This document shows, piece by piece, positions 1 to 64,000 of a DNA stretch of 64,000 nt. Position 1 is the first letter of the stretch. Every line of letters begins with the position of its first letter. The notes under the pieces are model-generated. The model was not told the DNA's origin and searched no databases. It saw only the letters and a program-made list of their open reading frames with translations. Source of the stretch: Chloroflexota bacterium (GTDB lineage Bacteria; Chloroflexota; Dehalococcoidia; Tepidiformales; Tepidiformaceae); the NCBI GenBank assembly GCA_026705605.1, contig JAPPAK010000001.1, forward strand, positions 806,001-870,000, written 5' to 3'. The translations under genes and the position numbers were made by a program.

Positions 1-1
1 T

Positions 2-475
2 CGCGCCTTCCAGGCCCGGGAAACGGGCTACAGCAACGTCCAGAGCACCAAGCCGCAGTCCCTCGGCATCGCCCAGGCCGACTCGCCCGCCGGAATCGCC
101 GCCTGGATCACCGAGAAGTTCCGCACCTGGAGCGACTGCGACGGCGATGTCGAGTCGCGCTACTCGAAGGACACGCTGCTGACCAACATCATGTTCTACT
201 GGGCGCCCAACAGCATCGCCTCGGCCGCCCGCATCTACTACGAGGCCCGCGCCGAGGGCGTAGGCGGCCGCGTCCCGCCCGTCGAGCGCATCGCCGTCCC
301 GACCGGCTTCGCCGCCTTCCCCGGCGAGATCATCCAGGCGCCCCGGCACTGGGTCGAAGCCGCCTATAACCTCGTGCACTACACGGAGATGCCGGCCGGC
401 GGCCACTTCGCCGCCCTTGAGGAGCCCGACCACCTCCTCGCCGACATCCGGGCCTTCTTCCGCCAGGTGCGCTAG
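2..475 (+). CDS. Epoxide hydrolase, C-terminal part (5' end outside window)
   Basis: The reading frame is already open at base 2 and stops at 473-475, giving about 157 residues of the C-terminal half of an alpha/beta-hydrolase. The segment QSLGIAQADSPAGIAAWI, the tyrosine-containing stretch IMFYWAPNSIASAARIYYE and the late histidine in MPAGGHFAALEEPD match the epoxide hydrolase (EHN-type) group. In that group the histidine is the catalytic-triad base. Family knowledge: these enzymes hydrolyse epoxides to diols in the cytoplasm. The nucleophile Asp and N-terminal cap lie outside the window, so substrate class cannot be judged. Downstream is the methylmalonyl-CoA mutase operon, separated by a promoter-bearing gap. 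Confidence 0.85.
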   Translation, partial: RAFQARETGYSNVQSTKPQSLGIAQADSPAGIAAWITEKFRTWSDCDGDVESRYSKDTLLTNIMFYWAPNSIASAARIYYEARAEGVGGRVPPVERIAVPTGFAAFPGEIIQAPRHWVEAAYNLVHYTEMPAGGHFAALEEPDHLLADIRAFFRQVR

Positions 476-514
476 ACCACGAGGCCGGCCAGCCACCATA
501 ACCGCCGCTCGGGA

Positions 515-520
515 TATACT
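515..520 (+). promoter_or_regulatory. Candidate -10 box for the methylmalonyl-CoA mutase operon
   Basis: The hexamer TATACT (5 of 6 matches to TATAAT) lies in the 112-nt gap between the epoxide hydrolase stop and the mutase ATG. No convincing -35 was seen. It would leave a leader of about 60 nt that contains a purine-rich GAAGGA roughly 14 nt before the ATG. Inference only. Confidence 0.35.
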
Positions 521-587
521 GCCGTGCGCGGATTTCGCCGCGGACTCCGCAAGCGAGAACACGCCCTGAAGGACGACGGATAGCGAA

Positions 588-2234
588 ATGCCCAGCCAAT
601 CGAAAGAAGAGTGGCTCGAAGGTACGTACCGCAAGGCGGTCGAGCGCAACCCCGAGCGCGCCGAGTCGTTCCGCACCACCGGCGAGACAGTCCTCGACCC
701 CGTTTACACCCCCGAGGACGCAACCGCGAACGGCGACCTTGGCTTCCCCGGCGAGTACCCCTTCACCCGCGGCGTCCAGCCCACCATGTACCGCGGGCGC
801 CTCTGGACCATGCGCCAGTACGCCGGCTTTGGCACCGCCGAGGAGTCGAACGAGCGCTACCGCTACCTCCTCGACCAGGGCCAGACCGGCCTCTCCGTCG
901 CCTTCGACCTTCCCACCCAGATCGGCTACGACTCCGACGACTCCATGGCCATGGGCGAGGTCGGCAAGGTCGGTGTCGCCATCGACTCGATCGACGACAT
1001 GCGCACGCTGTTCAAGGAGATCCCCCTCGACCGCGTCACCACCTCCATGACTATCAACGGCACCGCCGCCGTCCTCCTCGGCCTCTACATCGCCGTGGGC
1101 AAGGAGCAGGGCGTGCCCCTCGAGAAGCTCGGCGGCACCGTCCAGAACGACATCCTCAAGGAGTACATCACCCGCGGGACGTGGATCTACCCGCCCACGC
1201 CCAGCATGCGGCTCATCACCGATGTCTTCAGCTTCTGCTCCGAGAGCGTCCCCCGCTGGAACACTATCTCCATCTCCGGCTACCACATGCGCGAGGCGGG
1301 CTGCACGGCCGCCCAGGAGATCGCCTTCACGCTCGCCAACGGTATCGCCTACGTCGATGCCGCCGTCTCCGCCGGCCTTGATGTCGACGCCTTCGCCGGG
1401 CGGCTCAGCTTCTTCTTCGCCTGCCACAACAACCTGCTGGAGGAGGTGTGCAAGTTCCGCGCCGCACGCCGTCTCTGGGCCACGATCATGAAGGAGCGCT
1501 TCGAGGCCAGGAGCCCGCGCTCGATGATGATGCGCTTCCACACGCAGACCGGCGGCGCCACGCTCACCGCCCAGCAGCCCGAGAACAACATCGTGCGCAC
1601 CACCCTCCAGGCCCTCGCCGCCGTCCTCGGCGGGACCCAGTCGCTCCACACGAACTCGATGGACGAGGCCCTTTCCCTTCCCACCGAGAAGGCAGTCCAG
1701 ATCGCGCTCCGCACGCAGCAGGTCATCGGCTTCGAGAGCGGCGTCGGCGACGTCATCGACCCCCTCGGCGGCTCCTGGTACATCGAATCCATGACCGACC
1801 GCCTTGAGGGCGAGGCGCGCGACTACCTGAAAACCATCGAGGACCTTGGCGGAGCGCCCACCGCCCTCGAGCAGGGCTTCCAGCAGCGCGAGATCCAGGA
1901 AGCCTCGTACCGCTACCAGCGCGAGATCGAGGAGAAGGACCGCGTCATCGTCGGCGTGAACGACTTCACCGTGAGCGGCGAGGAACCGCCCGAGCTCCTG
2001 CGTGTCGACCCGTCGATCGGCCGGCGCCAGGTTGAGCGCCTCCAGGCCCTCCGCGCCGAGCGCGACAACGATGCCGCCGATGCCGCCATCGCCGCCCTCG
2101 AGGAGGGCGCACGCGGCACGGACAACCTCGTACCCCTCATCGTCGCCGCCGTCGAGGCGCGCGCCACGCTTGGCGAAATCAGCCACGCCCTGCGCCGCGC
2201 CTGGGGCGAGTACCGCGAGATCGTGGTCGTCTGA
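588..2234 (+). CDS. Methylmalonyl-CoA mutase, large (catalytic TIM-barrel) subunit
   Basis: This is the 548-residue catalytic subunit of a B12-dependent acyl-CoA mutase without its own cobalamin domain. Family signatures are the [13 protein letters not shown] block (Tyr78 of RQYAGF, the position occupied by Ile in 2-hydroxyisobutyryl-CoA mutases), [32 protein letters not shown] and [14 protein letters not shown]. The tyrosine favours methylmalonyl-CoA as substrate. The enzyme interconverts methylmalonyl-CoA and succinyl-CoA, feeding propionyl-CoA carbon into the TCA cycle. The B12 subunit is encoded separately at 3610-4044 and the chaperone MeaB follows. The next gene starts inside the stop codon (TGATG), so the operon is tightly coupled. 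Confidence 0.93.
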
Positions 2235-2752
2235 TGGCCGAGGACGACACCCGCAGCTACGCGGACGACCGCCGCCGCCTGCTCGGCGAACTGGAGCTGG
2301 AGCGCAACCAGCTCCTGCGCAACATCGAGACCTGCCGTATCCGCGATATCGAGCGTCCCATGATCGACGAGTGGTCCCTCAAGGACATCGTCGGACACGT
2401 CGCCAGCTGGGAGGCGGAGGTCGTCAGCGCCCTGCTCGATATCCAGGAGGGCCGCCGCCCCGCCATCCTCGACTTTGACGAGGAGCGCACCGACGCCTGG
2501 AACCAGGACCACGTCGAGCGTAAGCGCAGCCTCACCTTCTGGAGCGTCCTCGAACAGCTCAAGGCAGGCCGCGAGCGCCTGCTCGCCACCGTCGCCCAGT
2601 TCGACGACGCCGCCATCGGCGAGGAAGGCCGCGTCCCCAACCAACTCCTGCAGGTGGTCGCCAACCACGACAAGGAGCACTGGCACATCATCGCCGCCTA
2701 CCTCGCCGGCATGCCCGGCGTGCGCGAAACCAGCGCCGCCGGAACCAGCTAA
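2234..2752 (+). CDS. DinB/YfiT-like four-helix metalloenzyme-fold protein
   Basis: The 172-residue, mostly helical protein resembles the DinB-like superfamily. It has the N-terminal pattern DEWSLKDIVGHVASWE and a C-terminal NHDKEHWHIIAAY. Together these supply the three histidines that bind a divalent metal in this fold. Members include thiol-S-transferases and maleylpyruvate isomerases, but most are uncharacterised. It begins 1 nt inside the mutase stop codon and sits between the mutase subunit and the epimerase-like gene, so it is co-translated with the pathway. A role there is inference; no substrate is recognisable. Confidence 0.75.
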   Translation: MAEDDTRSYADDRRRLLGELELERNQLLRNIETCRIRDIERPMIDEWSLKDIVGHVASWEAEVVSALLDIQEGRRPAILDFDEERTDAWNQDHVERKRSLTFWSVLEQLKAGRERLLATVAQFDDAAIGEEGRVPNQLLQVVANHDKEHWHIIAAYLAGMPGVRETSAAGTS

Positions 2753-2768
2753 CGCCCAAAGGAGCCCC

Positions 2769-3584
2769 ATGCTCAGCAAGGTCCACCACGTCGGAATCGT
2801 CGTCGAAAGCGCGGATGCCGCGCTCGCCTTCTACCGCGACCAGCTCGGCCTGCCCGTCAGCGTTGACCGTGTGGTCGATGACCAGGGCGTACGCGGCGTG
2901 CTCCTGCCCATCGGGGACGCGGAGATTGAGCTGCTCGAACCCAATCGGGAGGGCACGGGCATCGCGCGATTCCTCCAGTCGCGGGGCGAGGGGCTGCATC
3001 ACGTCTGCCTACAGTCCGACGACTGCGCCGCCGACCTGCGCGCCGCCGCCTCACTTGGCGTCCAGCTCATCGACGAGTCGCCGCGCCAGGGTCTCGCGGG
3101 CAACATCGGCTTCCTCCACCCGAAGTCGAACCACGGCGTGCTCGTCGAGTACGCCACGCCCGTCGAGGAGCCCGAAACCGGCCCCTCCGACGCCGCCATC
3201 GCCCGCCGCCTGGACCACGTGGGCATCGTGGTGAAGGACATCTCCACCGCCGCCGCGACCTACGAGCGCCACTTCGGCTTCAGTCTCGACCCCGAACTGG
3301 GCGGCAAGCAGGACGCGCTCGGCATCGAGAACGCCTTCATGCTGGCCGGCAACTGCCATCTCGAATTCATCCGCCCCACGACCGACGAGGGACCGGTCGC
3401 GACCTTCGCCGAAGAGCGCGGCGAGGGCTCGTTTCTCCTCTCCCTCGCCGTCGACAACGTCGAGGCGGCCGTCGCCACCCTGCGGGATGGCGGCGTCCGC
3501 GCCGGCGCCCCGAACGGGGGCGTCGCCTTCGTCTCGCCCCGCTCGTCCTTCGGCGTCACCCTGCAGTTGGTCGAGCGATCCTGA
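2769..3584 (+). CDS. Tandem VOC-domain protein, methylmalonyl-CoA epimerase-like
   Basis: 271 residues make two vicinal-oxygen-chelate domains. The first (about 1-130) reads like a methylmalonyl-CoA epimerase: [33 protein letters not shown] and VLVEYATP supply the expected His/Glu metal ligands. The second (about 140-271) keeps DHVGIVVKD and HLEFIRP, but the third ligand site reads [11 protein letters not shown] with no histidine, so it is probably a degenerate partner domain. Classical bacterial epimerases are single-domain (about 130-150 residues) dimers; here the dimer appears fused. The ATG follows AAAGGAGCCCC, a good ribosome binding site. Its position in the mutase operon supports epimerisation of (S)- to (R)-methylmalonyl-CoA. 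Confidence 0.82.
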
Positions 3585-3609
3585 CCCCACGACACAGAGG
3601 AGCAGCACC

Positions 3610-4040
3610 ATGACCGCATCTCCCGAGACCCCCGCGCAGGGCGAAACCGGACAGAAGATCCGTGTCCTCATCGCCAAGCCCGGCCTCGATGGCCACGACC
3701 GTGGCGCCAAGATTGTCGCTCGCGCCCTGCGTGACGGCGGTTGCGAGGTCATCTACACCGGCATCCGCCAGACGCCCCAGATGATTGCCGAGGCCGCCCT
3801 CCAGGAAGACGTCGACGTCGTCGGCCTCAGTATCCTCTCCGGCGCCCACCTCGAGCTCTTCCCCCGCATCGTCGAGGAGCTCAGGTCGCGCGGGCTTGAC
3901 GACGTCGTCCTCTTTTGTGGCGGCATCATCCCCGAGGAAGACACGGACGCTCTCGAAGCGATGGGCTTCAGCGCCATCTTCCGTCCGGGCACCAACACTC
4001 GCGACATCGTGTCGTTCGTGTACGACAACGCCTCATCCGA

Positions 4041-4044
<4 letters not shown>
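3610..4044 (+). CDS. Methylmalonyl-CoA mutase B12-binding (small) subunit
   Basis: The 144-residue cobalamin-binding domain protein has the base-off/His-on motif DGHDRG (Asp27, His29, Gly32). His29 should be the lower axial ligand of the corrinoid. Further matches are [17 protein letters not shown] and [18 protein letters not shown], which are typical of mutase C-terminal domains. It pairs with the catalytic subunit at 588-2234 to form adenosylcobalamin-dependent methylmalonyl-CoA mutase. The ATG is preceded by GAGGAGCAGCACC. The stop overlaps the GTG of meaB (GTGA). Confidence 0.93.
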
Positions 4045-4975
<931 letters not shown>

Positions 4976-4979
<4 letters not shown>

Positions 4980-5674
4980 GCGAAGCCCGCCAGCGCATCC
5001 GTGCTCGTTTCCGCAAGGGCGAGCGCGTGCGCCACATCTCCCACCTCGACGTGCTCCGCTACTGGGAACGGGCCATCCGCCGCGCGGAACTGCCCCTCCT
5101 CTACTCGCAGGGCTTCACGCCCCACCCGAAGATCGCCTTCGCCGCCCCCCTGCCGCTCGGCTTCATCGGTGAAGGCGAGATCATGGAGGTGCTGCTGGAA
5201 GAGCGCGTCACCCTCGAGGCGTTCGCCGCCGTCCTCTCGGCCCAGACCACCCCCGACCTCGAGCTCTGCGAGGCGAGCGAGGTCCCCCTCGGCCTCCCCG
5301 CCCTTCCCACCCTCCTGCGCTGGGCCGACTACCGCCTCGCCCTCGACGGCGTCACGCCCGAGCACGCCGTCGAGGCGGTCAACGCGTTCCTCGCCACCGA
5401 GACCTTCCCGTGGCGTCAGGAGCGCGAGGGAAAGAAAGCGCGCGAGTACGACCTCCGTACGGGCGTCGCCTCACTCAGGGTGGAGGCGAGCGAGGGATGC
5501 GTTGCCATCGACGCTCGCCTGAGCTGCGGGCAGGAGCTGACGGTGCGCCCCGAGCAGCTCGTCGCTGCGCTCTTCCCGACTGCGACAGTCGAGCGCTACG
5601 TGCGCGCGGGACTCGTGCTGGAGGAGCCCTCGGCTGCCTTGCAGGCGTGGCGCGAGAAGGGGCAGTACGAGTGA
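4976..5674 (+). CDS. DUF2344 / TIGR03936 family protein
   Basis: The 232-residue protein opens with IRARFRKGERVRHISHLDVLRYWERA and GFTPHPKIAFAAPLPLGF (given here as separate motifs of the family). This is the conserved N-terminal signature of the radical-SAM-linked DUF2344 family. In many bacteria the domain is fused to, or next to, a B12-binding radical SAM protein of the TIGR03960 type; none is present here. The GTG overlaps the meaB stop by 4 nt, and the next GTG overlaps this stop in the same way, so it is translationally coupled to a B12-enzyme operon. Function unknown. Confidence 0.8.
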
Positions 5675-6297
5675 GGCTCACCCTCGTCCGTCATGGCGAG
5701 ACCGCCCACAACCGCGACGGCCTCGGACTTGGCCGCGAGGACGCCCAGCTCACCGAGCTCGGCCTCAGCCAGACCGCCGCCGCCGTCGAGCGGCTCGCCC
5801 CCGAGCCCGTGGATCGCATCCTCACGAGCCCGCTCACGCGCGCCGCGGCCATCGCCCGCGGCCTCGCCGAGCGCACCGGCGCCCCCCTCCAGGTTCGCGA
5901 GGAGCTGACCGAGATGGACGTCGGAGAGACCGAAGGCCTCCCCTTCGCCGAGATGCGAGTGCGCTTCCCCGACTTCCTGGAGGCGTGGCGCGCGCCCGAC
6001 CCGGCCGACGTCCTCATGCCGGGCGGCGAGAGCCTCGCGCAGGTCGCTGCGCGCCTCGAACCGCTCGTCGGTGAACTGCACGCGTTCCCCGACGACGACA
6101 GGGTCGTCGTCGTCTCCCATAACTTCGTGCTTCGCCTCCTCATCTGCCGCCTGCTCGGCCTCGAGATTGGCGTATTTCGGGCCTTCACCGTCGGTCTCGC
6201 GTCCCTCTCCACGCTCTCGCTGCGGGCAGGGCAGGCCTCCCTCCGTTCCCTCAACGACCGCTCCCACCTCTCCCGAGACCCAAACGAAAGCGCTTGA
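5671..6297 (+). CDS. Histidine phosphatase (phosphoglycerate mutase-like) family protein
   Basis: The 208-residue branch-1 histidine phosphatase carries the catalytic RHG motif in LTLVRHGETAHN, a second conserved SPLTRAAAIA segment, the Glu-containing LTEMDVGETEG, and the late histidine VVVSHNF. The GTG start overlaps the preceding stop (GTGA) and gives VRLTLVRHGE, the usual N-terminus; an upstream in-frame start would lie deep in the preceding gene. Substrates of this family range from phosphoglycerate to alpha-ribazole phosphate. The mutase/B12 context makes a CobC-like role conceivable, but this is inference. Confidence 0.85.
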   Translation: MRLTLVRHGETAHNRDGLGLGREDAQLTELGLSQTAAAVERLAPEPVDRILTSPLTRAAAIARGLAERTGAPLQVREELTEMDVGETEGLPFAEMRVRFPDFLEAWRAPDPADVLMPGGESLAQVAARLEPLVGELHAFPDDDRVVVVSHNFVLRLLICRLLGLEIGVFRAFTVGLASLSTLSLRAGQASLRSLNDRSHLSRDPNESA

Positions 6298-6322
6298 ATC
6301 TTGAACGGCGCGAGCCTAATTT
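6294..6322 (+). promoter_or_regulatory. Promoter with -35 TTGAAT, 17-nt spacer, -10 TAATTT; leaderless start
   Basis: TTGAAT (6294-6299) and TAATTT (6317-6322) are separated by exactly 17 nt, and the divIC-like ATG begins 6 nt after the -10. Transcription would start at or beside the A of the ATG. No Shine-Dalgarno sequence precedes the gene. Confidence 0.6.
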
Positions 6323-6328
6323 GGTCAC

Positions 6329-6670
6329 ATGCCTATCCCGGTGTTCACTAAGACAACCCTGTTTCTTCTGGTTTGTCTGCTGCTCGCCGGGTACTTCGTC
6401 TACACCGCCTCGTCGGGCACCGTCCGCCAGCGCCAGCAGAACGAAGACCACGAAGCGGCGCTCGCGGAAATCGAGAATCTCCAATCCCGGCGCGACCATC
6501 TCCTCGCCGTGTACGACTACGTCGTCTCCGACGCCTACGTCGAGCAGGCTGCCCGGCGCGAACTCGGCTACATCCGCGCAGGCGAGACCGCATTCGTCGT
6601 GCTCAGTCCCCCTCCCCCCTCTGACCAGGACTTGTCTGGTGAGTGGTGGGAGCGCCTCTTCCCCAAGTAG
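6329..6670 (+). CDS. Septum formation initiator family protein (DivIC/FtsB-like)
   Basis: The 113-residue protein has one N-terminal membrane helix (LFLLVCLLLAGYFVYTA, about residues 10-27), then a coiled-coil-like stretch rich in Gln/Glu/Leu (about 33-62). It ends with the FtsB/DivIC hallmark of Tyr-Val-Glu then AARRELGYIRAGE. Family role: bitopic divisome protein linking FtsL and FtsQ/DivIB at the septum. It is the first gene after the histidine phosphatase with its own promoter, and its stop overlaps the GTG of tilS by one base. Confident in family; the DivIC versus FtsB name is not resolvable. Confidence 0.85.
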   Translation: MPIPVFTKTTLFLLVCLLLAGYFVYTASSGTVRQRQQNEDHEAALAEIENLQSRRDHLLAVYDYVVSDAYVEQAARRELGYIRAGETAFVVLSPPPPSDQDLSGEWWERLFPK

Positions 6671-8088
6671 TGCCGGACGACACCCTCTCGCCCCTTGAGC
6701 GCGTTCGGCGCTTCGCCGAGCGTGAGCAGCTCTTCCGCAGCGCCGGGAAGGTCGTCGTCGCTGTCAGCGGCGGGGCCGACTCCGTAGCCGCCCTCCTCCT
6801 CCTGCGCGACCTTGGGGAAGCGCACGGGTTCGAAGTTGTCGCCGCCCACTTCGACCACCACCTGCGCCACGAATCCGCCGGCGACCGCGACTTTGTCAGC
6901 GATCTCTGCGAACGCCTCGATGTCCCGTGCATGACCGGCGAGGGTGACGTTCCCCTTGCCGCCGAAGAAATGCGGATGGGAATCGAGGAGGCTGCTCGCA
7001 AGCTGCGCTACCAGTTCCTGGCCTTTGCCGCCGAGCGCCAGGGCGCGGGCGCCGTCGCCACAGGCCATACCGCCGACGACCACGTCGAGACCGTGCTCCA
7101 CCACATCGTGCGGGGCAGCGGTGTGCGCGGAATCCGGGGCATGCTGCCGGTTGCCCCCCTCCCCGGCATGCCCTCCCTGCGGCTCATCCGCCCCATCCTC
7201 CCCCTCGCCCGGGCCGACACCGTCGCCGTCTGCAACGCCGCCGGCATCGACTACCGCGAGGACGCAACGAACGCCGAACTCCACGCCACTCGCAACCGCC
7301 TCCGGCACACGGTCCTTCCCCAGCTGCGCGAGGAAAACCCGTCGGTCGATGCGGCCATCCTTGGGCTTGCCGAGAGCGCCCGCGAGCTCTTCCGTTCCGT
7401 CGAGCGCTCCGCCGACCTCGCCCAGCCCAGCGACCGTGCCCCCGGTTCGGTCGTGTTCGAGGTCGAAACGCTGCGAGGTCTCGGGAGCGAGGCGCGCCTG
7501 CTCCTGCTCGAGCGGGAAGCGGCCTTCCTCAAGGCCGAGGTCGACGCCAACCGCACCCGCCTCCGCAACCTCGACGAGGTGCTGTCGAAGGGCTCCGGCC
7601 GGGTTGCCTTCGGAGGCTTGGCTGTCGAGGTGTCGGTCGGTCTCGCCCGCCTCTCCGCCGATAGCGACGAAGAGCGGAACGCTCCCGAGATCCCAGAGCA
7701 GTTCGTGAACATCCCCGGGATCACCCGTGCCGGCGAGCGGGTCCTGCAGGCCGCGACCGACCCGTTTCCGGACGACGCAGCTGCGCCCCCAGCCGCCGCC
7801 GTCCCCGCAGACCGCATCGAGGGGGCGCTGCGCCTCCGCGCCCTCGCGCCCGGCGACCGCATGCAGTATTGGGGTTACCGCCGCAAGGTGAGCGGCATCC
7901 TCAAGTCTGCCCGCGTCCCCACCTGGGAGCGGGGCGACCTCATCGCCCTCGCCGGACGGGACCAGGTTGTCGCGGTCCTCGGCGCGAATGTCGCCATCGC
8001 CGACGGCGGCGAGGAAGACGACTGCTACTACTTCCGGATCGCGCCGCCGCCCCCCGCGTCCCCGCCCCTCCGCGTGGATGGCGGGTAG
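6670..8088 (+). CDS. tilS: tRNA(Ile)-lysidine synthetase TilS
   Basis: The 472-residue enzyme modifies the wobble C of tRNA-Ile(CAU) to lysidine using ATP and lysine. The PP-loop SGGADS is at residues 33-38, followed by AAHFDHHLRHES, TGHTADDHVET and IRPILPLARADT. The C-terminal third (LRLRALAPGDRMQYWGYRR, LKSARVPTWERG) matches the TilS C-terminal domain. The chosen GTG overlaps the divIC-like stop by one base; another GTG 27 nt upstream (6643) is possible. The pairing of a septum initiator gene with tilS is common in Gram-positive-type genomes. Confidence 0.92.
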   Translation: MPDDTLSPLERVRRFAEREQLFRSAGKVVVAVSGGADSVAALLLLRDLGEAHGFEVVAAHFDHHLRHESAGDRDFVSDLCERLDVPCMTGEGDVPLAAEEMRMGIEEAARKLRYQFLAFAAERQGAGAVATGHTADDHVETVLHHIVRGSGVRGIRGMLPVAPLPGMPSLRLIRPILPLARADTVAVCNAAGIDYREDATNAELHATRNRLRHTVLPQLREENPSVDAAILGLAESARELFRSVERSADLAQPSDRAPGSVVFEVETLRGLGSEARLLLLEREAAFLKAEVDANRTRLRNLDEVLSKGSGRVAFGGLAVEVSVGLARLSADSDEERNAPEIPEQFVNIPGITRAGERVLQAATDPFPDDAAAPPAAAVPADRIEGALRLRALAPGDRMQYWGYRRKVSGILKSARVPTWERGDLIALAGRDQVVAVLGANVAIADGGEEDDCYYFRIAPPPPASPPLRVDGG

Positions 8089-8095
8089 CGTCCTG

Positions 8096-8707
8096 CTACG
8101 ACGTGACTGATACGGCCTGCCCGCTGTAGGCCCCCGCCGATGCTTCCGCGACAAGGAACTCTGTGAGGTCCGCGCGACTGATCCGTCCGACCTTCCCCTC
8201 GTTGGTTGCGATCACCCTGCCCGAGGCAGGGTCGTCGTTGAGGATGGCGGCACGGACGATCGTCCAGTCCAGGGAGCTCTCCCTGACGATCGCCTCCTGC
8301 GCGGCATGCTCTGCGAGGATGGTGCGCAGAAAGGTCCAGAACGCCACTCGCGCGAGGAGCGGGACCTGCCCCCAGCTTTCGCCCACCCCGGCGGCGGACA
8401 GGACGACGAGCCGGCTTACCCCGTGTCGCGCCATGCCCTCGACCACGTTCCTCGTGCCCGTGGTGAGCGTCGTCTTGTCGCGCAGCCCGTTCGCGCCGAG
8501 GGCGACGATCGCGGCATCGTGGCCCGCCACTGCCTCGGCGACCGCATCCCCGTCCATGACGTCCCCCTGAGCGATACGGACGCCGGCACCAGGGTCGATT
8601 TTCCCGGAAGAGCGGGTGAACGCCGTGACCTCGTGACCCTGCTCCAGCCCGTGCTTCCACACGTGCTGTCCCACGCCCCCCGTCGCGCCGAACACGATGA
8701 GCCTCAC
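8096..8707 (-). CDS. NAD(P)-binding (NmrA/SDR-like) oxidoreductase
   Basis: The 203-residue atypical short-chain dehydrogenase has the N-terminal dinucleotide motif VFGATGGVGQHVWKHG, an AQGDVMDGD segment, VVLSAAGVGE and a C-terminal ISRADLTEFLV. These are typical of NmrA/YwnB-type NAD(P)H-binding proteins. The GTG at 8707 is preferred because GGGAGGGG lies just upstream on the minus strand; an upstream ATG would add eight residues that bury that site. It is the last gene of a minus-strand group with the LLM oxidoreductase and the CysQ-like phosphatase. The catalytic Tyr-x3-Lys is absent, so a regulator or reductase role is open. Confidence 0.8.
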   Translation of the reverse strand: MRLIVFGATGGVGQHVWKHGLEQGHEVTAFTRSSGKIDPGAGVRIAQGDVMDGDAVAEAVAGHDAAIVALGANGLRDKTTLTTGTRNVVEGMARHGVSRLVVLSAAGVGESWGQVPLLARVAFWTFLRTILAEHAAQEAIVRESSLDWTIVRAAILNDDPASGRVIATNEGKVGRISRADLTEFLVAEASAGAYSGQAVSVTS

Positions 8708-8734
8708 GGTCCCCTCCCCCTTCCCACCCACCGG

Positions 8735-9655
8735 CTACCCCGTGTGAACGGCGGGTAGCACTTCCTCGATCAATCGCTGTGTCTGGGCATAGGCGTCCGC
8801 GTCCGAGTCCGCCAGTGGGCGCAGGACGAATTTGCTGACGCCGCATGCGACGTACTCCCGCGCGCGCGCCGCGATCTCGTCCGCGCCGCCCACCGCGAAG
8901 AGCGCTTCCGGGTCGAGCGCCGCGAAACGGCTGTACGCCTTTGCCGTCCGCGCGATTGGCTCGTCGTCCCAGCTCCCGAACCGGAAGGGGAACCCGGCAC
9001 CGTAGTGGTCCTCGTCGATCGTCCTCCCCGCCTCCGCGACCGCCGCCTTGATCTTGGTGACCACCGGCGCAACCTGCGCCGGGGTCTGGATTCCCGCCAG
9101 CCACCCCGTTCCCCGCAACGCCGTCCGCTTGATCGCTGCGTCGCTGCTCCCGCCGATCCACAGCGGCAAGGGCTGCTGCACCGGCCGCGGCGCGATCGAC
9201 GCCGACTCGTACTGGTAGTGCGTCCCGTCGAATGTGACGTCATCCTCCTCCCACAGCCGCACCATCAAATCGATCATCTCGTCGGCAATGGCCCCGCGAC
9301 CGCGCGGTTCTCGACCCGTCGCTCGCCACTCGGGCGCATTCAGCGCCCCCACGCCGAACGCCGGCAGCAGTCGCCCGTCGCTCAGGTAGTCGATCGTCGC
9401 GCACTCGTTCGCCAGCACGAGCGGGTCGCGCAACGGCAACAGCACGACGTTCATCCCGAACTTGATCCGCTTCGTGGCGCCTGCGACCGCCGCCATCGCC
9501 GTCATCGGCTCGAGCGCGTGTTGCGGCCCCGCGAGCCGCTCGCTGAACCAGATCGAGTCGACCTCGCTCTCTTCGCACAGGTCCACCCAGCGGAAGAAGG
9601 ACGCCGGAGTCGTCTCCGGCAGCAGTGCCGCCCCCAGCCCGATGCGTACGCTCAT
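8735..9655 (-). CDS. LLM-class flavin/F420-dependent oxidoreductase
   Basis: The 306-residue luciferase-like TIM barrel has [35 protein letters not shown] (the loop of the family), the [13 protein letters not shown] segment and [15 protein letters not shown]. These place it in the LLM family, whose actinobacterial and chloroflexotal members often use F420. Substrate unknown. The ATG at 9655 follows GGAGGCATCGCG on the minus strand, a good ribosome binding site, with a TAGGAT about 18 nt before the ATG as a candidate -10. Confidence 0.87.
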
Positions 9656-9696
9656 CGCGATGCCTCCGCGCGCATCCTAGCCCGTCGCGCGCTTCC

Positions 9697-10506
9697 CTAC
9701 CGCGCTATGCGCCGGAAGTACTCGCTGATGCGGGCGTGCAGCCCCGCCTCTGCCACCAGCAGCCCCCGCACGACCGGGCGCGGCTGGTTGAACTCGATGG
9801 GCTGCCCCACGACGTCGCTGAAGACCAGCCCCTTCGCCAGGCAGAGCGCCGCTCCCGCCGCAACGTCCCACTCCTGCCGCGCGTACCACGTCACCACCAC
9901 GTCCCCTCGCCCCGCCGCGACCAGCGCGAGCCGGTAGGCCACGCTCCCGACCCCTCGCGTGCGCGCCTGCCCCGGCAGCGGTGGCACCTCTCCCAGCATG
10001 TCCTCCCCCCGACTCACGAGCGCGAGGTAGTCCCCCTCCTGCTCGCCGTCGGGGACAGCCTCGGGCGCCGGGTCGGGGCAGACGGCTGCGTGCATCTCGT
10101 CCGTCGCGGGGTTGTACACGACCCCGAGCGCCGGCCGGCCCTTCACCACCAGCCCCACCGAGATCGCGTACTCGGAGTGCCCCTGCAGGTACTCCCGCGT
10201 CCCGTCGATCGGGTCGACCACCCACACCCGTTCCCGGTCGAGCCGTTCAGCTGTGTCGCGATGCTCCTCGCTCAGCCAGCCATAGTCGGGAAAGGCGCCG
10301 GTGAGGGCTTCGTGCAGGATCTCCGCCGCGTGGATGTCGGCCTCGGAGACGAGCTCGTAGCCACCCTTCCGCCCGTACCGCAACCCCTCCTCCCGCATGC
10401 GCGCGACCTCGCCGCCCGCACGACGCGCCGCCTCGATCGCCACCTCCAGTTCCTGCTCCAGCACCGCCCCACTGTGGGGGCGCTGCTCGCTCGGGGCAAT
10501 CTCCAA
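9697..10506 (-). CDS. CysQ-like 3'(2'),5'-bisphosphate nucleotidase / inositol monophosphatase family
   Basis: The 269-residue Li+-sensitive phosphatase has the metal-binding motifs WLSEEH (about residue 77), [10 protein letters not shown] (about 97) and WDVAAGAAL near residue 208. DPIDGTREY favours the CysQ/PAP phosphatase branch over inositol monophosphatase. Family role: hydrolysis of 3'-phosphoadenosine 5'-phosphate to AMP, which would complement the PAPS-making CysC at 54 kb. The start is probably TTG with little leader. Its upstream region overlaps the divergent promoter of the DUF255 gene. Confidence 0.8.
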
Positions 10507-10520
10507 AGGCGGCGCCCCCG

Positions 10521-10526
10521 TACACT
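10521..10526 (+). promoter_or_regulatory. -10-like TACACT, leaderless start of the DUF255 gene
   Basis: TACACT lies 7 nt before the ATG at 10534, and there is no ribosome binding site. On the other strand the overlapping TAGTGT could serve the divergent CysQ-like gene, so the same few bases may act in both directions. No good -35 was found. Confidence 0.45.
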
Positions 10527-10533
10527 ACCCCCG

Positions 10534-12612
10534 ATGCCAAACCGTCTTTCGGGCGAAACCAGCCCCTATCTCCTGCAGCACGCCGAGAACCCCGTCGACT
10601 GGTACCCCTGGGGCGACGAGGCCTTCGCGAAGGCCCGCGAGGAGGACAAGCCCGTCCTCCTCTCCGTTGGCTACAGCACCTGCCACTGGTGCCACGTGAT
10701 GGCCCACGAGTCCTTCGAGTCGCACGAGATCGCCGGCCTCATGAACGAGCACTTCGTCAACATCAAGGTCGATCGCGAGGAGCGCCCCGACATCGATGGC
10801 GTCTACATGACCGCCGTGCAGGCCCTCACCGGCCAGGGCGGCTGGCCCATGACCGTCTTCCTCACGCCCGACAAGAAGCCCTTCTTCGCCGGAACCTACT
10901 TCCCTCCCGACGACGCCCACGGCCGCCCCGGCTTCCCCCGCCTCCTCCAGACCATCAACGCCACCTGGGGCGAGCGCCGCGAGGACATCGTCAACTCGGC
11001 GGAGTCGATCAGCGACCAGCTCGCCGAAGCGTCCGGCCGCGCCGTTCCCGAAGAAGCGTTCGACCCCACCGTCGCGGCGAGCGCCGTCGAGGCGATGCTG
11101 CGTTCGGCGGATGAGGTCTGGGGGGGCTTTGGCCCCGCCCCCAAGTTCCCCGCCCCCGCCAACCTCGAATTCCTCCTCGGACGCGCCGCCCGCGCCGGCG
11201 AACCCGACGGGGCCGCCATCCGCACCATGCTCGAACGCACCCTCTGGGGCATGGCCAGCGGCGGCATGTACGACCAGATCGGCGGCGGCTTCGCGCGCTA
11301 CAGCGTCGATGTCCAGTGGCTGGTGCCCCACTTCGAGAAGATGCTGTACGACAACGCAGCGCTTGCCCGCGTCTACCTGCACGCCTTCCAGCTCTCCGGC
11401 GACCCCGCCCACGAACGTGTGGTCCGCGAGACCCTGACCTACCTCGAGCGCGAGATGCTCCATGAGGAAGGTGGCTTCTACAGCGCCCAGGATGCCGACA
11501 GCGAGGGCATCGAGGGCAAGTTCTTCCTCTGGACCACCGCCCAGATCGAGGGCCTTCTCGGCGAAGACGCCGAAGCCTTCAACCAGATCTTCGGCGTCAC
11601 GCCCGAGGGCAATTTCTACGACCCCCACAACCCAGAGCTCATCGGCCGCAACGTCCTCTCCCGCCGCACCGATCCCTTCCCCGCCGCCAACACCTCCCCC
11701 GAGCGCATCGAGGGCTGGCGGCGCACCCTCTTCGAAGCGCGCGCCGAGCGCATCCCCCCCCAGACCGACGACAAGGTGCTGACCTCGTGGAACGGCCTCG
11801 CGCTCGCCGTCTTCGCCGAGGCCGCCCGCGTCTTCGGCGACGCCCACCTCCGCGAGATCGCCGAGCGCAACGCCCGCTTCGTGCGCGAACGCATGTGGTC
11901 GAACGGCGCCCTCCTGCACACGTGCAAGGATGGCGTCGCCCGCATCGAGGGCATGCTCGAGGACTACGCCTACTACGGCCTCGGTCTCGTCGAGCTCTAC
12001 CAGCTCACGGGCGACCGCGAGCACCTCGACTGGGCGAACGAGCTCCTCGACGTGATCGTCGCCCGCTTCCACGACGATGAGGGCGGCGCCTTCTTCGAGA
12101 CGGCGGAAGGCGCGGAGGAGCTGCTCTTCCGCCAGAAGCCGCGCTTCGACCAGGCCACGCCCAGCGCCGGCGCCTCCACTGCCCAGCTTGCGCTCATGCT
12201 GCAGCGCTACGGACTCCGCACCGACGGTGAAGCCATCGCCCGCGAGGTTGTCGCCGGTGTCCAGGGGCTCATCCTCAACGCCGCTACTGGCTTCGGCGCG
12301 ACGCTCCAGGTCATCGACCTGCTCGCGTCCCCGTCGCGCGAGCTCGCCATCGTCGGCGCGCCGGAGGCGCGCGCGCCGTTCGAGCGCGCGGTGGCCGGTC
12401 GTTTCCTCCCCGGCCTCGCGCTGGCGCCCGCGGCCGAGCCCAACGGCATCCCCCTGCTCGAAGGCCGCGAATCCTCCGAGGGAAGCGCCACCGCCTGGCT
12501 CTGCGAGAACATGGCTTGTCAGCTACCAGCCGGGTCTCCCGACGAGCTGGCCCGCCAGCTCACCGAGACCTTCCCCGCCATCCCCGACCAGCCACCGGAG
12601 GCATCCCCATGA
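10534..12612 (+). CDS. DUF255 thioredoxin-domain protein (YyaL/SSP411 family)
   Basis: The 692-residue protein starts [20 protein letters not shown], the almost invariant N-terminus of the family. A thioredoxin-like domain follows, with the redox motif CHWCHVM near residue 50 and [12 protein letters not shown]; then a long alpha/alpha-barrel similar to glycosyl hydrolase and epimerase toroids ([15 protein letters not shown]-type repeats, [10 protein letters not shown]-like [16 protein letters not shown]). The human homologue is SPATA20, and no enzymatic role is established. An upstream in-frame extension was rejected because homology begins at this ATG. The stop overlaps the thioredoxin gene start (ATGA). 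Confidence 0.92.
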
Positions 12613-13457
12613 CCGCTCCATCCCCCGTTCTCGAAGTCACCGACGAAACCTTCGCCGAGGCTGTCATCGAGGAATCGAAGAACCGACCTGTTGTCGTCGA
12701 CTTCTGGGCCGAGTGGTGCGGTCCCTGCCGCGTCCTCAGCCCGATCATCGAGGGCGTCGCCGCCGAGTTCGGCGAGGACGTCCTCCTCGCCAAGCTCGAT
12801 ACCGACCGCAATCCACTCACTTCGACCGCTCACGGCATCCAGGCCATCCCCTCCGTCAAGGCGTTCGTCGATGGCGAGGTCGCCAGCGAGTTCGCCGGCG
12901 CCCTCCCCGAGGAGCACGTCCGCGCCTTCTTCGCCCAGCTCGTGACCTCGCCTGCGGAGATGGCCGCCGCCGAGGCCGAGGAGCTCGCCGCCTCCGGCGA
13001 CCTCGCCGCCGCCGAGGCGCGGTACCGCGAGATGCTGGAAGAGGACGACGAGAATGCCGATGCCCTCACCGGCCTCGCTGCCATCCTGCTCGAGCGTGAC
13101 GACCGCGAGGGGGCCGAGGAATTGCTTGAGCGCGCCGGCAACGACCGCCGCGCCAAGGCCCTCCGCCACCACATCTTTCTCGCCGAGTTTTCCAGCAAGC
13201 ACGACCCCGCGGAGCTGGAGCAGGAAGCCCGCCTCGACCCCAAGGATCCCCGCGCCCGCTATCGCTGGGGCGTCATGCTCGCCGCCTTCGGGCGCTACGA
13301 AGAGGCCCTCGACGAGCTGCTCGAGTCCGTGCGCCTCGACAAGACCTTTGCCGGGGATGCCGCCCGCAAGGCCGTGCTCGCGGTCTTCGACATCCTCGGC
13401 CTGGAGAGCACGCTCGTGCGTGAATACCAGCGCCGCCTCACCCAGCTCCTCTTCTGA
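12609..13457 (+). CDS. Thioredoxin with C-terminal TPR region (YbbN/CnoX-like co-chaperone)
   Basis: 282 residues: a thioredoxin domain (1-110) with an intact WCGPC active site in [14 protein letters not shown] and the cis-proline loop [11 protein letters not shown], then a helical repeat region (120-282) rich in Ala/Glu with TPR-like periodicity ([34 protein letters not shown]). In E. coli YbbN/CnoX couples thioredoxin-fold redox protection with holdase activity. Unlike E. coli CnoX, which lacks the second cysteine, both cysteines are present here, so it is likely redox active. It is translationally coupled to the DUF255 protein. Confidence 0.88.
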
Positions 13458-13568
13458 ACCCCTCCCCGGAGCCACGCCAAATCCGTGTAATGCCATGCTG
13501 AAGGCTGGTCTATTGACGGCTCGCGTAGGAAGATGGGCGTTCGAAAATGGATGGAGAACCCCGAAATT

Positions 13569-14657
13569 ATGATCATCCACATGGTCGAGGGCGCCTCGGA
13601 TGAGCAGACCGAGCGGGTAATTGACCGCGTCGTCAGCGACTACGGTCTCCAGTGCCAGACCATGGTTGGCGCCGGAAGCATGGTCATCGGCGTCAAGGGC
13701 ATGGCCGGCATCATCGATGAGGGTCGGATTACCGAGCTTCCCGGCGTCGATCGCGTCATCCGCATCACCGAGAAGTACAAGGACGCCAGCCGCAACTTCC
13801 ACCACGAAGACACCATCGTCGACGTAAACGGCACGCTGGTCGGCGGCGGCAACCTCACAATCTTCGGTGGCCCCTGCGCCATCGAGACCGAGGACCAGGC
13901 CGTCGATTCCGCCATCATGTCCCGCGATGCCGGGGTCGATGTCCTCCGCGCCTTCGTCGACAAGTCCCGCACCAGCCCCTACGACTACCGCGGCCTCGAA
14001 ATTGCCCGTGGCCTCGACATCGTCAAGTCGATGAAGGCGGCCACGGGCCTCCCCGTCGTCTGTGAGCTCATCGACCTGCGCCACCTCGATGCATTCCTCG
14101 AGGCCGGTATCGATGTCATCCAGATCGGGGCCCGCAGCTCCCAGTACTCACCCCTCCTTGAAGAGCTCTCCCGCATCCGCACCCCGGTTGTCCTCAAGCA
14201 CGGCTTCGGCAACGACCTCAACGAGTGGCTCTGTGCCGCCGCCTACATCATGTCCGGCCTCGACCGGGCCGGGAACCACACCGGCGCCGGCAACCCCAAC
14301 GTCATCCTCTGCTACCGGGGCATCAGGTCGTTCGAGTCCGAGACGCGTTTCTCCGCCGACATCTCGATGATCCCGGTCGTGCGGAGCAAGTCGCACCTGC
14401 CCCTCATCGCCGACCCCTCCCACAGCTCCGGCGACCGCGCTCTTGTCGAGCGTGTCTCCTACGGTTTCGTGGCAGCTGGCGCGAATGGCCTCGAGTTCGA
14501 CATCCACTGCAACCCCGAGGAAGCCCTCTGCGACGGTCGCCAAGCCGTGCGTGAGGAAGCGGGCCGCATCGTCACCCACGCCCGCCAGATCCACGCGCTG
14601 CTCGCCGAGAGTGGTGTGGAGAGCGGCGTCGCGGCTACCGCCGGCGTCTCAAAGTAG
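13569..14657 (+). CDS. aroF: 3-deoxy-7-phosphoheptulonate (DAHP) synthase, type I-beta with N-terminal regulatory domain
   Basis: The 362-residue enzyme condenses phosphoenolpyruvate and erythrose 4-phosphate, the first step of the shikimate pathway. Residues 1-70 form a ferredoxin-like (ACT-like) regulatory domain as in Thermotoga DAHP synthase. The barrel begins at FGGPCAIETEDQ and shows DVLRAFVDKSRTSPYDYRG, IQIGARSSQ, PVVLKHGFG, LCYRGIRSFE and IADPSHSSGDR. The start MIIHMVEG matches the usual family N-terminus and is 10 nt after GGAGAA. ATGs at 13533 and 13551 would add 6-12 unconserved residues. Confidence 0.9.
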   Translation: MIIHMVEGASDEQTERVIDRVVSDYGLQCQTMVGAGSMVIGVKGMAGIIDEGRITELPGVDRVIRITEKYKDASRNFHHEDTIVDVNGTLVGGGNLTIFGGPCAIETEDQAVDSAIMSRDAGVDVLRAFVDKSRTSPYDYRGLEIARGLDIVKSMKAATGLPVVCELIDLRHLDAFLEAGIDVIQIGARSSQYSPLLEELSRIRTPVVLKHGFGNDLNEWLCAAAYIMSGLDRAGNHTGAGNPNVILCYRGIRSFESETRFSADISMIPVVRSKSHLPLIADPSHSSGDRALVERVSYGFVAAGANGLEFDIHCNPEEALCDGRQAVREEAGRIVTHARQIHALLAESGVESGVAATAGVSK

Positions 14658-14675
14658 CGAGATGGTCAACCGGCC

Positions 14676-15263
14676 ATGCTTCTGAAGCGTGAAACGCTTG
14701 AGGGCATCGCCGAGGGGCGCATCACCCTCGCCTTCCGCCGCTGGAAGCGCCCCACCGTGCGCGCTGGCGGCGAACTGCGCACCGCCGTCGGCGTCCTCGC
14801 CATCGACGCCGTCGATGCCATCTCCGAAAGCGACATAACAGAGGGCGACGCGCGCCGCGCCGGCTACCCCGCACGCGACGCCCTCCTCGCCGACCTGAAC
14901 CGCCGCCCCGACGGCGACCTCTACCGCGTCGCCGTCCGCCTCGCCGGCGACGACCCCCGCACCGCCCTCCGCGAGCAGGACACGCTCGACGGCGACGCCA
15001 TCGAGGCCATCGCCGCCCGGCTCGCCCGCTTCGACCGGTCCAGCCGCCACGGCCCCTGGACCGAGACCGTCCTGCGCCTCATCGAGACCTCGCCCGGCGT
15101 GCGCGCCCCCGACCTCGCCGCCTCCCTCGACCGCGAGACCCAGCCCTTCAAGCGGGATGTGCGCAAGCTCAAGGAGCTTGGTCTCACCGAGAGCCTGAAG
15201 GTGGGCTACCGCCTCTCGCCACGCGGACGCGCCTGGCTCGCCACCCGCCCCTCGGAGCGCTAG
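14676..15263 (+). CDS. ASCH-domain protein with C-terminal winged-helix-like region
   Basis: 195 residues. The start LLKRETLEGIAEGRITLAFR followed by WKRPTVRAGGELRTAVG is typical of the ASCH (PUA-like) fold, which binds RNA or nucleotides. Residues about 120-190 (VLRLIETSPGVRAPDLAA, KRDVRKLKELGLTESLKVG, YRLSPRGRAWL) look like a winged helix of the MarR/ArsR kind. This combination suggests a nucleic-acid-binding regulator or RNA-linked protein. It starts 18 nt after the aroF stop and is probably co-transcribed. No closer function is recognisable. Confidence 0.7.
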   Translation: MLLKRETLEGIAEGRITLAFRRWKRPTVRAGGELRTAVGVLAIDAVDAISESDITEGDARRAGYPARDALLADLNRRPDGDLYRVAVRLAGDDPRTALREQDTLDGDAIEAIAARLARFDRSSRHGPWTETVLRLIETSPGVRAPDLAASLDRETQPFKRDVRKLKELGLTESLKVGYRLSPRGRAWLATRPSER

Positions 15264-15266
15264 CCG

Positions 15267-15641
15267 TCACTCCTCCTCCACCGACAGGTCCCGCTCGACC
15301 TCCCCCCGCGCCAGCTTCCCCAGCTGTTCGGGCAGCTCGCGCGTCCCGAACCGCCACGCCACCGCCTCCTCGAACACCTCTGCCGTCTCGGTCGGGATCC
15401 CGCCCTCGCTGGCGAGGATCCACGCTCCCGCGAGCAAGCGGAGGTGGTACACCGCCGCGCCGCTGTACAGCTTCTCGTCCGCCGCCGCCGCCTCTGACGC
15501 AAGCTCCGCCGTGACCCGGTCCGCCAGCGCTTCCGCCGGCCCCGCTACCAGCGGGTCCGCGTCCACCGTCCGCCCGAACGACGTCATCAGCCGCCCGTAG
15601 TTCTCCTCCGTGATCAGCGGCCGCCGCCGGAAGAGTCGCAT
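15267..15641 (-). CDS. Conserved hypothetical protein, acidic helical
   Basis: 124 residues starting MRLFRRRPLITEENYGRL and ending in an acidic tail (ERDLSVEEE). The sequence is predicted helical, Ala/Glu-rich and without cysteines. No membrane segment, signal or family motif was recognised. The start is supported by a TATGAT hexamer 6 nt upstream on the minus strand, the leaderless arrangement. It converges with the ASCH gene (stops 3 nt apart) and is divergent from mobA. Confidence 0.65.
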   Translation of the reverse strand: MRLFRRRPLITEENYGRLMTSFGRTVDADPLVAGPAEALADRVTAELASEAAAADEKLYSGAAVYHLRLLAGAWILASEGGIPTETAEVFEEAVAWRFGTRELPEQLGKLARGEVERDLSVEEE

Positions 15642-15647
15642 CGCGCC

Positions 15648-15675
15648 ATCATAGCGAGCCCTGCTCGCGTACCCT
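15648..15675. promoter_or_regulatory. Divergent leaderless promoter pair (hypothetical gene / mobA)
   Basis: In the 40-nt gap between two divergent starts, TATGAT (minus strand, plus coordinates 15648-15653) lies 6 nt before the ATG at 15641. TACCCT (15670-15675) lies 6 nt before the mobA ATG at 15682. No ribosome binding site is visible for either gene. The two -10-like boxes are 16 nt apart, so RNA polymerases would compete for this interval. Confidence 0.5.
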
Positions 15676-15681
15676 GAGCCC

Positions 15682-16359
15682 ATGAGCAAGGGCGTCACCG
15701 GCATCATCGTCGCGGGCGGGTTGAGCCGTCGCTTCGGCTCCGACAAGGCCTCCGCCAGCCTCCGCGGTCGCCCCCTCCTCCAGTGGGTGCGCGATGCGCT
15801 CGCCCCTGCTGTCGACGAGATCGTAATCGTTACCGCCGCCGGCCAGACCCTTCCCCCGATGCACCCCGCCATCCCCGCGACCGTCGTCGAGGACCGCGAA
15901 CCTGAACGCGGCCCCCTCGCTGGCCTCGCGGCCGGGTTCGCGGTCGCCGCCTCGCCGGTCTGTTTCGCCGCGTCCTGTGACGCCCCGCTCCTGCGGACCC
16001 CGGTCGTCGAGCGCGTCATCGATGCCCTTGGCGCCCACGACGCCGCCCTGCCGGAGGTGGGAGGCTTCCAGCAGCCGCTCACGGCCGCCTACCGTCGCGA
16101 GCCCTGCCTTGCGGCTGCCGAAGCGGCCCTAGCCGGTGGTGGCAACAAGACCATCGATGCCTTCGCCGACCTCGACGTACTCGCCCTCGGGGAGGACCGG
16201 CTGACCCGTGCCGACCCCGACCTTCGCAGCTTCCGCAATGCCAACACGCCCGACGAGCTCGCCGCCATCGCTGCGCTGCTCGACTCCCCTCCTCCTGCCA
16301 CCGCCTCCCCCCGCCGCAAGCGCGCCCGGGCCCGCACGAAGAGCCGCCGCCGCCACTAA
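15682..16359 (+). CDS. mobA: Molybdenum cofactor guanylyltransferase MobA
   Basis: The 225-residue nucleotidyltransferase has the N-terminal GIIVAGGLSRRFGSDKA nucleotide-binding loop, VVEDREPERGPLAGLAAG, the metal-binding SCDAPLL and QQPLTAAYRR, and a C-terminal FRNANTPDEL. It attaches GMP to molybdopterin in bis-MGD cofactor synthesis. The last 25 residues form a very basic Arg/Lys tail (RRKRARARTKSRRRH) not usual for MobA, possibly an RNA- or membrane-contacting extension or simply GC-driven drift. No other molybdenum cofactor gene is nearby. Confidence 0.88.
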   Translation: MSKGVTGIIVAGGLSRRFGSDKASASLRGRPLLQWVRDALAPAVDEIVIVTAAGQTLPPMHPAIPATVVEDREPERGPLAGLAAGFAVAASPVCFAASCDAPLLRTPVVERVIDALGAHDAALPEVGGFQQPLTAAYRREPCLAAAEAALAGGGNKTIDAFADLDVLALGEDRLTRADPDLRSFRNANTPDELAAIAALLDSPPPATASPRRKRARARTKSRRRH

Positions 16360-16372
16360 GCCTCGCCCTGCG

Positions 16373-16378
16373 TACAAT
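16373..16378 (+). promoter_or_regulatory. Candidate -10 box TACAAT for the F420-dependent oxidoreductase gene
   Basis: TACAAT (5 of 6 consensus) lies 48 nt before the ATG at 16427, giving a leader of about 40 nt with an AAGGA element 12 nt from the start. No clear -35 was found. Confidence 0.4.
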
Positions 16379-16426
16379 TCTCGATTGGCGCCCCGCGACG
16401 GGGCCGATCGAAAGGACACGAAGGCA

Positions 16427-17503
16427 ATGAAGGTTGGAAGCGGATTCGGCGGTGGCTGGATCACCGATGCAGCAGAAGGCGCGAGGCGCGCCGAGGAACT
16501 CGGTTTCGACTTCGCCAACGTCGCGGAGACCGCCCACGACTCGATGCTCGCCGCCACCCTCGCGGCGAACGCCACGGAGCGGCTGGAGATTGCCACCTCC
16601 GTCACCATCGCGTTCCCCCGCGTCCCCATGATCCTCGCGATGCAGGCTTGGGACATTCAGCACCTGAGCAAGGGACGCTTCGCCCTCGGTCTCGGCAGCC
16701 AGGTGAAGGGCCACAACCAGCGCCGCTTCAGCGTGCCCTGGGTGCCGCCCGCACCTCGCATGAAGGACTACATCCGCACGCTCAAGGCCATCTGGAAGAC
16801 CTTCCAGACCGGCGAGAAGCCCGACCACGTCACCGAGCACTACCAGTTCACGCTGATCAACCCCAACTTCAACCCCGGTCCCATCGAGTACCCCGAGCCC
16901 AAGGTCATGCTCGCCTGCGTCGGCGCCGGCATGGCCCGCGCCGCCGGCGAGGTTGCCGACGGCGTCTACCCCCACGGTTTCATGACCGACAAGTACATGC
17001 GCGAGGTCGTGCTCCCCAACATCGCCATCGGCCTCCGCCGCTCCGGCCGCAAGTGGGAGGACATCGAGCTCTCCGGCGGCGGCTTCACCGTCTTCGGCGA
17101 GACCGAGTCCGAGATCGAACAGGGCCTTGAGGCGCTCCGCCAGCCAATTTCCTTCTACGGCTCCACCCGCAGCTACCACGATGTCTTCGAGATCCACGGC
17201 TGGAAGGACCTCGGCATGGAGCTCCACTCCCTCTCGCTCGCCGGCAAGTGGGACGAGATGCGCCGCGTCATTCCCGAGGACGTCCTCCGCGGGTTCGCCC
17301 AGACCTCGACCTACGACAATCTCCCGAACTTCATCCGCGAGCACCGGGAGTACGCCAGCCGCGTCGGCTTCGGGATGCGCACCGAGACGCCCGAGCAGCG
17401 TGAGCGCTTCGCCCACATCCTCGGCGAGATCCAGAAGGTGGAGGTGCCGCGCGTGCCCCGCGGGCTTGAGGACGCCATCCTCCAGAGCGCAGCCGCCTCC
17501 TGA
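16427..17503 (+). CDS. LLM-class F420-dependent oxidoreductase (TIGR03617-like)
   Basis: The 358-residue luciferase-like oxidoreductase starts MKVGSGFGGGWITDAAEGAR. Conserved stretches include TSVTIAFPRVPMILAMQAWD, LSKGRFALGLGSQVKGH and RFSVPW, which characterise the F420-dependent subgroup predicted under TIGR03617. Family reactions use reduced F420 or FMN; the substrate is unknown. A longer in-frame extension through mobA was rejected because the homology begins at this ATG. The nuclease-like gene follows after 10 nt on the same strand. Confidence 0.88.
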   Translation: MKVGSGFGGGWITDAAEGARRAEELGFDFANVAETAHDSMLAATLAANATERLEIATSVTIAFPRVPMILAMQAWDIQHLSKGRFALGLGSQVKGHNQRRFSVPWVPPAPRMKDYIRTLKAIWKTFQTGEKPDHVTEHYQFTLINPNFNPGPIEYPEPKVMLACVGAGMARAAGEVADGVYPHGFMTDKYMREVVLPNIAIGLRRSGRKWEDIELSGGGFTVFGETESEIEQGLEALRQPISFYGSTRSYHDVFEIHGWKDLGMELHSLSLAGKWDEMRRVIPEDVLRGFAQTSTYDNLPNFIREHREYASRVGFGMRTETPEQRERFAHILGEIQKVEVPRVPRGLEDAILQSAAAS

Positions 17504-17513
17504 GTCCGGGCCC

Positions 17514-18170
17514 GTGGCCGTCCCGCGCGAGGAGCCATACATCTTTGTCTCGCTCCTTGCGCGCTGGATCAGCGGCGAGCGCAGCTGCGAGTGGGCCTTC
17601 TGGTTCCAGTCCCACTGGAAGGACTTCGAGCGTGTCGAGAGCGACTTCAACTTCGCCGTCTGGGAAGTCGATCACACGAGGCTCCTGCGTGAGACGCACA
17701 AGGGGCTCAATGCCGACGGCTACCGCGTCAAGGTCGAGAACCAGAACTGGTTCCGCGCACGCCACGAGGGCTCGTCCGGCATCGTCATCGGCGGAAAGCC
17801 CGACCTTCTCGCCCTCCGGGACGACGACAACATCGTCCTTGATGTAAAGACCGGGAAGCCCCACGACTGGCACGCTCACCAGGTGCTGCTGCCCATGGCC
17901 CTCCTGCCCCGCTCGGACCTCGACGAGCACTGGGAGCGGCGCTTCCGTGGCCGCCTCATCTACGACGACGGGCTCGTCAAGGAACTCGACCGGCGGCAAG
18001 GCGAGGACGTGTACGAGCGGCTCCCCTACTTCCTCGACATCCTCGTCGGTCCCGAGGAGGAGGCGCTACGCATCCCCAGCTGGCAGGAGTGCCGCTACTG
18101 CCCCATCAGCAAGACCCACTGCCCCGACCGCATCGAATCCGACCCCGCCGGGGAGTGGGACGAGGGCTAG
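17514..18170 (+). CDS. Cas4/RecB-like PD-(D/E)XK nuclease with Fe-S-type cysteines
   Basis: 218 residues. The nuclease core is GGKPDLLAL (Asp97), then VLDVKTGK (Asp110, Lys112) and a glutamine in HAHQVLLPMA (Gln123), the D...DxK...Q order of the PD-(D/E)XK superfamily. Four cysteines frame the domain: Cys25 in GERSCEWAFW near the N-terminus and Cys193, Cys196, Cys203 in ECRYCPISKTHCPD. This one-plus-three layout coordinates a 4Fe-4S cluster in Cas4 and AddB. GTG is the only suitable start after the oxidoreductase stop. There are no cas1, cas2, CRISPR or rec genes nearby, so a DNA-repair-type or solo exonuclease role is inferred. Confidence 0.78.
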   Translation: MAVPREEPYIFVSLLARWISGERSCEWAFWFQSHWKDFERVESDFNFAVWEVDHTRLLRETHKGLNADGYRVKVENQNWFRARHEGSSGIVIGGKPDLLALRDDDNIVLDVKTGKPHDWHAHQVLLPMALLPRSDLDEHWERRFRGRLIYDDGLVKELDRRQGEDVYERLPYFLDILVGPEEEALRIPSWQECRYCPISKTHCPDRIESDPAGEWDEG

Positions 18171-18634
18171 AGCCGGCCCGGGTGCCCGGGGTGGTCGGCG
18201 GGAGTCGCCTCAACGCCCGGCGTGAAGCTCCCGATGCCCACCACCTCGCGACGAGCGAACAGCCACTCCCCGTCGACCTTCTCGACCTCGTCAACCCAGC
18301 GGCCCCAGTAGTGCATCTGCTCCATGCTGCCCTTGAGCCGGTGGAACGCGTACACGTACGACTGCGCCCGCGCCGTCGTCTCGCCGGTCAGCTCGATCTG
18401 CACGTTCGTCAGGTGATGGCTCGTCGCGTGGAACCCGGCCAGGATGCCCGTGAGCCGCTCCGCGATCGCTTCCCGGCCACGGGAGTCGCCCCAGTACACG
18501 CCGAGGCCGTCCGGGGCGAAGCACGCCGCCGCCCCCACCGGGTCGTTCGCGTCGATGCGGTCGGCGTACCGCACCATCAGCCGCGTGATGGCGTCGCGCT
18601 CCAGCAGGTCGCGCAGGGCGTCGGCGTCCGACAC
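18167..18634 (-). CDS. SnoaL-like (NTF2-fold) protein
   Basis: The 155-residue protein is of the SnoaL/NTF2-like fold: helical N-terminus LERDAITRLMVRYADRIDAND, then GVYWGDSRGREAIAERL, ATSHHLTNVQIELTGE and a sheet-rich C-terminus with MHYWGRWVDEVEKVDGEW. Members act as isomerases, dehydratases or binding proteins; the HH pair in SHHLTN is the usual catalytic region. GTG start one base after the stop of its upstream paralogue, so both are co-transcribed. Converges on the nuclease gene with a 4-nt stop overlap. Confidence 0.75.
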   Translation of the reverse strand: MSDADALRDLLERDAITRLMVRYADRIDANDPVGAAACFAPDGLGVYWGDSRGREAIAERLTGILAGFHATSHHLTNVQIELTGETTARAQSYVYAFHRLKGSMEQMHYWGRWVDEVEKVDGEWLFARREVVGIGSFTPGVEATPADHPGHPGRL

Positions 18635-18635
18635 G

Positions 18636-19109
18636 TCAGCTCGCCTCCCTCGGGCCGCGGTACTCCCGGTTCGGCCAGACGAAGTCGATGTACGTCCGCT
18701 CGATCTTCCACTGCCCGTCGACCTTGCGGTACACGTCGTCGTAGATGCCCATCAGCATCAGCGGATTTTGGTCGGCAGGGCCGCTCAGGGAGAGGTCCAG
18801 CAGGTACCAGCGAGCTTTTGCCGTCTCCGGGCCCGTGAGCTCGATCCACTCGTTCGTGTTCGCGTGCATAGCGCCCGTGAACTGGCCCGCGTCGCCGCTG
18901 AATTCTTCATAGCCGGCGCGGATGCGCTCCTTGCCGACCCAGTCGCCGCCGTAGTTCGGCCCGAATTCGCAGACCGCGTCGTCCGTGAACAGGTCCATGA
19001 GGCTGTCGATGTCGGCCATGTCGTAGTAGTGCGAGTAGAGGATTCGGACCCGCTTGATCGCCTCAATCTCGAGCAGTTCCTCTACGGTCACCGGGGCTGT
19101 CGATGCCAT
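18636..19109 (-). CDS. SnoaL-like (NTF2-fold) protein, paralogue
   Basis: The 157-residue SnoaL-type protein contains LEIEAIKRVRILYSHYYDM, DLFTDDAVCEFGPNYGG, TGAMHANTNEWIELTG and VDGQWKIERTYIDFVWPNRE. It aligns by pattern with the next gene but is diverged; where the paralogue has HH it reads MHANTN, retaining one histidine. The ATG is preceded by AAGGAGGCCCCGCA, a strong ribosome binding site. Tandem SnoaL pairs may form heterodimers. Substrate unknown. Confidence 0.75.
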   Translation of the reverse strand: MASTAPVTVEELLEIEAIKRVRILYSHYYDMADIDSLMDLFTDDAVCEFGPNYGGDWVGKERIRAGYEEFSGDAGQFTGAMHANTNEWIELTGPETAKARWYLLDLSLSGPADQNPLMLMGIYDDVYRKVDGQWKIERTYIDFVWPNREYRGPREAS

Positions 19110-19181
19110 TGCGGGGCCTCCTTGTCGCGCCGGTCGCAGTCGTGCGCGCGGTAGCCTAGCACGCGGGTCCAGGCGACAGGA

Positions 19182-20030
19182 TCAGCGCGACACGACCCGC
19201 TGCAGCCAGGGCGCGAGGCCCCGTGGCGAGAGCGTGAACACGATCAGGAAGAACACGGCCGATGTCACGACGATCGCCGGGCCGGCGGCCACGTCTCCAT
19301 GGTAGGAGGCGTACAGGCCGATGATGACCGACAGCACGCCGAAGACTGCGCCCACAATCATGATCAGGGGCACCCGGCGTACCACCAGCGCGGCCGTCGC
19401 CGCCGTGGCCACGAGCATCGCCATTACCAGCGCCACCCCCACCAGCCGGAAGGCCGCCACTGCCGCCAGCGCCACCAGCACCATCAGGCCCGTCTGTACG
19501 AGCGCCACCGGTATGCCCGCCGCCGCCGCCATCGTGGGGTCGTACGCCACGAACAGCATCTCCCGGTAGAAGATGATCATCATCACGACGACCACGATCG
19601 AGAGCACGGCCATCACGATGATGTCTTCGGTGGGAACGGTCAGGATGTTCCCCACCAGGAACGAGGTCAGATCAAGCGTGTAGTTCCGCGTGCGGCTGAT
19701 CAGCAGGATCCCGAACGCGAAGAGGGCCGCGAACAGGATGCCGATGGCCGTGTCCTCGCGTAGCCGTGCGCGCGTCAGGAACGAGACCCCCACCGCTGTC
19801 GCCCCGGCTGCACCCGCCGCCCCAAGGCTGATGGCGATCGAACCGCCCCCCGCCAGGAACGCGATCGCCGCCCCCGCCAGCGAGGTGTGCGCCACGGCGT
19901 CCGTCAGGAACGCCAGCCCCCTGATGACGACGAACGCGCCGACGACGGAGGAGGCCAGCGCCACCAGCGCTCCGGCCAGCAGCGCCCGCTGCATGAACTC
20001 GAACTGCCAGGGGTCGGTAAGCCAGTCCAT
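19182..20030 (-). CDS. Metal (Zn/Mn/Fe) ABC transporter permease
   Basis: This 282-residue ABC-3 family permease has about eight hydrophobic segments. Family signatures are ALLAGALVALASSVVGAFVV, the loop with AHTSLAGAAIAF (the conserved AHxxLAG) and DPTMAAAAGIP. It imports a divalent metal delivered by the lipoprotein encoded upstream, powered by the ATPase at 20038-20877. The three genes are ordered binding protein, ATPase, permease on the minus strand with gaps of 6-7 nt. Metal specificity (zinc versus manganese) cannot be fixed from the permease. Confidence 0.9.
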   Translation of the reverse strand: MDWLTDPWQFEFMQRALLAGALVALASSVVGAFVVIRGLAFLTDAVAHTSLAGAAIAFLAGGGSIAISLGAAGAAGATAVGVSFLTRARLREDTAIGILFAALFAFGILLISRTRNYTLDLTSFLVGNILTVPTEDIIVMAVLSIVVVVMMIIFYREMLFVAYDPTMAAAAGIPVALVQTGLMVLVALAAVAAFRLVGVALVMAMLVATAATAALVVRRVPLIMIVGAVFGVLSVIIGLYASYHGDVAAGPAIVVTSAVFFLIVFTLSPRGLAPWLQRVVSR

Positions 20031-20037
20031 GTCCGCC

Positions 20038-20877
20038 CTACACCCGGGGGAAGTCGTCGTGGCTGTGCCGGGCGTGCTCGCGGCCTCCGCGGGCGTCTGC
20101 GTGCTCGTGGGGGTCGTGGAATGCCAGGGCCGGCCTGCTGCCTTCCTCCCCCATCACGAGTGCATGTCCGTCGAACGCCCGGTTCAGCATCTCCTCCGTG
20201 ATCGTCGTCGAGGGTGGTCCGTAGGTGACGACATGGCGGTTCAGGAACAGCGTCAGGTCGCAGCAGGCGGCGGCGCAGCCGATGTCGTGCGTGCAGAACA
20301 CGATGCTCCTGCCGTCGGCGGCCAGCTCCCCCAGCAGGTCGATCATCTCCTGCTCGGAGCGCGCGTCGAGCCCGGCGGTCGGCTCATCCAGCAGGAAGAG
20401 ATCGGGATTCCTCACCAGCGCCCGCGCGCAGAGCACGCGGCGCTGCTGCCCCCCGCTCAGTTCGCCCGCCTGACGGTCGGCGAGGTGGTCGACGGAGAGC
20501 CGCTTGAGCGCCGCCATGATGCGGTCCTTCTCATCCGACCCGCGCAGGAAGCGGTCCAGCCCGAACGCCTTCCGGTAGAGGCCCATCGCCACGACTTCCC
20601 GCACCGTCACGGGGAAGTTCCAGTCGATGTCCTCCGCCTGCGGCATGTAGCCGATCTGACGTCGCGCATCCCGTGGCGCCCCCCCGAGGACGCACACGTC
20701 GCCCTCCCAGGGCTCGATCAAGCCGACCAGCGTCTTGATCAGCGTGCTCTTGCCCGAGCCGTTCGGCCCCAGCAATCCCATTACCTTGCCCTGCGGCAGC
20801 GAGAACGACACGTCCTCGATTGCCCGGTGCCCCCGGTAGCCCGTCGTCAGGCTCTTGACCTCGATGGCGGGAACCAC
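20038..20877 (-). CDS. Metal ABC transporter ATP-binding protein
   Basis: The 279-residue ABC ATPase has Walker A GPNGSGKST, the Q-loop in IGYMPQAEDIDWNFPVTV, signature LSGGQQRRV, Walker B LFLLDEPTAGLD and the H-loop CTHDIG. The IDWNFPV stretch is typical of manganese/zinc/iron importers. The C-terminus ends in a short His/Asp-rich tail (HDPHEHADARGGREHARHSH), beyond the usual length, which could sense or buffer metal. It lies directly between the permease and binding-protein genes. Confidence 0.92.
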   Translation of the reverse strand: MVPAIEVKSLTTGYRGHRAIEDVSFSLPQGKVMGLLGPNGSGKSTLIKTLVGLIEPWEGDVCVLGGAPRDARRQIGYMPQAEDIDWNFPVTVREVVAMGLYRKAFGLDRFLRGSDEKDRIMAALKRLSVDHLADRQAGELSGGQQRRVLCARALVRNPDLFLLDEPTAGLDARSEQEMIDLLGELAADGRSIVFCTHDIGCAAACCDLTLFLNRHVVTYGPPSTTITEEMLNRAFDGHALVMGEEGSRPALAFHDPHEHADARGGREHARHSHDDFPRV

Positions 20878-20883
20878 CTCGCG

Positions 20884-22281
20884 CTACTCCGCGATGCCGT
20901 TGGCGATGGCACGAAGGAACTCAACATAGGTTGGGTACTCCTCAGCCAGGGCCCCGGAAGGAATCGTGCGGACGGTCGTGCCCGTGTCGCGGGCGATCTG
21001 CTCGATCACACGCGCACTGAACTGCGGTTCGCTGAAGATATAGGGTATCCCCAGTTCCTCGATACTCTCCACCAGCTCCGAGATTGCCGATGCGCTCGGC
21101 TCCTCTTCCGGACCTTCCACCACGAAGCCCAGGATCGTCAGCCCGTAGCGGTCCGCGAAGTAGCCGTAGGCGTCGTGGAAGGTGACCAGGTAGCGGCGCT
21201 CCTCGGGGAGTCCGGCAAGCTGTTCGCGGATCTCGTCGTCGAGCTCCCGCAGCTCCGCGATGTAGGCGTCCGCCCGCTCGCGATAGTAGTCCGCTCCATC
21301 CGGGTCGAGGCGTGACAGCTCGTCCCGGATTGCCTCGACGGCCTCGATCGTGAGGTCGATGTCCATCCAGAAGTGCGGGTCGAATTCGCCATGGGCGTGC
21401 CCATGGTGGCCGTGCTCGTCCTCGTGCTCGTCCTCGTGCTCGTCCTCGTGCTCGTCCTCGTGTTCGTGCTCGTCTTCGTGCTCGTGCTCGTCCTCGTGCT
21501 CGTCCTCGTGTTCGTGCTCGTCTTCGTGCTCGTGCTCGTCCTCGTGCTCGTCCTCGTGTTCGTGCTCGTCTTCGTGCTCGTGCTCGTCCTCGTGCTCGTC
21601 CTCGTGTTCGTGCTCGTCTTCGTGCTCGTGCTCGTCTTCGTGCTCGTGCTCGTCTTCGTGCTCGTCTTCGTGCTCGTGCTCGTCTTCGTGCTCGTGCTCG
21701 TCTTCGTGCTCGTCTTCGTGCTCGTGCTCGTCTTCGTGCTCGTGCTCGTCTTCGTGCTCGTCTTCGTGCTCGTGCTCGTCTTCGTGCTCGTGCTCGTCTT
21801 CGTGCTCGTGCTCGTCTTCGTGTTCGTGCTCGTCTTCGTGCTCGTCTTCGTGCTCGTGCTCGTCTTCGTGCCCGTGCTCGTCTTCGTGCGCCAGACCCTC
21901 AGGGAAGGGGCGCAGGTCCATGTCGTGCGTCAGCTCCAGCACGGAGCCCTCGGCGCTGTCCGCCAGGTCCTCTTCGATTACGCTCAGCTCCGCACCCACG
22001 ATCACGACCAGGTCCGCCTCGGTTGCCTTGCGGATGTCACTGGGTGCAAGCGCGAACGTGTGCACGTCCGCCCCTGCGGGGACGATGCTCTCAACGGAGA
22101 CTCGGTCGCCTCCCACCTGCTCAACGAGGTCCTTGACGATGGTCGTCGAGGTCACGGCCGAGAGGGTTGCGCCCTCGCCTTCTCCCCCCTCGTCATCCCC
22201 GCAGGCGACGGCAATGAACGCCGCTCCCACGAGCAGTCCGGCGAGTGCGAGGCGAAGCCCCTTCAGAAACGGCAATTCCAT
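20884..22281 (-). CDS. Metal ABC transporter substrate-binding lipoprotein with giant His/Asp/Glu tract
   Basis: 465 residues. An N-terminal lipoprotein signal ends at Cys27 (FIAVAC). Cluster A-I domain motifs are TTIVKDLVEQVGGDRV, a first metal ligand in GADVHTF (His74), a second in DPHFWMD (about His303) and a third in VTFHDAYGYFADRYG (about His369). Between them, residues 132-297 consist almost only of Glu, Asp and His, in EDEH/EDEHEH units. ZnuA-type proteins do carry a His-rich loop here, but usually of about 15-60 residues. The ATG at 22281 follows GGGAGAAACCG; a start ten codons earlier would spoil the signal peptide. Confidence 0.9.
   Translation of the reverse strand: MELPFLKGLRLALAGLLVGAAFIAVACGDDEGGEGEGATLSAVTSTTIVKDLVEQVGGDRVSVESIVPAGADVHTFALAPSDIRKATEADLVVIVGAELSVIEEDLADSAEGSVLELTHDMDLRPFPEGLAHEDEHGHEDEHEHEDEHEDEHEHEDEHEHEDEHEHEDEHEHEDEHEDEHEHEDEHEHEDEHEDEHEHEDEHEHEDEHEDEHEHEDEHEHEDEHEHEDEHEDEHEHEDEHEHEDEHEDEHEHEDEHEHEDEHEDEHEHEDEHEHEDEHEDEHEDEHEDEHGHHGHAHGEFDPHFWMDIDLTIEAVEAIRDELSRLDPDGADYYRERADAYIAELRELDDEIREQLAGLPEERRYLVTFHDAYGYFADRYGLTILGFVVEGPEEEPSASAISELVESIEELGIPYIFSEPQFSARVIEQIARDTGTTVRTIPSGALAEEYPTYVEFLRAIANGIAE
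21391..21888 (-). repeat. 48-bp tandem repeat encoding a 16-residue acidic/His unit
   Basis: The Glu/Asp/His tract is built from a 48-bp (16-codon) tandem unit. The marker TGTTCG on the plus strand recurs at 21461, 21509, 21557 and 21605, exactly 48 apart. In the second part, the tandem EDEH-EDEH junction recurs at about 21651, 21699 and 21747. The two sub-arrays differ by a synonymous change (plus-strand GTCCTC versus GTCTTC, codon GAG versus GAA). This points to separate rounds of unit expansion. Frame is kept throughout. Confidence 0.9.
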
Positions 22282-22321
22282 CGGTTTCTCCCTCTTGAGC
22301 CAGGGTCGCATTGCGACCCCG

Positions 22322-22340
22322 TATCATTGGATCAGTGATA
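22322..22340. promoter_or_regulatory. Candidate Fur-family operator (inverted repeat)
   Basis: TATCATTG-GAT-CAGTGATA: two 8-nt arms, inverted with 7 of 8 pairs matching, around a 3-nt centre. It lies in the 147-nt divergent gap between the metal importer and the Fur-family regulator, and covers the -10 and most of the spacer of the importer promoter. Repression of the importer by the adjacent regulator is a direct inference. Confidence 0.65.
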
Positions 22341-22351
22341 TGTAGTGTCAA
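22323..22351 (-). promoter_or_regulatory. Promoter of the metal importer operon
   Basis: On the minus strand, a perfect -35 TTGACA (plus coordinates 22346-22351), a 17-nt spacer and -10 AATGAT (22323-22328). The operator palindrome overlaps it. The leader to the ATG at 22281 is about 35 nt and carries a ribosome binding site, unlike the divergent regulator. Confidence 0.65.
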
Positions 22352-22391
22352 GAAAAAACCAAGCGCGAGCAGCAATCTTTCACCGCGTTCG

Positions 22392-22421
22392 TTGACACGC
22401 TCTCTCGGCCATCCCTACGAT
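22392..22421 (+). promoter_or_regulatory. Promoter of the Fur-family regulator, leaderless
   Basis: -35 TTGACA (22392-22397), an 18-nt spacer and -10 TACGAT (22416-22421), followed after 7 nt by the GTG start at 22429. Transcription is expected to begin at the start codon. No ribosome binding site is present. Confidence 0.6.
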
Positions 22422-22428
22422 CGGCGCC

Positions 22429-22842
22429 GTGACCAGCATCCCCACCGGCCGCCTCGAGGACACGGGCTATCGCCTGACCGCTCCCAGGCGCGCCGTCATC
22501 GACGCCCTCGCGCGCACCGACCGCCCCTTCACCATTGAGGAGCTGAGCGAACAACTCCCCAACATCGGGCGGGCGACCGTCTTTCGCACCATCAAGCTCC
22601 TCCACGAGCTTGATATCGTCTGCCGCGTTCCCCTCGAGGACGGCCGCATCCGCTACGAACGCTCCCACAGCGGCCGCCACCACCACCACCTGATCTGCAG
22701 CGAGTGCGGCTCGGTAACCGAGTTTGTCGACCCTGCCCTCGACGAAGCCATCGAGCAGAACGCGGAGAATGCCCGCTTCGAACTCGATAGCCATAACGCC
22801 GAGCTCTACGGCCGCTGCGCGACCTGCCGGCGCCTCCCCTGA
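22429..22842 (+). CDS. Fur-family metalloregulator (Zur/Mur/Fur type)
   Basis: 137 residues. The winged helix (GYRLTAPRRAVIDAL, FTIEELSEQLPNIGRATVFR, TIKLLHELDIVCRV) is followed by the dimer/metal domain with HSGRHHHHLICSECGSVTEF and a C-terminal CATCRRLP. Two CxxC pairs (ICSEC and CATC) form the structural zinc site, and the four-His run supplies the sensory site. Divergent placement next to a Zn/Mn importer, with a palindromic operator between them, makes a zinc- or manganese-responsive repressor likely. It is shorter at the N-terminus than E. coli Fur but complete. Confidence 0.88.
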   Translation: MTSIPTGRLEDTGYRLTAPRRAVIDALARTDRPFTIEELSEQLPNIGRATVFRTIKLLHELDIVCRVPLEDGRIRYERSHSGRHHHHLICSECGSVTEFVDPALDEAIEQNAENARFELDSHNAELYGRCATCRRLP

Positions 22843-22883
22843 CTCTCTCACCCTCGATCCGGTCCCCCTGCTACCATCCCGCG

Positions 22884-25313
22884 ATGCTTGGCCCCTACCG
22901 CGTGCTCGATCTCTCCGACGAGCGTGGCCTGCTCTGTGGCTACATCCTCGCGGACCTTGGCGCCGAGGTGATCCTGGTCGAGCCCCCCGGCGGCTCGCCT
23001 GCCCGCAAGGCCCCACCTCTCCTCGACGGCGCCCCCGAGGGTGAACAATCGCTCTACTGGGCCGCCTACGCCCGCAACCGGCGCAGCATGGAGCTCGACC
23101 TCGACTCCCCCGAAGGCCAGGCGGAGCTGCGCCGCCTTGCCGCCTCTGCCGATGTCCTGATCGAATCCGACGCCCCGGGCGCAATGGCCGGTCGCGGGCT
23201 CGGCTACGACGACCTCGCCGGGGTCAATCCGGGGCTCGTCTACGTGTCCATCACCCCGTTCGGCCAGGATGGCCCGAAGGCGAACTACCTCGCGACGGAC
23301 CTCGTCGTCGCCGCCGCTTCGGGAACCATGCACATCGCCGGCTATCCCGATGCCGCACCCGTCCGCGTCACCGCTCCCCAGGCCTGGCACCACGGGTCCG
23401 GCGAGGCCGCCGGCGCGGCCCTCATCGCCCTCGCCGAACGGGCCCAATCCGGTCGCGGCCAGCACGTGGATGTCTCCGCCCAGCAGGCGTTGAACCTCGG
23501 GGCCTTCGGCCAGCTCGTGAATGTCACCGCCGGCGCGCCCGAGACGGTGCGCGTGGCCGGCGGCGCCATCGTCGGGCCGGTCACCCTCAGGCTGATCTGG
23601 GAGGCGAAGGACGGCTACGTCTCCCTTACCTTCTTCTTCGGCAGTGCTGTCGGGCCCTTCACGCGGCGCCTTATGGAGTGGGTCTGCGAAGAGGGCGGCT
23701 GCGACGAAGCGACCCGCGATAAGGACTGGATCGCCTACGCGGCGCTGCTGCAGCAGGGGAAGGAGCCCTACTCGGAGTTCGAGCGCATCATCGGCGTCGT
23801 CGAAGCGTTCCTCCGGACGAAGACCAAGGCCGAGCTGATGATGGAGGCCCAGAGCCGCCGGCTGCTCATCCTGCCCGTCGCGACCGTGCCCGAGGTGCTC
23901 GAGAACCCCCAGCTGGAGGCGCGCGGCTACTGGCGCCCTCTACCCGTGGCTGGTCGCGAGGCGCGCCACCCCGGTTCCTCGGTCCGCCTCTCCGCCTGGT
24001 CCCGTCCCGACGATCGGCCCGCCCCGCGTTCCGGCGCCCACACCGCGGAAGTGCTCGCAGAGCCCGTCCGCCCCGTGCCTCCCGCGCCTGCCGATCCACC
24101 CCCGACCACCCTCCCCCTTGAGGGGCTGAAGATCCTCGACTTCATGTGGGTGATGGCAGGTCCCGCCGCCACCCGCGTGCTCGCCGACTACGGCGCCACC
24201 GTCATCCGCGTGGAGACGCCGTCGCGTCCCGGCGCCGGACGCAGCATGGCGCCCTTCCGTGGCGGGCAATTCGCCCCCCAAAACTCGCTCTTCTTCGACA
24301 ACATGAACGCGGGCAAACTCGGCCTCGCCCTCAACCTTGGCTGCGAAGAGGGCCGCCAGATTGCCCGCGACCTCGTGAAGTGGGCCGATATCGTCGCGGA
24401 GTCCTTCGCCCCCAGGGCCTTCCGCGGTTGGGGCCTCGATTACGACTCCCTGCGCCAGATCAAACCCGACCTGATCATGGTGAGCAGCTGTCTCTTCGGG
24501 CAGGACGGCCCCCTCTCCGATGTTTCCGGCTTCGGCACGATGGGCGCTGCCGTCTCCACCTTCATCGACCTCACCGGCTACCCCGACCGCTCCCCCGCCG
24601 GGCCCTTCAGCGCCTACACCGACACCATCGCTCCACGCTTCCTCCTCGCGGGCCTCCTCGCCGCCCTCGATCACCGGCGCCGCACGGGTGAGGGCCAGTA
24701 CATCGACCACTCCCAGGTCGAGAGTTCCGTCCAGTTCGTCAGCCCCTACCTGCTCGACTACCAGCTGAACGGCCGTGCTCTGACCCGGATGGGCAACCGC
24801 GATCCCGACATGGCCCCCCACGGCGTCTACCCGTCCCGTGGCGACGACGACTGGGTCGCGATCGCCGTCCGCGACGACGCGGACTGGCTGCGCCTCTGCG
24901 CCGTCACCGGGCGCCCCGACCTCGCCGGCGATGGTCGCCTGGCGACGCTCGCCGGACGCCTTGCCGCGCAAGACGAGCTCGATGGCGCCATCTCCGCCTG
25001 GACGGCAGAGCGCCTTCCCGCCGAGGCCGAGGCCACCCTTCAGGCCGGGGGCGTCCCCGCCCACGCCGTCATCCGCGCCAGCAACGCTGTCGACGACCCG
25101 CAGCTCACCCACCGCGGCCACATCGTTCGCGTCTCCCACTCCCTTCATGGCGAGTCGGTCGTCGAGGGCTCCCGCTTCCGCCTCTCCCGCACCCCCGCTC
25201 GCATCGGCCAGCCGCCGGCCGTCGGCGAGCACACCGAGCAGATCCTCAAGGAGATTCTCGGCTACGACGACGAGCACATCGCCGACCTCGCCGCTGCGGG
25301 CGCCTTCGACTAG
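22884..25313 (+). CDS. Double-length CaiB/BaiF (family III) CoA-transferase
   Basis: 809 residues comprise two family III CoA-transferase halves joined by a Pro-rich linker (about 385-415). Half one has YRVLDLSDERGLLCGYILAD, LDLDSPEGQAELRRL and NYLATDLVVAAASGTM, where the Asp sits at the catalytic aspartate position. Half two repeats the fold (LKILDFMWVMAGPAATRVLADYG broken here into its family elements, YPDRSPAGPFSAYTDT), but at the equivalent site reads VSGFGTMGAA with Gly in place of Asp. Only the first half is predicted to form the aspartyl-CoA intermediate. A TACCAT 6 nt before the ATG implies a leaderless start. Substrate unknown. Confidence 0.88.
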   Translation: MLGPYRVLDLSDERGLLCGYILADLGAEVILVEPPGGSPARKAPPLLDGAPEGEQSLYWAAYARNRRSMELDLDSPEGQAELRRLAASADVLIESDAPGAMAGRGLGYDDLAGVNPGLVYVSITPFGQDGPKANYLATDLVVAAASGTMHIAGYPDAAPVRVTAPQAWHHGSGEAAGAALIALAERAQSGRGQHVDVSAQQALNLGAFGQLVNVTAGAPETVRVAGGAIVGPVTLRLIWEAKDGYVSLTFFFGSAVGPFTRRLMEWVCEEGGCDEATRDKDWIAYAALLQQGKEPYSEFERIIGVVEAFLRTKTKAELMMEAQSRRLLILPVATVPEVLENPQLEARGYWRPLPVAGREARHPGSSVRLSAWSRPDDRPAPRSGAHTAEVLAEPVRPVPPAPADPPPTTLPLEGLKILDFMWVMAGPAATRVLADYGATVIRVETPSRPGAGRSMAPFRGGQFAPQNSLFFDNMNAGKLGLALNLGCEEGRQIARDLVKWADIVAESFAPRAFRGWGLDYDSLRQIKPDLIMVSSCLFGQDGPLSDVSGFGTMGAAVSTFIDLTGYPDRSPAGPFSAYTDTIAPRFLLAGLLAALDHRRRTGEGQYIDHSQVESSVQFVSPYLLDYQLNGRALTRMGNRDPDMAPHGVYPSRGDDDWVAIAVRDDADWLRLCAVTGRPDLAGDGRLATLAGRLAAQDELDGAISAWTAERLPAEAEATLQAGGVPAHAVIRASNAVDDPQLTHRGHIVRVSHSLHGESVVEGSRFRLSRTPARIGQPPAVGEHTEQILKEILGYDDEHIADLAAAGAFD

Positions 25314-25360
25314 AACAGCAGACGTTCGCCCCTCTCCCGGCCCGCCGCTACGCTAGCTCC

Positions 25361-26572
25361 ATGGCTCGCCGCCGGCGCCGCAGGCAGGAGATCCCCGAGG
25401 AAGACCGCTTCCACACCGTCCGCATCGAGCGGATCGTCGCGGGTGGCCGGGGACTCGCCCGCCTCCCGGACGGCAAGGCGCTCATGGCCGCCTTTGCCGC
25501 GCCGGGAGAGCTCGTCGAGGTCGAGGTCGAGCGCATCCACAAGGACTACGTCGAAGGCGTCGTCACCAACGTGCTCGAGCCCTCCCGCAGCCGCGTGGAG
25601 CCGGAGTGTCGACTCTTCGGCGACTGTGGCGGCTGCCAGCTCCAGCACCTCGAGTACCCCGCCCAGCTCGCGGCCAAGGAGGGCGTCGTGCGCGAACAGC
25701 TCGCCCGCATCGGCGGCCTCCCCGATGTCACCGTGAATCCCGTCGTTGGCGCCGACGACCCCTGGGGTTACCGCAACCACATGCGCTTCTCCGCCGGCCG
25801 GAAGTTCGGTGACGCGGGCTTCATCCACCGGCGCGGACGGGGCCTGCTCAAGGTCACGAAGTGCCCCATCGCCGACCCCTGGGTGAACGCCGTCCTCCCG
25901 CGCCTCCAGGGGCACGCGCGGGGCCTCCACCAGATCCAGCTCCGGCGCAACGCCGCCACCGGCAGCACCCTGGTTACCCCCGCCCTGGAAGTGCTTCCCG
26001 ACGAGAGCGGCCAGGAGCACTACGTCGAGGAGCTCGCCGGGCGCCGCTTCCGCGTGAGCGCGTCCTCGTTCTTCCAGGTCAACAGCGCCCAGGCCGAGAA
26101 ACTCGTGCAGCTCGTCGCCTCCGAGCTTCCGAAACAGGGTCGCCTGCTCATCGATGCCTATGCGGGCGTCGGCACCTTCGCGGCCATCTTCGCCGGGCGC
26201 TTCGAGCGCATCATCGCCATCGAGGAGTCGCCCTCCGCCCTCCGCGACGCCGAGGTCAACCTCGACGGCATCGAGAATGTCGAGTTCCGGCGCGCCAAGG
26301 TGGAGGAGCTTCTGCCGGAACTCGCCGAGGAGCCCGACGTCGTCCTCCTCGACCCGCCCCGGGTTGGCTGCGCCCCGGAGGTGTTGGAAGCCCTCGTCGG
26401 GTTCGCGCCTCCCACCATCGTCTACGTCTCCTGCAACCCCACCACCCTCGCCCGCGACCTGCGACGCCTCACTGATGCGGGCTACCGGCTCGAGGGCGTC
26501 ACCCCCATCGACATGTTCCCGCAGACCGCCCATATCGAGTGCGTCTCCCGCCTGACGCGGCCCGCTGGCTAG
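25361..26572 (+). CDS. RNA (uracil-C5)-methyltransferase, RumA/TrmA family
   Basis: 403 residues. An N-terminal TRAM domain (about 15-75) precedes an iron-sulfur cluster site with Cys83, Cys89 and Cys92 (ECRLFGDCGGCQ) and a fourth Cys in VTKCPIADP. The SAM-binding methyltransferase has DAYAGVGTFA and LLDPPRVGC, and the catalytic cysteine is in VSCNPTTLARDL. Family role: m5U formation in 23S rRNA (RlmD/RlmC class) or tRNA. The start has eight consecutive basic residues and a TACGCT box 6 nt upstream with no ribosome binding site. Exact rRNA position cannot be assigned. Confidence 0.9.
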   Translation: MARRRRRRQEIPEEDRFHTVRIERIVAGGRGLARLPDGKALMAAFAAPGELVEVEVERIHKDYVEGVVTNVLEPSRSRVEPECRLFGDCGGCQLQHLEYPAQLAAKEGVVREQLARIGGLPDVTVNPVVGADDPWGYRNHMRFSAGRKFGDAGFIHRRGRGLLKVTKCPIADPWVNAVLPRLQGHARGLHQIQLRRNAATGSTLVTPALEVLPDESGQEHYVEELAGRRFRVSASSFFQVNSAQAEKLVQLVASELPKQGRLLIDAYAGVGTFAAIFAGRFERIIAIEESPSALRDAEVNLDGIENVEFRRAKVEELLPELAEEPDVVLLDPPRVGCAPEVLEALVGFAPPTIVYVSCNPTTLARDLRRLTDAGYRLEGVTPIDMFPQTAHIECVSRLTRPAG

Positions 26573-26573
26573 C

Positions 26574-27185
26574 GTGGCCGGTCCCGTCGTCCTCGCCTCC
26601 GCCTCGCCCCGCCGCCGCGAGCTGCTGCAGGCGCTCCTCGACGAGGCTACCGTCGAGCCCGCGGATATCGACGAGCGCACCACCGATGACCCCCGCGCCG
26701 ATGCTCGGCGCCTCGCCCGCGAGAAGGCCTCCGCCGTCGCCCGCCGCCATCCCGGAGCCGTCGTCATCGGCGCCGACACCATCGTTCACGATGGCGAGCG
26801 CGCCTACGGCAAGCCCGGGGCCGCTGAGACCGCGACGGCCATGCTGCGGGCGTTGCGCGGCAAGACGCACCTTGTCGTGACCGGCATCGCTGTCGTCTCC
26901 GCCAGCGGCGCCGCGAGCGAGGTCAGCGCCTCCAGGGTCACGCTCGCTGACCTCGACGACGAAACGATCGCCACCTACGTCGCCAGCGGGCGTCCCCTCG
27001 ACAAGGCCGGCGCCTACGCTATCCAGGACGAGGACGTGCCCACCGTGACCGCGCTGGATGGGTGCTACTGCTCGGTCATGGGGCTGCCGCTCTGGCGCCT
27101 GCGCGCGCTGCTCGCGACCGCAGGCGTCGTGGCGGGCGAACCCCACCACGCCTTGCCCCGCTGCGAGGGTTGCCCCGAGCGCTAG
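26574..27185 (+). CDS. maf: Maf-family nucleoside triphosphate pyrophosphatase
   Basis: The 203-residue house-cleaning NTP pyrophosphatase shows the N-terminal VVLASASPRRRELL, DERTTDDP, VVIGADTIV, KTHLVVTGIAV and DKAGAYAIQDE motifs of Maf. It hydrolyses non-canonical dTTP/UTP/CTP-type nucleotides and is linked to septum arrest in Bacillus. A C-terminal extension HHALPRCEGCPER adds a CxxC pair that is unusual for Maf. The GTG start is one base after the methyltransferase stop, so the two are coupled. The stop overlaps the convergent CoA-ligase gene by 4 nt. Confidence 0.9.
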   Translation: MAGPVVLASASPRRRELLQALLDEATVEPADIDERTTDDPRADARRLAREKASAVARRHPGAVVIGADTIVHDGERAYGKPGAAETATAMLRALRGKTHLVVTGIAVVSASGAASEVSASRVTLADLDDETIATYVASGRPLDKAGAYAIQDEDVPTVTALDGCYCSVMGLPLWRLRALLATAGVVAGEPHHALPRCEGCPER

Positions 27186-28603
27186 CTCCGCGTCCCCTGT
27201 GGCAGCGCCCGGGCAGCGGCTGCCGCCGCCCGCTCGAAGCTCGCGAACACGGGGATGCGCCGCTCCGCGAACTTCAACCGCACCTCCGCCACGAACGCCT
27301 CCTCGTGCGCGGGGTGCATCACCATCAGGAACGGCTTCGCCGAGCGCTCGATGTGACTCGCCAGCGTGTCGACCAGGTCCTCGACGCGCTCGGGGTGGTC
27401 CTTCCACTGCCGCGCTCCGAACATCGCCGACTGCTCCATCACGAGCGCATCGACGCTCTCGTCGGCGTCGAGGATGCCGAGGATGCGCTCCAGCGTCTCC
27501 CGCTTCCCCTGAACCGTGCCGGCCATGTCGAGCGGGTTCTGGAAGCTCCCACCGATGATGTTGAAGAAGCTCGATAGCTCCTCGTAGGACCCCTCGCTCA
27601 GCCGCCCCACTTCGAACCCCTGCCCCACGAACGCGTCCGTAATGGAGACGGACTGCCCGCCGGTCATCGCCATCAACGCCATGCGTTTCCCCGTCGAGGG
27701 CTTGGCGTCGAGCAGCACCTTCACGGCGTCGACCGTCTCGTCGAGGCTGTTCGTCGAAATCGCCCCGCACTGCCGCATGATTCCCTGCCAGACCGCGTGT
27801 GGCGAGGCCAGCGAGCCCGTGTGCGACATGGTCGCCCGCGCCCCCGCGTCCGTCTGGCCGCCCTTCCACACCACCACCGGCTTGCGCGCGGTCGCCGCCC
27901 GCAGCGCCTGCACGAAACGAGGACCGTCCTTCACGCCCTCGACATACATCGCGATGACGTCCGTCTCCGGATCCTCCGTCAGGTATTCGAGGTAGTCGCT
28001 GATGTCGAGCACGATCGCGTTGCCGAAGCTGGCGCAACGGCTCAGGTGCATCCCGTTCGCGCCCATCACCAGGCTGAACATGATGCTGTGCGTCCCCGAC
28101 TGGGAGACGAACCCGACCCGCCCGTCGTCGGCTACCGGCACGTCCGGGTTGAAGCGCACCCCCACGCGGGGCAGGTACAGCCCCATGCAGTTCGGCCCGA
28201 CGACGTTGAAGTTCGCCTCGCGCGCCATCTCCGTGAGCTGCGCCTGCAGGCTCACCCCCAGCTCCTCGCCCGTCTCCGCGAAGCCCGAGGTGAAGAACGC
28301 CGCGCCACCCACCTTCGCCTCGATCAGGTCCTTCATCACGTACGGCGAGACGTGCCGGGGCACCGCCACGAGCGCATAGTCGACCGGCTCCGGGATGTCC
28401 GTGAGCGCGCGGAAGTTCTCGACCCCCAGCTCTTCGATGCCGGGAATCTCTTTCTCGTCGATCTGGACCGAGTAGAGGTTGCCTCCCCGGTCCTTGAAGG
28501 GCTGGTTATTCCGCAGCCACATGTAGTTCGGACCCTTGTCGCCGATGATGGCGACCGTCTTCGGGTTGAACATGCGGTCGAGCGGGTGTCCTGGTACCGA
28601 CAT
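27182..28603 (-). CDS. Acyl-CoA synthetase (ADP-forming), alpha subunit-like CoA-binding protein
   Basis: 473 residues: a CoA-binding Rossmann domain (MFNPKTVAIIGDKGPNYM, VVGPNCMGLYLPRVGVRFNP) followed by succinyl-CoA ligase-like domains. GRVGFVSQSGTHSIMFSL and MSHTGSLASPHAVW are visible; the latter holds the conserved SHTG histidine that is phosphorylated in ADP-forming acetyl-CoA synthetases. Together with the ATP-grasp subunit encoded 1 nt upstream, it would convert an acyl-CoA, ADP and phosphate to acid, CoA and ATP, or the reverse. The substrate is unknown; acetate is only the default. Confidence 0.85.
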   Translation of the reverse strand: MSVPGHPLDRMFNPKTVAIIGDKGPNYMWLRNNQPFKDRGGNLYSVQIDEKEIPGIEELGVENFRALTDIPEPVDYALVAVPRHVSPYVMKDLIEAKVGGAAFFTSGFAETGEELGVSLQAQLTEMAREANFNVVGPNCMGLYLPRVGVRFNPDVPVADDGRVGFVSQSGTHSIMFSLVMGANGMHLSRCASFGNAIVLDISDYLEYLTEDPETDVIAMYVEGVKDGPRFVQALRAATARKPVVVWKGGQTDAGARATMSHTGSLASPHAVWQGIMRQCGAISTNSLDETVDAVKVLLDAKPSTGKRMALMAMTGGQSVSITDAFVGQGFEVGRLSEGSYEELSSFFNIIGGSFQNPLDMAGTVQGKRETLERILGILDADESVDALVMEQSAMFGARQWKDHPERVEDLVDTLASHIERSAKPFLMVMHPAHEEAFVAEVRLKFAERRIPVFASFERAAAAAARALPQGTRS

Positions 28604-28604
28604 C

Positions 28605-29303
28605 TCAGGCCTCCGCCAGCACGATGCGGGCGTCCACCGCGATTGCGCCTTCGGGTGAGGCGATGACCGGGTTCAGGTCGAGCTCCGCCACCTCCGGGTG
28701 CTCCGCCGCGAACACCGACACGCGGTCGAGCATCGCCTCGATCGCGCCGATGTCGACCGGTGGCTGCCCGCGGACGCCGTCGAGCACCTGCCGCCCCTGG
28801 ATCTCGTCGATCATGTCGCGTGCATCGCCCTCGCCGAGGGGCGCCAGCCGGAAGGCCACGTCTCCCAGCACCTCCACCATGATTCCCCCCAGGCCGAACA
28901 TCATCACCGGCCCGAACTGCGGGTCCGTCGCAACCCCGACGATCACTTCCACCCCGGGAGCTGCCATCTCCTGCACGGAAACGCCCTCGATCGCCGCCGA
29001 GGGCTGGGCCGCCTGCACGGACCGGATGATCTCGTCGTACGCCTGCGCGACCTCCTCGTGGCTCTCGAGCCCGAGCACCACGCCGCCCACGTCGCTCTTG
29101 TGCGCCACGTTCGGGGAGACGACCTTGAGCGCCACCGGATAGCCCATCGCCTCGGCCTGCGCCGCCGCCTCCTCGCGCGTCTGCGCCAGCGTGGTCGCCG
29201 TCACGGGAACGCCGGCGTCGCCCAGCGCCGCTTTCGCCTCCACCTCGGAGAGCAGGGTGCGGTTCTGGGTGCGTGCGCTGGCGATGGTCTCGGCGAAGGT
29301 CAT
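28605..29303 (-). CDS. Acyl-CoA synthetase (ADP-forming), beta subunit (ATP-grasp)
   Basis: The 232-residue ATP-grasp protein has SARTQNRTLLSEVEAKAALG, VALKVVSPNVAHKSDVGGV, VQEMAAPGVEVIVGVATDPQFGP (shown in parts) and a C-terminal DLNPVIASPEGAIAVDARIVL. All are typical of the beta subunit of ADP-forming acetyl-CoA synthetase, including the histidine in AHKSDVGG. It precedes the alpha gene and forms a two-gene operon. Subunits are often fused into one protein of about 700 residues; here they are separate. Confidence 0.87.
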   Translation of the reverse strand: MTFAETIASARTQNRTLLSEVEAKAALGDAGVPVTATTLAQTREEAAAQAEAMGYPVALKVVSPNVAHKSDVGGVVLGLESHEEVAQAYDEIIRSVQAAQPSAAIEGVSVQEMAAPGVEVIVGVATDPQFGPVMMFGLGGIMVEVLGDVAFRLAPLGEGDARDMIDEIQGRQVLDGVRGQPPVDIGAIEAMLDRVSVFAAEHPEVAELDLNPVIASPEGAIAVDARIVLAEA

Positions 29304-29380
29304 GGGCGGTCCTCGGCGTGGAGTCGCCGGATTCTAGCGGCCCCTGTGCGTTCACGCCCGATGGATGAGGGAAACAGGGT

Positions 29381-29454
<74 letters not shown>

Positions 29455-29465
29455 GCGAGAAGAAC

Positions 29466-29552
29466 TGGTGCCCAGGGTGAGATTTGAACTCACACGCCCC
29501 GAAGGGCACTGCCCCCTCAAGACAGCGTGTCTGCCGGTTCCACCACCTGGGC
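29466..29552 (-). tRNA. tRNA-Leu (GAG)
   Basis: An 87-nt class II tRNA on the minus strand with a long variable arm (GTGCCCTTCGGGGCGT region). Anticodon stem CTGTC/GGCAG encloses loop TTGAGGG, giving GAG. The acceptor stem GCCCAGG/CCTGGGC, discriminator A and encoded CCA are all visible. Confidence 0.95.
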
Positions 29553-29633
29553 CCAGACCATCGATCGTAGGCAGCGAGCCAGCCTGCGGCAAGCGCATTG
29601 GCGGTAGCGCCACCCGATCTCAGGAAGAGGGTT

Positions 29634-29709
29634 TGGCAGGGGTGGCAGGACTCGAACCCGCGACACTCGGATTTGGAGGCCGATGCTCTACCAACTGAGC
29701 TACACCCCT
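29634..29709 (-). tRNA. tRNA-Trp (CCA)
   Basis: A 76-nt tRNA on the minus strand with acceptor AGGGGTG/CACCCCT, D arm AGCTCAGTTGGTAGAGC, anticodon loop CTCCAAA (CCA), T arm GGGTTCGAGTCCT, discriminator G and encoded CCA. It is first in the minus-strand trio Trp-Leu-Cys. Confidence 0.95.
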
Positions 29710-29806
29710 GCGGCCCTGAGATCGTACCAAACACCCGCGACACGGGCCCCGACCGCCTCTCCCGGCGATCATTGTTCGTTGGCCGCCCCTCCCCAACACT
29801 CGTTCA

Positions 29807-30733
29807 ATGACACGACATCTGCTTGACTCCGCCGACCTCACGCCTGCCGAGATCGGTTTCCTCCTGGAGACCGCCCTGGAGTTCAAGCGTCGTCCCCGTA
29901 AGCTCCTCGAAGGGAAGCATCTCGCCCTCCTCTTCGAGAAGCCTTCCCTGCGAACCCGGGTCAGCTTCCAGGTCGGGATGCACCACCTCGGTGGCGAGAC
30001 CCTCTACCTCGCCCCCCAGGAAGTGGGGCTTGGCGAGCGTGAGGCCATCAAGGATGTCGCCCGTGTCCTCGCCCGCTACGTCGACATCGTCGCCGTGCGC
30101 ACCTTCGGACAGGTCATCGTCGAGGAATACGCGCGCTTCTCCGACATCCCCGTGGTGAACGCCCTCACCGACGAGCAGCATCCCTGCCAGGCCCTCGCCG
30201 ACCTCCTCACCCTGCGTGAGCGCTTCGGGGACCCGCGCGGCCACTCCCTCGCCTTCATCGGCGACGGCAACAACGTCTCCTCCAGCCTCATCGTGACCGC
30301 GGCCTCGCTTGGCATGGACGTGCGTCTCGCGACGCCCCAGGGCTACCGTCCGCCCGAGGCTTTGCTAGTCGAGACAGAGGTCCGCGCCGGCGAAACGGGC
30401 GGCTCGTTCCTGCTCACGGCGGACCCCGACGAGGCCGCCGCAGGCGCCGACGCGCTCTACACCGACACCTGGATCTCCATGGGCCAGGAGCGCGAGTCGG
30501 AGCGCCGCCGTATCGATTTCGTGGGGTACTGCCTCGATGAGGCGCTCGTGGCTCGCACCTCCCCCAACGCGCTCATCATGCACGACCTCCCCGCCCACCG
30601 TGGCGAGGAAATCACCGACGAGGTCATGGAGTCCCCCAACTCGATCATCTTCGACCAGGCGGAGAACCGCGTGTGGGCGCAGGCGGCCGTTGTGGCCTTC
30701 CTGCTCGGCCTCGTTGAGGCGCCTGCCGCCTGA
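29807..30733 (+). CDS. argF: Ornithine carbamoyltransferase
   Basis: The 308-residue arginine-biosynthesis enzyme makes citrulline from ornithine and carbamoyl phosphate. The carbamoyl-phosphate loop KPSLRTRVSFQ, the HPCQALADLLTL segment and the SMG loop in TDTWISMGQE are present. The ornithine-contact motif, normally HCLPAHRG, here reads HDLPAHRG: Asp260 replaces the conserved Cys (codon GAC, 30584-30586). AACACT lies 6 nt before the ATG without a ribosome binding site, an imperfect form of the leaderless pattern. No other arginine gene is adjacent. Confidence 0.9.
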   Translation: MTRHLLDSADLTPAEIGFLLETALEFKRRPRKLLEGKHLALLFEKPSLRTRVSFQVGMHHLGGETLYLAPQEVGLGEREAIKDVARVLARYVDIVAVRTFGQVIVEEYARFSDIPVVNALTDEQHPCQALADLLTLRERFGDPRGHSLAFIGDGNNVSSSLIVTAASLGMDVRLATPQGYRPPEALLVETEVRAGETGGSFLLTADPDEAAAGADALYTDTWISMGQERESERRRIDFVGYCLDEALVARTSPNALIMHDLPAHRGEEITDEVMESPNSIIFDQAENRVWAQAAVVAFLLGLVEAPAA

Positions 30734-30757
30734 ACCTCTGGCCGTGGGCGCGTTCGC

Positions 30758-30791
30758 TATGATTGCCGGGGGAGGCCGGCGCGTACGCGCC
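30758..30791 (+). promoter_or_regulatory. cdaA leader: -10 TATGAT plus perfect palindrome
   Basis: TATGAT (30758-30763) precedes an SD-like GGGGGAGG and then GGCGCGTACGCGCC (30778-30791), a perfect 14-nt palindrome that can fold as a hairpin or bind a dimeric protein. The cdaA ATG is 15 nt after the palindrome. The palindrome therefore separates the purine-rich element from the start codon. Confidence 0.45.
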
Positions 30792-30805
30792 GCGAGCGAT
30801 GAACC

Positions 30806-31636
30806 ATGGACTTCCAGGAGGCCCGCGAAGTCCTCAATCAGTTCGATTGGTCGGCCGCGATCGACGTCCTGCTCATCGCGGCCGCCATTTTTGCTGCCTT
30901 CCGGCTGCTGAGCCGCACGCGCGCCATCACCCTGCTGCGCGGCGCCGTGGGCCTCATCCTCGTCCTCGTCATCCTCGGCCTCGCGCTCGATCTGACCGCC
31001 GTCAACTGGATTCTGCAGAACGGCCTCGTCGCCCTCATCGTCGGCGCCGCCGTCATCTTCCAGCCCGAGATCCGGCGCGGCCTCGACCTGCTGGGCCGAA
31101 CCGGTATCCAGGATCTCCTCGCCCACGACCCCACCGAGGACACCATCGATGCCGTCGCCGAGGCTGCCACGCGCATGGCCCGCGAGCGCCACGGCGCCCT
31201 CATCGTCTTCGAGCGCGAGACCGGTCTCCAGGATGTCGTCGAGACGGGCGTGCCGGTCGATGCGCGCGTCTCGTCCGAGCTGATCGAGGGCATTTTCTTC
31301 CCCAACTCGCCCCTGCACGACATGGCCACCGTCGTCCGCGGCGCCCGTGTGGTTGCCGCCTCCTGCGAGCTTCCCCTGGCCGACGAGGTTCGGGGGTTCG
31401 GCGTGCGCAGGCTCGGGACACGTCACCGCGCTGCCGTCGGGATCACGGAGCAGACCGACGCCCTCACCGTCATCGTCTCCGAGGAGACCGGCGAGATCAG
31501 CGTGGCCCAGAGTGGCCGGCTCGATCGGGTTGCTCGGGGAACGCTCCTCGCCCAGGAGCTTCACCGGCGCATGGAGCGCCATCCCGACGGCGACAACGGC
31601 GAGCCCGCTGGCCTAGAGCGCGTGACGAATGAATGA
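30806..31636 (+). CDS. cdaA: Diadenylate cyclase CdaA (DAC domain), with altered DGA motif
   Basis: 276 residues: three N-terminal membrane helices (about 18-34, 44-62, 70-85) and a cytoplasmic DisA_N/DAC domain that makes c-di-AMP from two ATP. VSSELIEGIFFPNSPLHD, LGTRHRAAVGI (RHR at 206-208) and TVIVSEETGEISVA are typical. The catalytic DGA motif reads HDMA (Asp172-Met173-Ala174; Met codon 31322-31324), an unusual glycine substitution next to the metal-binding aspartate. The gene is followed by cdaR with an 8-nt overlap, the standard cdaA-cdaR pairing. About 30 C-terminal residues are a polar tail. Confidence 0.92.
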   Translation: MDFQEAREVLNQFDWSAAIDVLLIAAAIFAAFRLLSRTRAITLLRGAVGLILVLVILGLALDLTAVNWILQNGLVALIVGAAVIFQPEIRRGLDLLGRTGIQDLLAHDPTEDTIDAVAEAATRMARERHGALIVFERETGLQDVVETGVPVDARVSSELIEGIFFPNSPLHDMATVVRGARVVAASCELPLADEVRGFGVRRLGTRHRAAVGITEQTDALTVIVSEETGEISVAQSGRLDRVARGTLLAQELHRRMERHPDGDNGEPAGLERVTNE

Positions 31637-32978
31637 CCTCTGGGTACGCCTGCGCCCGCTCCTGCTGACCGCGCGCACCCTTGCGAGAGCCACGGTCCTG
31701 TCCCTCGTTCACAACTGGCCGCTCACCCTCTTCAGCCTCGTGCTCTCTTTCGCCATCTGGTTCCTGGTGGAGGATGTCGAGAATCCGCGCATCGAGGCCA
31801 CCGTCCCCGCTGAGGAGCAGGCCGCCATCCCCGTCGAGGTGGTCAACGTGCCGAGCGGCCTCATCGTGGGCGAAGTTGAACCCATCCGCGTCTTCGTCGA
31901 GGCCCGTGAGGAAGACATCGACGAGCTGCGCGCGGCCGACTTCAACGCCGTGGTGGATGCCTCGCAGGTCGGGGCCGGGGACGTCCGCAGTCTCCCCGTC
32001 ACCGTCACCACGGAGCGCCGCGAAGTGCGCGTCATCCGCCCGGAACCGCGAACCGTCGAGGTCTCCGTGGTCGCGACCGTCAGCAGGGAACTCCCCGTCA
32101 CGGTCGTCATCACCGGGGAGCTCCCCTCGGGCTTCCGTCAGGGTCTGGAGGCGGTCGATCCTCCCTTCGTCGAGATCACGGGCAGGGAAGAGCTCGTGGA
32201 CTCCGTCGACGAGATCCAGGCGACCGTTTCGATCGCCAGCCTGCAGAACACACAGACCTTCAATGTCGAGCTCGTTCCGCGAACGAGCGATGGCTCCCGC
32301 GTTACCGTCACGCTCTCCCGGAATCGTGCGCGGGTCACCGTCCCCGTCGAGGAGGCGCTGCTGACGCGCCAGATAGCCGTCCTCGGGGGGGCGACCGGCG
32401 CCCCCGCGCGCGGCTACACCGTAACCGATGTTGCGGTCAGCCCCTCCCCCATCGAAGTCACGGGTCCACGCGACATCGTCGAGAGCCTCTCCGCCTTCGT
32501 CGTCGAAGACGCCGATGTCAGCGGCGCCATCGCCGAGGTCATCGAGAGCCGCGAGCTCGAACTTCCGCCGGGTGTGTCCGCTAACGTGGACACGGTCTTC
32601 ATCACGGTCACCATCGACCCACAGATAGGATCGCGCGTGTTGCGCGTCGTCCCTGTCTTCAGCGATACCCCTCAGGGGCTGGAGCTGGCGGCAGGCGTGT
32701 ACTTCGTGGAGGTCCGCCTCGCCGGCCTCGAGCCCGACCTCGCCCGCCTCGGCCTGGACGACGTGACCGCCAGCGTCTCCCTCGCCGGAGCTCCCCCCAG
32801 GTTCTCCCGCCACCAGCCCGAGGTCTCCGTTCCCGAGGGCATCGAGGTCGTGTCCGTCGCGCCCCTCTGGGTCCAGCTGGTCGCCCCTCCCGAGGAAGAA
32901 TCCCAAGAGGAGGAGGCCGCCACCGACGAGGAGGGCGAGTCGGACGAGACTGCAGAAGAGGATGAGGCCGGGCAGTGA
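31629..32978 (+). CDS. CdaR/YbbR-domain protein, regulator of CdaA
   Basis: 449 residues. An N-terminal transmembrane helix (LTLFSLVLSFAIWFLVEDVE, about 35-52) is followed by four beta-rich YbbR repeats facing outside, with recurring patterns such as VPVEVVNVPSGL, LPVTVVITGELPSGF and IAVLGGATGAPARGY. A strongly acidic C-terminal tail (EEESQEEEAATDEEGE and on) follows. In Firmicutes CdaR binds and modulates CdaA at the membrane. The ATG overlaps the cdaA stop by 8 nt, and the stop overlaps the der GTG by 4 nt. The acidic tail is longer than I would expect and may be lineage specific. Confidence 0.87.
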   Translation: MNDLWVRLRPLLLTARTLARATVLSLVHNWPLTLFSLVLSFAIWFLVEDVENPRIEATVPAEEQAAIPVEVVNVPSGLIVGEVEPIRVFVEAREEDIDELRAADFNAVVDASQVGAGDVRSLPVTVTTERREVRVIRPEPRTVEVSVVATVSRELPVTVVITGELPSGFRQGLEAVDPPFVEITGREELVDSVDEIQATVSIASLQNTQTFNVELVPRTSDGSRVTVTLSRNRARVTVPVEEALLTRQIAVLGGATGAPARGYTVTDVAVSPSPIEVTGPRDIVESLSAFVVEDADVSGAIAEVIESRELELPPGVSANVDTVFITVTIDPQIGSRVLRVVPVFSDTPQGLELAAGVYFVEVRLAGLEPDLARLGLDDVTASVSLAGAPPRFSRHQPEVSVPEGIEVVSVAPLWVQLVAPPEEESQEEEAATDEEGESDETAEEDEAGQ

Positions 32979-34318
32979 TCGCCTCGGGTCATCTCCCCCG
33001 CGTGGCCATCGTGGGCCGCCCCAACGTGGGCAAGTCGTCTCTCTTCAACCGCATCGTGGGCGAACGGCTCGCCATCATCGAGGACGAGCCCGGCACCACC
33101 CGCGACCGCCTTGAGGCCGAGGTCGAGTGGCGCGACCGGCCCTTCCTTCTCCTCGATACCGGTGGTTTCCAGGTCGAGGACGAGGGCGACTACACCGACC
33201 TCATCCGCGCCCAGATCAACGCTGCCATCGCCGAGGCCACGCTGGTCCTCTTCTGTGTCGATTCCCGCGACGGCCTCACCGCCAGCGACTACGACGTGGC
33301 CGACGCCGTGAGGCGCGGCGAGACCCCCGCCATCCTCGTCGCCACAAAGGCCGACAACGAGTCGCGCGAGATCGTCGCCGCCGCCGAAGCGGGGGCGCTC
33401 GGCTTCGGTCTGCCGCTCCCCGTCTCCGCCCTCCACGACCTGAACGTCGGCCTCCTCCTCGATGCGGTCGTCGAGCGCCTCCCCGAGACCCCGCCCCTCG
33501 TCGAGCAGGACCGGGTCCGCGTCGCCATTGTCGGACGACCCAACGTCGGCAAGTCAACCCTCGTAAACGCCCTCATCGGCGAGGAGCGCGTCATCGTCAG
33601 CGACGTTGCCGGCACGACGCGCGACGCCATCGACACCGACCTGGACGCCCCCGAGGGCGCATTCACGCTGATCGACACCGCCGGCATCCGGCGGCCCGGC
33701 AAGCGCGGCCAGGGCGTCGAGCGCCACGCCGTCCTCCGCGCCACCGCCGCCCTCGCCCGCTGCGACGTCGCCATCGTCCTTGTCGACGGCGCCCAGGGGG
33801 TCACCTCGCAGGACACGCACATCGCCGGCCTCGCCCAGGAGGCCTCCACCGGCATTGTGGTGGCGGTGAACAAGACCGACCTCTGGGAGAGTCCCGAGGA
33901 GGACCGCGCCCGCCTTCTCGCCGCCATGCGCGAGCGTTTCCGCTTCCTGCCCTGGGCGATGTTCACGTTCGTCTCGGCCGAGGAAGCCGCCGGCCTCCCC
34001 GACCTGCTCCGCCTGGCCGCCGAGGCCCGCGAGGCGCGCCGCCGCCGCATCCCCACGGGCGAGCTGAACGGCATCTTCCGCCGCGCCCTCCGCGACCATG
34101 CTCCGCCGGTCGTTCACAGCAAGCGCCTCAAGATTCGCTTTGCCACCCAGCCATCGGTCGACCCGCCCACCTTCGTCGTGTTCGTCAACGACCCCAAGCT
34201 GATTCACTTCAGCTACCGCCGCTACCTCGAGCGCTGCCTGCGCGAGGCGCACGACTTCGAGGGCACTGCCATCCGGTTCGCCTTCCGTGGCTCGAACGAG
34301 GAAGATGAGCCGGAATGA
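32975..34318 (+). CDS. der: Ribosome-associated GTPase Der (EngA)
   Basis: The 447-residue double GTPase matures the 50S subunit. The first G domain has GRPNVGKSSLFN, DTGGFQ and TKAD; the second has GRPNVGKSTLVN, DTAGIR and NKTD. The C-terminal KH-like domain ends in RFATQPSVDPPTFVVFVN and SYRRYLE. The GTG start lies 4 nt inside the cdaR stop, and only about ten residues precede the first P-loop, as usual for Der. It is followed directly by plsY and gpsA, a common der-plsY-gpsA order. Confidence 0.95.
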   Translation: MIASGHLPRVAIVGRPNVGKSSLFNRIVGERLAIIEDEPGTTRDRLEAEVEWRDRPFLLLDTGGFQVEDEGDYTDLIRAQINAAIAEATLVLFCVDSRDGLTASDYDVADAVRRGETPAILVATKADNESREIVAAAEAGALGFGLPLPVSALHDLNVGLLLDAVVERLPETPPLVEQDRVRVAIVGRPNVGKSTLVNALIGEERVIVSDVAGTTRDAIDTDLDAPEGAFTLIDTAGIRRPGKRGQGVERHAVLRATAALARCDVAIVLVDGAQGVTSQDTHIAGLAQEASTGIVVAVNKTDLWESPEEDRARLLAAMRERFRFLPWAMFTFVSAEEAAGLPDLLRLAAEAREARRRRIPTGELNGIFRRALRDHAPPVVHSKRLKIRFATQPSVDPPTFVVFVNDPKLIHFSYRRYLERCLREAHDFEGTAIRFAFRGSNEEDEPE

Positions 34319-34941
34319 TCGGCGAGTACATCGGCAACATCGCGATCGGCTACGTCCTCGGCTCGATCCCGACCGGACTGCTCCTCGGCTACCTCTGGCT
34401 GCGCAAGGACATCCGCGAGTTCGGCAGCGGCAAGACCGGCATGACCAACATCCTGCGCACCGCCGGCCCCATCCCCGCCGCCCTCGGCCTCTTCGTCGAC
34501 GTGGGCAAGGGCGCCGCGCCGGTCGTCATCGGCCGCTTCCTCTTCGATGACGTTGGCGTTGCCATGGCGGGTGGCGGAGCTGCGGTGGTCGGCCACGTCT
34601 GGCCGGTCTTCGCGGGTTTCCGCGGTGGCCGCGGTGTCGCGACCGCCCTCGGGACCCTCCTCGCCATCACCCCCCTCCTCGCGCTCGCCATGCTCGGCGC
34701 GGGTGTCATTGCCGTCGGCATCACGCGCATGGCCTCCGTCATGTCGCTAGTGGGAGGGATTGCAGCGGTAGGAATCACGGGCGGACTCGCCCTCGCCGGT
34801 GACCTCGACCCCATCGTCGCCTGGTACGCCCTCGGCATGGTCGCGTTCCTCTACTACATGCACATCCCGAACATCCGCCGCCTGATCGCGGGCACTGAAC
34901 CGAAGCTCGGGCAGGGTGGCGACACGGCTGCGAGCGGCTGA
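34315..34941 (+). CDS. plsY: Glycerol-3-phosphate acyltransferase PlsY
   Basis: The 208-residue polytopic membrane enzyme transfers an acyl group from acyl-phosphate to glycerol 3-phosphate, starting phospholipid synthesis. Conserved motifs are GSIPTGLLLGYL, DIREFGSGKTGMTNILR (FGSGxxGxTN), GHVWPVFAGFRGGRGVAT and a C-terminal YMHIPNIRRLIAG. It overlaps der by 4 nt and is followed 3 nt later by gpsA, which makes its substrate glycerol 3-phosphate. Confidence 0.94.
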   Translation: MIGEYIGNIAIGYVLGSIPTGLLLGYLWLRKDIREFGSGKTGMTNILRTAGPIPAALGLFVDVGKGAAPVVIGRFLFDDVGVAMAGGGAAVVGHVWPVFAGFRGGRGVATALGTLLAITPLLALAMLGAGVIAVGITRMASVMSLVGGIAAVGITGGLALAGDLDPIVAWYALGMVAFLYYMHIPNIRRLIAGTEPKLGQGGDTAASG

Positions 34942-34944
34942 GCC

Positions 34945-35925
34945 GTGCCCTCCTTCACCGTTGCCGGCGCGACCTCCTGGGGCGTGACCCTCGCGGGCTT
35001 TCTGGCCCAGGGCGGCGCCGAGGTGACCATCCTCGTCCGCACCCCCGACGAAGCCGCCACGGTCGATCGTGACCGCGGGCTCGCGCGCCTGCCCGGCTTC
35101 GAGCTGCCTGCCACTGTGCAGATATCCCCCATCGAGGCCGCCCCCGCCGCCGATGGGATCGTCGTTGCCGCCCCGGCCCAGTCCTTCCGCGCCACGGCGC
35201 AACACCCCGCCCTCTCCCGCGACGTTCCGGTGCTGACCGCAGCCAAGGGCATCGAGCACGGCTCCCTCATGCGAATGAGCGAAGTGCTTGCCGCCTGTGG
35301 CTGGCCCGCCGAGCGCATCTCCGCCCTCTCCGGCCCCAACCTCGCCCGCGAGATCGTCGCGGGCCTCCCCGCCGCCTCCACCGTCGCCTCCGCCGGCGAG
35401 GCGGAGGCGGAGATGTGGCAGCGCGCTCTCAGTACCTCCCGCTTCCGCGTCTACCGTTCCCCCGACCTCGTCGGCGTCGAGCTGGGCGGGGCCCTCAAGA
35501 ACGTCGTCGCGATCGCGGCGGGCGTGGGGGCGGGACTTGGCCTCGGCGCGAACGCCCTCGCGTCCCTCACCACCCGCGGACTCGCCGAGATCACCCGCCT
35601 CGCCGTTGCCGAAGGCGCCTCAGCGACGACCCTCCTCGGCCTCGCCGGCGTCGGTGACCTCATGGCGACCTGCTACTCCCCGCTCAGCCGCAACCACCGC
35701 TTCGGCGAGCGCCTCGCCGCGGGGGACGCGCCCGAACAGGCGATGGCGGCTGCCGGCGGCGTTGTCGAGGGGGCCGCTACCGCCCCGGTTGCCCTCGCAC
35801 TGGCCGCGCGCCACGGTCTTGATATGCCCATCGCCGAACAGGTCAACGCCGTCATCTCCGGCGAGCGCTCCGTCACCGATGCCCTGGAGGCGCTTCTTTC
35901 CCGCGACCTTCGCGCCGAGGGGTGA
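34945..35925 (+). CDS. gpsA: NAD(P)+ glycerol-3-phosphate dehydrogenase
   Basis: The 326-residue enzyme reduces dihydroxyacetone phosphate to glycerol 3-phosphate for PlsY. The dinucleotide fold starts VAGATSWGVTLAGFLAQGG. SGPNLAREIVAGLP, the active-site lysine in VELGGALKNVVAIAAG and GLAGVGDLMATCYSPLSRN are all typical. The GTG start follows plsY after 3 nt. All expected domains are present. Confidence 0.94.
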   Translation: MPSFTVAGATSWGVTLAGFLAQGGAEVTILVRTPDEAATVDRDRGLARLPGFELPATVQISPIEAAPAADGIVVAAPAQSFRATAQHPALSRDVPVLTAAKGIEHGSLMRMSEVLAACGWPAERISALSGPNLAREIVAGLPAASTVASAGEAEAEMWQRALSTSRFRVYRSPDLVGVELGGALKNVVAIAAGVGAGLGLGANALASLTTRGLAEITRLAVAEGASATTLLGLAGVGDLMATCYSPLSRNHRFGERLAAGDAPEQAMAAAGGVVEGAATAPVALALAARHGLDMPIAEQVNAVISGERSVTDALEALLSRDLRAEG

Positions 35926-35947
35926 ACCGCTGTGTACCATCAGAGGC

Positions 35948-36889
35948 ATGACCAGCTCCTCGACGCCGCTCGCCGAGCTCAACGAGGCGCTCGAACGGCT
36001 CGCTGGTGGCGCTGACCTTCTCCCCTCCGAGCTCCCCGTCCTCTCCGACCTCGACCGCGAGCAGGTCAAGGCGCTTGAGGACGCCTGGCCTCGCATCCCC
36101 GACGACACCCGCGTCCGGGTCATCACCGAGGCGGTGCGCCTCTCCGACGAGAGCGTCGAAGTCGAGTTTTCCCGATTCGCGGGCGTGGCCATCGCCGACC
36201 CGCTGGCCGAAGTGCGCGGCGCTGCCGTCGAAGCCCTGCGCGAGTCCACCCATCGCACCACCGCCCGCCTCCTGACGTCCGTCCTCCGAGATGACGACGA
36301 CGAGGAGGTAGCGGCCGACGCTGCCGACATCCTCGGCGAGTTCGTGATGCGCCTGGAGTTGGGCCACTTCCCCGAGCGGGAGGGCGAGGCCGTTGTCGAG
36401 AGCCTTCGCGCCGCGGCGTCGGACCCGGCTCGCGCCCCTGCCGTTCGCGCCAGCGCTCTTGAGTCGCTGGCCCCCCGCACGCTCCCCTGGATCGACGGCC
36501 TCGTCCTTGAGGCCTACTACGGCGACGATGAGACGGTGCGGCTCGCCGCCGTGCGCGCCATGGGGCTCTCCGCCCGCGAGGACTGGCTCGAATACGTGCT
36601 CGAGCAGTTCGAATCTGGCGATCCCGAGTTCCGCCGCGAGGCCGTTATCGCCGCCGGCGAGATCGACTCCGAAGACGCCGTTGACCGCCTCGCCGACCTC
36701 TTCCTCGATGCCGAGGAGGAGGTGGCGAGGGCGGCCATCGAGGCGACCGGGGAGATCGGCGGCGAGGTCGCCCTCGAGTACCTGCGCGAGTTCGCCGAGG
36801 AAGCGCCCGAGGGCTGGGAAGAGGTCATTGCCGAGGCCATCGAGGCGGCCTCCGCGGTCCAGCGCGACTACGCGGAGTTCGAAGAGTGA
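35948..36889 (+). CDS. HEAT-repeat protein
   Basis: The 313-residue, very acidic protein is made of helical HEAT-like repeats, e.g. DPLAEVRGAAVEALRE, DETVRLAAVRAMGLS, DPEFRREAVIAAGEI and EEEVARAAIEATGEIG spaced by about 31 residues. Such scaffolds bind proteins or nucleic acids; no enzyme motif is present. Start ATG with TACCAT 7 nt upstream and no ribosome binding site (leaderless pattern). The stop overlaps the GTG of the Nudix gene, so the two are coupled. Confidence 0.8.
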   Translation: MTSSSTPLAELNEALERLAGGADLLPSELPVLSDLDREQVKALEDAWPRIPDDTRVRVITEAVRLSDESVEVEFSRFAGVAIADPLAEVRGAAVEALRESTHRTTARLLTSVLRDDDDEEVAADAADILGEFVMRLELGHFPEREGEAVVESLRAAASDPARAPAVRASALESLAPRTLPWIDGLVLEAYYGDDETVRLAAVRAMGLSAREDWLEYVLEQFESGDPEFRREAVIAAGEIDSEDAVDRLADLFLDAEEEVARAAIEATGEIGGEVALEYLREFAEEAPEGWEEVIAEAIEAASAVQRDYAEFEE

Positions 36890-37338
36890 GCACGCGCGCC
36901 GCCCGCCGTCTGCCCGTCATTGACTCCGTTTCCGCGGGGGGCGTCGTCTGGCGCCGGGATGCCGGAGGGGGTATCGAGGTCGTCATCGGCTACCAGGCGA
37001 GGGATCGGCGCTGGGGCATCCCCAAGGGCACCCCCAACAAGGGCGAGACCCTCGAGGCCACCGCCCTCCGCGAGGTTGCCGAGGAGACCGGCCTCGAAGT
37101 GGTCCTCGGCGAGAAGGTGGGCGTCATCGACTACTGGTTCTCGCAGGACGGACGCCGCTACCACAAGCACGTCCACCACTGGCTCATGACGGTCAGCGGT
37201 GGCGACTTCGCCCATCGCGACCACGAGTACGACGACGTCGTCTGGGTCTCGGCCGGCGAGGCGCTCAGCCAGATCACCTTCGCAACCGAGCGCACCATCC
37301 TCGAGAAGGCGCTGGCGGTGCTGGAGGTGGACGTGTGA
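36886..37338 (+). CDS. Nudix hydrolase
   Basis: The 150-residue protein has an intact Nudix box GTPNKGETLEATALREV followed by AEETGLE (Gx5Ex7REVxEExGL). The rest resembles Ap4A/MutT-like hydrolases (VSAGGVVWRRD at the N-terminus, WGIPKG, HHWLMTVSGGDF, WVSAGEAL). It probably cleaves a nucleoside diphosphate-linked metabolite; substrate unknown. GTG start overlaps the HEAT gene stop (GTGA), and the stop overlaps the acetyltransferase start the same way. Confidence 0.87.
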   Translation: MSTRAARRLPVIDSVSAGGVVWRRDAGGGIEVVIGYQARDRRWGIPKGTPNKGETLEATALREVAEETGLEVVLGEKVGVIDYWFSQDGRRYHKHVHHWLMTVSGGDFAHRDHEYDDVVWVSAGEALSQITFATERTILEKALAVLEVDV

Positions 37339-37949
37339 GCGAGACGAAGCCGGTCGTCGTTGTGGCCGAGACGCCTCGCCTCCGCATTCGCGAGAAGCGC
37401 ATTGAGGATGCCCCTGCAGAGTACGCCTGGCGCCGTGACCCCGAGGTCGCCCGCTACGACGCAACCCCGCCCCTCATCCTCTCCTACCGCGAGTACGTCC
37501 AGCAGTTCGAACGCGACCTGCGTTTCTCGAACCCGGCCCGGCACGCCTACGCCATCGAGACGGTCGAGGGCGAGCACATCGGGGCGCTCATGTACTACAA
37601 CGCCGACCACGTTTCCGGCACGGCCGAGTACGGCATCTCCATAGGCCCCGCCGAGAGCCGCGGCGCCGGGCTCGGCACCGAGGCCACGATCGCCTTTCTT
37701 CGCTTCGCCTGGAAGTCGCTGCCGCTTCGGCGCATCTACCTCCACACGCTCGAGTGGAACGAACGCGCCCGCCGCTCCTTCGAGCGCGCCGGCTTTCAGC
37801 AGACCAAGGTGGTGCTGCGCCGCAACGAGCGCTACCTCTACATGGAGGCCAGGCGCGAATGGTGGCTCCTCTGGGACAGCGAGGGGCGCTTTGCTGAGTA
37901 TGCCGGGGCGGCCCCACAGGCCCGCGAGGCGACGAACCCCGAGGGCTAG
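37335..37949 (+). CDS. GNAT-family N-acetyltransferase (RimJ/RimL-like)
   Basis: 204 residues. The start ETPRLRIREKRIEDAPAEYA, AEYGISIGPAESRGAGLGTE (acetyl-CoA loop) and LHTLEWNERARRSFERAGF are typical of RimJ/RimL-type acetyltransferases, which acetylate protein N-termini or small amines. It ends with a short extra segment (EWWLLWDSEGRFAEYAG) beyond the domain. It is the last gene of the HEAT-Nudix-GNAT operon and converges with the next gene by a 4-nt stop overlap. Confidence 0.85.
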   Translation: MSETKPVVVVAETPRLRIREKRIEDAPAEYAWRRDPEVARYDATPPLILSYREYVQQFERDLRFSNPARHAYAIETVEGEHIGALMYYNADHVSGTAEYGISIGPAESRGAGLGTEATIAFLRFAWKSLPLRRIYLHTLEWNERARRSFERAGFQQTKVVLRRNERYLYMEARREWWLLWDSEGRFAEYAGAAPQAREATNPEG

Positions 37950-38323
37950 CCGCCCTCCTGGCCGGTGTGCGCCTCCAGGATCGCGTTCGCGATCAGGCGG
38001 GCGTGCGGGTACGGCTTCCAGCCCTCCGGCGTGTTGTAGTAGCGCGTCCCGATCTGCACCTCTTCCGGCGGACGGTTCCCGTACTCCACGTCGATACCCT
38101 CGACGCGGATGCTCGGCGTGCCCAGGAAACGCTTCGTGGTCGCGTCTTCCTGGCTCAGCACCTCCGTGTACGTGACCTCGACCGTGACGCCCGTCGCCTC
38201 GATGGCGAGACGCAGGTTCTCCTCGGCCTCGTCACCCGGCGACTGCCCGCGTGCGTGCAGAACCTCAACCCGAATCGCTGCTGCTGTCAGAGCGTTCCTC
38301 CCCGGGCTCCCGTTGCCGGGCAA
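37946..38323 (-). CDS. Thioredoxin-fold-like small protein lacking active-site cysteines
   Basis: The 125-residue protein contains RVEVLHARGQSPGDEAEENL, a beta-alpha-beta start, and later TKRFLGTPSIRVEGIDVEYG. This pattern is seen in small thioredoxin-like proteins of the DUF2703/thioredoxin_3 type. Where those have a Cys pair, this protein has RGQSPGDE, so redox activity is unlikely. The start is uncertain: a TTG at 38323 overlaps the last 59 nt of rarA, and a shorter form with a non-standard start is possible. Expression is probably coupled to rarA. Confidence 0.6.
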   Translation of the reverse strand: MPGNGSPGRNALTAAAIRVEVLHARGQSPGDEAEENLRLAIEATGVTVEVTYTEVLSQEDATTKRFLGTPSIRVEGIDVEYGNRPPEEVQIGTRYYNTPEGWKPYPHARLIANAILEAHTGQEGG

Positions 38324-39638
38324 GGCGTTCGGCCAGCGACGCCTCCGCTCCCAGCGAGCCCGCGTGATAGTACCGCGTCTCGCCCAGTTCTTCGGGTAGA
38401 TAACGCTCGCCCTCCGCGTAGTGGTCGGGTTCGTCGTGCGCGTACCGATAGCCGGAGCCGTAGCCCATCTCCCGCATCAGCCCCGTCGCCGCGTTGCGGA
38501 GGTGCAGGGGAACGGGCAGGTGTGAGGTGCGCCGTGCGTCCTCGCTGGCCCGCGCGTACGCCGTCAGCGCCGAGTTGCTCTTGGGCGCCAGCGCCAGGTA
38601 GAGCGCACACTCCGCCATCGGCAGGAACCCCTCCGGCATGCCGATGAAGTGGACCGCCTGCTGGCAGGAGGTCGCCACGCCCAGCGCCTGCGGGTCCGCC
38701 AGCCCGATGTCCTCCGCCGCCAGGATCACCATGCGCCGCACGATGAACAGCGGGTCCTCCCCCGCCTCCACCATCCGCGCCAGCCAGTAGACCGCCGCGT
38801 CCGGGTCCGATCCCCGCACCGACTTGATGAACGCCGAGATGGCGTCGTAGTGGTAGTCACCTTCCTTGTCGTAATACGGGCGGCGCTCCTGCAGCGCTCG
38901 GCGCACGTCTCCCGGCCCGATGCGCTCGCGGCCGTCGCGTCGCGCCGAGTCCGCCGCGATCTCCAGGGCGCTCAGCGCCGCCCGAGCGTCGCCATGCGCG
39001 CCCTCGACAAGCGCCTCCCGCGCCTCCTCCTCGATTGCGAGCCCCAGCGATCCCAGTCCCCGCTCCCCATCCCCCAGCGCGCGCTCGACGATGTGCGCGA
39101 GGTCGACCTCTGCCAGCGCCTCCAGCCGCACCACCCGCACCCGGCTCAGCAGCGGCGCGACCACCTCGAACGACGGGTTCTCCGTCGTCGCCCCGATCAG
39201 CGTGACGGTGCCGTTCTCTACATAAGGGAGGATGACGTCCTGCTGGGCCTTGTTGAACCGGTGGATCTCGTCGATGAAGAGCACGGTGCGAACGCCCGCG
39301 TCCCGGCGCTGCTGCGCCTCCCCGATGACCCGGCGCAGCTCCGCCACGCCCGAGGCGACCGCCGACAGTGCCACGAACTCGCCCTCGGTGTCGCTCGCCA
39401 GGATGCGCGCCAGCGTCGTCTTCCCGCACCCCGGCGGCCCCCAGAGGATGATCGACGGCAGCGTCGCGCCCGTCGCCACTCGTCCCAGCAGCGCGTCCGG
39501 ACCCACCGCCGGCTGCTGCCCGACGAATTCGTCGAGCGTGCGCGGCCGCATCCGCGCCGCCAGTGGCGCGTCGGGCCGCTCGCCCGCGGAGAAGCCCAGC
39601 GACGCTTGCAGTCCTCGCGCGTCCCGTTGGCGCGGCAT
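38265..39638 (-). CDS. rarA: Replication-associated recombination protein RarA (MgsA)
   Basis: The 457-residue AAA+ ATPase acts at stalled replication forks. MRPRTLDEFVGQ, Walker A GPPGCGKTT, Walker B LFIDEIHRFNKAQQD, sensor 1 IGATTENPSFEV and the C-terminal MRGSDPDAA-like SVRGSDPDAAVYWLARM are all diagnostic of RarA/MgsA. The C-terminus ends in a Ser/Asp-rich stretch. It is downstream of mutS2 on the same strand with a 2-nt gap, so the two repair genes form an operon. Confidence 0.93.
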   Translation of the reverse strand: MPRQRDARGLQASLGFSAGERPDAPLAARMRPRTLDEFVGQQPAVGPDALLGRVATGATLPSIILWGPPGCGKTTLARILASDTEGEFVALSAVASGVAELRRVIGEAQQRRDAGVRTVLFIDEIHRFNKAQQDVILPYVENGTVTLIGATTENPSFEVVAPLLSRVRVVRLEALAEVDLAHIVERALGDGERGLGSLGLAIEEEAREALVEGAHGDARAALSALEIAADSARRDGRERIGPGDVRRALQERRPYYDKEGDYHYDAISAFIKSVRGSDPDAAVYWLARMVEAGEDPLFIVRRMVILAAEDIGLADPQALGVATSCQQAVHFIGMPEGFLPMAECALYLALAPKSNSALTAYARASEDARRTSHLPVPLHLRNAATGLMREMGYGSGYRYAHDEPDHYAEGERYLPEELGETRYYHAGSLGAEASLAERLARQREPGEERSDSSSDSG

Positions 39639-39640
39639 CG

Positions 39641-41986
39641 TCAGCCTGCCAGCACGGCGATGGTCACGCCGTCGCCGCCTTCCTGTGGCGGCGCCGTCTC
39701 GTAGCGACGCACCAGCGGGTGCCGAGCGAGCGCCTCGCGGATGGCCGCGCGCAACGCCCCCGTGCCCTTCCCGTGGATGATTCGGATGGAAGGCAGCCCC
39801 GCCCGAAACGCGTCGTCGAGGTGCCCCTCGAAATTGAGCACGGCTTCCTCCGCCCGCTGACCCCGCAGGTCGAGCTCCGCCGCGACCGAAGTAGCAGGGG
39901 GCAGGTCCACCGCTGCTCTGACGGGCGGCGTGAGCTTCGGTTCCGTTCGCTCGATGCGGTCGACCGAGACCTTCATCCGCATCGACCCGAACCGCACCTC
40001 CACGCGCCCGTCCGCCCCCACCCCCGTGACCGCCTCCCCCTGCTGAGGGATGTCCCGTACGCGAACGATGTCGCCCGGCGAGACCGGGTCGAGCCAGGCC
40101 GTCGCCCGCTCCGTCGCCTGCTTCCCCGCCGCCTCGATCTCCGCGTCGAGCGCCTGCAGGCGCTCCGCCGCCTCCCGGTCCACGGTGCGCTCCCGCTCGC
40201 GGCGCTCAAGGCGCTCCAGTTCGCGCTGCGCCCGCGCGACCAGCGCCTCCCCTTCCCGTCGCGCCCGCCCCAGGATCGCCTCGCGCTCCGTCTCGATCGT
40301 GCGGTGCTGCTCCGCCAGCTGATGGCGCAGCTCTTCAGCTTCGCGCCGAGCCTCCTCCTCGCGACTGCGCGCTTCGGCGGCGCCCGCCCGCTCCCGGCGT
40401 GCCTCGTCCAGCAGCCCGTCCAGCTCCCGCGTCTCCGGCGCGACCCGCTCCTCCGCCCGCTCGAGCACACCCTCGTCGATGCCCAGCCGCCGCGCGATCG
40501 CGATCGCGTTCGACTGTCCCGGCAGCCCGATCGTGAGGTGGAACGTCGGGCTCAGTGTCTGCAGGTCGAACTCCACGGAGGCGTTTCGCAGGCGCGGCTC
40601 CTCCTGCGCGAACGTCTTCAGCTCGCCGTGGTGCGTTGTCGCGATGATCGTGCAGCCGCGGTCCAGCAGCGTTTCGAGGACGGCGCGCGAAAGCGCAGCG
40701 CCCTCCTCCGGATCGGTGCCTGCGCCCAGCTCGTCGAGCAGCACCAGCGTTCCGGGCGCTGCCGCTTCCAGGATCCCGCCCACCGTCCGCATGTGCGACG
40801 AGAACGTCGAGAGCGACTGCTCGATCGACTGCTCATCGCCGATGTCGGCGTGGATCGCTCCGTAGGTCACGAAGCGGCTGCCCTCGTCGCAGGGAACGGG
40901 CAGACCCGCCTGCGCCATCAGCGTGAGCAGCCCCACGGTCTTCAGCGCAACCGTCTTGCCGCCCGTGTTCGGACCGGTGATCAGCAGCCCCGGCGCCTCC
41001 TCGCTCAGGTCGAGGTCGAACGGGACGACGTCCCCCTTCAGCAACGGGTGGCGCGCCCGCACGAGCGACGTGTCGCCCCACTGGCCCAGCCAGGAGTCGT
41101 CGCCGTCCGCGCGCGGCAGGTCCGCGCTCAGCCGTTTCCCCAGCAGCACCTTCGCTCGCAACAGGTCGAGCTGGGCCATCGCCTCCAGCGTTGCCAGCGC
41201 CTCATCCTCGCGCTCTCCCACCATCGCCGAGAGCTGCAGGAGCACGCGGCGCTCCTCGCGCTCCTCGGCGAGTTGCAGCTCGCGCACCTCGTTGCCGGTC
41301 TCGACCACGCTCATCGGCTCAAGGAACACCGTCGCCCCGCTCGAGGACACGTCGTGGACGATGCCCGGAAGCTGCCCGCGGAAGTCCGCCTTTACGGGGA
41401 TGACCATGCGCCCGTTCCGCTCGGTCAGCAGCTCCTCCTGCGCGACACCGCGCCGGACTGCGTCGCCCAGTGCGGCCCGCGCCCGCTGCTCGAGCCGTCC
41501 CTGCGCCACCCGGAGCTCCCGGCGAACCGCCGCCAGCTCCGGACTCGCATCGTCGGCGACCGCCCCCCGCGGCGTGATCGCACGCTGTACCTCGGCGATG
41601 AACAACCGGAAGTCCGCGATCGCTTCCGCGATGGTCGCGATGCGCGGCGTCTGCTCGGCAAGCCGTTCGGCGAGCTGCCGCGCCCGCCGGGCGGTGTCGA
41701 AGGCGCCCGCCGCCTCCTGCAGATCGGTGGGTTCGAGCGCTTGCCGGATCGTGGCGGCATGGACCAGCGGCCGCAGATCCCGCATGCCCCCGAGGGGCAC
41801 GTCGAGGCCCATCTGGTCGATAGCCGTCATCTCTGCGGTCTCGGCCTGCAGCGCCAGCACGGTTTCGTGCTCGCGCTCCGGTTCGAGCGCAAGCGCCAGC
41901 TCCCGGCCCAGGCTGAAGGCGGTCTCACCCGCCAGCATCGCCCGCACCTTGTCGAACTCCAGCACGCGCAGGGTGTGGTCGTTCAT
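39641..41986 (-). CDS. mutS2: Endonuclease MutS2 (ribosome rescue / anti-recombination)
   Basis: 781 residues starting MNDHTLRVLEFDKVRAML. ATPase motifs are LLITGPNTGGKTVALKTVGL, a Walker B with LVLLDELGAGTDPEEGAAL and TTHHGELK. A long coiled coil (about 510-610) precedes a KOW-like segment (SPGDIVRVRDIPQQGEAV) and the C-terminal Smr domain (LDLRGQRAEEAV, IIHGKGTGALR). MutS2 splits collided ribosomes or processes recombination intermediates. The start 12 codons inside a longer frame is favoured because a TACGCT lies 6 nt before it and the family begins here. Confidence 0.93.
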   Translation of the reverse strand: MNDHTLRVLEFDKVRAMLAGETAFSLGRELALALEPEREHETVLALQAETAEMTAIDQMGLDVPLGGMRDLRPLVHAATIRQALEPTDLQEAAGAFDTARRARQLAERLAEQTPRIATIAEAIADFRLFIAEVQRAITPRGAVADDASPELAAVRRELRVAQGRLEQRARAALGDAVRRGVAQEELLTERNGRMVIPVKADFRGQLPGIVHDVSSSGATVFLEPMSVVETGNEVRELQLAEEREERRVLLQLSAMVGEREDEALATLEAMAQLDLLRAKVLLGKRLSADLPRADGDDSWLGQWGDTSLVRARHPLLKGDVVPFDLDLSEEAPGLLITGPNTGGKTVALKTVGLLTLMAQAGLPVPCDEGSRFVTYGAIHADIGDEQSIEQSLSTFSSHMRTVGGILEAAAPGTLVLLDELGAGTDPEEGAALSRAVLETLLDRGCTIIATTHHGELKTFAQEEPRLRNASVEFDLQTLSPTFHLTIGLPGQSNAIAIARRLGIDEGVLERAEERVAPETRELDGLLDEARRERAGAAEARSREEEARREAEELRHQLAEQHRTIETEREAILGRARREGEALVARAQRELERLERRERERTVDREAAERLQALDAEIEAAGKQATERATAWLDPVSPGDIVRVRDIPQQGEAVTGVGADGRVEVRFGSMRMKVSVDRIERTEPKLTPPVRAAVDLPPATSVAAELDLRGQRAEEAVLNFEGHLDDAFRAGLPSIRIIHGKGTGALRAAIREALARHPLVRRYETAPPQEGGDGVTIAVLAG

Positions 41987-42105
41987 GGCCTCAGCGTACG
42001 TCCTCGCCCACGGCGGGACCACAAACAGGGAAAGGACTGTGTGTTTCGGCGCTCATCTCAACCCGCTAAGCTGATTGACCCGGCATCTTGCGCAGAGAGG
42101 GTTGG

Positions 42106-43611
42106 ATGCTCCAAAAGGTTCTGATCGCCAACCGCGGAGAGATCGCGTTGCGGATCGTGCGTGGACTGCACGATCTCGGGATCGCCTCGGTTGCAATCTA
42201 CTCCGAGGTCGACCGCCTCTCCCGTCACGTTCGCTATGCGGACGAGGCCTACCTCGTCGGTCGCCCTGAAGCTGCCGACAGCTACCTCAACGGCGAACGC
42301 ATCATCGACATTGCCGTCGCCTGCGGCGCCGACGCCATCCACCCTGGCTATGGCTTCCTCGCTGAGAACGCCGACTTCGCTGAGGCCTGCGAGGAGGCGG
42401 GCCTCACCTTCATCGGACCCTCCGCCGCAGCCATGCGGCTGCTTGGCGACAAGAATGCAGCGCGCTCCCTGGCCGCCAGCGTCGGCGTGCCGCTGGTGCC
42501 CGGAACCGATCCCATCGAGTCGCACGACGACGCCCTCGAGCTCGCGCGCGAGATCGGCTACCCGATCGCAATCAAGGCGGCGGCGGGCGGCGGCGGGCGC
42601 GGCATCCGCTTCGTGGAGCGGGAGGAAGACTTGCCCCGCGCCCTCGCCCTTGCCAGCCGCGAGGCCGAGGCGGCCTTCAGCGACGGAACGCTCTACCTGG
42701 AAAAGCAGATGCAGGGCGTGCGCCACATCGAGGTGCAGATCATCGCCGACACCTTCGGGAACGTGATTCCCCTGGGCGAGCGCGAGTGCTCCATCCAGCG
42801 CCGCCACCAGAAGATCATCGAGGAGACCCCGTCCGTCGTCGTCGGGCCCGAACTGCGCCGCGCCCTCAATCGCGCGGCCGTTCGCGTCGCCCGCGCCGCT
42901 GGCTACCGCAGCGCCGGCACCGTCGAGTTCCTCCTCACCGAGGATGAGCAGTACTACTTCCTTGAGGTGAACGCCCGCCTCCAGGTTGAGCACCCCGTGA
43001 CCGAGATGACGACCGGGGTCGATATCGTGAAGGACCAGATCATCGTCGCCAGCGGCTTTGAGCTCCCCTACGACGAGAGCGACCTCATCATGCGCGGCTG
43101 GGCGATCGAGTGCCGCATCGTCGCCGAGGACCCCCAGAACGGCTTCCTGCCGTCGGTTGGGCGCATCGTCTTCTCCCGTGAGCCCGCCGGCCCCGGCATC
43201 CGCGTCGAGAGCTGCTTGCACGACGGGTTCGAGGTGACGCCGTACTACGACTCTCTCCTTGCCAAGGTGACCGCCTGGGGCACCGACCGCGAGGACGCTC
43301 GCACCCGCATGATCCGCGCCCTCCAGGAGTCCCGCGTCGTCGGCGTCGCCACCAACATCCCCTACCTCCTCGAGATCCTCGATCTGCCGGCCTTCGTCGA
43401 GGGGCGGCTCGACACCGACTTCCTCGATCGCCACCAGGTCGCGGGTCGCCACTCCGAGGAGCCCCTGCGCGAGGCGGCCGCCATTGCCGCCCTTCTCACG
43501 CTCTCCGGCGAGGGACGCTCCGTGGTTGCCGCCGCTGACGGGCGCAACCAGCGCCGGGCGCCCTCCGCCTGGAGACAGCAAGCGATGGGACGATGGCCGA
43601 AAAGTATCTGA
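42106..43611 (+). CDS. Biotin carboxylase (acetyl/propionyl-CoA carboxylase subunit)
   Basis: 501 residues. FQKVLIANRGEIALRIVRG-type start (here MLQKVLIANRGEIALRI), AIHPGYGFLAENADFAE, ATP-grasp KAAAGGGGRGIRFV and FLEVNARLQVEHPVTEMTTG mark the enzyme that carboxylates biotin with bicarbonate and ATP. The C-terminal 50 residues exceed the usual 450-residue AccC length. The ATG at 42106 follows CAGAGAGGGTTGG; an earlier start would add six residues. The biotin carrier overlaps by 19 nt; no carboxyltransferase is next to them. With the mutase operon at the start of the window, propionyl-CoA is a plausible substrate. Confidence 0.9.
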   Translation: MLQKVLIANRGEIALRIVRGLHDLGIASVAIYSEVDRLSRHVRYADEAYLVGRPEAADSYLNGERIIDIAVACGADAIHPGYGFLAENADFAEACEEAGLTFIGPSAAAMRLLGDKNAARSLAASVGVPLVPGTDPIESHDDALELAREIGYPIAIKAAAGGGGRGIRFVEREEDLPRALALASREAEAAFSDGTLYLEKQMQGVRHIEVQIIADTFGNVIPLGERECSIQRRHQKIIEETPSVVVGPELRRALNRAAVRVARAAGYRSAGTVEFLLTEDEQYYFLEVNARLQVEHPVTEMTTGVDIVKDQIIVASGFELPYDESDLIMRGWAIECRIVAEDPQNGFLPSVGRIVFSREPAGPGIRVESCLHDGFEVTPYYDSLLAKVTAWGTDREDARTRMIRALQESRVVGVATNIPYLLEILDLPAFVEGRLDTDFLDRHQVAGRHSEEPLREAAAIAALLTLSGEGRSVVAAADGRNQRRAPSAWRQQAMGRWPKSI

Positions 43612-44138
43612 TCCAGGTTGACGACCAGCCCATCGAGGCCGAACTGGAGCGCCTGAACGGCGGTGGTGCGGCGCGAGTGCGGCTGCACGCCGATGGCGAG
43701 TGGCAGTTCGCCGAGATGCAGCACGTGCGCGCCGGCCTGCACGTCGTCATGCTCGATAACCACCCCGTCGAGCTCTACATCGAGCGCCGGGGCAGCGCCG
43801 TCGACGTCACGATCGGCCGGCGCACCTACCACATCCAGATTGGACGCGGCCGCCGAGCCGCCAGCATGGCCGCCGCTGCTGCCGCCGCCGGCGACGGCAT
43901 CGTCCGCATCAACGCGCCGATGACGGGGAACGTCCTTGAGGTGCGCACCGAGCCGGGAGCGGAGGTCGAGGCGGGAGACGTGCTCGTCGTCATCGAGTCG
44001 ATGAAGATGAACAACGAGCTGCGCGCACCTGCCGCCGGGGTGGTAGAGCGCGTCGGCGCGGTCGTCGACGCACAGGTCGAAGAAGGCGCCGAGCTCGTCG
44101 TTATTCGCCCCCGGGAAGATTCGAACGGAACCGCCTGA
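43593..44138 (+). CDS. Biotin/lipoyl carrier protein (BCCP-like)
   Basis: 181 residues. The C-terminal biotinyl domain has VIESMKMNNELRAPAAGVVE, with the lysine of ESMKM as the biotinylation site, and RINAPMTGNVLEV at its start. Residues 1-90 form a separate beta-rich domain (YLIQVDDQPIEAELERLN, VELYIERRGSAVDVTIGRR) resembling the central linker domain of acyl-CoA carboxylase alpha chains. An alanine-rich hinge (AASMAAAAAAAG) joins them. The ATG lies inside the 3' end of the carboxylase gene. It would carry carboxybiotin to a carboxyltransferase encoded elsewhere. Confidence 0.88.
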   Translation: MAEKYLIQVDDQPIEAELERLNGGGAARVRLHADGEWQFAEMQHVRAGLHVVMLDNHPVELYIERRGSAVDVTIGRRTYHIQIGRGRRAASMAAAAAAAGDGIVRINAPMTGNVLEVRTEPGAEVEAGDVLVVIESMKMNNELRAPAAGVVERVGAVVDAQVEEGAELVVIRPREDSNGTA

Positions 44139-44150
44139 ATTACGCTTCCG

Positions 44151-44179
44151 TTGACCCGTAAGATGTTGTTACGTACGGT
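44151..44179 (+). promoter_or_regulatory. Promoter of the SRP RNA gene
   Basis: -35 TTGACC (44151-44156), a 17-nt spacer and -10 TACGGT (44174-44179). This places the start near 44186, where the conserved 5' arm of the RNA begins. Confidence 0.55.
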
Positions 44180-44185
44180 ACGCGC

Positions 44186-44458
44186 CCGGCCGTGCTAGGC
44201 GGGGAGCTAGCGGTGCCCTGTTACCCGCAAACCGCTCCAGCGGGGCTGAATTCCCGTCCGAGGGGTCGTCTCTCCGGGGACTGCCTTCGCAAAGCGGCGT
44301 TGACGATCTGGTCCTGCGCGGCGGAGCACTACGAACCTGGTCAGGTCCGGAAGGAAGCAGCCATAAGTAGAACGCTCCGGGCGCCGCAGAATCGCCGGGT
44401 CCGAGCTGGCTCGCGCGGTGCAAGCCTGGCATTCACTTCGACGGCGGGTGCACGGTCG
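44186..44458 (+). ncRNA. ffs: Signal recognition particle RNA, large bacterial type (6S/scRNA-like)
   Basis: The Alu-domain 5' end GGCCGTGCTAGGCGGGGAG pairs with the 3' end GCACGGT (44450-44456). The conserved Ffh-binding hairpin reads GGTCAGGTCCGGAAGGAAGC followed by AGCCATAAG, with GGTCCTGCG before it and CGCCGCAGAA after it. The overall order matches Bacillus-type large SRP RNA of about 270 nt with Alu and S domains. It guides Ffh to ribosomes making membrane and exported proteins. Ends are estimated from pairing and are good to a few bases. Confidence 0.93.
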
Positions 44459-44513
44459 CTGCCGGACTTCACGAGCCGTCCCCGCGCGGGCGGCTGCAAG
44501 GGAGGGGGTGCCC

Positions 44514-46022
44514 TTGGACCGTAGCCTGCTTCGCCCCCGTCCCACCATCGACCCTCCGCCGATGATCGGGCGGCCCTTCGGCGGTTTCGATCCCATCGAG
44601 TATTCCCGTTCCACACGGGGTCGCCGGCATGCCGCGGCCATGCTTGTGGTTGCGCTCCTTGTTGTGCTGGCCTTCCAGCTGTTCCCTATCCAGAACGTCA
44701 CGCTGGTGACGGGCGACACGACGGTGCAAGTGCGCTCCACTTTCGGCGACGAGCAGGAAGCGCTCGACGCTGCCGCGCTCGACCTCGCCCCCGGCGACCG
44801 TGTTCTCGTCGCCCGCACCGGCAACCAGGCCGCCCTCGCGGTCCAGCGGGCCATGCCCGTGGTGGTTCACGCCGACGGCGCCCGCATCGAGGTGCGCACG
44901 CGGGCCCGCACCGTTGCCGGAGCCCTCGCCCTCGCCAACGTGGAGATCGGGGACGGTGACCGGATTTACGTCGAAGGCTCCCGCACCGCTCCCGGCCACG
45001 AGCTCGGCGGCCTCGTCCCGGGGTTGGTATCCGCTGCCTCCGATGCGCAACCCCTCCGCATCGAGGTCGTCCGCGCCCTCCCCGAGGTGCCCGTCACGGA
45101 CTCGACCGCTGCGTCGTCGCTTCCCCCGGATGCGGAGGTAGCCCCGGCGCTGGAGGCGGTACCGGCTCGCCGCATCCTCAGCGTGCTCGTCGACCCGAAC
45201 GCCTGGAGGCCCATCGAGAGCTCCCCACCCCCCGACATGGAAGCGCTCTTCCGGGCCGTGGCCGCCCTCCCCGCGAGGGTTCTGATAACGGTCAACATTG
45301 GCGGTCAGGTCGACAGGCTGCGGATCGCCGCCGACAGGGTCGAAGAGGTCCTTGCCCAGCTCGACGTCGAGCTCGGAGAGCACGACCGCATCTCCCATCC
45401 CCTCGATGCCGCGGTCATCGCTGATATGGAGATCGTCGTCCTCTTCATTGAGAAGGTCGTGGAGGAGTACATCGAGTACACCGAGCCCACGATCTACTGG
45501 CGCGACGACCACACGCTCGCGCCCGGCGAGGTGCGCCTCGTCGAGGGAACGCCCGGCGAAGTACGGGTCTGGGAAGAAGTGACCTACGAGAACGGCGCCG
45601 AGATCTCCCGCGAGCCCCACTCCGCCCTCGTCCTCTCGGAGCCCATCTCCGGCGAGCGCCTGCGCGGCCCGGTGGCCGATGACGGCGTCTCCCCAGTCGT
45701 CGTCGACGACTACGACGGGCCCTACACCCAGAAGCTGCGGGTCTGGGCCACCTGGTACAACGCCACGCACGGGTGGGCGCCCCCCGGCCATCCCGGCTAC
45801 GGGATCACCTTCACCGGCGTACCCCTCGAGTACGGCATCTGCGCCGTGGACCCGGACTTCATTCCCCTGGGTACCAGGTTCTACGTACCCGGCTACGGCG
45901 AGTGCCTCGCCGCGGACACCGGCGGCCTGATCAACGGCTACGACATCGACCTCGGCTTCCCCGAGGGCCATCCCCCCGAGCCGTGGCATACCGGCTACGT
46001 CCACATCTACCTCCTCGACTGA
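44514..46022 (+). CDS. G5 and 3D domain cell-wall protein (YabE-like)
   Basis: 502 residues. The cytoplasmic N-terminus is followed by one membrane anchor (AAMLVVALLVVLAFQLFPI, about 43-60), ubiquitin-like DUF348 repeats (QNVTLVTGDTTVQVRSTFGD, VVVHADGARIEVRTRARTV), and a G5 domain near residues 310-385 (APGEVRLVEGTPGEVRVWEE). A C-terminal 3D domain carries the catalytic aspartates (ATWYNATH, AADTGGLINGYDIDL). The layout resembles resuscitation-promoting YabE/YuiC proteins that cleave or remodel peptidoglycan. The TTG start is chosen because GGAGGGGG lies 6 nt upstream; GTG at 44508 or ATG at 44562 are alternatives. Confidence 0.85.
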   Translation: MDRSLLRPRPTIDPPPMIGRPFGGFDPIEYSRSTRGRRHAAAMLVVALLVVLAFQLFPIQNVTLVTGDTTVQVRSTFGDEQEALDAAALDLAPGDRVLVARTGNQAALAVQRAMPVVVHADGARIEVRTRARTVAGALALANVEIGDGDRIYVEGSRTAPGHELGGLVPGLVSAASDAQPLRIEVVRALPEVPVTDSTAASSLPPDAEVAPALEAVPARRILSVLVDPNAWRPIESSPPPDMEALFRAVAALPARVLITVNIGGQVDRLRIAADRVEEVLAQLDVELGEHDRISHPLDAAVIADMEIVVLFIEKVVEEYIEYTEPTIYWRDDHTLAPGEVRLVEGTPGEVRVWEEVTYENGAEISREPHSALVLSEPISGERLRGPVADDGVSPVVVDDYDGPYTQKLRVWATWYNATHGWAPPGHPGYGITFTGVPLEYGICAVDPDFIPLGTRFYVPGYGECLAADTGGLINGYDIDLGFPEGHPPEPWHTGYVHIYLLD

Positions 46023-46050
46023 CCCTCGCAGCCCGGCCTACCATCGCGTC

Positions 46051-46872
46051 ATGAGCGCAAGATCTCGGGGACCGCGCGCCCGCAAGGCGCTCGGGCAGCA
46101 CTTCCTCGTCGATACCGGCGTGCTGGCCGATATCGCGGCCGCTGTGCGGGTACCCGAGGGCGGCGTCCTCTTCGAGATCGGCGCCGGCACCGGCCAGCTC
46201 ACTGAAACCTTGCTGGACGCTGGCCACGAGGTCGTGGCGCTCGAGGTCGAGCCCCGTCTCCTCGGCCACCTCCGCCAGCGCTTCGCTGATCGCCAGCGCC
46301 TGACGCTGGTGGAAGGGGACGCCCGCATCCTCGACCTCGCCGAGGTCATTCCCGCGGGGCGCCCCTTCAGCGTCGTCGGGAACCTCCCCTACTTCGCCGC
46401 CAACCCCATCATCCGCCACCTGCTCGAAGGCCTTCCTCGCCCGACGGAGCTGGTGGTGATGGTGCAGCGTGAGGTCGCCCGCGAAATCACCGCGGGCCCC
46501 GGAAAGCTCTCGCTGCTTGGCATCTCCGTCCAGAACCACGCCGAACCCGAACCCCTCTTCGATGTCCCCCCCAATGCCTTCGACCCGCCCCCTGCCGTCC
46601 ACTCCTCCTTCGTGCGCCTCACGCTGCGCCCTGTGCCCCTCGTTCCGCCCGAGCGCGACGAGGCCTTCTTCGCGCTCGTGTCGGGAGCCTTCCGCAACCC
46701 CCGCAAGCAGATCCACAACGCCCTCTCCCGCGCCCCCGGCCACGTCCCCGACGCCGTCCGCCCTGCCCTCGATACGGCCGGCATCGACTCCCACCGCCGC
46801 CCCGAGACGCTCGACATCCCGGAGTGGCTCGCGCTCCTCGATGCTTTCGAGGCCTCAGCCTCCCATGCCTGA
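46051..46872 (+). CDS. rsmA: 16S rRNA dimethyladenosine transferase KsgA/RsmA
   Basis: The 273-residue SAM-dependent enzyme dimethylates A1518 and A1519 of 16S rRNA. KALGQHFLVDTGVLADIA, FEIGAGTGQLTETLL and the catalytic VVGNLPYFAANPI motif are diagnostic, with PNAFDPPPAVHSSFVRL in the C-terminal part. TACCAT 6 nt before the ATG without a ribosome binding site implies leaderless translation. The 3' end overlaps ispE by 8 nt; ksgA-ispE pairing is common. Confidence 0.95.
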   Translation: MSARSRGPRARKALGQHFLVDTGVLADIAAAVRVPEGGVLFEIGAGTGQLTETLLDAGHEVVALEVEPRLLGHLRQRFADRQRLTLVEGDARILDLAEVIPAGRPFSVVGNLPYFAANPIIRHLLEGLPRPTELVVMVQREVAREITAGPGKLSLLGISVQNHAEPEPLFDVPPNAFDPPPAVHSSFVRLTLRPVPLVPPERDEAFFALVSGAFRNPRKQIHNALSRAPGHVPDAVRPALDTAGIDSHRRPETLDIPEWLALLDAFEASASHA

Positions 46873-47740
46873 CACGCTGACCGGCCTCGCCCCCGCCAAG
46901 ATCAACCTCACCCTCGAGGTTGGCGCCGCCCGCCCCGACGGTTACCACGAGCTCACCAGCATCCTCCAGACCCTCGCCCTCGCCGACGAGGTCGTGCTGG
47001 AGCCGGCTGCGGAGACCTCGATCGAGAACACCGGCCCCTTCGCCGGCGGCTCCCCCGCCGGTCCCGAGAACCTCGCCTGGCGGGCAATCGATGCCCTCGC
47101 CGGCGCGCTCGGGCGCGAGCCTGAGCCTTTCCGCATCCGCATCGCGAAGCGTATTCCGGCCGCGGGTGGCCTTGGTGGCGGGGCTTCCGACGCCGCCACC
47201 GTCCTCCGCCTGCTCGCCCGCCGCTGGCCCGGTGTCACGGAGAAGGCGCTGGCGACCGCCGCCGCGGCCGTCGGCAGCGACGAGCCGTTCTTCCTTGCCG
47301 GCGGCACGGCGCTCGTCGAGGGTCGCGGCGAGCGCGTCACCCCACTCCCCGACCTCCCCGGGCACGGTGTCGTGCTCTTTATCCCCCCCGACACCCTCCC
47401 CAACAAGACCGCCACCCTCTTCCGCGCCCTCGACCGCGACGGCCAGGTCGACGAACCGACCGTGAGCACGGCGCTGGCGAAGCGTCTGCCCGTGCAGGTC
47501 ACCGGCGCCGACCTCTACAACAGCTTCGAGCGCGTCGCCTTCGACTGCTTCCCCGGCCTGGCCGGCCTCTGGGAGCAGCTCGAGATGCGAACGGGAGAGC
47601 CTATCCGCCTCGCAGGCGCCGGCCCGACCCTGTTCTGGATCGGCCCCCTCGACGAGACCGAACGCGTGCGCGCCGCCGCCGCGGGGCTCGACTGCACGAC
47701 CATTCCCACGGCCACGGCCGGTTCGCCATGGCGGCGCTGA
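46865..47740 (+). CDS. ispE: 4-diphosphocytidyl-2-C-methyl-D-erythritol kinase IspE
   Basis: The 291-residue GHMP kinase is the ATP-dependent fourth step of the MEP isoprenoid pathway. LAPAKINLTLEVGAARPDGY, the GHMP glycine-rich loop KRIPAAGGLGGGASDAAT and a C-terminal PIRLAGAGPTLFW are typical. The ATG lies 8 nt inside ksgA. A longer in-frame extension upstream was rejected as a shadow of ksgA. The small membrane-protein gene overlaps its end by 13 nt. Confidence 0.95.
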   Translation: MPDTLTGLAPAKINLTLEVGAARPDGYHELTSILQTLALADEVVLEPAAETSIENTGPFAGGSPAGPENLAWRAIDALAGALGREPEPFRIRIAKRIPAAGGLGGGASDAATVLRLLARRWPGVTEKALATAAAAVGSDEPFFLAGGTALVEGRGERVTPLPDLPGHGVVLFIPPDTLPNKTATLFRALDRDGQVDEPTVSTALAKRLPVQVTGADLYNSFERVAFDCFPGLAGLWEQLEMRTGEPIRLAGAGPTLFWIGPLDETERVRAAAAGLDCTTIPTATAGSPWRR

Positions 47741-48141
47741 TCGCGGGCGCCATGGCCGGCTACGTGATGGCCATGCTCACGAGCGTTGCTGTCACCTACC
47801 TCGTGTTCCGCGCGCGTGACAGCGAGGCCCTCCAACGGTGGGTCGACCGGGACGTCGCGGGACCGCTCCTTCTCGTCCCCATCCTCACAGCCTCGGTGCT
47901 GAGCTGGGTCTTCGTCGGGCTCGTCGCCGCGATCATCTACGAGGTCGCTGATCTCGGCGCCCAGCCGGATGGCCTCGCCAGCCCGAGCGCGGTCTTCACG
48001 ATCATCGCCGTTGTCTTCTCGGTTGCGCCCGTCATGCTCCTCAGCATTCTCTGGACGCGCCTCTGGTGGATGTGGGTGGGGCTGGGCCTTCCCTGCGTCG
48101 GTCTCTTTGGCTGGCTTCTTCCTCACCTGGCGGGCCGATAA
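47728..48141 (+). CDS. Small polytopic membrane protein, function unknown
   Basis: The 137-residue protein has about four predicted membrane helices: AGAMAGYVMAMLTSVAVTYL, LLLVPILTASVLSWVFVGLV, VFTIIAVVFSVAPVMLLSIL and WWMWVGLGLPCVGLFGWLLP. No family motif was recognised. It starts inside the ispE end, so it is the last translationally coupled gene of the ksgA-ispE operon. Confidence 0.7.
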   Translation: MAALIAGAMAGYVMAMLTSVAVTYLVFRARDSEALQRWVDRDVAGPLLLVPILTASVLSWVFVGLVAAIIYEVADLGAQPDGLASPSAVFTIIAVVFSVAPVMLLSILWTRLWWMWVGLGLPCVGLFGWLLPHLAGR

Positions 48142-48187
48142 GATAGCTGGCGCGCTTGTGCCGCTGTTCACGAGCGCGGAGGAATAC

Positions 48188-48901
48188 GTGGCCGGCACCA
48201 TCGTCGATATGCACCTGCACACCACCCGTGGTGCGTCCGACTCCATGCTCGACCCGGAGGATCTCATCGCCGAGGCCAACCGCATCGGCCTCACCGGCGT
48301 GAACATCACCGAGCACGACCGCATGTGGGAGAGGTGGGATCTCGCCCCCTTCCGCAAGGCTCACCCGGAGACCTTCATCTCGAACGGCATGGAGGTCTCG
48401 ACCGACCATGGCCACGTCGTCGCCGTCGGCCTGCGCGGTTACGAGGGCGGCATCCGCCGCCTCGAGCGGCTGCGCGAGGTCGCCGACGAGCAGGGCGCCT
48501 ACCTCATCGTCGCCCATCCCTTCCGCCACTTCTTCGACCCCATCCACTTCAAGCGCCAGGGGAAGCCGGCCTTCACGCTTGGCCCCGAAGAGGCGGCCAA
48601 GCTTCCCGTGTTCCAGCTCGTCGACGCCGTCGAGGTGCTCAACGGCTGCAACACTCCTCGCGAGAACTACTTCGCCCTGCAGGTCGCAAAGATCCTGGGC
48701 AAGCCGGGGACCGGCGGCTCCGACGCCCACTCGAACCAGGGGATCGGCTACTTCAGCACCCAGTTCGACGAGACCGTCGAAACCCCCGAACACTTTCTGC
48801 AGCTCCTGCACCGGGGCGCCTACACCCCCGTTCAAGGCCTCCCCGAGGGTGAGGTCGAGAATTTCTGGGATGCGCCGCCTCCCGTAGAGGTGCCCGCGTG
48901 A
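48188..48901 (+). CDS. PHP-domain metal-dependent phosphoesterase
   Basis: 237 residues. PHP metal-binding motifs are DMHLHTT near the start, TGVNITEHD, IVAHPFRHF and GGSDAHSNQG at the C-terminus. The family includes trinuclear-metal phosphoesterases that act on nucleotides or phosphosugars; the YciV/RNase AM type is related. The GTG at 48188 has GGAGGA just upstream; a GTG at 48158 is an alternative. The next gene overlaps the stop by 4 nt. Confidence 0.85.
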   Translation: MAGTIVDMHLHTTRGASDSMLDPEDLIAEANRIGLTGVNITEHDRMWERWDLAPFRKAHPETFISNGMEVSTDHGHVVAVGLRGYEGGIRRLERLREVADEQGAYLIVAHPFRHFFDPIHFKRQGKPAFTLGPEEAAKLPVFQLVDAVEVLNGCNTPRENYFALQVAKILGKPGTGGSDAHSNQGIGYFSTQFDETVETPEHFLQLLHRGAYTPVQGLPEGEVENFWDAPPPVEVPA

Positions 48902-49152
48902 CCGGCCGCACCCGCTGGGAGTACGCCCGCGTCGTCGTCAGCGGCATGGACCAGCCCATCGTCGCCAACTTCAGCCACCAACCCGAGGACGACCGCGAGT
49001 ACGGCCAGAACGACCTCGCCGAAGCGTTGCGCGACCTCGGCGATGCGGGCTGGGAGATGGTCTCCGACGCGCGCGTCGAGAACTGGGTCGGCACGCAGCT
49101 GGTCTTCCGCGAGATGCTCTACTTCAAGCGGCCCCAGCAGGACGATTCGTGA
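48898..49152 (+). CDS. Small conserved protein (DUF4177-like)
   Basis: The 84-residue protein contains RWEYARVVVSGMDQP and ALRDLGDAGWEMVSDARVEN. The WEY start and the LGDAGWEMV core are features of the DUF4177 family of small proteins of unknown role. No signal or membrane segment. GTG start overlaps the PHP gene stop (GTGA) and its stop overlaps the CoA-transferase start by 4 nt, so all three are translated together. Confidence 0.72.
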   Translation: MTGRTRWEYARVVVSGMDQPIVANFSHQPEDDREYGQNDLAEALRDLGDAGWEMVSDARVENWVGTQLVFREMLYFKRPQQDDS

Positions 49153-50429
49153 GCGACGAGCAGCCCTTCGCCGGGATTACGGTGCTCGAATTCGGCCAGT
49201 TCGTCGCCGTCCCCTACGGCGCCCAGCTCCTCGCCGATGGTGGCGCCCGCGTCGTCAAGATCGAGCCCCTCGAGGGCGAGGCCTCGCGCCACACCGGCTA
49301 CCGCTGGGGCGATGTCACCCGCCACTTCCTCGCGCGCAACCGCGGTACTCACTCCCTCCCGCTGGCGCTCCGCCACGAGAAGGCCGCCGGCATCCTCGAT
49401 GCCCTGCTCGCCAAAACCGACGTCGTCCTGACGAACCTCCGCCCCGGCCTCGCCGCCCAGTTCGGACTCGATTACGACACTCTCTCCGAGCGCTACCCGC
49501 GCATCATCGTGGGCAACGTGACGGCCTTCGGGGAGAAAGGGCCCGACGCCGGGCTCGCCGGCATGGACCAGGTCGTACAGGCGCACAGCGGCCTCATGGC
49601 CATGAACGGCGGCATGCGCGACGGCCGCCCCATCGCCGAGGGCTCGCCCATCTCCGACTTCATGTGCGCGGCGCTGCTGGCCTACGGCGTCGCCTCCGCC
49701 CTCTACCGCCGCACCAGCACCGGCCGGGGCGGGCGCGTCGATACCTCCCTGCTCATGTCGGCCCTCATCCTCCAGAACAACCTCCTCATCCGCGTCGAGG
49801 ACCAGGACGGCGAGACCCACTCGACCTACCTCGACTGGCTCGCCGAGGCCAGGGCGAGCGGCATGCCCTACGCCGAGCAGGCCAGCCACATGCCGAGCAG
49901 TCGTGTCGCGCGCCTGGTCAGCATCTACTACCGCACCTTCACCACCAGGGACTCCGCCATCGCCATTGCCTGTCCCAGCGTGGGCCTGCGCCGCCGGCTC
50001 ATGGAGGTCGTGGGGCTCCACGACCCCGCCCTCGACCCCTCCCTCCCCCAGGAAGAGCGACACGCGCTCGACACGGAGCTGCGGGACCAGATCGAGGCGC
50101 TCTTCGCCGCCGAGACCACCGACCACTGGGAAGGACGCCTGCGCGAGGCCGGCATCCCCGTCTCCCGCGTCCGCTTTCCCACCGAGCTCATCGACAACGA
50201 GCAGGCCGCGGCCAACGACCTCTTCATCCACCGCGACCATCCCGAGGCAGGCCCCTTCACCACGCTCGGCAGCGCCCTCAAGCTGGATGAGGCTGGATTC
50301 GCGCCGGCCCCCACCCCCGCCCCCTTCCGCTCCGAGACGCGCGACATCCTCGGCTGGGCCGGACTCTCGGACGAAGCCATCGCGGACGCTGTCGAGAACG
50401 GCGCCGTCGCCGCTACCGATCCTGACTGA
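49149..50429 (+). CDS. CaiB/BaiF family III CoA-transferase
   Basis: The 426-residue single-module enzyme contains ITVLEFGQFVAVPYGAQLLA, SLPLALRHEKAAGIL, AGMDQVVQAHSGLMAMNGG (Asp at the catalytic position) and PISDFMCAALLAYGVASAL. Family reaction: reversible transfer of CoA between a carboxylic acid and an acyl-CoA through an aspartyl-CoA thioester. The substrate is unknown. Translationally coupled to the small DUF4177-like gene. In contrast to the 809-residue protein at 22.9 kb, it has one active module. Confidence 0.88.
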   Translation: MSDEQPFAGITVLEFGQFVAVPYGAQLLADGGARVVKIEPLEGEASRHTGYRWGDVTRHFLARNRGTHSLPLALRHEKAAGILDALLAKTDVVLTNLRPGLAAQFGLDYDTLSERYPRIIVGNVTAFGEKGPDAGLAGMDQVVQAHSGLMAMNGGMRDGRPIAEGSPISDFMCAALLAYGVASALYRRTSTGRGGRVDTSLLMSALILQNNLLIRVEDQDGETHSTYLDWLAEARASGMPYAEQASHMPSSRVARLVSIYYRTFTTRDSAIAIACPSVGLRRRLMEVVGLHDPALDPSLPQEERHALDTELRDQIEALFAAETTDHWEGRLREAGIPVSRVRFPTELIDNEQAAANDLFIHRDHPEAGPFTTLGSALKLDEAGFAPAPTPAPFRSETRDILGWAGLSDEAIADAVENGAVAATDPD

Positions 50430-50441
50430 GGCAGATACCGG

Positions 50442-51416
50442 CTAGCGGCTCCGCGCCCACTCCTTCGCGTGGTACGTGATGATGATGTCCGCCCCCGCGC
50501 GCCGGATCGACGTGAGGGCCTCGTCGATCGCCCGCTCTTCCTCGATCCAGCCGTTCGCCGCCGCCGCCTTCAACATGCTGTATTCGCCGCTCACGTTGTA
50601 GGCCGCCACCGGCACGTCCACCGCCTCCCGCACCGAGCGCAGCACGTCGAGGTACGGGAGGGCGGGCTTCACCATCACCATGTCCGCCCCCTCCTCGATA
50701 TCCGTGAGCGCTTCGTCCCGCGCCATGCGAGCGTTCGCCGGGTCCATCTGGTAGCCCCTACGGTCGCCGAAAGAGGGGGCACTGTCTGCCGCCTCGCGGA
50801 ACGGCCCGTAGAACGCGCTCGAGAACTTGGCGGCGTACGAGAGGATGGCCGTGTCGCTCAGCCCCGAGCCGTCGAGTGCCTCGCGGATGGCGACGACGCG
50901 CCCGTCCAGCATGTCGCTGGGCGCGACGATGTCGCAGCCCGCGTCGGCGAGGCTCACGGCCATGTCGGCCAGCAGCGGCAGGCTCGCGTCGTTGTCGACC
51001 TCGCCCTCGTCCGTCAGCAGCCCGCAGTGCCCATGGCTCGTGTACTCGCACAGGCACACGTCGCCGACAACCAGCATCTCCGGGACGGCGTCCTTCAGTC
51101 GCCGGATCGCTTCCTGCACGACACCGCGGTCGTCGTAGGCGCCGGAGCCGCGCTCGTCCTTGACGGCCGGAATCCCGAACAGCAGCACCGCCGGCACGCC
51201 CGCATCCTGCAGCTCACGCGCTTCCTCCACGAGCGTCCCCAGCCCTAGCCGCGACTGCCCCGGCATCGCCTCGATCGGCGCACGGCCCTCCAGTCCTTCC
51301 TCGACGAACAGGGGTGCCACCAGGTGCGCCGGCGTCAGCTCCGTCTCGCGCACGAGCCCGCGGATGGCTGGCGAGCTGCGCAGCCGTCGGTGCCGCCGGA
51401 ACTCCAGCCCTTCCAA
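50442..51416 (-). CDS. hemB: Delta-aminolevulinic acid dehydratase (porphobilinogen synthase)
   Basis: The 324-residue enzyme joins two aminolevulinate molecules in tetrapyrrole synthesis. The zinc-site cysteines lie in [14 protein letters not shown]. The two active-site lysines are in [13 protein letters not shown] and [15 protein letters not shown] start with a strong GGGAGGGG four nt upstream. Tetrapyrrole supply fits the B12 enzymes and the siroheme reductase encoded just upstream on the same strand. Confidence 0.95.
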
Positions 51417-51442
51417 AATGCCCCTCCCGAGATGCTAGGCCG

Positions 51443-53224
51443 CTAGACCGCGCACTCGCCTTCGCCTCGCTCCAGCACGTAGAGCTCGAACTTCGTCCAG
51501 TCGATGAACATCTCGCGGTTGTCGTCCGAGAAGTCGCCCGGAATCGTGAGGTCCTGCACTGCCTGCTCGAACGGCGCCTTGCCCACGCGGTCAAAGTAGG
51601 CGTTGAACTCCTCGCCGTCTTCGCGCTCACGCTGGTACAGGTCGAGCCAGCGCTGTACGGCGTCGGGCGTGCGCTTGGCCGGCAGCCGCAGCTTCAGCTG
51701 CGTGCCGACGCGCACCTTGCCGTTCCCCTCCTCGTAGCCGCCGCCGATGAAGGCGTGGTAGGCGGGGAGCTGGTGTCCGTCGACCTTCATGGCCGCGCCG
51801 TGGAAGCCGATGTTGCCGAGGTGGTGCTGGCCGCAGCTGTTCGGGCAGCCGCTCATCTTGATGTGCAGCTTCTCGACCAGCGGGTCCGCCACCGCCAGTT
51901 CGGTCACTCGATCCTGGATGGCGCGGTTCAGGCCCATCGAGCTCGTGATGCCGAGCTTGCAGCTGTCCGTGCCGGGGCAGCTCACCACGTCCGTCACCGT
52001 GCCCGCGCCCGCTTCCGCCAGGCCCAGGTCGACCAGCCGCGAATAGACCTCGTACAGGCCCTCGTCGCGCACCCAGCGCAGCACCATGTTCTGCTGCACG
52101 GTCGTGCGGGCGTTGCCGCCGCAGTGCTCGCGCATGATGTCGGCGATGCCGTGGAACTGCGCGGGCGTCAGGTCGCCGCGCGTGATCTTGATCTCGACCG
52201 TGCTGAAGCCCTGCTGCTTCTGCGCCTTCACGTTCGCCGAGACGAACTGCGTGAACGCAGCCGCGTCGTCACCCGGCTGCGCGTAGGAGTCCCGCCGCGC
52301 CGGCGCCCGCTCCTCCTCGTTGTCGAGGAAGAGCAGCCGCTCCGGGCTGAAGTCGCGCTGTGCCCACGGCTGGGCCAGCTCGTCGTCGACCATCTCGAGG
52401 AAGCGGTCCGCCCCGATCCGGTCGATAAGGACCTTGATACGGGCCATCGCCCGGTTCTTCCGCAGCATGTCCGCCGCGTTGAAGATGCGGATGACCGCCT
52501 CGCTCACCTTCAGGTATTCGTCCAGCGAGACGAACTCGCGCACGACGATCGCCTCGCGCGGCATGATCGCGAGGCCGCCGCCGCAGACCATCTTGAAGCC
52601 CTGCACGCCGTTCTCGATGCGCGGGATGAAGCCGAGGTCGTGGATGCCCGTGATCGCCACGTCCGCGTCGTCCGCGCTGAAGGCGACCTTGAACTTGCGC
52701 GGCAGGAGCTGCGTCAGCGGGTTACGCAGCCAGAACCGTGCGAACGCGCCCGCGTAGGGCGTCACGTCGAACAACTCGCCGTCAGTTACGCCCGCCCACG
52801 GGTCCGCGGTCACGTTGCGGACGGTGTTGCCGCAGGCCTCGCGCGTCGAGAGGCCGACGCTCGCCAGCAGCCGCAACCCGTCCGGCATGCGCGCCAGGGG
52901 GATGTGATGGAACTGGAAGTTCTGGCGTGTGGTGATGTGTCCCTTGCGCAGCGGCGCGAAGCGCTCGGCGAGCTCCCCGAAAGCGTCCATCTGGTCCGGC
53001 GTTACGCCCCCGAAGGGGAGCTTGACGCGCGTCATCTGCACGTTCGGCTGGCGCTGGCCGTACACGCCCTGCTTCAGCCGGTAGCCCTGGAAGACCGCCT
53101 CTTCCTCGTAGCCGCCCGCCAGAAAACGCGTCGCTTCGGTTTCAAAGTCGTCGAGCTCCTCGGTCAGGATTGGCAGAACCTTGCCGGGAGCGTTGGTCTG
53201 GACGATAGTCTCGACTGCGCGCAT
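51443..53224 (-). CDS. Ferredoxin-type nitrite/sulfite reductase (siroheme, 4Fe-4S)
   Basis: 593 residues. Two ferredoxin-like half-domains alternate with two siroheme domains: HITTRQNFQFHHIPL (substrate/siroheme arginines), NTVRNVTADPWAGV, and the cluster cysteines in SCPGTDSCKLG (C-x5-C) and CPNSCGQHH (C-x3-C). The enzyme reduces sulfite to sulfide or nitrite to ammonia with six electrons. The divergent cysH-cysC-sat genes argue strongly for sulfite. The ATG follows AAAGGACAGCGTAG. hemB lies 26 nt downstream. Confidence 0.9.
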   Translation of the reverse strand: MRAVETIVQTNAPGKVLPILTEELDDFETEATRFLAGGYEEEAVFQGYRLKQGVYGQRQPNVQMTRVKLPFGGVTPDQMDAFGELAERFAPLRKGHITTRQNFQFHHIPLARMPDGLRLLASVGLSTREACGNTVRNVTADPWAGVTDGELFDVTPYAGAFARFWLRNPLTQLLPRKFKVAFSADDADVAITGIHDLGFIPRIENGVQGFKMVCGGGLAIMPREAIVVREFVSLDEYLKVSEAVIRIFNAADMLRKNRAMARIKVLIDRIGADRFLEMVDDELAQPWAQRDFSPERLLFLDNEEERAPARRDSYAQPGDDAAAFTQFVSANVKAQKQQGFSTVEIKITRGDLTPAQFHGIADIMREHCGGNARTTVQQNMVLRWVRDEGLYEVYSRLVDLGLAEAGAGTVTDVVSCPGTDSCKLGITSSMGLNRAIQDRVTELAVADPLVEKLHIKMSGCPNSCGQHHLGNIGFHGAAMKVDGHQLPAYHAFIGGGYEEGNGKVRVGTQLKLRLPAKRTPDAVQRWLDLYQREREDGEEFNAYFDRVGKAPFEQAVQDLTIPGDFSDDNREMFIDWTKFELYVLERGEGECAV

Positions 53225-53383
53225 CTACGCTGTCCTTTCGCGGAAGGCTCGTCAGAGCCGGCCTTCGCGGGCTGGGAGTGTGTGAAGCGACTGTAGCATG
53301 TAGGACGCGCCCAGTCGTTGCTGGCAAGTCACGTTGTTGATATTGTTGAGCAACGAACTCAGCTTTACGCGGAGCCCTTCCCC
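53225..53383. promoter_or_regulatory. Divergent regulatory gap of the sulfate-assimilation locus
   Basis: The 159-nt interval separates the sulfite reductase and cysH starts. For cysH, TTGCTG (53318-53323), 17 nt, and TATTGT (53341-53346) make a candidate promoter, with GGAG (53371-53374) before the GTG. The segment GTTGTTGATATTGTTGAGC holds a directly repeated TTGTTGA that is AT-rich relative to its surroundings. It could bind a sulfur-responsive regulator. No regulator gene is adjacent. Confidence 0.45.
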
Positions 53384-54082
53384 GTGTCCCTCACCGCCAC
53401 CCTCGACGACACCGCCATCGCAGCGCTCAACGAGCGTTTCGAGGACGCGACGCCCGAGGAGATCGTGCGCTGGGCCGTTGACACGTTCGGCGATGGCCTC
53501 TCCGTCGGCGCCAGCTTCGGTGGCCCCACGGGCATGGCCATCCTCCACATGACCGCCCAGCTCAAGCCCAACGTGCATGTCTTCGTGCTCGATACCGACT
53601 ACCTCTTCGACGAGACCCACCAGACCCGTGAGCGCGCGACCGCCGCCCTCAACCTCACGAACGTCCAGGTCTACAAGTCGAAGCTGACCCACGAGGAGCA
53701 GGCCGCCCAGCACGGCGCCGCCCTTTGGATGCGTGACCCAGACCTCTGCTGCGACCTCCGCAAGGTCGAGCCCAACCAGCGCGCCCTTGCCGGCAAGACC
53801 GCCTGGATCGCCGGCCTTCGAAGAGACCAGTCCGAGGGCCGCGCCGACGTCCCCATCGTCGCCTGGAACCAGAGGTTCGGGCTGATCAAGATCAACCCGC
53901 TCGCTCGCTGGACCGAGAAGGACACCTGGAACTACATCTCCCAGCACGACGTTCCCTACAACCCCCTGCTCGACCATGGCTTCGTCAGCATTGGCTGCTT
54001 CAACTGCACCGTGCCCGGCAAGCAGGGCCGTCAGGGGCGCTGGGAAGGCTTCGAAAAGGACGAGTGCGGACTCCACACCTGA
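53384..54082 (+). CDS. cysH: Adenylyl-/phosphoadenylyl-sulfate reductase, Fe-S type
   Basis: The 232-residue PAPS/APS reductase fold protein shows [27 protein letters not shown] and [13 protein letters not shown]. Two cysteine pairs, CC at 122-123 ([11 protein letters not shown]) and CxxC at 205-208 (GCFNC), bind a 4Fe-4S cluster, the mark of APS-using enzymes. The catalytic cysteine is Cys228 in DECGLHT. The GTG at 53384 has GGAG 9 nt upstream; a TTG at 53318 would overlap the promoter. It produces sulfite for the divergent siroheme reductase. Confidence 0.92.
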
Positions 54083-54107
54083 GCCGGCCCGTGTCCACCA
54101 CCTCCGC

Positions 54108-54160
54108 ACGGCGGCCATCGGGCCGCCGTCTTGATGCGCATCCGGCGCCTCGCAGGCGCC
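54108..54160 (+). other. Two GC-rich stem-loops between cysH and cysC
   Basis: ACGGCGGCC-ATCG-GGCCGCCGT (54108-54129) is a perfect 9-bp stem with a 4-nt loop. After 14 nt, GGCGCCT-CGC-AGGCGCC (54144-54160) is a 7-bp stem. Neither is followed by a T tract, so they are not classical terminators. They lie in the only long gap (131 nt) of an otherwise tight operon. Confidence 0.6.
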
Positions 54161-54213
54161 ACCAGTCACCACGACAGTCAGGGAGTAACACGAATGCGTT
54201 TGGAGTACCGCCA

Positions 54214-54768
54214 ATGAGCAGTCAGGGCTTTGTCATCTGGTTCACCGGGCTCTCCGGCTCCGGCAAGAGCACCCTCGCCGAGGCGCTCGCCCCCGTCCTG
54301 CGTGAGCGCGGCCGCAACGTCGAGATCCTCGACGGCGACATCGTTCGCACCAACCTCTCGAAGGGCCTCGGCTTCAGCAAGGAGGATCGCGACACGAACA
54401 TCCGCCGCATCGGCTTCGTCGCCAGCCTTCTGGCCCGTAACGGCGTCGGCGTCATCACCGCCGCCATCTCCCCCTACCAGGAGATTCGCGACGAGAACCG
54501 CGCCATGACCGAGGGCGACGGCGCCGTCTTTGTCGAGGTGCATGCCGCCGCCACCGTCGAGCAGTGCGAGGCACGCGACGTGAAGGGCCTCTACGCAAAG
54601 GCACGCGCCGGCGAGATCAAGGGCTTCACCGGCATCGACGACCCCTACGAGGAGCCTCCCAGCCCGGAGGTGCGCTGCGAGACCGGTCTCGATTCCGAAG
54701 AGCGCAGCCTCGATCAGATCCTCGATTACCTCGAGTCCCGCGGGCTCATCGGGAAGGCCCAGTCATGA
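54214..54768 (+). CDS. cysC: Adenylyl-sulfate kinase
   Basis: The 184-residue APS kinase phosphorylates APS to PAPS. P-loop GLSGSGKS (12-19), the [20 protein letters not shown] region, [12 protein letters not shown] and [20 protein letters not shown] (the mobile lid and APS site) are canonical. The ATG is 8 nt after GGAG. The 4-nt overlap with sat couples the two activation enzymes. With an APS-type reductase next door, PAPS may be used for sulfation or as an alternative reductase substrate. Confidence 0.93.
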
Positions 54769-55925
54769 GCAACCTTGGCGAACCGTACGGCGGAACCCTT
54801 GTCGACCTCCTCGTCGATGAAGAGGAGCACGTCGAGCTTGGCCGCGAGGTTGCGAGCCTCCCCACCATCGAGCTCGATTCGCGCCATCTCGCCGACTTCG
54901 AGCTCCTTGCCAACGGCGGCTTCAGTCCCCTCACCGGCTTCATGGGCGAGGCCGACTACCACTCAGTCGTCGAGAACATGACGCTGGCGAACGGCCTCCC
55001 CTGGTCGATGCCCGTCACCCTCTCAGTCGAGGAGTCTCGCGCCGGCGAACTGACCCCCGGGGTCCGCGCCGACCTGCGCGACGATGAAGGGTTCCCCCTC
55101 GGCGTCATCGACATCGAGGAGGTCTACCGGCGGGACAAGACCCGCCTCGCCGAGCAGGTCTACCGCACCACCGACGAGGCCCATCCCGGCGTCGCCGCCC
55201 TCTACGCCTCCGGCGACCTCGTGCTTGGCGGCTCGGTGAAGGCCCTGCGCCTCCCCGACCACGGGAACTTCCCCGACCACCGCCTCACCCCGGCCCAGAC
55301 CCGCGCCGCCTTCGCTGAGCGCGGCTGGCGCACGGTCGTCGGCTTCCAGACCCGCAACCCCATCCACCGCGCCCACGAGTACCTGATCAAGGTCGCGCTC
55401 GAGGGCGTCGACGGCGCTCTCATCCATCCCCTCGTGGGAGACACGAAGGACGACGACATCCCCGCCGACGTGCGTATGCAGTGCTACCAGGTGCTGCTCG
55501 ACCGCTACTTCCCCGAGGACCGCGTGCAGCTCTCGGTGCTGCCCGCGGCCATGCGCTACGCCGGCCCGCGCGAGGCGATCTTCCACGCCATCATGCGCAA
55601 GAATTACGGCTGCACCCACTTCATCGTCGGGCGCGACCACGCAGGCGTCGGCAACTACTACGGTACCTACGACGCCCAGCGCATCTTCGACGAGATCGAC
55701 CTCGACGCCCTCGGCATCCAGCCGCTCTTTTTCGAACACGCCTTCTGGTGCCTCCGCAGCGGCGCCATGGCGACCACGAAGACGAGCCCGGCCACACCCG
55801 AGGAGCGCCTCTTCCTTTCCGGGACGAAGGTGCGCGAGATGCTCGCCAACGGCGAGGACCTCCCCGTCGAGTTCACGCGTCCCGAGGTTGCCGCCGTGCT
55901 GATGGAGAGCGCCCGGGGCGGCTAA
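54765..55925 (+). CDS. sat: Sulfate adenylyltransferase (ATP sulfurylase)
   Basis: The 386-residue single-chain ATP sulfurylase forms APS from ATP and sulfate. An N-terminal PUA-like domain ([20 protein letters not shown]) precedes the catalytic domain with [13 protein letters not shown] (195-207), [36 protein letters not shown] (in parts) and [11 protein letters not shown]. The ATG overlaps the cysC stop by 4 nt. A membrane protein gene starts 1 nt after its stop. Confidence 0.94.
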
Positions 55926-55926
55926 G

Positions 55927-57030
55927 GTGATGCAGCGGGCGCGCTCCGCCGCGCGCGAGGCGCCGCCCGCGACGCGCAGCATTCGCTCGCTGCGCCCCGC
56001 GATGCTCGCTCGCTTGGCCTGCGCGGTCTTCGGGCTTGCGCTGTTCGCCCTCGCCCTCGAGATCACCCGCGCTGGCGCCGGCTCCCTGGCGCCCCTCCTC
56101 TCTGACATCAACGTCGAGGGTGTCGCCAACGCCCTTGGCTTCGGGTGGCTCTTCGCCTACGTCGTGCTCAGTGGCTCCCCCGTCGCCGCCATCGGCGTCA
56201 CCCTCCTCTCCGAGGGCGTCTTCCACACCACCGAGGCATTCGCCGTCATCGCCGGCTCGCGGCTCGGCGCGTCCTTCATCGTCCTCGCCGTCGGCTTCCT
56301 CGCCTTCCGATTCGGCCGCCGCAGTGGCGACGGCGTCGCCATCGGCATCGTCGCCATGCTCGTCACCTTCACGACGCAGGGTCCGGCGGTCGCGCTTGGG
56401 TTCCTGGCCCTGCAGCTGGGCTGGTTCGACGGCGCCACCCCCTCCGCCCCCGACGCCCTCCTGCAGGGCACCGACGCCGCCTTCGGCCCCGTCACCGGCG
56501 CCCTCGATTCCTTCCTGCCCGGCCTCCTCGTGTTCGTCGCCGGCGCTGGCGTCCTCCTCCTCGCCTTCGCCGTCTTCGAACGCGCCCTTCCCCAGCTCGA
56601 GGGCGAGGCCGAGGGCATCCGCCGCCGCCTCGACGTCCTCAACCGCCGCCCCCTGATGTTCCTGATGGGAGTCATCATCACCCTCACGACCCTCAGCGTG
56701 GCCGTCTCCCTGACCGTCCTCGTGCCCCTCGCCCTGCGCGGCTACGTCCGCCGCGAGCACATCATCCCGTACGTCCTCGGGGCCAACATCGCGACCTTTG
56801 TCGACACCCTCGCCGCCAGCGTCCTTGTTGGCGGCGAGGCTGCCGTCGCCGTCGTCCTTGCCCAGGTCGCCTCGATCACCGTCGTGGCGGGCATTGTCCT
56901 GACCGTGCTGTACAAGCCCTACCGGACGGGCATCCTCCGCAGCGAGCGCTGGATCGCCGCCCGCCCCCGCCGCCTCGCCGCTTTCCTCGGCGTCATCGTT
57001 GCGGTGCCTGCCATCCTGCTGGTGGTCTAG
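55927..57030 (+). CDS. Polytopic membrane protein, Na+/phosphate-symporter-like; candidate sulfate transporter
   Basis: 367 residues with roughly eight to ten membrane helices. Two distant halves carry related motifs: VLSGSPVAAIGVTLLSEG with AVIAGSRLGAS (about 77-115), and SLTVLVPLALRG with YVLGANIATFVDTLAASV (about 258-297). These recall the inverted repeats and GxNIGTT-like motif of the PF02690 Na/Pi-cotransporter family. It starts 1 nt after sat, as the last gene of the sulfate activation operon. No ABC or SulP sulfate importer is present in the window. A sulfate uptake role is inference from position. Confidence 0.65.
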   Translation: MMQRARSAAREAPPATRSIRSLRPAMLARLACAVFGLALFALALEITRAGAGSLAPLLSDINVEGVANALGFGWLFAYVVLSGSPVAAIGVTLLSEGVFHTTEAFAVIAGSRLGASFIVLAVGFLAFRFGRRSGDGVAIGIVAMLVTFTTQGPAVALGFLALQLGWFDGATPSAPDALLQGTDAAFGPVTGALDSFLPGLLVFVAGAGVLLLAFAVFERALPQLEGEAEGIRRRLDVLNRRPLMFLMGVIITLTTLSVAVSLTVLVPLALRGYVRREHIIPYVLGANIATFVDTLAASVLVGGEAAVAVVLAQVASITVVAGIVLTVLYKPYRTGILRSERWIAARPRRLAAFLGVIVAVPAILLVV

Positions 57031-57431
57031 GCAACCACCTCGAGTCCCTCTGCACGGACTGCGCGGGCCAGTGCCCTGTCACGAGTGGCTAGGGGCAGGC
57101 CGCGCCTGCGGGCCAGCTCCAGATAGGAGGCATCGTAGAAGGACAGCCCGTGTGCGAGCGCCAACTCCAGGGCCGTGTCCAGGTCAGTCGCCTCGTCGGT
57201 GTCGATGGAGGCGTCCCGAAGCGTTTCGAGGCCTCTCCGTGCGCCTCCATCTGGTACCCTTCCTCGCCGCTCTGCCACGAGGAGCGCGTTCCGAACCTCG
57301 TAGTGCCAGAGAGGCGGGACGCATACCCCTTCGCTGCGCAGAATGTCCAGGGCAGTGAGGGCTGGCGGATCGAGTTCTTCCCTCAATAGCCAGGCTGCCG
57401 CGACTGAAGCATCGAGAACGATGCCGCTCAT
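57027..57431 (-). CDS. PIN-domain toxin, VapC-like
   Basis: The 134-residue PIN ribonuclease has the acidic residues of the family in order: IVLDASVAAAWLL (Asp7), WHYEVRNALL (Glu), LSFYDASYLELARR (Asp) and LATRDRALARA (Asp). It probably cleaves RNA in the cytoplasm and is neutralised by the antitoxin encoded directly upstream, with a 4-nt overlap. Converges with the putative sulfate transporter gene by a 4-nt stop overlap. Confidence 0.85.
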   Translation of the reverse strand: MSGIVLDASVAAAWLLREELDPPALTALDILRSEGVCVPPLWHYEVRNALLVAERRGRVPDGGARRGLETLRDASIDTDEATDLDTALELALAHGLSFYDASYLELARRRGLPLATRDRALARAVRAEGLEVVA

Positions 57432-57679
57432 ATGCGGTGGCCCTCGTGGCGGGCGGCCAGGATCTCCTCTTCGGTCATGCCCGTAGGCGCCCAGCTCCGG
57501 CGGAGCGCCAGCAACCGCTCAACGGCCGCGTCACGCTCCGCCTGCTCCTCATCGCGAGCCGGCACCAGGCAGGCGACGGTCTTCCCGTGACGTGTGATGG
57601 CGACCCTCTCCCCGTTCTCGACGCGGCGAAGCAGTTCGGCGAAGCGAGCTTTGGCCTCTGTGGACTGGATCTCGCGCAT
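57428..57679 (-). CDS. Phd/YefM-family antitoxin
   Basis: The 83-residue antitoxin starts MREIQSTEAKARFAELLRRV, followed by ENGERVAITRHGKTVACLVP, the Phd/YefM DNA-binding fold. The C-terminal helix (about 50-80, ERDAAVERLLALRRS) should cover the VapC active site. It is first in the two-gene module and has its own operator-promoter directly upstream. Confidence 0.85.
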   Translation of the reverse strand: MREIQSTEAKARFAELLRRVENGERVAITRHGKTVACLVPARDEEQAERDAAVERLLALRRSWAPTGMTEEEILAARHEGHRI

Positions 57680-57682
57680 GTC

Positions 57683-57719
57683 TGTCCTGACCGGTTGTTC
57701 TGACCGGTCAATTATATCA
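57683..57719 (-). promoter_or_regulatory. Extended -10 promoter and repeat operator of the TA module
   Basis: On the minus strand TGATATAAT is an extended -10 (TGnTATAAT; TATAAT at plus coordinates 57711-57716). It is followed by two adjacent 13-nt direct copies, ACCGGTCAGAACA and ACCGGTCAGGACA (57696-57708 and 57683-57695, 12 of 13 identical). A perfect 10-nt palindrome TGACCGGTCA (57701-57710) spans the first copy. Antitoxin or complex binding here would block initiation, the usual autoregulation of such modules. Confidence 0.65.
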
Positions 57720-57721
57720 GA

Positions 57722-58327
57722 CTACCGACCCATCGTCTCCAGGATCGCGACCGCCGCCTCCACCGACACCTCCCCCTCGGGCCCGCCCAGGTGCACGCTC
57801 AGCACGAACCGGTCCCGCGCGACTGCCACTGCGTAGCGAACCCGCCCGTCCGGTTCGTCGAGCCGGAACGCCCTCGCCCCCTCCGCCTCCACTTCTGTGA
57901 TGCCCGTGCCCTCCGCCAGCGCGATGCCCGCGACCGTGACGCTCAGCCAGTCGGCGTCGGCTGGCAGTTCCGCCACGAAGCGCGACGCTTCGCCTTCGTC
58001 TCCGAAGGCCACGACCTGGCACACGACCTCGACGGGCGGCTCATCTTCCAGGCTGCCGCGGCGCTCCTTCCAGTAGGCGAAATAGCCCCCCTCGACGCCC
58101 GCCGCCTCCAGCGGGGCCGCCCCCACCTCGCGTCCCATCTCGCTGCGGGAAAGGTTCCCGAACGTCAGGCGCTCGAGCCCCTCCGGCAGGTGCTCTTCCT
58201 GGCAGGCGCGGTCGGCGAGCAGTTGCGGGCTTCCCGAGCACGCGGCCGCCAGGGCGAGGATGCCCAGCGCGGCGAGGGCGATGCCCGCCCTACTCGTCGT
58301 CGAAGGGCGGGTCTGGCTCAGGGCCAA
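57722..58327 (-). CDS. Predicted lipoprotein, function unknown
   Basis: The 201-residue protein has an N-terminal signal (AGIALAALGILALAAACSGS) with a lipobox LAAAC at about residue 30, so it should be an acylated surface protein. The mature part has two more cysteines (ADRACQEEHLPEG and VEVVCQVVAFGD) and alternating strands, but no recognised family. The TTG start lies 38 nt inside the preceding gene on the same strand; no alternative start preserves the signal peptide. Confidence 0.68.
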   Translation of the reverse strand: MALSQTRPSTTSRAGIALAALGILALAAACSGSPQLLADRACQEEHLPEGLERLTFGNLSRSEMGREVGAAPLEAAGVEGGYFAYWKERRGSLEDEPPVEVVCQVVAFGDEGEASRFVAELPADADWLSVTVAGIALAEGTGITEVEAEGARAFRLDEPDGRVRYAVAVARDRFVLSVHLGGPEGEVSVEAAVAILETMGR

Positions 58328-58526
58328 TCAGTCCGTGTTTGGTCGAGTAGCGCTCCACCGCCACGATGAGCGCGAAGAAGGGGATGAAGCCGATGAGCGC
58401 TCCCAGTCCCCAGAACCAGAACCCCCCGATGCAGAACAGGATGCCCGCGGCAGTGAAGAACGACATCCCGATGATCGAAAGGATGCGTCCCGCCACCACG
58501 TACGGTGAGATTGGCGCCTTGAGCAC
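58290..58526 (-). CDS. Small membrane protein
   Basis: The 78-residue protein has two predicted membrane helices (VVAGRILSIIGMSFFTAAGI with LFCIGGF, and FWGLGALIGFIPFFALIVAV) and a polar acidic C-terminus (GPEPDPPFDDE). The GTG start overlaps the methyltransferase stop by one base (TAGTG), so it is coupled to that gene. No family recognised. Confidence 0.6.
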   Translation of the reverse strand: MLKAPISPYVVAGRILSIIGMSFFTAAGILFCIGGFWFWGLGALIGFIPFFALIVAVERYSTKHGLIGPEPDPPFDDE

Positions 58527-59542
58527 TAGCTGCCCCCTCCCGCCTTTCGCGCCGTCACCACGCTGTTCTGTTCCCCGATGGCCGAGCGCGACACGTCTCC
58601 GAACCCCGCCTCCTCCAGCAGCTCCCCGATACGCGATTGCGTGCGGTTCTCTCCGCCCAGCATCGCCATCGTCAGGCCGCTGACGGAGGCGTGGTCGGGC
58701 CCCGTGAGATCTTCGGTCAGCATCGGCTCCACGACCACGATCGTACCCCCTGGTTCGATTGCGTCGTGGCACGCCGCCAGGATGCGCCGGCACTCCGGTG
58801 TCTCCCAGTCGTGCAGGATGTTCGCCAGCAGCAGGATGTCGTGACCGCGCGGCAGCGGGTCGTCGAAGAACGACCCGGCGACGAAGTGGCAGCGGCCACC
58901 GAGCCCGTGCTCCGTTATCCGCTCCTCGGCGAATGGGCGCATGGCCGGCAGGTCGAAGATCGTCGCCTCCAGCGACGGATGCGCCTCCAGCAGGGCGAGG
59001 GTGTAGCCGCCGCTGCTGCCGCCCACGTCCAGCAGCCGCCGGAACGGCGCGACATCCACCTCGCACAGGAGGTGCTCCGCCCCCGAGATGGCGTTCGCGA
59101 GCATCCCCTCGGCGAACCAGCGCCGGTCCTCGTCATCGAAGCCCCCGAACAAGTCCGCCTGCCCGGCCTCAGTCAGCGGCTTGCCGCTTCGGAGCGCCTC
59201 ACCGAGCCGGCCGATCTGTTCGTGGAAACCCTGGAACAGCAACGAGCGTCCCCCGGCGAACCGCGGGCTCGACCGCACCAGGAACGCTTCGGTCGCCGGT
59301 GTCGCCCGGAAGCGCCCCTGTTCGTCGCGCTCCGCAAGCCCCTGGCTCGTCAGGAACGCGAGCAGCGCCGGCGCCACCCGGGGCGCCAGCCCCAACTCAT
59401 CCGGTGTCGATGGCCCGCTCGACAGGCGTTCGAAGATGCCGCTGCGCAGGCAGAAGGCGAGCGCCTGCGCGCGCATCGCGCCGTCCTGCAGCGCGTAGAT
59501 GCGCAGCCTCGTGGCCTCGAGATCGTCAGTCGTGGCGGGCAT
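58526..59542 (-). CDS. O-methyltransferase family 2-like SAM-dependent methyltransferase
   Basis: The 338-residue protein has an N-terminal winged-helix dimerisation region (FCLRSGIFERLSSGPSTPDE, LLAFLTSQGLAERDEQGRFR) and a C-terminal Rossmann methyltransferase with LDVGGSSGGYTLALLEAHPS, IFDLPAM and NILHDWETPECRRIL. The histidine of HDW is the catalytic base position in plant-type and bacterial O-methyltransferases. Such enzymes methylate small phenolic or polyketide hydroxyls; substrate unknown. ATG at 59542 preferred over a GTG two codons earlier. Confidence 0.82.
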   Translation of the reverse strand: MPATTDDLEATRLRIYALQDGAMRAQALAFCLRSGIFERLSSGPSTPDELGLAPRVAPALLAFLTSQGLAERDEQGRFRATPATEAFLVRSSPRFAGGRSLLFQGFHEQIGRLGEALRSGKPLTEAGQADLFGGFDDEDRRWFAEGMLANAISGAEHLLCEVDVAPFRRLLDVGGSSGGYTLALLEAHPSLEATIFDLPAMRPFAEERITEHGLGGRCHFVAGSFFDDPLPRGHDILLLANILHDWETPECRRILAACHDAIEPGGTIVVVEPMLTEDLTGPDHASVSGLTMAMLGGENRTQSRIGELLEEAGFGDVSRSAIGEQNSVVTARKAGGGS

Positions 59543-59593
59543 GGGCACCCATTCTCTCGCGGGTCCGGGGAGCGGGCCAGCGGTACGCTCGCC

Positions 59594-59749
59594 TTACCCG
59601 AATGCGTACCAGATGGCCGCCATCGCGCTGACACCGATCACCATCCAGGCCGCGATGGAGAGCGCTGCCGCTGCGTCCTCGTCGGCGTCGTGCTTGATCC
59701 ACGACCACACGAAGAACGGCAGCAGCACGAGCCCGATGAGGAACGACAC
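59594..59749 (-). CDS. Short membrane protein (51 residues)
   Basis: Starting at GTG, the peptide reads VSFLIGLVLLPFFVWSWIKH, then an acidic DADEDAAAAL and a second helix SIAAWMVIGVSAMAAIWYAF. Two helices fill most of its length. The start is supported by TAGACT exactly 7 nt upstream on the minus strand. A longer TTG-started frame exists but has no signal for translation. Function unknown. Confidence 0.5.
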   Translation of the reverse strand: MSFLIGLVLLPFFVWSWIKHDADEDAAAALSIAAWMVIGVSAMAAIWYAFG

Positions 59750-59831
59750 AGGGTCCAGTCTAGCGAGGCTGTGGCGGCGCAGTAGGCCGGTGGACGGTAG
59801 AGTGCCACCCACACCTCCGGAGGTCGCCAAC

Positions 59832-60629
59832 GTGGAGTTCTGCAGCTACGAGAAGAAGGACCGTGTCGCCTACATCACCATCACTCGCCCCGAGGTGATG
59901 AACTCACTCCACGTCTACGCGAACCTCGAGCTGCACGAGGTCTGGGAGGACTTCGCCAACGACGACGACCTCTGGGTCGCCGTCTTCACCGGTGAGGGTG
60001 GCCGCGCCTTCAGCGCCGGCAACGACCTCAAATTCACCGCCGAGATGTCCCGCCTGCCCGCCTCCGAGCGCCCGGCCGTGCGCTGGCCCGGCACCGGCTT
60101 CGGCGGTCTCACCAGCCGCTTCAACCTCTACAAGCCGATCATCGCCCGGGTGAATGGGTACGCCCTCGGGGGTGGCTTCGAGATGGCCCTCGCCTGCGAC
60201 ATCGTCGTCGCCGCCGAGCACGCCCGCTTCGGCCTCACCGAGCCAAAGGTCGGGCTTATCGCCGGGGCCAACGGCGTCCACCGCCTGCCCCGCCAGGGTC
60301 CCCTCAAGGCCGTCATGGGCCACATGCTCACGGGTCGCCACATGACCGCCCAGCGCGCCTACGAGCTCGGCCTCGTGAACGAGGTCGTCCCCCTCGAGGA
60401 GCTCGACGAAGCCGTCGGCCGCTGGGTCACCGACATCCTCAGCTGCGCGCCCCTCTCCGTGCGTTCCACCAAGGAGACGGCAATGCGCGGGCTTGAGATG
60501 GCCCTTCCTGACGCCTCCCAGACCGTCTTTACCTGGGAGAGCCGCCGCCGCCAGTCCCCCGACTCCGTGGAGGGCCCCCGCGCGTTCGCCGAGAAGCGCG
60601 ACCCCGACTGGAAGGGCACCTGGACATAA
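59832..60629 (+). CDS. Enoyl-CoA hydratase/isomerase (crotonase) family protein
   Basis: The 265-residue crotonase-fold enzyme has an oxyanion hole in RAFSAGNDLKF and GYALGGGFEMALACD. Both hydratase glutamates are at the expected places (Glu in GGGFEM and Glu in GLTEPKVGLIAG), so hydration of an enoyl-CoA is likely. The GTG follows GGAGGTCGCCAAC; upstream in-frame sequence belongs to the antisense small gene. Consistent with the acyl-CoA metabolism elsewhere in the window. Confidence 0.88.
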   Translation: MEFCSYEKKDRVAYITITRPEVMNSLHVYANLELHEVWEDFANDDDLWVAVFTGEGGRAFSAGNDLKFTAEMSRLPASERPAVRWPGTGFGGLTSRFNLYKPIIARVNGYALGGGFEMALACDIVVAAEHARFGLTEPKVGLIAGANGVHRLPRQGPLKAVMGHMLTGRHMTAQRAYELGLVNEVVPLEELDEAVGRWVTDILSCAPLSVRSTKETAMRGLEMALPDASQTVFTWESRRRQSPDSVEGPRAFAEKRDPDWKGTWT

Positions 60630-60661
60630 GTTCCGCCAGCCGACCGTTCGGTCCGAGCCGC

Positions 60662-60667
60662 TAGAAT
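60662..60667 (+). promoter_or_regulatory. -10 box TAGAAT for the MFS permease gene
   Basis: TAGAAT (5 of 6 consensus) is followed by a GGAGGG element (60674-60679) and the GTG at 60687. It gives a short leader of about 13 nt that still holds the ribosome binding site. This placement decides between GTG 60669 (too close to the -10) and GTG 60687. Confidence 0.5.
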
Positions 60668-60686
60668 CGTGGCGGAGGGCCCTCGC

Positions 60687-62024
60687 GTGTCCCGTTCTGG
60701 CGTCCACGTGGTCGAGGCGCACTACAACTCGTCCTGGGACCGACTGACCTCCTCGCTCCGCTACGACCAGTTCCGCTGGCTCTATATCAGCAACCTCTGC
60801 TTCATGTTCGCCATGATGGGGATGTTCCTTGTCCGCTCTGTCCTCGCCTTCCGGCTGACAGACAGCGAATTCGCCCTTGGTCTCGTTGCGTTCGTGGTTG
60901 GAGTGCCGATGGTCGTCGTGGCCCCCCTTGGGGGGGCGCTTGCCGACCGCCTCGACCGCCGCAAGCTCATTCTGTTCGTCCAGACCGCCGCAATCGTCGA
61001 CGAGGCCCTGGTCTTTGTCCTGCTGATCACCGACCAACTGGCTTTCGTACACCTGCTGGTCCTTACCGGTGCCCTCGGCCTCCTCTTCCCTTTCATGATG
61101 CCAGCCCGCCAGGCGATCATCGCGAATGTCGTTGGGAGGCGGGGCCTCGGCAATGCGATGGCGCTCCAGATGGGCGGCATGAACTTCACCCGCATCGTCG
61201 GCCCTGTGGCCGCCGGGGCGCTCATCCCCCTGGTGGGCATGGCGAGCACCTATGCCGTCGCCCTCGTGCTTTACGGCGTCGGACTGGCCGCGATGTTTCG
61301 CGTTCGTCCCTCTTTCCCCGACGAAGTTGAGCAGAAGGGCTCCGTCTTTGGCGACATTGTCGACGGCTTCCGCTACGTCTGGCAGCACCCTCCGGTGCGG
61401 GTCCTGCTGATCTTCGGACTCGTGCCGACCCTGCTCGCAATGCCCTTCCAGACGCTGCTCGTGGTCTTCGCACTGGAAGTCTGGGATGTTGGTGAGTGGG
61501 GGCTGGGGGTGTTGAACGCGGTGGCCGGTATCGGGGGCCTCGTGGGGTCAGTCTACGTCGCCTGGAACGCCGAGTCGCACCAGCGGCTGAGACGCATGAT
61601 GGCCAGCATCTTCGCGTTCGGGTCCACCCTCCTGCTGTTTTCGGTTAGCCCCTGGTTCTTGCTCGCCTTGCCGTTCATTTTCTTCGCCGATGTGTTCGTG
61701 ACTATGTTCATGGTGCTGAACAACACGGCCATCCAGATGCTCATCCCCGACTTCGTCCGTGGTCGTGTCATGAGTCTCCTGATGATGTCGTTCGGGCTCA
61801 CTCCCTTGGGGACCCTCCCAATGACCTGGTTTGCCGAGCACTACGGCGCCCCCGCCGCAGTCGCGCTCGCCTCAGTCCTAATGCTTGTCCTCGCCGTCAT
61901 CTTCTTCGTCTTCAGCCCCGCCCTGCGCCGCATCGATACCAGCACACGTGAGGCCGAGATCGAATTCGGCGAGCTGGACCGACGCGGCCGCCGCTCGCCG
62001 GAGCTGACGCCGGCTGCGAAGTAG
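60687..62024 (+). CDS. MFS transporter (enterobactin-exporter-like, MFS_3 type)
   Basis: The 445-residue major facilitator has about 11-12 membrane helices. The cytoplasmic loop signature GGALADRLDRRKLI is between helices 2 and 3, and a second-half counterpart is weaker. FRWLYISNLCFMFAMMGMF and PARQAIIANVVGRRGLGNAM fit the MFS_3 exporter type related to EntS and macrolide effluxers. Substrate unknown. The C-terminus ends in a polar tail. Confidence 0.85.
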   Translation: MSRSGVHVVEAHYNSSWDRLTSSLRYDQFRWLYISNLCFMFAMMGMFLVRSVLAFRLTDSEFALGLVAFVVGVPMVVVAPLGGALADRLDRRKLILFVQTAAIVDEALVFVLLITDQLAFVHLLVLTGALGLLFPFMMPARQAIIANVVGRRGLGNAMALQMGGMNFTRIVGPVAAGALIPLVGMASTYAVALVLYGVGLAAMFRVRPSFPDEVEQKGSVFGDIVDGFRYVWQHPPVRVLLIFGLVPTLLAMPFQTLLVVFALEVWDVGEWGLGVLNAVAGIGGLVGSVYVAWNAESHQRLRRMMASIFAFGSTLLLFSVSPWFLLALPFIFFADVFVTMFMVLNNTAIQMLIPDFVRGRVMSLLMMSFGLTPLGTLPMTWFAEHYGAPAAVALASVLMLVLAVIFFVFSPALRRIDTSTREAEIEFGELDRRGRRSPELTPAAK

Positions 62025-62044
62025 CGCGGGGGAGAAGGGGAGAG

Positions 62045-62120
62045 TGGTGCTGAGGCCCAGAATCGAACTGGGGACACCTGCGTTTTCAGCGCAGTGCTCT
62101 ACCAACTGAGCTACCTCAGC
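62045..62120 (-). tRNA. tRNA-Phe (GAA)
   Basis: A 76-nt cloverleaf on the minus strand with acceptor GCTGAGG/CCTCAGC, D arm AGCTCAGTTGGTAGAGC, anticodon loop CTGAAAA (GAA), T arm CAGTTCGATTCTG, discriminator A and encoded CCA. Confidence 0.95.
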
Positions 62121-62167
62121 GTGCAGGCCATCGTAGGAACCGCACCCGGCAGGGGCAAGGCGAGCGG

Positions 62168-63874
62168 CTAGGCCCCCCGCTCCCGAATCCTCCCCACGAC
62201 CTCCCCCAGCGGTACGACCTCACGCTCCCCCGAGGCCCGGGCCTGGAGCTCGATGCCGCCCTGCCCGAGCGCGCGCGGACTCACGGTCAGCCGGACCGGC
62301 ATGCCCAGCAGGTCCGCGTCCTTGAACTTCGCCCCCGGCGACTCGTCCCGGTCGTCCACGAGCGCTTCCAGCCCCGCCGCCTCCAGCGCCGCCTCCACCT
62401 CGCCCAGCGCCTCCTTCACCTCCGGCTTGTCGCCGCCGAGCACCACCACGTGCACGTCGAACGGCGCCAGGGTCGCCGGCCAGATGATGCCGTCCTCGTC
62501 GTGGTTCGCCTCGAGGACCGCCGCCAGCAGGCGGTCGACGCCGATGCCGTAGCAGCCCATCACAGCGTGATGCCGCTCGCCCTCGTCGTCGAGGTAGCGG
62601 ACGTCGAGCGCCTCGGCGTAGGTCGAGCCCAGCTTGAAGACGTGCCCGAGCTCCATGCCCGACCGCACGTCCAGCGTGCCCTCGCAGCTGAGGCAGCGGT
62701 GCCCCCCTTCCGCCAGGGCGATGTCGTCCACGAGGGTTGCCGTCCAGTCCCGGCCGTAGTTCACATTGAGCAGGTGTGCGTCCGGTTCGTTCGCCCCCCC
62801 GACCAGGTTCACCGCCTCCGTGGCGCTCGTGTCCGCCACCACCCGTAGCCCCTCCAGCCCCACTGGCGAGGCGGACCCCGCCACGAGCCCGTGTCGCGCC
62901 ACCGCGGCATCGTCCATGGGCTCGAGCTCGACCGCCTTGAGCAGGTTCCGCAGCTTCGTCTCGTTCACCTCGAGGTCGCCCCGGATGGCGACGAACACCG
63001 GCTCGCCGTCGGCGGCGTAGAACACGGCCTTCACGGTCTGCCGCTCCTCCACTCCGAGGAACGCCGCCAGGCTCGCGATCGTCCCCACCCCCGGCGTGTC
63101 CACGCGCTCGACCGGCGCGGGCTCGGCCGCGACCGGCGGTTCCGCCCGGAACGTGGCCTTCTCCGCATTCGCGGCGTAGCCGCACGAGGAGCACAGCAGC
63201 ACCTCGTCCTCGCCGTTCTCGTTCAGGTAGATGAACTCCTGGCTGTCCTTCCCCCCGATCGCCCCCGAGTCCGCCTCGACCGGCACCGCGGGCACTTCCG
63301 CCCGCGCGAAGATGCGCGCGTAGGCGTCGAACATCGCCCGGTACGACTCGTCCAGCGTCTCCCAGTCCGGGTCGAAGCTGTAGGCGTCCTTCATGCAGAA
63401 CTCCCGCAGCCGGATCAGCCCGCCTCGGGGACGCGGCTCGTCCCGGAACTTCTGCTGGAACTGGTAGAGCGTCACGGGCAGGTCGCGGTAGCTCTGCACC
63501 TGCGAGGCCGCCAGCGCGCTGACCGCCTCCTCGTGCGTGGGCGCGAGCACGAAGTCCCGCTCCCGCCGGTCCGAGACGCGGTAGAGCACGTCCCCGAAGA
63601 TCTCGTTGCGTCCCGACTGCTCCCACAGCTCGACCGGCTGCAGCGCCGGCAGCCGCAGCTCCTGCGCGCCTGCCCGGTTCATCTCCTCGCGGACCAGCTC
63701 CTCCACGCGGCGCATCGCGCGCCACCCCAGGGGGGTGAAGCAGTAGAGCCCCGCTGCCAGCGGCATCACGAGGCCCGCGCGCAGCAGCAGCCGGTGGCTC
63801 GGCAGCTCCGCCTCGGCGGGCGCTTCCCGCAGCGTCTTCAGAAAGTAGCGACTCATCCGCGTCGATACGGCCAT
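62168..63874 (-). CDS. proS: Prolyl-tRNA synthetase, bacterial type with editing domain
   Basis: 568 residues. Class II motifs: VREEMNRAGAQELRLPALQP (motif 1 region), FRDEPRPRGGLIRLREFCMK (motif 2) and GCYGIGVDRLLAAV (motif 3). The YbaK-like INS editing domain (about 230-385, TIASLAAFLGVEERQTVKAV) removes misactivated alanine, and an anticodon-binding domain forms the C-terminus. The ATG follows GGGGAGAGTAGGTCT; a start at residue 7 is an alternative. The CSSCGYAANAEKA cysteine pair before the editing domain is normal for this type. Confidence 0.95.
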   Translation of the reverse strand: MAVSTRMSRYFLKTLREAPAEAELPSHRLLLRAGLVMPLAAGLYCFTPLGWRAMRRVEELVREEMNRAGAQELRLPALQPVELWEQSGRNEIFGDVLYRVSDRRERDFVLAPTHEEAVSALAASQVQSYRDLPVTLYQFQQKFRDEPRPRGGLIRLREFCMKDAYSFDPDWETLDESYRAMFDAYARIFARAEVPAVPVEADSGAIGGKDSQEFIYLNENGEDEVLLCSSCGYAANAEKATFRAEPPVAAEPAPVERVDTPGVGTIASLAAFLGVEERQTVKAVFYAADGEPVFVAIRGDLEVNETKLRNLLKAVELEPMDDAAVARHGLVAGSASPVGLEGLRVVADTSATEAVNLVGGANEPDAHLLNVNYGRDWTATLVDDIALAEGGHRCLSCEGTLDVRSGMELGHVFKLGSTYAEALDVRYLDDEGERHHAVMGCYGIGVDRLLAAVLEANHDEDGIIWPATLAPFDVHVVVLGGDKPEVKEALGEVEAALEAAGLEALVDDRDESPGAKFKDADLLGMPVRLTVSPRALGQGGIELQARASGEREVVPLGEVVGRIRERGA

Positions 63875-63904
63875 AGACCTACTCTCCCCGCCCCATCGCT
63901 CCGG

Positions 63905-64000
63905 TCAAGCGCGGCGCGGGCGCTCCAGGTCGGCGCTATCGATGAACAGCGTGACCGGCCCGTCGTTCACGCTCTCGACCTCCATGTGCGTACCGAAGCG
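63905..64000 (-). CDS. dtd: D-aminoacyl-tRNA deacylase, C-terminal fragment (cut by window end)
   Basis: The last 31 residues are visible, beginning [20 protein letters not shown] and ending in a basic ERPRRA. The NDGPVTLxxD motif is the gly-cisPro-partner region conserved in DTD proteins, which remove D-amino acids from mis-charged tRNA. The rest lies beyond the window. It is upstream of proS on the same strand with a 30-nt gap. Confidence 0.85.

Follow-up and report, generated by a model that had tools for sequence, protein, structure and literature searches.

A probable over-grown zinc-transfer loop, encoded by a 48-bp satellite, in a metal-binding lipoprotein of a Chloroflexota bacterium

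In a substrate-binding lipoprotein of a Chloroflexota bacterium, the two halves of the protein are separated by a tract of 164 residues that consists almost only of Glu, Asp and His and is encoded by a 48-bp satellite. We consider it likely that this tract is an over-grown zinc-transfer loop (D-loop), which was extended by slippage or exchange and bordered on its 3' side by gene conversion, and which is used for the gathering and hand-over of zinc. Judged from its homologues, the tract would be comparable to the AztD-docking D-loop of Paracoccus and would not primarily be a metal sponge. We favour capture and hand-over over storage because an AztD-like domain is found in the same loop of a paralogue (paralogue B), and because a FUR-type palindrome is common to paralogue B and aztD.

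The window, that is, the whole stretch of 64,000 nucleotides that was analysed, contains the following features:

19182..20030, minus strand: ABC-3 family permease (PF00950, 1.6e-62)
20038..20877, minus strand: ABC transporter ATPase (PF00005, 2.3e-31)
20884..22281, minus strand: paralogue A, a metal (putatively zinc) ABC transporter substrate-binding lipoprotein of 465 aa (PF01297, ZnuA)
20887..21393, minus strand: C-terminal half of this substrate-binding protein (SBP), near-identical to that of paralogue B (protein 100%, DNA 99%)
21175..21177, minus strand: codon of His369 (FHDAYGYF), an SBP metal-ligand position by alignment
21373..21375, minus strand: codon of His303 (DPHFW), an SBP metal-ligand position by alignment, 8 residues past the tract
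21397..21888, minus strand: 164-residue E/D/H(/G) tract, a putative expanded His-rich loop or D-loop by residue count and place in the alignment
21421..21889, no strand assigned: 48-bp satellite array of 9.8 copies in two synonymous sub-arrays (Tandem Repeats Finder and codon string)
22060..22062, minus strand: codon of His74, an SBP metal-ligand position, invariant in the alignment
22312..22350, no strand assigned: two copies of the palindrome TGATACTnAGTATCA, degenerate at 4 and 3 mismatches, candidate FUR/Zur operators from a motif scan
22429..22842, plus strand: FUR-family regulator, a Zur candidate, divergent from paralogue A (PF01475, 3.3e-27)

The frame of paralogue A runs from an ATG at 22281 to 20884 on the minus strand, and its translation opens, by eye, with a lipoprotein-type signal that ends in ...FIAVAC. 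The protein matches PF01297 (ZnuA) at E 9.5e-50 with 169.9 bits, against a gathering cut-off of 29, and the ligand-position His residues are kept on both sides of the tract, in agreement with the preliminary description, which had placed the tract at the His-rich loop of a ZnuA/AdcA-type lipoprotein. H74, H303 and H369 are invariant in all 28 rows of an SBP alignment made of the window protein and 27 relatives picked from 80 loci; we take His74 to be a metal ligand by homology. The partner ATPase and ABC-3 permease that characterise the cluster A-I SBPs of PF01297 are both present at the window locus. The NCBIfam models closest to paralogue A are those of the anchored-repeat SBP, AztC, MntC and ZnuA, all of which score below their cut-offs. 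For the ATPase, the Mn/Fe, MntA and AztA models all match under cut-off, and the top model of the permease, AztB, is under its cut-off as well. Paralogue A is best described as the putative zinc-binding lipoprotein of an AztABC/ZnuABC-like importer, with the metal assigned from homology. On the other side of the FUR-family gene, an 809-aa ORF (window 22884-25313) resembles, by eye, two tandem CaiB-type CoA-transferase domains.

The E/D/H/G run of paralogue A comprises residues 132-295 from the ATG (78 E, 53 H, 30 D and 3 G); 161 of its 164 residues are E, D or H, the acidic residues total 108, and the longest pure E/D/H stretch is 153 residues. A composition of almost only these residues had been claimed for positions 132-297, and it holds for the 164 residues given here, but A296 and H297 lie beyond the run. 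In the alignment, the tract sits between both SBP halves, and its last residue is four before the FDPHFW motif. A flexible His/Asp/Glu-rich loop near the metal site marks the zinc-specific A-I SBPs (PMC7463823), and the tract has both the composition and the place of such a loop. Tandem Repeats Finder and the codon string confirmed the in-frame 48-bp repeat with two synonymously distinct sub-arrays that had been noted earlier. The array is reported at period 48 with 95% matches and a score of 637, and it can also be read at periods of 18 and 30 bp, all three periods being divisible by 3; the two sub-arrays differ in the choice of GAA or GAG only. Such an array is far beyond chance in the window, since the next best array scores 66 compared with 637 and none of the other tandem arrays in the 64 kb exceeds that value. 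Separate antisense genes over the array were also considered and ruled out: the opposite-strand frames of 331 and 321 aa are mechanical, because the repeat is stop-free.

Compared with other SBPs, the window tract is the extreme of a continuum. This can be seen from the longest E/D/H/G runs of 101 non-fused entries, taken from 137 SBP entries of the fetched loci with N-run-broken frames left out and with imperfect de-duplication (at least one fused gene is counted twice): the median is 7 residues, the window gene is the longest with 164, and the runners-up have 108 (G004), 101 and 99 (G007) and 96 (Marinomonas). The loops of ZnuA/AdcA-type proteins had been called short, which agrees with the 12-50 residues published for His-rich loops (PMC4542158), but longer ones do occur elsewhere. 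For example, a ZnuA-type SBP of the gammaproteobacterium Marinomonas balearica (L155:5323-6504) has a loop of 123 residues with DEHHEDH-type repeats, which is longer than the published range and apparently an independent expansion. Within the genus, the genome of the window (G000) was compared with eight other species (G001 to G008): the homologues carry repeats, and both repeat units and loop lengths differ by species; the length may also vary between strains, as suggested earlier. Named contigs that match the genus at 87-96% in the C half indicate that it belongs to the class Dehalococcoidia. The repeat words are EDEH in G000, EHDDGDEHGHEEED in G004 and DEDEDDHG in copy A of G003, and the loops have between about two dozen and 164 residues; in G002, G003, G006, G007 and G008, five of the eight other species, contig ends or N-runs fall inside the tract, and these tract lengths are lower bounds at most. 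Restriction of the array to one odd genome is ruled out by these related tracts across the genus. The third SBP of G000 is without a long tract, and weak whole-protein matches on contig C2 concern the tract part of the query only. In a search of the genus genomes, no AztD was detected in G004 and G008, yet G004, which is a single 2.4-Mb contig, has a loop of 118 residues, and a long loop therefore needs no AztD.

A second gene of this family lies 571 kb from the window gene on the same 924-kb contig, with unlike flanks:

G000:C4:253000-255447 (= L008:7001-9448): paralogue B, an SBP of 815 aa with an AztD-like domain in its loop

The loop of paralogue B holds a domain of ~390 residues between two E/D/H tracts. 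The AztD model NF038015 matches this domain at E 7.2e-33 over profile positions 1-354 of 356, and we name it AztD-like because its 113.8 bits are under the cut-off of 400 bits. It also matches the solved AztD structures 6ck1 (6.6e-17) and 6cmk (1.4e-12), and the site 1 and site 2 ligands of AztD are aligned in paralogue B when it is compared with 6ck1. The AztC model NF040870, with a cut-off of 350 bits, is reached by neither paralogue (182.5 for A and 206.9 for B). The upstream neighbours of paralogue B resemble, by eye, an FtsX-type permease and a LolD-type ATPase, not an ABC-3 permease.

The nested arrangement of paralogue B recurs widely. Of the 393 genomes of the class, 40 contain AztD-like sequence, and the 38 genomes with strong matches yielded 44 AztD-like ORFs, the two weakest genomes (G263 and G271) being outside this set. 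In 30 of the 44 ORFs, AztD lies between the N half and the C half of the SBP; these ORFs come from 28 genomes that span eight family codes (f1, f7, f15, f21, f49, f72, f79 and f88). The other 14 ORFs stand alone. When the ligands were counted by alignment columns to 6ck1 (numbering of PMC6689063, with the C-terminal site 2 residue H408 left out), H99, H102 and D104 of site 2 and H124 of site 1 were present in all 30 fused proteins, and H167 and H218 of site 1 in 29 of them; the three ligand-position His residues of the SBP are likewise present in 30/30. A tandem pair of stand-alone AztD-like genes was observed in G366:C107 (L188). In the scan of the phylum, 13 of 400 genomes match AztD, seven with E values no better than 1e-4 to 1e-3; outside the class, both f119 ORFs are nested as well. 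Named nested examples are OY282456.1 (L118) and CATOSI010000001.1 (L120). Among the genomes of 32 of the 80 named loci, nine have an AztD match and four are fused, with all four loci named Dehalococcoidia; two of these four, G746 and G747, likely duplicate G147 and G134. Outside Chloroflexota, all six AztD genes with inspected surroundings (L232, L233, L238, L239, L247 and L248) are stand-alone. In Thermus, the stand-alone AztD gene is located directly behind an SBP gene. A plasmid search matched 129 of 72,556 records, and the two regions that were opened contain stand-alone genes.

The composition of the linkers is also relevant to the possibility of a neutral satellite, in which any acidic/His length would be tolerated and slippage would let the tract drift without added function. 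The range of loop lengths within one genus agrees with such drift, and so does the tolerated deletion of the ZrgA loop (PMC9820375). However, the E/D/H-rich composition is kept though the units differ by species, which suggests that composition is selected. In addition, E/D/H residues account for 50% or more of the linker behind AztD in 28 of the 30 fusions (the exceptions are G099 with 40% and G183 with 24%); on the N-terminal side of AztD, where the counted stretch also takes in the last part of the N half, the share is 25-78%. We regard purely neutral growth as unlikely.

In the comparison of paralogues, the tract acts like a border of recombination. The DNA of A and B in G000 is 76% identical in the 5' half and 99% identical in the 3' half, and the two are unrelated past the stop codon. 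Elsewhere, the 3' halves of A and B share 87% (G003), 83% (G001) and 81% (G005), the two of G006 share 94%, and the two 3' ends of G007 share 98%. By these values, the 3' halves are homogenised in G000 and probably in G007, and homogenisation was not seen in G001, G003 and G005, with G006 as a borderline case. The trees point in the same direction: the 3' tree pairs A with B of G000 at 100/99 and the two G007 copies at 100/99, and neither pair is recovered in the 5' tree, in which several inner branches are weak. With the 5' data, the AU test rejected the A+B pairing of G000 (p 0.0035), and the pairing of G007 had p 0.034. With the 3' data, an A-only clade had p 0.0069 and a B-only clade p 2e-5, but these rejections prove little because four unassigned 3' ends were outside the groups. 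We infer that the 3' identity of A and B arose by a gene conversion, one end of which lay within the array.

The AztD domain and its host SBP halves have discordant histories, as judged by protein identity. Across 435 pairs of fused proteins, which are not independent, the identities of the N and C halves correlate at r 0.93, and those of AztD with either half at 0.60-0.61. For example, AztD is 82% identical between G218 and G336, with halves at 34-38%, and 79% between G000B and G120a, with halves at 46 and 40%. In the identity profiles of chosen pairs, which do not define a breakpoint at the DNA level, the drop falls in the linkers that join AztD to the SBP halves. Slower evolution of AztD than of its host halves was considered separately and ruled out by one control pair, G120a-G120b (AztD 71%, C half 75%, N half 76%). 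AztD-free B copies are found within the genus in G001, G003, G005 and G007. The motif GMHEED or HMHEDED is present in the tract of B_G003 and in those of the two G007 copies, and the similar GMHEDED precedes AztD in G000B; this motif is a possible scar of AztD excision, which is only suggestive. We tentatively propose, with slightly less than even confidence, that the satellite may be a recombination landing site for the insertion, exchange or excision of AztD between zinc SBP families, and that the nested proteins may relay zinc internally, AztD being covalently tethered within the loop to which it usually docks. On the AztD tree (43 of the 44 rows, the second G366 copy being missing), the fused and stand-alone states are explained by 2 changes, and frequent AztD traffic is disfavoured because there are only these two.

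Regulatory sequences connect paralogue B with aztD. The palindrome TGATACTnAGTATCA is found exactly upstream of the stand-alone aztD in G000, G002, G006 and G007 and with 1 mismatch in G001 and G005, which gives a match at all six loci of the scan (G003 was outside it), and it is found upstream of paralogue B with 0-2 mismatches in 6/6 species. Upstream of A, the palindrome is degenerate, with 2-4 mismatches, yet it is repeated in most species; the window copies are weak alone, as 0.13 are expected at <=3 mismatches. The whole G000 genome contains 4 sites at <=2 mismatches, compared with 0 for the reversed control, and these precede aztD, paralogue B and a Peripla_BP_2/FecCD-type importer, with the remaining one at a fourth place. 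This suggests control by a FUR-family regulator through TGATACTnAGTATCA, for which zinc would be the presumed signal, although iron or another metal is possible because one site precedes the Peripla_BP_2/FecCD-type importer. At that site, a Peripla_BP_2 SBP gene (L245:5298-6470; G000:C6:220297), with FecCD-like permeases behind it, lies just after a 1-mismatch copy and may be part of the same metal regulon as aztD and B.

The preliminary description had interpreted the tract as a metal sponge. On this view, the main role of the tract would be surface storage or detoxification of a metal, zinc or another, without a part in transport. A single tract with 53 His and 108 acidic residues would suit this role, as would the extra weak zinc sites provided by His-rich loops (PMC4542158 and PMC9820375) and the 118-residue loop kept in a species without detected AztD. 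However, the gene is located beside an importer ATPase, a permease and a FUR-family regulator, the palindrome is common to paralogue B and aztD, and the tract corresponds to the loop implicated in zinc hand-over (PMC7463823). With an AztD-like domain in the same loop of paralogue B and of 30/44 ORFs, the sponge is the less supported role, and we consider it quite improbable. An assembly error in the array length or in the 3'-half identity is very improbable: related assemblies do break or carry N-runs in the tract, but both copies are on one 924-kb contig with different flanks, the single contig of G004 also has a long loop, the fusion recurs in 28 genomes, and the array has synonymous structure inside.

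For the reading as an over-grown zinc-transfer loop, the AztC-AztD pair provides the model. The D-loop of AztC (residues 117-133, unmodelled for lack of density) and its three His residues are essential for transfer from AztD, and in a docking model this loop enters the pore of AztD (PMC7463823). Zinc is transferred from site 2 of AztD, which is located on an extension formed by the N- and C-terminal strands and a hairpin (PMC6689063), and an AztD joined at both ends would therefore hold its transfer site at the linkers. By analogy, the acidic/His arm may gather zinc at the cell surface through many weak sites under zinc limitation and may pass it to the adjoining high-affinity site of the SBP, while the length of the array would change via slippage or unequal exchange. 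In the fused versions, the nested AztD-like domain would do the gathering and transfer of zinc within one molecule. Against this reading, the ZnuA loop is described as dispensable for the high-affinity site (PMC4542158), and a His-rich loop of 61 residues is also not essential in ZrgA, an unrelated SBP (PMC9820375).

Several known systems share parts of this arrangement. The AztABCD system of Paracoccus has the same SBP family, the three ligand-position His residues and a His/acid loop at an equal place, and the AztD-like domain described here has the site 1 and site 2 ligands. It differs in that its AztD is a protein of its own, whereas paralogue B and relatives carry an AztD-like domain within the SBP loop; the AztC D-loop has 17 residues and the window loop about ten times that, and the scores to the AztC and AztD models of NCBIfam are under their cut-offs here. 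ZnuA of Gram-negative bacteria also belongs to PF01297 and has its His-rich loop at an equal place, but with a published length well under the 164 residues found here, and no satellite is described in the available part of PMC4542158. ZrgA has a long central E/D/H-rich loop with extra weak zinc sites (PMC9820375), but its fold is unrelated. The model of the anchored-repeat SBP, TIGR03772, matches both halves (1-52 and 311-482) with about 258 positions between them, and an insert between SBP halves is therefore of a known kind. The window protein scores 204 and paralogue B 198 with this model, compared with a cut-off of 350, and its insert is, going by the name, presumably an anchored-repeat domain, not AztD. 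The component parts are already known, with the insert between the SBP halves implied for TIGR03772. In AdcA, ZinT is at the chain end, not inside the loop. AdcA is similar in that a zinc SBP and a zinc-binding partner domain are in a single chain (PMC6689063), and it differs in that the partner is ZinT. In the literature searched, with subscription papers mostly outside it, neither an AztD-AztC fusion nor a satellite in this loop was found to be reported; in the available parts of PMC7463823 and PMC6689063, the word 'fusion' occurs 0 times and 'fused' once, for ZinT in AdcA. The natural proteins with an AztD-like domain in the loop are candidates for a single-chain form of the proposed AztC-AztD complex, open to crystallisation or direct measurement, and the paralogue pair suggests that a coding satellite can act as the edge of a gene conversion, which would be a bacterial way to swap domains in and out of a loop.

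Other inserts were also observed in the loops of SBPs. In two Chloroflexota SBPs (L121 and L122), the loop of 136 and 123 residues has, by eye, an apparent duplicated helical-hairpin insert between acidic/His stretches. The loops of two Nitriliruptoria SBPs (L126 and L128; 189 and 183 residues) contain an insert poor in E/D/H with an HWHG motif, for which no domain of its own was found in NCBIfam (both) or Pfam (L126 only), and in these genomes AztD-like and SBP genes are located side by side elsewhere (L238 and L239).
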